Source: Nitrospinota bacterium
Lineage (GTDB): Bacteria; Nitrospinota; Nitrospinia; UBA9942; JAHJSF01
Length of the DNA stretch: 13,712 nt
Assembly (NCBI GenBank): GCA_018830405.1
Contig: JAHJSF010000143.1
Span: 1-13,712 of the forward strand
Direction of reading: 5' to 3'
In this document: positions 1-13,712 of the stretch, one piece after another
Layout: each line of letters begins with the position of its first letter
How positions within the stretch are numbered: position 1 is the first letter of the stretch
The notes under the pieces: model-generated
The model's input: only the letters and a program-made list of their open reading frames with translations
What the model was told of the DNA's origin: nothing
The model's database searches: none
Made by a program: the position numbers and the translations under genes

Positions 1-1753
<1,753 letters not shown>

Positions 1754-1800
1754 CAGGGATTGAATGTTTCTATATGTCAACAAGAAGATAGGAGGGAGTC

Positions 1801-4074
1801 ATGCCTGAAGAAAAAGCGAGCACAGAAAGAGAGGGTACTGATATCTCAAGAGAGGCCGTAGCTGAACTCAAGAAGTTGGTGAAAGAGGCCGCCACGGAGA
1901 GAAAGTCTCTCCATGTGATTGTTGACTACATCGAAAAGAACAAGGATATCCTTCTGCAGCAGGAGGCTGTGCTAAAGAAGTTTGAAGAGAAGATGCCGCA
2001 GCTTGACAGGGTTATCAAAGATGTTGATTCCAAGTCAGATGACCTTAAAAATATCGATATTTCCCTCAAAGAGATTCAGCAGGCCTATTCCGAGACCAGG
2101 GGAATGATAGATTCCCACAAAAAAGAACTCGCCAATGTCAGTCTCTTAACAGAGAAGGTAAACAGTAAGATACGTTCTCTGTCACAGCAGAGGGTTTTGG
2201 TTGAGAAGGCCAACGAAGAGGCCGGACGACTTAATGTCCTCTTCTGGGATATGGAGACGAGGATAAAAAAGCTTAATGAAGAAAATAAGCTGGTCAGAAA
2301 ATCTGAAAAGAATATCGGCCGCCTTGAGGAGATGATCTCCTCCGCCAATGTGCACATGGAGGGGCTGGCCAAGTATGAGGGGACGATATCGGAGTCAGAG
2401 AAGAGGATAAAACAGATGATCGACCTTACCGGTGACCTGGAAAACAAGGTAACCAAGCTGACGAAGGAGAGGGGGGTTATAGACGGCTTCTCCCGCGATT
2501 CTCAGGCCCTAAAGGGGATGCTGGTCGGGATGGAGAAGAAGGTCGAAGAACTGACGAAACAGGGGGGCCTTGTTGAGGAGATGGGGGAAGAGATTAAAGC
2601 CCTATCTGCCGGTCTGAGTAATTTAAGGGTTGAAGCCAAGAATATCATGATGAAAGAGGATATGATAACCCGTGTCAGCAACCGTCTCAGAACTCTCGAA
2701 ACCCTCAACAATGACGTCGAGGCAAGCACTGCCCGTATCCGTGAGGAAAAAGAGATGGTTGCGGCAACAGAGGAGAGGATAAAAAGTCTCAATGCCTTCC
2801 TCGCCGACAATGTTTCCAATAAGATAGAAACCCTTAAGGATGATATGGTCTTGATTGGGGAGGCCTCGGCCAAGATAGAGGAGTTTAACGATACGATCAA
2901 GACCCTTGACTATAATACAGAGAGATTCAGGGAGGAGAACAGGCTGGCCGAGGAGGTTAGGGGGCAGCTTGAAGATATAGGGGGGCTTCACGAAGAACTT
3001 ACCAAGAGGATAGAGGAGCTCAATAAGAGGGGCGTCCTGATTGAGCAGGTGGAGAAGAAGGTCAGCGATATGGGGTCGACCATTGTCAGCCTTGATGTCA
3101 AGATAGAGGGGCAGCTTCAGAGGAAGGCCATTGTTGAGAAATTGGAGAAAAAACTCGACAGTCTCAACTACTTTATCGACGAGGCCAGTATAAAGGCCGC
3201 AAGCATTGGTCAAAAGATACACTTCTTGGAGAATGTGGATAAGAAGATGGATCAACTTAAGGATATGACCAAGCAGATAGAGGAGAAGATATTAGATACC
3301 TCCAAAGAAAGGGCCCAGATAGACGCCCAGGAGAAGAGGGTCACCCACCTATTTTCAAAACTGGACGTCATGGAGGATACATCCAATAAGAAGCTTGGGG
3401 AACTGGCCGAGGCCAATGAGCAGTTGGATATGATTTCTGCCATAAATAAGGAGCTTACCAGGACGTCCGAGGAGTTTGAAAACAGAAAATCGGCTATCGA
3501 AAAATCTGTCGATGAGATTAGACCGGTCGAAAAGAGCCTGTCGAGCCTTAATGAGAAACTTCTGGATATAGAAAAACGAACGAAAGACTTGAAGGAAGAA
3601 GACGACTTTGTTAGTATGATTGAAAAGAAAATAGAGGACTTGGGTAAAGTGGTTGGGGATGTTGACAAGAAGATGGTGGGCATACTTAACCAAGGTTCTG
3701 CAGTAGAGAGGGTTAAAGAAGAATCTCAGAGATTGGTTGCCGTTCTTGCCGATGTTAAGAGTGAGGTAGGCAAGATAGAGAAGGATAAAGAGAGGTTGGC
3801 CGCTATTACAGATAGAATCAATCAGCTTGATTCTGTTGTGGGGCAGACCGATAGTAAGATAAAGACCCTGACCGGCAAGATGGAGCTTATAGGCAAGACG
3901 GAAAAGAGGTTAAACGGTCTTGTTTCCCTTGCCGAAGAGGTTGACCTGAAGTTGAAGGCCCTTGAGGAGGAAGAGAAGGTTATCAACAGGGCCGGAGAGC
4001 AGATTGCTGAATTGCGTTTCCTTCTTGATGAGGTAGAGCATAAGGTAGGTTCCTCTGCCGAGCGGCAAAGTTAG
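1801..4074 (+). CDS. Large coiled-coil protein built of 23 31-residue repeats
   Basis: I do not recognise a named family. The 757 residues form one long, highly charged, predicted all-helical rod. It has no signal peptide, no membrane segment, no cysteine, one tryptophan (W149) and only two prolines inside the rod (P66, P575). Residues 1-29 are a short head and 748-757 a short tail. Residues 30-747 divide into 23 consecutive units of 31 residues; only two extra insertions, of 1 residue (after unit 10) and 4 residues (after unit 16), are needed. The ATG is preceded by a strong AGGAGG ribosome site at the usual spacing, so the start is firm. It follows asd by 47 bp and precedes tRNA-Asp by 19 bp. 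A structural or scaffold role (cytoskeletal filament, spacer or SMC-like rod without an ATPase) is inference. Automated annotation would probably call it a chromosome segregation ATPase, but no Walker motif is present. Confidence 0.85.
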   Translation: MPEEKASTEREGTDISREAVAELKKLVKEAATERKSLHVIVDYIEKNKDILLQQEAVLKKFEEKMPQLDRVIKDVDSKSDDLKNIDISLKEIQQAYSETRGMIDSHKKELANVSLLTEKVNSKIRSLSQQRVLVEKANEEAGRLNVLFWDMETRIKKLNEENKLVRKSEKNIGRLEEMISSANVHMEGLAKYEGTISESEKRIKQMIDLTGDLENKVTKLTKERGVIDGFSRDSQALKGMLVGMEKKVEELTKQGGLVEEMGEEIKALSAGLSNLRVEAKNIMMKEDMITRVSNRLRTLETLNNDVEASTARIREEKEMVAATEERIKSLNAFLADNVSNKIETLKDDMVLIGEASAKIEEFNDTIKTLDYNTERFREENRLAEEVRGQLEDIGGLHEELTKRIEELNKRGVLIEQVEKKVSDMGSTIVSLDVKIEGQLQRKAIVEKLEKKLDSLNYFIDEASIKAASIGQKIHFLENVDKKMDQLKDMTKQIEEKILDTSKERAQIDAQEKRVTHLFSKLDVMEDTSNKKLGELAEANEQLDMISAINKELTRTSEEFENRKSAIEKSVDEIRPVEKSLSSLNEKLLDIEKRTKDLKEEDDFVSMIEKKIEDLGKVVGDVDKKMVGILNQGSAVERVKEESQRLVAVLADVKSEVGKIEKDKERLAAITDRINQLDSVVGQTDSKIKTLTGKMELIGKTEKRLNGLVSLAEEVDLKLKALEEEEKVINRAGEQIAELRFLLDEVEHKVGSSAERQS
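1888..4041 (+). repeat. 23 tandem 31-codon (93-bp) degenerate repeats
   Basis: Aligning the protein in 31-residue blocks from residue 30 gives, in every unit, a fixed hydrophobic pattern. Position 12 is I, V or L in all units but one (A). Position 22 is always hydrophobic (mostly L). Positions 2, 5, 11, 15, 19 and 26 are usually hydrophobic. Units often begin with K/R followed by I or V, as in KIRSL, RIKKL, KVTKL, KVEEL, KIETL, RIEEL, KIKTL and KLKAL. Glycine recurs near position 10 (RGV, GGL, RGVL, GSAV). The 31-residue period equals four heptads plus three residues, so the core spacing runs 3,3,4,3,4,3,4,3,4. The units have diverged at DNA level, so the array is old rather than freshly amplified. 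Confidence 0.85.
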
Positions 4075-4093
4075 AAGTTAGTAAAAAGATTAA

Positions 4094-4170
4094 GGGGATG
4101 TAGTTCAGTTGGTTAGAACGCCTGCCTGTCACGCAGGAGGTCGCGGGTTCGAGTCCCGTCATTCCCGCCA
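4094..4170 (+). tRNA. tRNA-Asp(GTC), CCA encoded
   Basis: The 77-nt sequence folds as a full cloverleaf. The acceptor stem is GGGGATG with CATTCCC (one G-T wobble), the D arm GTTC/GAAC, the anticodon stem CCTGC/GCAGG with loop CTGTCAC (anticodon GTC), and the T arm GCGGG/CCCGT around TTCGAGT. The discriminator base is G, followed by a genomic CCA. It begins 19 bp after the coiled-coil gene stops. I see no terminator between them and no convincing promoter of its own, so it may be processed from a longer transcript. Confidence 0.97.
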
Positions 4171-4214
4171 TCTTATTCTGTGTTCCCTGCCAAACTATTA
4201 TTCCGCGCATAAGT

Positions 4215-4484
4215 ATGAAGAGAGACGATATACTTGTCATTAAATGCCCCTGTTGTAATACCAACATAAGGGTAGATCTTGAGACCAGCAAGATTATTCA
4301 TGTCAGCCAAGCCAAGACCAAACTATCTATGGAAGAAATGGTTAAAGGGGTCAAGGATGGCAAGGCCAAGGTTATGAACAGATTTGAAGAGGAAAAGGAG
4401 AAACTTAAAGGGCGTAAGGATGCCTTGGATAAGCTCTTTAAAGAGTCTGTTAAAAGGGTTACCGAGGGAGAGAGTAGTGCTTAA
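4215..4484 (+). CDS. Small CPCC-motif hypothetical protein
   Basis: This 89-residue protein is not one I can name. The N-terminal part (residues 5-30) reads as a short beta-hairpin around KCPCCNTNI, with cysteines at 11, 13 and 14, resembling half of a zinc ribbon or knuckle. There is no second cysteine pair, so metal binding would need a dimer or partner. Residues 38-82 are charged and probably helical or coiled-coil. It lies between tRNA-Asp and smpB on the same strand. The ATG at 4215 has no evident Shine-Dalgarno sequence, which lowers confidence. However, no other in-frame start exists nearby, and the residue composition (K/E-rich helix, ordered N-terminal strands) looks like a real protein. 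Its stop codon directly abuts the 144-bp fold-back element. Confidence 0.65.
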   Translation: MKRDDILVIKCPCCNTNIRVDLETSKIIHVSQAKTKLSMEEMVKGVKDGKAKVMNRFEEEKEKLKGRKDALDKLFKESVKRVTEGESSA

Positions 4485-4628
4485 TTGCCTAAATCTTGCT
4501 GTAGTCGACCGGCCTTTGACGCACTTGGCTTTGTCGTCAATCCTCGCCATAGGCCCTGCTATGGCTGCGGTTGGCTTCGCGCCAACAGCGCCAAATTCTC
4601 GCTCTTGGTACGGCGCAGACTTAGGCAA
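4485..4628 (+). repeat. 144-bp intergenic fold-back (MITE-like) element A
   Basis: The ends are inverted copies: TTGCCTAAATCT at 4485 and AGACTTAGGCAA ending at 4628 (one mismatch). The exact centre holds the hairpin GCCATAG-gccctg-CTATGGC (4546-4565). In between, the left half (TTTGACGCACTTGGC) matches the reverse complement of the right half (TTTGGCGCTGTTGGC), so the whole element can fold into one long imperfect stem. A smaller hairpin, GTTGGC/GCCAAC, lies within the right half. An open frame runs through it but looks like a by-product of the palindrome. No clear target-site duplication is visible. It starts immediately after the stop codon of the 89-residue gene and ends 44 bp before smpB. 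Confidence 0.7.
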
Positions 4629-4672
4629 CTAAACACTGGGGGTATAAAGGATGACAATATCGGGGGTTTAAA

Positions 4673-5128
4673 TTGTCTATAAAGATTATTTCAGACAATC
4701 GTAGAGGTTACTACGATTACTTCATCCTTGAGAAGTATGAAGCAGGGGTTGTTCTAAAAGGGAGTGAGGTTAAGTCTCTCAGAGAGGGGAGAGTTTCCCT
4801 TAAGGATAGCTATGTATCTGTCTCAGGAGATGAGGTCTATCTTTACAACTGTCATATCAACCCATATTCTCACGATAGCAGCCGCAGCGACTATGACCCC
4901 CTCAGAAAGCGAAAGCTGCTCCTTAATAAGAGGGAAATAGACGATATAGCCGGAGAGATTGCCGAAAAGGGACTTGCCGTTATTCCCCTAAAACTCTATT
5001 TCAAGAAGGGGAAGGCCAAGCTGGAGATTGCCATAGCCAAGGGGAAAAAGTTGTATGACAAGAGAGAGGCGATAAAGAAGAGAGACAGCATGAGAGAAGC
5101 TGAAAAGATAATCAAGGAGAGAAGGTAG
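4673..5128 (+). CDS. smpB: SsrA (tmRNA)-binding protein SmpB
   Basis: SmpB binds tmRNA and carries it into stalled ribosomes, so that the nascent chain is tagged for proteolysis. The 151-residue length is normal. The OB-fold core shows GVVLKGSEVKSLREGRVSL (residues 25-43), DSYV (45-48) and NCHINPY (59-65). The basic C-terminal tail contains KKLYDKREAIKKRD (125-138), which enters the decoding centre and mRNA channel. The start is TTG, with a GGGGG run about six bases upstream. An in-frame TGA lies just before it and no ATG occurs near the conserved N-terminus, so TTG is the only reasonable choice. The sspB-like gene begins at the very next base. No ssrA RNA gene is visible in the window. Translation from TTG after a fold-back element could keep expression low; that is inference. 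Confidence 0.97.
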   Translation: MSIKIISDNRRGYYDYFILEKYEAGVVLKGSEVKSLREGRVSLKDSYVSVSGDEVYLYNCHINPYSHDSSRSDYDPLRKRKLLLNKREIDDIAGEIAEKGLAVIPLKLYFKKGKAKLEIAIAKGKKLYDKREAIKKRDSMREAEKIIKERR

Positions 5129-5518
5129 GTGGATAAGAGACCGATATTCGACTGGTTTTACGAACAAGGTGATCTATATGTGACTATTATGACCACAAAC
5201 TCTCCCCTAATTAAAGTTCCCCCAGATATTATGAAAAAGAAGTTTGAAAAGCTTGTTATCGGTGAAAGCTCTACCCCGCGTCTTACTTATAACGAAGAGG
5301 GGATAAGTGTCTCAATGCGTTTTGGCCGCAAATTTGAGGATTGCTTTCTCCCCTGGGATTCTATTGTTGTTATGGAGGGGGAAGAAGCGGTAATCCAATT
5401 TGCCGTCAGCGATATTGAAGATGACCAGGTTGAGGAAGAGGGGGAAGATAGTAACGATAAAGAGAAAACCGGAGAAAAGGGGGAGAAAAAGGGGGGACAC
5501 CTTAAACTGGTTAAATAG
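5129..5518 (+). CDS. sspB: SspB-like ClpXP adaptor
   Basis: SspB is a dimeric adaptor that grips the ssrA tag and tethers the substrate to ClpX. This 129-residue protein has the SspB core at residues 4-93, with RPIFDWFYEQ resembling the E. coli RAFYEWLLDN helix, then strands around LYVTI and LIKVPP, and VSMRFGRKFEDCFLPWDSI matching the tag-groove region. A disordered acidic/charged linker (about 96-122) is followed by a C-terminal HLKLVK, the counterpart of the ClpX-binding tail (LRVVK) of E. coli SspB. The GTG start lies directly after the smpB stop with no intervening base, so it is translationally coupled to smpB. The gene is shorter than the 165-residue E. coli protein, mainly in the linker. 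The pairing with smpB joins the tagging and delivery steps. I see no strong terminator between it and the convergent DUF3108 gene. Confidence 0.85.
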   Translation: MDKRPIFDWFYEQGDLYVTIMTTNSPLIKVPPDIMKKKFEKLVIGESSTPRLTYNEEGISVSMRFGRKFEDCFLPWDSIVVMEGEEAVIQFAVSDIEDDQVEEEGEDSNDKEKTGEKGEKKGGHLKLVK

Positions 5519-5573
5519 TTTGATAGTTTTAGGCTATTGTGTCCAAGATTGTCCCCATGTTTTTATCTTAGTT

Positions 5574-6359
5574 TTAGTTTCCCGCTGTTTGTTCTGCCGG
5601 CTCAAGCAGTTGCGGGTTAGAGATGGTCACATAAAATGACCCGAGGGAGACCTTAGATTTGATGATAATAGGCACCTTCCGTTCATCATCGCTAAACCAG
5701 ATGTATATATCACCCCGCCTGTCGAATATCCCTTTGGTTTGTAGTATTACCTTGGTCTTATAGGCTCCAACCATCCTTCCCTCTATATCGACCAATTCAT
5801 GGGCCAAGATGAGTGTTTCGACATCATAAAATTTCTTTTCGTCAAATACGCTTGTTTTTATACTTTCCCCCACCTTGAATTCTTGGGCGCGGACAGCATA
5901 AATAGCGGAGAGAATATCGATAGCGTATGGTTTTAGATCAAATTCTAACGGAGTTTTATCATCTTCCTGGTAGCTTACCTTTTTTAGTTCGTGGTCATAT
6001 CTGGTAATTTTACTTTTAATGTATCTCCCTTCCTGCAAATTGGCCGAATAGTTGTAAGATTTTGTAAGCTCTAGGTTTGATCTTGCCTGCACAACATCCT
6101 TGACCCTAATCCCCAGATATTTCAACCATTCAGCCGAGGTTGTAGTGGCCTCTATATGGTAAGTCCCACCTATATTTACAATAGATAGTGTGGAGTGACC
6201 GGCCCCGACGAAGTTTTGCCATTTGATAGAGTATTCAAGGGTTTCTCTTGAAAAAATACTGTCTTTATTTATGGCCGAGGCGCTTCCTTTGGGGTAGAGT
6301 ATAAGCCCCAAGAAGACGAGTAAGAATAGCAGCCTATATGAGTAGTTCTTCAAGCTCAT
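5574..6359 (-). CDS. Exported DUF3108-domain protein
   Basis: This is a secreted or periplasmic protein of a conserved family with no established biochemical role. From the ATG at 6359 it has 261 residues. The N-terminus has positive residues, then the hydrophobic stretch LLFLLVFLGLILY, and a signal peptidase site after ASA (residue 29). The mature part is beta-rich and matches the DUF3108 pattern: ETLEYSIKWQNFVGAGHSTL at the start, DLKPYAIDILSAIYAVR near the middle, and a late IYIWFSDDERKVPI followed by KVSLGSFYVTI. A GTG nine bases further upstream (6368) is possible, but AGGTG sits at the correct distance from the ATG. It overlaps the end of the HAD gene by 26 bp and is last in the pmbA-HAD-DUF3108 operon. 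Related proteins are thought to act at the cell envelope; any specific function is unknown. Confidence 0.85.
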   Translation of the reverse strand: MSLKNYSYRLLFLLVFLGLILYPKGSASAINKDSIFSRETLEYSIKWQNFVGAGHSTLSIVNIGGTYHIEATTTSAEWLKYLGIRVKDVVQARSNLELTKSYNYSANLQEGRYIKSKITRYDHELKKVSYQEDDKTPLEFDLKPYAIDILSAIYAVRAQEFKVGESIKTSVFDEKKFYDVETLILAHELVDIEGRMVGAYKTKVILQTKGIFDRRGDIYIWFSDDERKVPIIIKSKVSLGSFYVTISNPQLLEPAEQTAGN

Positions 6360-6972
6360 TTGGTGCACCTAAGATATAATCAGGTTTAGAGGATAAATCG
6401 TCCTTATCTATTGTCCCCCCCCAAAGGGCCAGAGCGGTGGCAACCCCAGCCGCATCACCGGCCATTATATCAGCTTCTGTATCCCCTATAAAGATTGTTT
6501 CCTCGGCAGAGGTTCCTGTATCTTCAAGCAGCTTCAGCATACCCTCCCCATCAGGTTTGGCCCTGATTACATCATCTCCGGTAACTATGGCCCCGAAGGT
6601 GTTATCCAGCCCGAGCTGCTTTAGGGTTATAGTTGTACCGTGTCGCCCTTTGCCCGTAAATAGGAACAGGCTCAAGTTACGGGAGGAGATTAGGTCTATA
6701 ATTTCTCTAATCCCCTCAAACAGGGTAACGCGATGGCTGTTCCCCACATAGTAACTATGCAGATTGGTGAGAGCTTGTCCTACCTCATGAGATGGGACAA
6801 AGTTGGCTATAATATTCTCCTCAGAGGGGCCGAAATAGGATGAAATCTCTTCGTTGGAGTGTATCCTGTTGCTGTACGGACTTATTACGTGGTTAAAGGC
6901 GTCAAATATTACGGGGAGGGTGTTGGTTAGGGTGCCGTCGAGATCGAATACCACTGTCTTAAACCTTTTCAT
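6334..6972 (-). CDS. HAD-superfamily phosphatase, phosphoglycolate phosphatase-like
   Basis: This is a soluble 212-residue HAD hydrolase. Motif I is DLDGT (D10, D12), where D10 is the nucleophile. Motif II is FTGKGR with T106, motif III lysine is in RAKPDGEG (K139), and motif IV is IGDTEADIMAG (D164, D168). A helical cap (about 17-85) gives the Gph/PpaX/HAD-IA arrangement, so small phosphorylated substrates such as phosphoglycolate or nucleotides are plausible, but the substrate cannot be read from sequence. It starts one base after the pmbA stop codon and overlaps DUF3108, so it is in the middle of a coupled operon. An 8-G run (6415-6422, coding TGG GGG GGG near residue 184) lies in the last third of the gene. 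Confidence 0.88.
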   Translation of the reverse strand: MKRFKTVVFDLDGTLTNTLPVIFDAFNHVISPYSNRIHSNEEISSYFGPSEENIIANFVPSHEVGQALTNLHSYYVGNSHRVTLFEGIREIIDLISSRNLSLFLFTGKGRHGTTITLKQLGLDNTFGAIVTGDDVIRAKPDGEGMLKLLEDTGTSAEETIFIGDTEADIMAGDAAGVATALALWGGTIDKDDLSSKPDYILGAPNELEELLI

Positions 6973-6973
6973 A

Positions 6974-8311
6974 TTATTTGCCGCACACGGTTAAATTTTT
7001 TATTCTAAGTGACGGGGAGCCTATCCCCCCGAAGAAGCGGAGGTCATTCCCCACCTCCACTATATCCATGAACAGATCAAGCATATTCCCGGCGATGGCC
7101 ACCCCGCGCACCGGATAGGCCTTCTTTCCCCCCTTTATCCAGAGCCCCGAAGTCCCTATCGAGAAATCTCCGGAGATAGGGTCAGCTGTATGCACCCCCA
7201 TCGCCTCGGTAATATAAAATCCATCCCCTATGTCAGACATAAGGTCTTCTACTGAAAGAGTACCTTTATTGATGTATAGATTGGTTAACCCTACGGACGG
7301 GGGGAGTTTGAAGCTCCCTCTTGTTCCGTTTCCGGCAGACTCAATATTCTCCTTGGCGGCGGTATATCGGTTATGGAGAAAACCGGTTAAAATTCCCTTG
7401 TTTATTAAAACATTACACTTGGTTGGGGTTCCCTCGTCATCCACAGGGGAAGACCCTATTCCCCCCTCAAGTCTTCCGTTATCGATAATATTTACCTTGG
7501 GAGACACTATAGATAAGCCTGTCTTCCCAATCAGCATAGACTTCCCCTTCTGCACCGAGTCCCCCTTAAAGGATGAGGCGAGTATCGATAGAAACTGCGA
7601 GGCAACCGTATTCTCTATAATGACGGGGACGGAACGAGTCTCGATGTTTCTTCCCCCCAGCATATCAATGGCCGTTTTGGCCCCTCTTATTCCTATTTCC
7701 TCTACCTTTAGGTTGCTGTAATACCTTTGATAGTCGTAATCTGAACCCACCTCTGAGCCATTCTCATCCTTAGCCGTCACCTCTATTGAAGAACCGCAAA
7801 TAGTTTCGAGCCAGGAGACATTAAGCCCGCTTGAGCTTAATATCAGGGTTTCCTTGGTAGTATCACCGTAAGAGGCGGAACGAACCTTATCTACCCTTGA
7901 ATCATAAGAAAGGGCGCTCTTTTCAACCCTCATGGCCCTATCTATCTTCTCGGCCTCACTTATGGAGGGGAGGTTACTATCGTATATTCCCAGTTCAGGC
8001 AGCTTTCCTGCCTTGGCCGCGAAAGAGGTATACTTATCAGGTTCATTTGAGAGGGCGTTTTCTATGGCCTCTTTAACCAGCCTGCCGACGGCCTGGCCAT
8101 CGGTTATTGTGGTGTATGAAAAGCCTAGCTTCCCATCCTTAATAACCCTTATAGCTGTTTCTAAGGTTGCCGACTGCTCAAAGGAATCGACCTTCTGCCC
8201 TTTAACCCCTATATTAGTCGATTTTTTCTTCGAGACGTATACCTCGGCCTCATCCCCCCCACCACTTATAGCCTTATCTATTATCGACTTGCCGTATAAC
8301 TCTATATCCAT
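6974..8311 (-). CDS. pmbA: PmbA/TldE-family protein
   Basis: This is a cytoplasmic protein of the modulator-of-gyrase family. TldE (PmbA) pairs with the metalloprotease TldD to process small peptides such as the microcin B17 precursor and the CcdA antitoxin. The 445 residues carry the family landmarks: DEAEVYVSKKKSTNIGVK near the N-terminus, DDEGTPTKCNVLINKG (291-306), and GVHTADPISGDFSIGTSGLWI (372-392), which is characteristic of the TldE branch. No HExxxH zinc motif is present, which fits TldE rather than TldD. No tldD gene lies in the window. The ATG at 8311 has a weak GAGAG ribosome site. A TATAAT box lies about 50 bp upstream, so this is the first gene of the operon with the HAD and DUF3108 genes. 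Confidence 0.92.
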   Translation of the reverse strand: MDIELYGKSIIDKAISGGGDEAEVYVSKKKSTNIGVKGQKVDSFEQSATLETAIRVIKDGKLGFSYTTITDGQAVGRLVKEAIENALSNEPDKYTSFAAKAGKLPELGIYDSNLPSISEAEKIDRAMRVEKSALSYDSRVDKVRSASYGDTTKETLILSSSGLNVSWLETICGSSIEVTAKDENGSEVGSDYDYQRYYSNLKVEEIGIRGAKTAIDMLGGRNIETRSVPVIIENTVASQFLSILASSFKGDSVQKGKSMLIGKTGLSIVSPKVNIIDNGRLEGGIGSSPVDDEGTPTKCNVLINKGILTGFLHNRYTAAKENIESAGNGTRGSFKLPPSVGLTNLYINKGTLSVEDLMSDIGDGFYITEAMGVHTADPISGDFSIGTSGLWIKGGKKAYPVRGVAIAGNMLDLFMDIVEVGNDLRFFGGIGSPSLRIKNLTVCGK

Positions 8312-8361
8312 AAAACTCTCTTTATTTTACGTGTGATTCTTAATGGCAACCTCAGGGGAAC

Positions 8362-8390
8362 ATTATACTATAGGGGGAGAAATAGCTCCA
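8362..8390 (-). promoter_or_regulatory. Probable sigma70 promoter of the pmbA operon
   Basis: On the - strand a perfect TATAAT (8362-8367) lies about 50 bp before the pmbA start. The hexamer 17 bp upstream (TGGAGC, about 8385-8390) is a poor -35. It sits just downstream of the cold-shock gene terminator, where a new transcript would be expected. Confidence 0.5.
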
Positions 8391-8400
8391 TTTATGGGGG

Positions 8401-8440
8401 AAAGAAAAACCCCTTCCCCTTATTATAAGGGGGAAGGGGG
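8401..8440 (-). terminator. Rho-independent terminator of the cold-shock gene
   Basis: Read on the - strand, 31 bases after the csp stop codon a GC-rich stem (CCCCTT-CCCC with GGGG-AAGGGG, loop around TTATAATAA) is followed directly by TTTTTCTTT. One arm has an extra base, giving a small bulge. Confidence 0.8.
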
Positions 8441-8471
8441 CTTGGGAAAAAAGAACAATGTCTGAAAGGCG

Positions 8472-8672
8472 TTACTCAGGGACAACGTTAGTGGCCTGCA
8501 ATCCCTTTGGTCCTTCTGTTATCTCAAACTGTACCGGCTGGCCTTCATTAAGAGTCTTGAATCCTTCCGCTACAAGGGCAGAATAGTGAACAAAAACATC
8601 CTCCCCTTTTTCCTGCTGGATGAACCCGAAACCCTTTTTGTTGTTAAACCACTTCACTACACCTTTTGCCAC
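8472..8672 (-). CDS. Cold-shock domain protein (CspA family)
   Basis: This is a 66-residue single cold-shock domain that binds single-stranded RNA or DNA and acts as an RNA chaperone. RNP1 is KGFGFI (residues 13-18) and RNP2 is VFVHYS (26-31). The opening [14 protein letters not shown] and closing [11 protein letters not shown] are typical. The start is GTG, with GGGAGG six bases upstream on the - strand; this strong site fixes the start. A probable promoter lies about 85-110 bp upstream, so the transcript has a leader of roughly 75-85 nt, as is common for csp genes whose leaders control translation by temperature. It is a monocistronic unit, closed by the hairpin at 8401-8440. Whether it is cold-induced or constitutive cannot be told from sequence. 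Confidence 0.97.
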
Positions 8673-8754
8673 GATAAGCCTCCCACTAAAAGATTTGTAG
8701 TTATCCCGTCAGTTACCTATCAGCTGTAATTGCCTGATGCGAACCGTTCCATAC

Positions 8755-8783
8755 AAAATATACTCGAATCAGGGTAATTTCAA
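8755..8783 (-). promoter_or_regulatory. Probable promoter of the cold-shock gene
   Basis: On the - strand, TTGAAA (8778-8783) is followed after 17 bp by TATTTT (8755-8760); TATATT (8757-8762) with a 15-bp spacer is an overlapping alternative -10. The remaining upstream gap (8784-8818) is AT-rich up to the end of the lipoprotein gene. Confidence 0.5.
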
Positions 8784-8818
8784 GTCTTTTTTGGCAATCT
8801 TTTATACGGGTTTAACTA

Positions 8819-9625
8819 CTACAAATCCTCTATAATCGCCTTTCTTTTCTGCTGATATTCTTCCTCGGTAATTATCTTTTCATCCTTCAGTTCCTGCAAA
8901 ATTTTTAACCTCTCAGTTACGTTTAAGCTCTGGGTTTTTATCTTTTCCATCTTGGTCTCTTCTTTTTCCTGCAGCCTAGCCTCCATTACCTTGTTCATGT
9001 CAAAGATGAGCCAATTATTATGTTCTGAGGTAGGTTTAGAGAAACCTTTTGATGGGTCTGAAAGAAGGCGTATAAAGTAATCGGTTGAGGATAGCCGCCG
9101 TGGGTCCTTATAATTTCGCTCCTTTTTACGGTCGTAGGGGCGTCCCATATTGCCTATTATAATTTCATAGTTAATATTTAAAAAGACGATGTTTAGTTTG
9201 CTATCCTTTACAAAGGCTATACCGTCGGTAAGGTGGTTAGTTTTACCTAGGTAACCGTCCCTTATAACGATAATCGAGAAATTTACCCATTGATTGTTGT
9301 TGGCTCTGCCCAAGGCTTCAGATAGTTGGGGGGCCAGCCTGTTGCTTTCCTCATCGTTGAATACCTTGTCTCCCTCTGACCAATTTGAAAAAACCAGTTC
9401 CTCGGTTATTATCGAATCCAGAATGTTTTTTATCTTGGCCACCTCGATTTCAGCCGGGTGGTTATATTCTCCTACTGAGGCGGCATTATTACTATATTGC
9501 TCTAACCAGACATGTTCTTCCCCTTTTTCAAATATAGGGGTATGGATAGTCCTTGAGGCACATCCGGTCAAAAGAAGCGTTAGGGTGATCAAAGAGAGAA
9601 GGCCAGCGAGTCTTTTTTTCATCAT
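8819..9625 (-). CDS. Putative lipoprotein with C-terminal SHOCT domain
   Basis: I do not recognise the main domain. From the ATG at 9625 the protein has 268 residues. It begins with KKR, a hydrophobic stretch, and the lipobox L19-T20-G21-C22, predicting lipid attachment at C22. The following alanine suits the outer membrane by the E. coli rule. Residues 30-220 are a soluble region of unknown function with several strand-rich segments (WVNFSIIVIRDGYLG, LNIVFLNINYEIII). The last 34 residues (235-268), ERLKILQELKDEKIITEEEY and onward, form a SHOCT domain, a short helical module that often ends membrane-associated or oligomeric proteins. The frame stays open upstream through tRNA-Lys, but the GGAG eight bases before this ATG plus the signal peptide fix the start here. 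It lies 44 bp downstream of tRNA-Lys on the same strand and may share its promoter. Confidence 0.8.
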   Translation of the reverse strand: MMKKRLAGLLSLITLTLLLTGCASRTIHTPIFEKGEEHVWLEQYSNNAASVGEYNHPAEIEVAKIKNILDSIITEELVFSNWSEGDKVFNDEESNRLAPQLSEALGRANNNQWVNFSIIVIRDGYLGKTNHLTDGIAFVKDSKLNIVFLNINYEIIIGNMGRPYDRKKERNYKDPRRLSSTDYFIRLLSDPSKGFSKPTSEHNNWLIFDMNKVMEARLQEKEETKMEKIKTQSLNVTERLKILQELKDEKIITEEEYQQKRKAIIEDL

Positions 9626-9669
9626 GGGAAAAACTCCAAAAAAAGTGAAAGGGTTAGGATATAATTCAG

Positions 9670-9742
9670 TGAGCCGTGCGGGGATCGAACCTGCGACAAG
9701 CTGATTAAGAGTCAGCTGCTCTACCAACTGAGCTAACGGCCC
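9670..9742 (-). tRNA. tRNA-Lys(CTT), CCA not encoded
   Basis: The 73-nt - strand sequence folds as a cloverleaf. The acceptor stem is GGGCCGT with ACGGCTC (one G-T pair), the D arm GCTC/GAGC, the anticodon stem GCTGA/TCAGC with loop CTCTTAA (anticodon CTT), and the T arm GCAGG/CCCGC around TTCGATC. The discriminator is A, followed by CTG instead of CCA. The T stem has one A-C mismatch where most bacteria have a full pair. The invariant TTC and D-loop GG are present. Confidence 0.95.
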
Positions 9743-9755
9743 AAACAATCTAAGC

Positions 9756-9784
9756 ATTCTACCAATCAATATCTTACGAGTCAA
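9756..9784 (-). promoter_or_regulatory. Strong sigma70-type promoter of tRNA-Lys
   Basis: On the - strand, TTGACT (9779-9784), a 17-bp spacer and TAGAAT (9756-9761) lie just upstream of the tRNA 5' end (9742). Five of six bases match consensus in each hexamer. This is the best promoter in the window. Confidence 0.8.
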
Positions 9785-9801
9785 GAAAAGGGGGGGATCA
9801 A

Positions 9802-11247
9802 CTATTTACAAGGATCCGGCAGATTGAGAGACAATGCCTCCTCCAACTGATGGGCTACCCGGTATATAATATCTTCCTTAAAATGATTTCCGATAAGCTG
9901 AACTCCTATAGGAAGCCCATCCACCAAACCGCACGGCATAGATATGGCCGGAAGCCCGGCCAGGTTAACTGATACGGTATATATGTCGGATAGATACATC
10001 TCGAGCGGGTCGGCCGTCTTTTCCCCTATTTTAAAGGGGAGGTTTGGGGTAACGGGGGAGATGATAATGTCAACCTTCTTGAAGACCTCAGAAAACTCTT
10101 CTCTTATTACCTTTTGCGTCTTGAGGGCCTTAAGATAGTAGGCATCATAATATCCGCTGCTTAGGGTATAGGTTCCGAGCATGATTCTCCGTTTGACCTC
10201 TTTCCCAAACCCTTGACTCCGCGTCTCATGGTACATGTTGATTAGATTGGAATCTCCATTCCTCCTCACCCCATACCTAACCCCATCGTAGCGGGCCAAG
10301 TTTGAGGATGCCTCGGCCGGGGCGAGGACATAGTAGCAGGGGATGGCATACTCTGTTGTTGGGAGGGATACATACGTAAATTCTGCCCCCAACCTTTTAA
10401 GAACGTCCATAGAAGCTTCTATCCCCTTTTTGATTTGAGGATTGAGGGCATCGCTAAAATATTCTATTGGTATGCCAATCTTTAGCCCGCCGATATCCTT
10501 TTCCAACAACTCCTCATAGGGGGGGACGGGGATGTCGACGCTGGTTGAATCGAGCGGGTCATGCCCTGATATTATTTCGAGCAGTTTGGCGTTGTCCCTG
10601 ACATTGTTGGTAATAGGCCCTATCTGGTCAAGGGATGAGGCGAAGGCCACCAGCCCGAATCTTGAGACACGGCCATAGGTTGGTTTCATTCCAACCACCC
10701 CGCAAAAGGCCGCAGGCTGTCTTATGGAGCCCCCTGTATCTGAGCCGAGGGCAGCCGCGGCCAAGCCTGAGGCTACCGCTGCAGCCGAGCCGCCGCTGGA
10801 ACCACCCGGGACGCAATCTTTGTTCCAAGGGTTTCTAACCACTCCGAAGGCAGAGTTCTCGTTGGAGCTTCCCATGGCAAACTCATCCATATTGGCCTTA
10901 CCGAGTATTATTCCCCCCTCAGCCTTAATCTTCTTAACTACAGTAGCATCGTAGTTAGGGACAAAATTACCCAAGATCTTGGAGGCACAGGTTGTCTTTA
11001 CCCCCTCGGTGCACATATTGTCTTTAATGGCCATAGGAAAACCTAAAAGTCTCCCCTTGGAGTCCCCCTTTTCTTTGGCCAGGTCGGCCTCTTTGGCTTG
11101 GGCAAGAATTGTTTCAGAAGGGGTGCGGCTTATATAGACATTGAGGTCTTCGTTTTTCTCCATCCTTTCGACGCAAAAACTGCTCATCTCTAGGCTTGAG
11201 ACCTCCCCCTTTGATAGCTTATCTATTGTAAGGTCACTTTTATTCAT
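9802..11247 (-). CDS. gatA: Asp-tRNA(Asn)/Glu-tRNA(Gln) amidotransferase subunit A
   Basis: GatA is the glutaminase subunit of GatCAB, which converts misacylated Glu-tRNA(Gln) or Asp-tRNA(Asn) to the amidated form. The 481-residue length is normal. The amidase-signature triad is intact: K75 (MAIKDN), cis-Ser S150 (PGGSSGGSAAAV) and nucleophile S174 (GSDTGGSIRQPAAFCG), with the same spacing as the Staphylococcus enzyme (K79, S154, S178). NANMDEFAMGSSNENSAFG-like text (KANMDEFAMG, 117-126) and the C-terminal NLAGLPAISMPCG separate GatA from other amidases. The ATG has only a weak GGAAAG-type ribosome site. Unlike many genomes, gatC is not directly upstream and gatB is not in the window; they must lie elsewhere. 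It is separated from the pepA gene by a fold-back element. Confidence 0.96.
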   Translation of the reverse strand: MNKSDLTIDKLSKGEVSSLEMSSFCVERMEKNEDLNVYISRTPSETILAQAKEADLAKEKGDSKGRLLGFPMAIKDNMCTEGVKTTCASKILGNFVPNYDATVVKKIKAEGGIILGKANMDEFAMGSSNENSAFGVVRNPWNKDCVPGGSSGGSAAAVASGLAAAALGSDTGGSIRQPAAFCGVVGMKPTYGRVSRFGLVAFASSLDQIGPITNNVRDNAKLLEIISGHDPLDSTSVDIPVPPYEELLEKDIGGLKIGIPIEYFSDALNPQIKKGIEASMDVLKRLGAEFTYVSLPTTEYAIPCYYVLAPAEASSNLARYDGVRYGVRRNGDSNLINMYHETRSQGFGKEVKRRIMLGTYTLSSGYYDAYYLKALKTQKVIREEFSEVFKKVDIIISPVTPNLPFKIGEKTADPLEMYLSDIYTVSVNLAGLPAISMPCGLVDGLPIGVQLIGNHFKEDIIYRVAHQLEEALSLNLPDPCK

Positions 11248-11314
11248 TAGGTCTTTCCGTGTTCCCTTTATTTATAATTTACGTTATCGTCTGATATCCA
11301 CATGAGCAATATAA

Positions 11315-11340
11315 CCACAGAGACACTGAGGCACTGAGTT
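11315..11340. repeat. Dispersed-type ACCACAGAGACACTGAG motif
   Basis: The stretch AACCACAGAGACACTGAGG, continuing with a second CACTGAG, resembles a short non-coding motif seen between genes in many bacterial genomes (recalled from general experience; not searched). It holds the internal direct repeat CACTGAG-G-CACTGAG. It lies in the gatA upstream region. Confidence 0.4.
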
Positions 11341-11385
11341 TTAAAACTGACCACACGGATATTTTTAATCCTTATCTACCTAAAG

Positions 11386-11498
11386 CTCCCCCTTTAGTAA
11401 AGGGGGATACAGGGGGATTTGAACCATCGGACTTAAAAAGTTCGTCTGATTTTGAAAGGTAAAAATCTCCCCCAACCCCTCTTTTTGAAAGAGGGGAG
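11386..11498. repeat. Intergenic fold-back (MITE-like) element C
   Basis: The 267-bp gap between gatA and pepA is dominated by two inverted copies of one unit. The left copy carries the hairpin CCCCCTTT-agt-AAAGGGGG (11388-11406) followed by AGGGGGATTTGAA. The right copy, on the opposite strand, carries CCCCTCTTT-ttg-AAAGAGGGG (11476-11496) next to TTGGGGGAGATTTTT. A third hairpin, CGGACTT-aaa-AAGTTCG (11428-11444), sits near the centre. Such stems could also end the pepA transcript, though no U-run follows the nearest one. Confidence 0.65.
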
Positions 11499-11514
11499 TA
11501 TTTTGTAATTTATC

Positions 11515-13002
11515 TCATATATTCTTGAGATACTCTATCAGTAATCTAACCCCAACCCCCGTTGCCCCTTTAGGTAGGTAAGGATTCCCCTTTACATCCC
11601 AAGCCGTTCCGGCTATATCAAGGTGGGCCCACTTATACTTTGAGGTGAAGTTTTTGAGGAACGAGGCCCCTGTTATCGTTCCGGCCTGACCTGTCCCGCT
11701 ATTCTTGATATCGGCTATATCACTCTTGAGGAGTTTGTCATATTCCTCCCATAGAGGCAGCTCCCATACCCTCTCCCCGCTTGCTTCACCCGCCTTCTTA
11801 ATATTTTTTATAAGCGCATCGTCGTTCCCTAAGACCGCCGTGACGAAATGCCCTAAGGCGACAATGACTGCCCCTGTCAGGGTGGCCAGATCGATTACCG
11901 CCGCCGGTTTGTAACGCTCGGCATAGGTCAGGGCGTCGGCTAATATCAGCCTCCCCTCCGCATCGGTATTGGTTATCTCAATGGTTTTCCCATTCATAGA
12001 TTTTACGATATCACCCGGCTTGCTGGCCCGGCCGCTCGGCATATTCTCAACGGCCGGTATTATAGAAACAAGATTGACCTTCAGTTTCAGCTTAGCCGCT
12101 GCGGCAATCGCAGCAATGGCTGCCGCCCCTCCCGACATATCCATCTTCATCTCATCCATATTCTTGGCATGTTTTAAAGATATACCGCCGCTGTCAAAGG
12201 TTACCGCTTTACCTACCACAACCGTAGGGGCCACCCCCTTTTTACCCCCGTCATATTGGAGTGTAATAAATTTTGGTTCCTGCTCGCTCCCCTTGGCAAC
12301 GCTTAGAAGAGAACCCATCCCCATCTTATTCATGGCCGCCTTGTCGAGGATAGCGCACTTCAGTTTAAGTTCCTTAGCAATCTTCTTGGCCTCGTTGGCC
12401 AGGTAGGTTGGGGTGACCTTATTACTCGGGTGGTTGACCAAGTCTCTGGCGTAGGAGACCGATTCGGCCAAGATGGTTCCGTAGATAACCGCCTCTTTGG
12501 CCCCTTTAACCGGTTTTCCAGTTACTATGGTCAGCCCCTTAACCTTTTTTATCTCCTTAACATCATCTGTCTTGTAATTGTTAAAGGCGTAGAGAGAGAG
12601 TAGGGTTCCTTCGGTTATGGCCGTTACAGCATCCTTGCCGGTCACTTCCTCAGGGACATTATCCGCCAAAAGTGTGGAGAAGGTGCTTATCCCGTAATCC
12701 CTAACGGCCGTGGCCGATTTCCCCCCCCCCCTTCTAAGCTTTTCCAGAGTAAAATCCTTCTTTTTCCCCAGCCCTATCAGGAGGATGCTCTTGGCCGGCA
12801 GGGCCTTATAGGTATGGAGAAGATAGGTTTCATCTGTCTTTCCCCTAAACGATTTTGCGGCGATAATACCCTTTACGGTTCCCTTTAAGGCCTTATCTAT
12901 CTCCGACAGGGTAGGGGACAACTTTTCCCCTTCAAAGTGTCCGACCACCAGACAATCGGTAGTATGTTTTAAGGCCTCTTCAACCTTTGATTTTATGTTC
13001 AT
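11515..13002 (-). CDS. pepA: Leucyl aminopeptidase, M17 family
   Basis: This is a cytosolic hexameric di-metal aminopeptidase that releases N-terminal residues from peptides; E. coli PepA also binds DNA in Xer recombination. The 495-residue length is normal. The variable N-terminal domain is followed by the catalytic domain with GKAVTFDSGGISLK (K265, D270, K277), the DMSGG ligand (D288) and NTDAEGRL (D347, E349, R351). Each residue is exactly five positions below its E. coli counterpart (K270, D275, K282, D293, D352, E354, R356). The ATG has GGAGA eight bases upstream. Codons 91-94 contain an uninterrupted run of 11 G (12721-12731), a likely slippage site in the linker before the second domain. 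It appears to be a single-gene unit, flanked by fold-back elements on both sides. Confidence 0.96.
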   Translation of the reverse strand: MNIKSKVEEALKHTTDCLVVGHFEGEKLSPTLSEIDKALKGTVKGIIAAKSFRGKTDETYLLHTYKALPAKSILLIGLGKKKDFTLEKLRRGGGKSATAVRDYGISTFSTLLADNVPEEVTGKDAVTAITEGTLLSLYAFNNYKTDDVKEIKKVKGLTIVTGKPVKGAKEAVIYGTILAESVSYARDLVNHPSNKVTPTYLANEAKKIAKELKLKCAILDKAAMNKMGMGSLLSVAKGSEQEPKFITLQYDGGKKGVAPTVVVGKAVTFDSGGISLKHAKNMDEMKMDMSGGAAAIAAIAAAAKLKLKVNLVSIIPAVENMPSGRASKPGDIVKSMNGKTIEITNTDAEGRLILADALTYAERYKPAAVIDLATLTGAVIVALGHFVTAVLGNDDALIKNIKKAGEASGERVWELPLWEEYDKLLKSDIADIKNSGTGQAGTITGASFLKNFTSKYKWAHLDIAGTAWDVKGNPYLPKGATGVGVRLLIEYLKNI

Positions 13003-13065
13003 ATTTACTTCTCCAAATAGTTAAGACGATGAAATTGCTGTTACAACAAGATATCAGATGAGGGA

Positions 13066-13185
13066 CCGGAGTGCCATAACTTTGTATCTCTTTGTTACTC
13101 CTTGCCTCATCATTACGGCGTATGTCTAATACGCCTCATTCTTCGCCTGCGTCGTGCCTCGACCTACTTTGTTCTGGCACTCCGG
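13066..13185. repeat. 120-bp intergenic fold-back (MITE-like) element B
   Basis: The ends are perfect 11-bp inverted repeats: CCGGAGTGCCA at 13066 and TGGCACTCCGG ending at 13185. Similarity continues inward (TAAC next to GAAC). The exact centre is the hairpin GGCGTAT-gtcta-ATACGCC (13117-13135), flanked by GCCTCAT on both sides. It occupies most of the 258-bp gap between pepA and the synthetase fragment. The rest of the gap (13186-13260) holds an AGGAGGGG followed by an ATG and a 20-codon frame that I do not regard as a gene. Confidence 0.7.
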
Positions 13186-13260
13186 CAGAAAGTTTATTAA
13201 AGAGGGCATTAGTGATACTGAGGAGGGGATAGAGATTATGGTCATGACACCATTATTTGA

Positions 13261-13599
13261 TTATGTGCTTTTTTTAAATAATAATTTTGTTTTTTCTTGA
13301 GATAAAATCGAGAAATGGGTATCTGCAACATAAAAAAGACCACTCAAAGCATGAAAATCACGCCTTAACTCTTCAGGAATCGTACTATCTTTTTTGTAGT
13401 CAAGGTGATGTGATATTGAGGCCCATGCATCCTGAGCTATGGTTCTTATTTGAATTTCAAAAGGGATGTTTTTTATTGTTTTATCTGCCTTAGGGTCTAA
13501 TTGAGTGTTTTTTATTTTGCACTTAAGGTGAAGTGACATATAACCAAAAACATTTAACTCGGAGCTATTAATTTTAGGGTCATGACTAGAACAGCACAT
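13261..13599 (-). pseudogene. RelA/SpoT-type (p)ppGpp synthetase, C-terminal half only
   Basis: Small alarmone synthetases transfer pyrophosphate from ATP to GDP or GTP. The 112-residue frame contains the second half of the RelA_SpoT domain: FGYMSLHLK (residues 18-26), FEIQIRTIAQDAWASISHHL (47-66, with the catalytic-type E48 and IQIRT), YKKD, and the terminal helix region LRRDFHALSGLFYVADTHF. The first half, with the ATP-binding and D-AGIR-type motifs, is absent. Upstream in this frame an in-frame stop occurs within seven codons, and a transposase gene begins on the other strand at 13624. The first residues (MCCSSHDP) are probably encoded by the insertion element's end rather than by the synthetase. 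The fragment is clearly more AT-rich than pepA. It is probably non-functional unless the missing half lies beyond the insertion. Confidence 0.75.
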
Positions 13600-13712
13600 T
13601 AAAATATATGCTAATGTCTAGCTATGACAGTAAAAAACAGGTATGCAAAACGTTCGAAAATTTCAGAGGCTAAAATTCGTCAAATTGTGAAGCTTTTTTC
13701 ACTAGATTTAAA
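13572..13712 (+). mobile_element. Left end of an IS1595-type insertion sequence, cut by the window edge
   Basis: The stretch contains the start of a transposase gene and breaks the synthetase gene. The outer end is placed near GGGTCATGACTAGAACAGC because synthetase homology stops there; this boundary is an inference. The right end and target-site duplication lie outside the window. Confidence 0.55.
13624..13712 (+). CDS. Transposase N-terminus, IS1595-like, 3'-truncated
   Basis: Only the first 29 residues are visible before the window ends: MTVKNRYAKRSKISEAKIRQ, then IVKLFSLDL. The arrangement NRY-x-x-RSKISEAK-x-RQ followed by a helix ending in F-x-LDL is the characteristic opening of IS1595-family transposases, which continue with a helix-turn-helix and a zinc-ribbon before the DDE domain (family knowledge, not visible here). 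The ATG at 13624 has no strong ribosome site, as is usual for transposases. The frame is open to the last base. It is divergent from the synthetase fragment, with only 24 bp between the two ATGs. Confidence 0.7.
   Translation, partial: MTVKNRYAKRSKISEAKIRQIVKLFSLDL

What the first reader, a model, noticed from the sequence alone, without database searches (positions are those of the whole stretch)
1888..4041. A 23-fold, 31-residue coiled-coil repeat protein of unknown family
Cutting residues 30-747 into 31-residue blocks leaves hydrophobic residues in register in all 23 units, with only a +1 and a +4 insertion. Head and tail account exactly for the remaining 39 residues. A 31-residue period is four heptads plus three (a stammer per unit), often with glycine near position 10, which is unlike a plain heptad coil. 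If fully helical the rod would be about 107 nm (718 x 1.5 angstrom). This suggests a length-tuned molecular spacer or filament protein rather than a generic SMC-like protein.
Basis: partly seen in the sequence, partly recalled or inferred. Interest (0 to 1): 0.65.

Follow-up and report, generated by a model that had tools for sequence, protein, structure and literature searches.

The report
Fixed-length 31-residue coiled-coil rod protein
The gene makes a long rod-shaped protein, built from about twenty copies of a 31-residue unit, whose length and spacing have been kept almost unchanged across several bacterial phyla; no one appears to have described it, and it is most likely a structural beam or filament inside the cell.

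Summary
The repeat is real. ORF 1801-4074(+), 757 aa, has a lag-31 hydrophobicity autocorrelation of 0.50 (z 13.5) with peaks at 62 and 93. The count of 23 is too high: 20 units (residues 118-742) are in one register, with one extra residue near 335 and four near 522-525; residues 25-117 are helical but out of phase. Each unit has nine core layers, so hydrophobicity repeats at 31/9 = 3.445 residues per turn (one stammer per unit) with no power at 3.5; SMC arms from the same genomes peak at 3.50. The Gly-10 feature is not conserved. Orthologs occur in Nitrospinota (the host phylum) and five further phylum-level groups. Thirty aligned full-length proteins have no internal gap between residues 20 and 745. 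Conservation peaks in three places (118-179, 398-521, 712-742). NCBIfam would call it 'SpiroCoCo', but real SpiroCoCo proteins are membrane-anchored, 1300-1700 aa, carry an HTH-like tail and share only a ~250-aa 31-periodic stretch. Most likely it is a cytoplasmic, probably dimeric, fixed-length rod that assembles through spaced docking sites. Function, oligomeric state and location are inferred. No described family was found.

The parts
1801..4074 (+). Whole gene, 757 aa, all-helical rod protein, no signal peptide or TM segment seen
   Evidence: ORF; AF2 helix 17-756; ribosome-binding site 1790-1797
1846..2151 (+). N-terminal helical segment (residues 16-117), out of the common 31 phase; one shifted unit at 42-72
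2152..4026 (+). Repeat rod, residues 118-742: 20 units of 31, 31/9 periodicity
2152..2337 (+). Conserved patch 1 (residues 118-179), motif QQRxLVEKANEEAGxLNVLxWDMExK; surface nearly as conserved as core
2803..2805 (+). Single extra residue (+1) at the end of unit 304-335; a -1 nearby (residue 337) in the longer homologs of the G340 phylum
2992..3363 (+). Conserved patch 2 (residues 398-521), core motif LDxKxExQLQRKxxVEKLEKKLDGLDYFIEEAN; the best-conserved unit (429-459) starts 311 residues after patch 1
3364..3375 (+). Four extra residues (+4; residues 522-525)
3934..4026 (+). Conserved patch 3, last unit (residues 712-742), motif AGEQIxELRFLLGEVEKK running on to 747
740..1753 (+). asd directly upstream (leuB before it at 1-753); order leuB-asd-rod kept in Nitrospinia but not in other phyla, so probably not a functional link

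Best explanation
A cytoplasmic structural rod. Shown: a family-wide run of 20 31-residue units with nine core layers per unit, of fixed length, with three conserved patches that include surface positions. Inferred: two chains pair in parallel, because core positions alternate Ile/Val-rich and Leu-rich (phase 26 is 71% Leu) and one layer per unit is polar (Lys/Glu). The pair winds into a left-handed coil tighter than a heptad coil, about 0.1 micrometre long. The stammer in each unit fixes register and pairing partner. Rods then dock on one another or on a partner through the patches, which lie about 10 and 9 units apart, forming a filament or scaffold; fixed spacing would explain why almost no indels are tolerated.
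For: Repeat and register; spectral peak 3.445 in three separate thirds of the rod and none at 3.5; all-helix AF2 models; no internal gaps in 30 homologs at 27-48% identity; patches where surface positions are nearly as conserved as core positions; orthologs beyond the phylum; changing gene neighbours, as for a free-standing structural protein; no enzyme domain in Pfam or NCBIfam.
Against: No experiment. AF2 pTM is 0.20 and it was a monomer prediction, so oligomeric state, strand orientation and any folding back are untested. Charge-stagger minima do not single out a 10-unit stagger (best 241 residues). The gene is not found in some near-complete Nitrospinota genomes and is reduced to its first 11 and last ~73 residues in G010, so it is not universally needed. 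SMC arms are also nearly indel-free, so fixed length alone does not prove a filament.
Confidence: 0.45

Rival explanations
1. Molecular spacer or tether: a single rod pair holds two structures (for example envelope and nucleoid, or two complexes) at a set distance, without polymerising. The end patches bind the partners.
For: Fixed length; conserved last unit; in the G340 phylum the rod is longer by about 134 residues, all at the N-terminal end, as a changed spacer would be.
Against: The best-conserved unit is in the middle (429-459), not at an end; no membrane anchor or globular binding head at either end; no conserved neighbour gene that could encode a partner.
Confidence: 0.25
2. A spirochaete SpiroCoCo-type protein, as NCBIfam would name it: membrane-anchored coiled coil with a tail domain.
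For: NCBIfam SpiroCoCo_C 140 bits over a cut-off of 125, SpiroCoCo_N 92 over 75; the C-terminal ~250 aa of true SpiroCoCo proteins also have 31/9 periodicity.
Against: The score is a sum of overlapping stretches; single stretches reach 56 bits here against 130-352 bits in true members. True members are 1309-1693 aa, begin with a hydrophobic segment, end in an HTH-like domain, and have 3.635 periodicity over most of their length.
Confidence: 0.1
3. Nucleic-acid- or chromosome-associated coiled coil, like Leptospira Scc (filament-forming and DNA-binding) or a head-less SMC/Rad50 relative.
For: Weak Rad50 and SMC hits; Scc precedent as cited in PMC2680258.
Against: No ATPase or DNA-binding domain; period differs from SMC arms; no SMC-type genes beside it.
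Confidence: 0.1
4. An ordinary coiled coil grown by unit duplication, with no special role for the period or the length.
For: Units are recognisably repeated; coiled coils tolerate few indels in general (SMC arms 0.11 events per 100 aligned).
Against: Units are not exchanged or added within most of the family: 30 proteins from several phyla keep the same units in the same order without a gap, and surface positions are strongly conserved in defined units.
Confidence: 0.1

Closest known systems
SpiroCoCo family (NCBIfam NF047515, NF047514, NF047516), spirochaetes
   Same: Long helical protein; the C-terminal ~250 aa have the same 31/9 periodicity
   Different: Membrane segment, 1300-1700 aa, HTH-like tail, remainder at 3.635 residues per turn, no QQRxLVEKANEEAG or LQRKxxVEKLEKK motifs
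Crescentin and bacterial intermediate-filament-like proteins (FilP, coiled-coil-rich proteins)
   Same: Long cytoplasmic coiled-coil rod without enzyme domain; plausible way of working
   Different: Crescentin is a heptad coil with one stutter (PMC10873595); here a stammer recurs in every unit; no sequence relation found
SMC / Rad50 arms
   Same: Long coiled coil with strongly kept length
   Different: No ATPase heads; SMC arms peak at 3.50 residues per turn, this rod at 3.445
Leptospira Scc
   Same: Coiled-coil protein reported to form filaments (cited in PMC2680258)
   Different: Reported to bind nucleic acid; no sequence could be compared here

Membership tests
SpiroCoCo | Whole-protein HMM score over the curated cut-off | tested here: met
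   140.2 vs 125 (C), 92 vs 75 (N), but summed over several overlapping stretches
SpiroCoCo | Single continuous match over the domain, as in true members | tested here: not met
   Best stretch 56 bits here; 130-352 bits over the whole profile in G378, G092, G239
SpiroCoCo | N-terminal membrane segment and C-terminal HTH-like domain | tested here: not met
   Seen by eye in L090-L092, absent here
SpiroCoCo | ~3.635-residue periodicity in the bulk | tested here: not met
   3.445 over the whole rod here
SMC/Rad50 | ATPase head domains | tested here: not met
   No Pfam or NCBIfam head domain; matches far below the cut-offs
SMC/Rad50 | Heptad (3.5) arms | tested here: not met
   No power at 3.5; SMC arms of 10 genomes peak at 3.485-3.515
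Intermediate-filament-like (crescentin/FilP type) | Long rod without enzyme domain | tested here: met
Intermediate-filament-like (crescentin/FilP type) | Heptad rod with few breaks | tested here: not met
   One stammer in each of 20 units
Intermediate-filament-like (crescentin/FilP type) | Forms filaments without nucleotide | not testable with these tools
   Needs purified protein
Pfam Nuf2_DHR10-like | Score over gathering cut-off | tested here: met
   39.1 vs 28.4, three stretches of a generic long-helix model; not taken as evidence of kinship

The most novel reading that the evidence does not exclude
The protein is a sustained, overwound left-handed coiled coil (31 residues in 9 turns, one stammer in every unit, about 20 times over), a rod type for which I found no described example, used across several phyla as a beam of fixed length with docking sites at set distances.
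Probability: 0.4. Interest if true: 0.75.

Novelty: new variant of a known kind. Interest (0 to 1): 0.52.

Why it matters
Stammers strain a coiled coil and are rare: of known structures that depart from the heptad, the vast majority lie above 3.5 residues per turn (PMC4786415). A protein that repeats a stammer about 20 times, with almost no indels between phyla, would test how far a left-handed coil can be overwound and would give Nitrospinota, major marine nitrite oxidisers, a conserved structural protein that could be studied. It also shows that an automatic 'SpiroCoCo' label would be wrong for such proteins.

Tried and rejected
SpiroCoCo membership: rejected after reading true members. SMC/Rad50 kinship: rejected. 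Gene neighbourhood as a clue: leuB-asd-rod-mtnP-hemL-eno-ftsB in Nitrospinia, other genes elsewhere (a PBP1A gene beside it in G289, a polysaccharide deacetylase in G340, NAD(P)H-hydrate repair in G138/G279); no constant partner. Link with helical cell shape: not supported; Nitrospinae cells vary in shape (PMC8026999) and carriers could not be matched to named strains with certainty. Charge-stagger analysis: no clear 10-unit minimum. My first indel control used a wrong ORF for the SMC of one genome (G213) and overstated SMC gaps; corrected. A PHROG tape-measure hit (E 1.2e-6) I put down to helix composition. PDB sequence search: nothing better than E 0.002. Plasmid search: no match. Fold search was not run because the models are low-confidence single helices. 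No paper in the library mentions SpiroCoCo, and the 31-residue-repeat search gave only CagY and vault papers.

Full report
Observation. The ORF at 1801-4074(+) encodes 757 aa behind a strong ribosome-binding site. Its hydrophobicity autocorrelation is highest at lag 31 (r 0.50, z 13.5), then 62 and 93. A dynamic-programming fit to the family profile gives 20 units of 31 from residue 118 to 742, with one extra residue in unit 304-335 and four in unit 491-525. A leave-one-out test puts all 20 in the common phase (best of 31 phases on the family profile; 18 of 20 on this sequence alone), but not the three blocks before residue 118.

Periodicity. Core layers fall at phases 2, 6, 9, (13, usually Lys/Glu/Arg), 16, 19, 23, 26 and 30. 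That is nine turns per 31 residues with two successive spacings of three at 13-16-19: a stammer. The power spectrum has one sharp peak at 3.445 in each third of the rod and nothing at 3.5. SMC arms of ten of the same genomes peak at 3.485-3.515. Hartmann et al. (PMC4786415) state that stammers overwind the helices, that 10/3 is taken as the lower limit, and that the vast majority of known non-heptad coils lie above 3.5.

Host and relatives. Relatives of the window's genome carry Nitrospinota record titles. The protein is found in about 50 of 77 genomes of that phylum, in 18 of 24 of a second phylum (three records titled 'Nitrospinales', 'Nitrospirae' and 'bacterium' fall among them in a tree), and in four further phylum-level groups. 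The genomes of those groups are unnamed in the collection, so I do not name their phyla. No match was found in several near-complete Nitrospinota genomes, and in one (G010) only the first 11 and last ~73 residues remain, out of frame. It is therefore probably dispensable in some lineages.

Fixed length. Thirty full-length proteins (27-48% identity to this one) have no gap between residues 20 and 745. Known exceptions: -11 near residue 63 in one family; -65 near 92 and -7 near 708 in one genus; and the G340 phylum, with about 134 extra N-terminal residues and a -1/+1 pair inside, the -1 falling beside the extra residue of unit 304-335 and so restoring the 31 register there. As a yardstick, SMC arms of ten of these genomes have 0.11 gap events per 100 aligned residues (32 events in 45 pairs, 26% identity). 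The rod has none once 30 residues at each end are left out (the SMC half of that call was wrong and is replaced; with only 20 residues left out, one search counts 15 gap events for the rod, which must therefore lie within 30 residues of an end). Length is thus kept at least as strictly as in a machine whose arm length matters, though the contrast is modest.

Conserved patches. Units 118-179, 398-521 and 712-742 are better conserved than most of the rest, on the surface nearly as much as in the core. Invariant residues across 32 proteins include Q130, V134, E135, N138, G142, L144, N145, W149, D432, E436, Q438, R441, E449, K450 and L738. The two best units, 118-148 and 429-459, start 311 residues apart, that is ten units and the extra residue. 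This suggests docking sites at set distances; that is inference.

Structure. Two AF2 runs give helix throughout, with breaks at 157-163 and 451-458 in the first and only at 465-472 in the second; mean pLDDT 64-70 and pTM 0.20, so only the helical nature should be trusted. Alternation of Ile/Val-rich and Leu-rich layers and a polar layer per unit favour a parallel dimer (established coiled-coil rules, from general knowledge); not tested.

Family. NCBIfam scores it as SpiroCoCo. SpiroCoCo proteins over the cut-off fetched from three genomes are 1309-1693 aa with an N-terminal hydrophobic segment, an HTH-like C-terminus and 3.635 periodicity, and only their last ~250 aa before the tail are 31/9 periodic. 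The architecture differs, so membership is rejected; shared descent of that module is possible. No solved relative was found.

Verdict. A widely distributed and apparently undescribed family of long coiled-coil rods with an unusual, regular stammer. It probably works as a fixed-length structural rod or filament subunit in the cytoplasm; the function remains to be shown.

Noticed in passing
window 4673-5518: smpB is followed directly by an SspB-like gene (ClpXP adaptor; Pfam SspB 25.9 bits, just under the 27 cut-off): two parts of the trans-translation tag pathway side by side.
   Followed up: partly
window 4215-4484: 89-aa protein with a CPCC-type zinc-ribbon-like start and a helical tail, between tRNA-Asp and smpB; only sub-threshold hits.
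   Followed up: partly
window 8819-9784 and 9669-9742: The ORF as listed runs through the tRNA-Lys gene; the real start is probably near 9631 (MMKKRLAGLL..LTGCAS, a lipoprotein-like signal); weak SHOCT domain at its end.
   Followed up: partly
window 13261-13599: Partial RelA/SpoT synthetase-like ORF (PF04607, 38.8 bits) near the contig end.
   Followed up: partly
L068 and L070 (genus g14): In-frame loss of 65 residues removes most of conserved patch 1 of the rod: a natural deletion variant.
   Followed up: partly
L073 (G010): Remnant of the rod gene: first 11 and last ~73 codons only, asd and a methylthioadenosine-phosphorylase-like gene still on either side; could be real loss or an assembly error.
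   Followed up: partly
L090-L092 (SpiroCoCo proteins): Their bulk has a hydrophobic period of 3.635, almost that of a straight helix, switching to 31/9 in the last ~250 residues: two coil types in one protein.
   Followed up: partly
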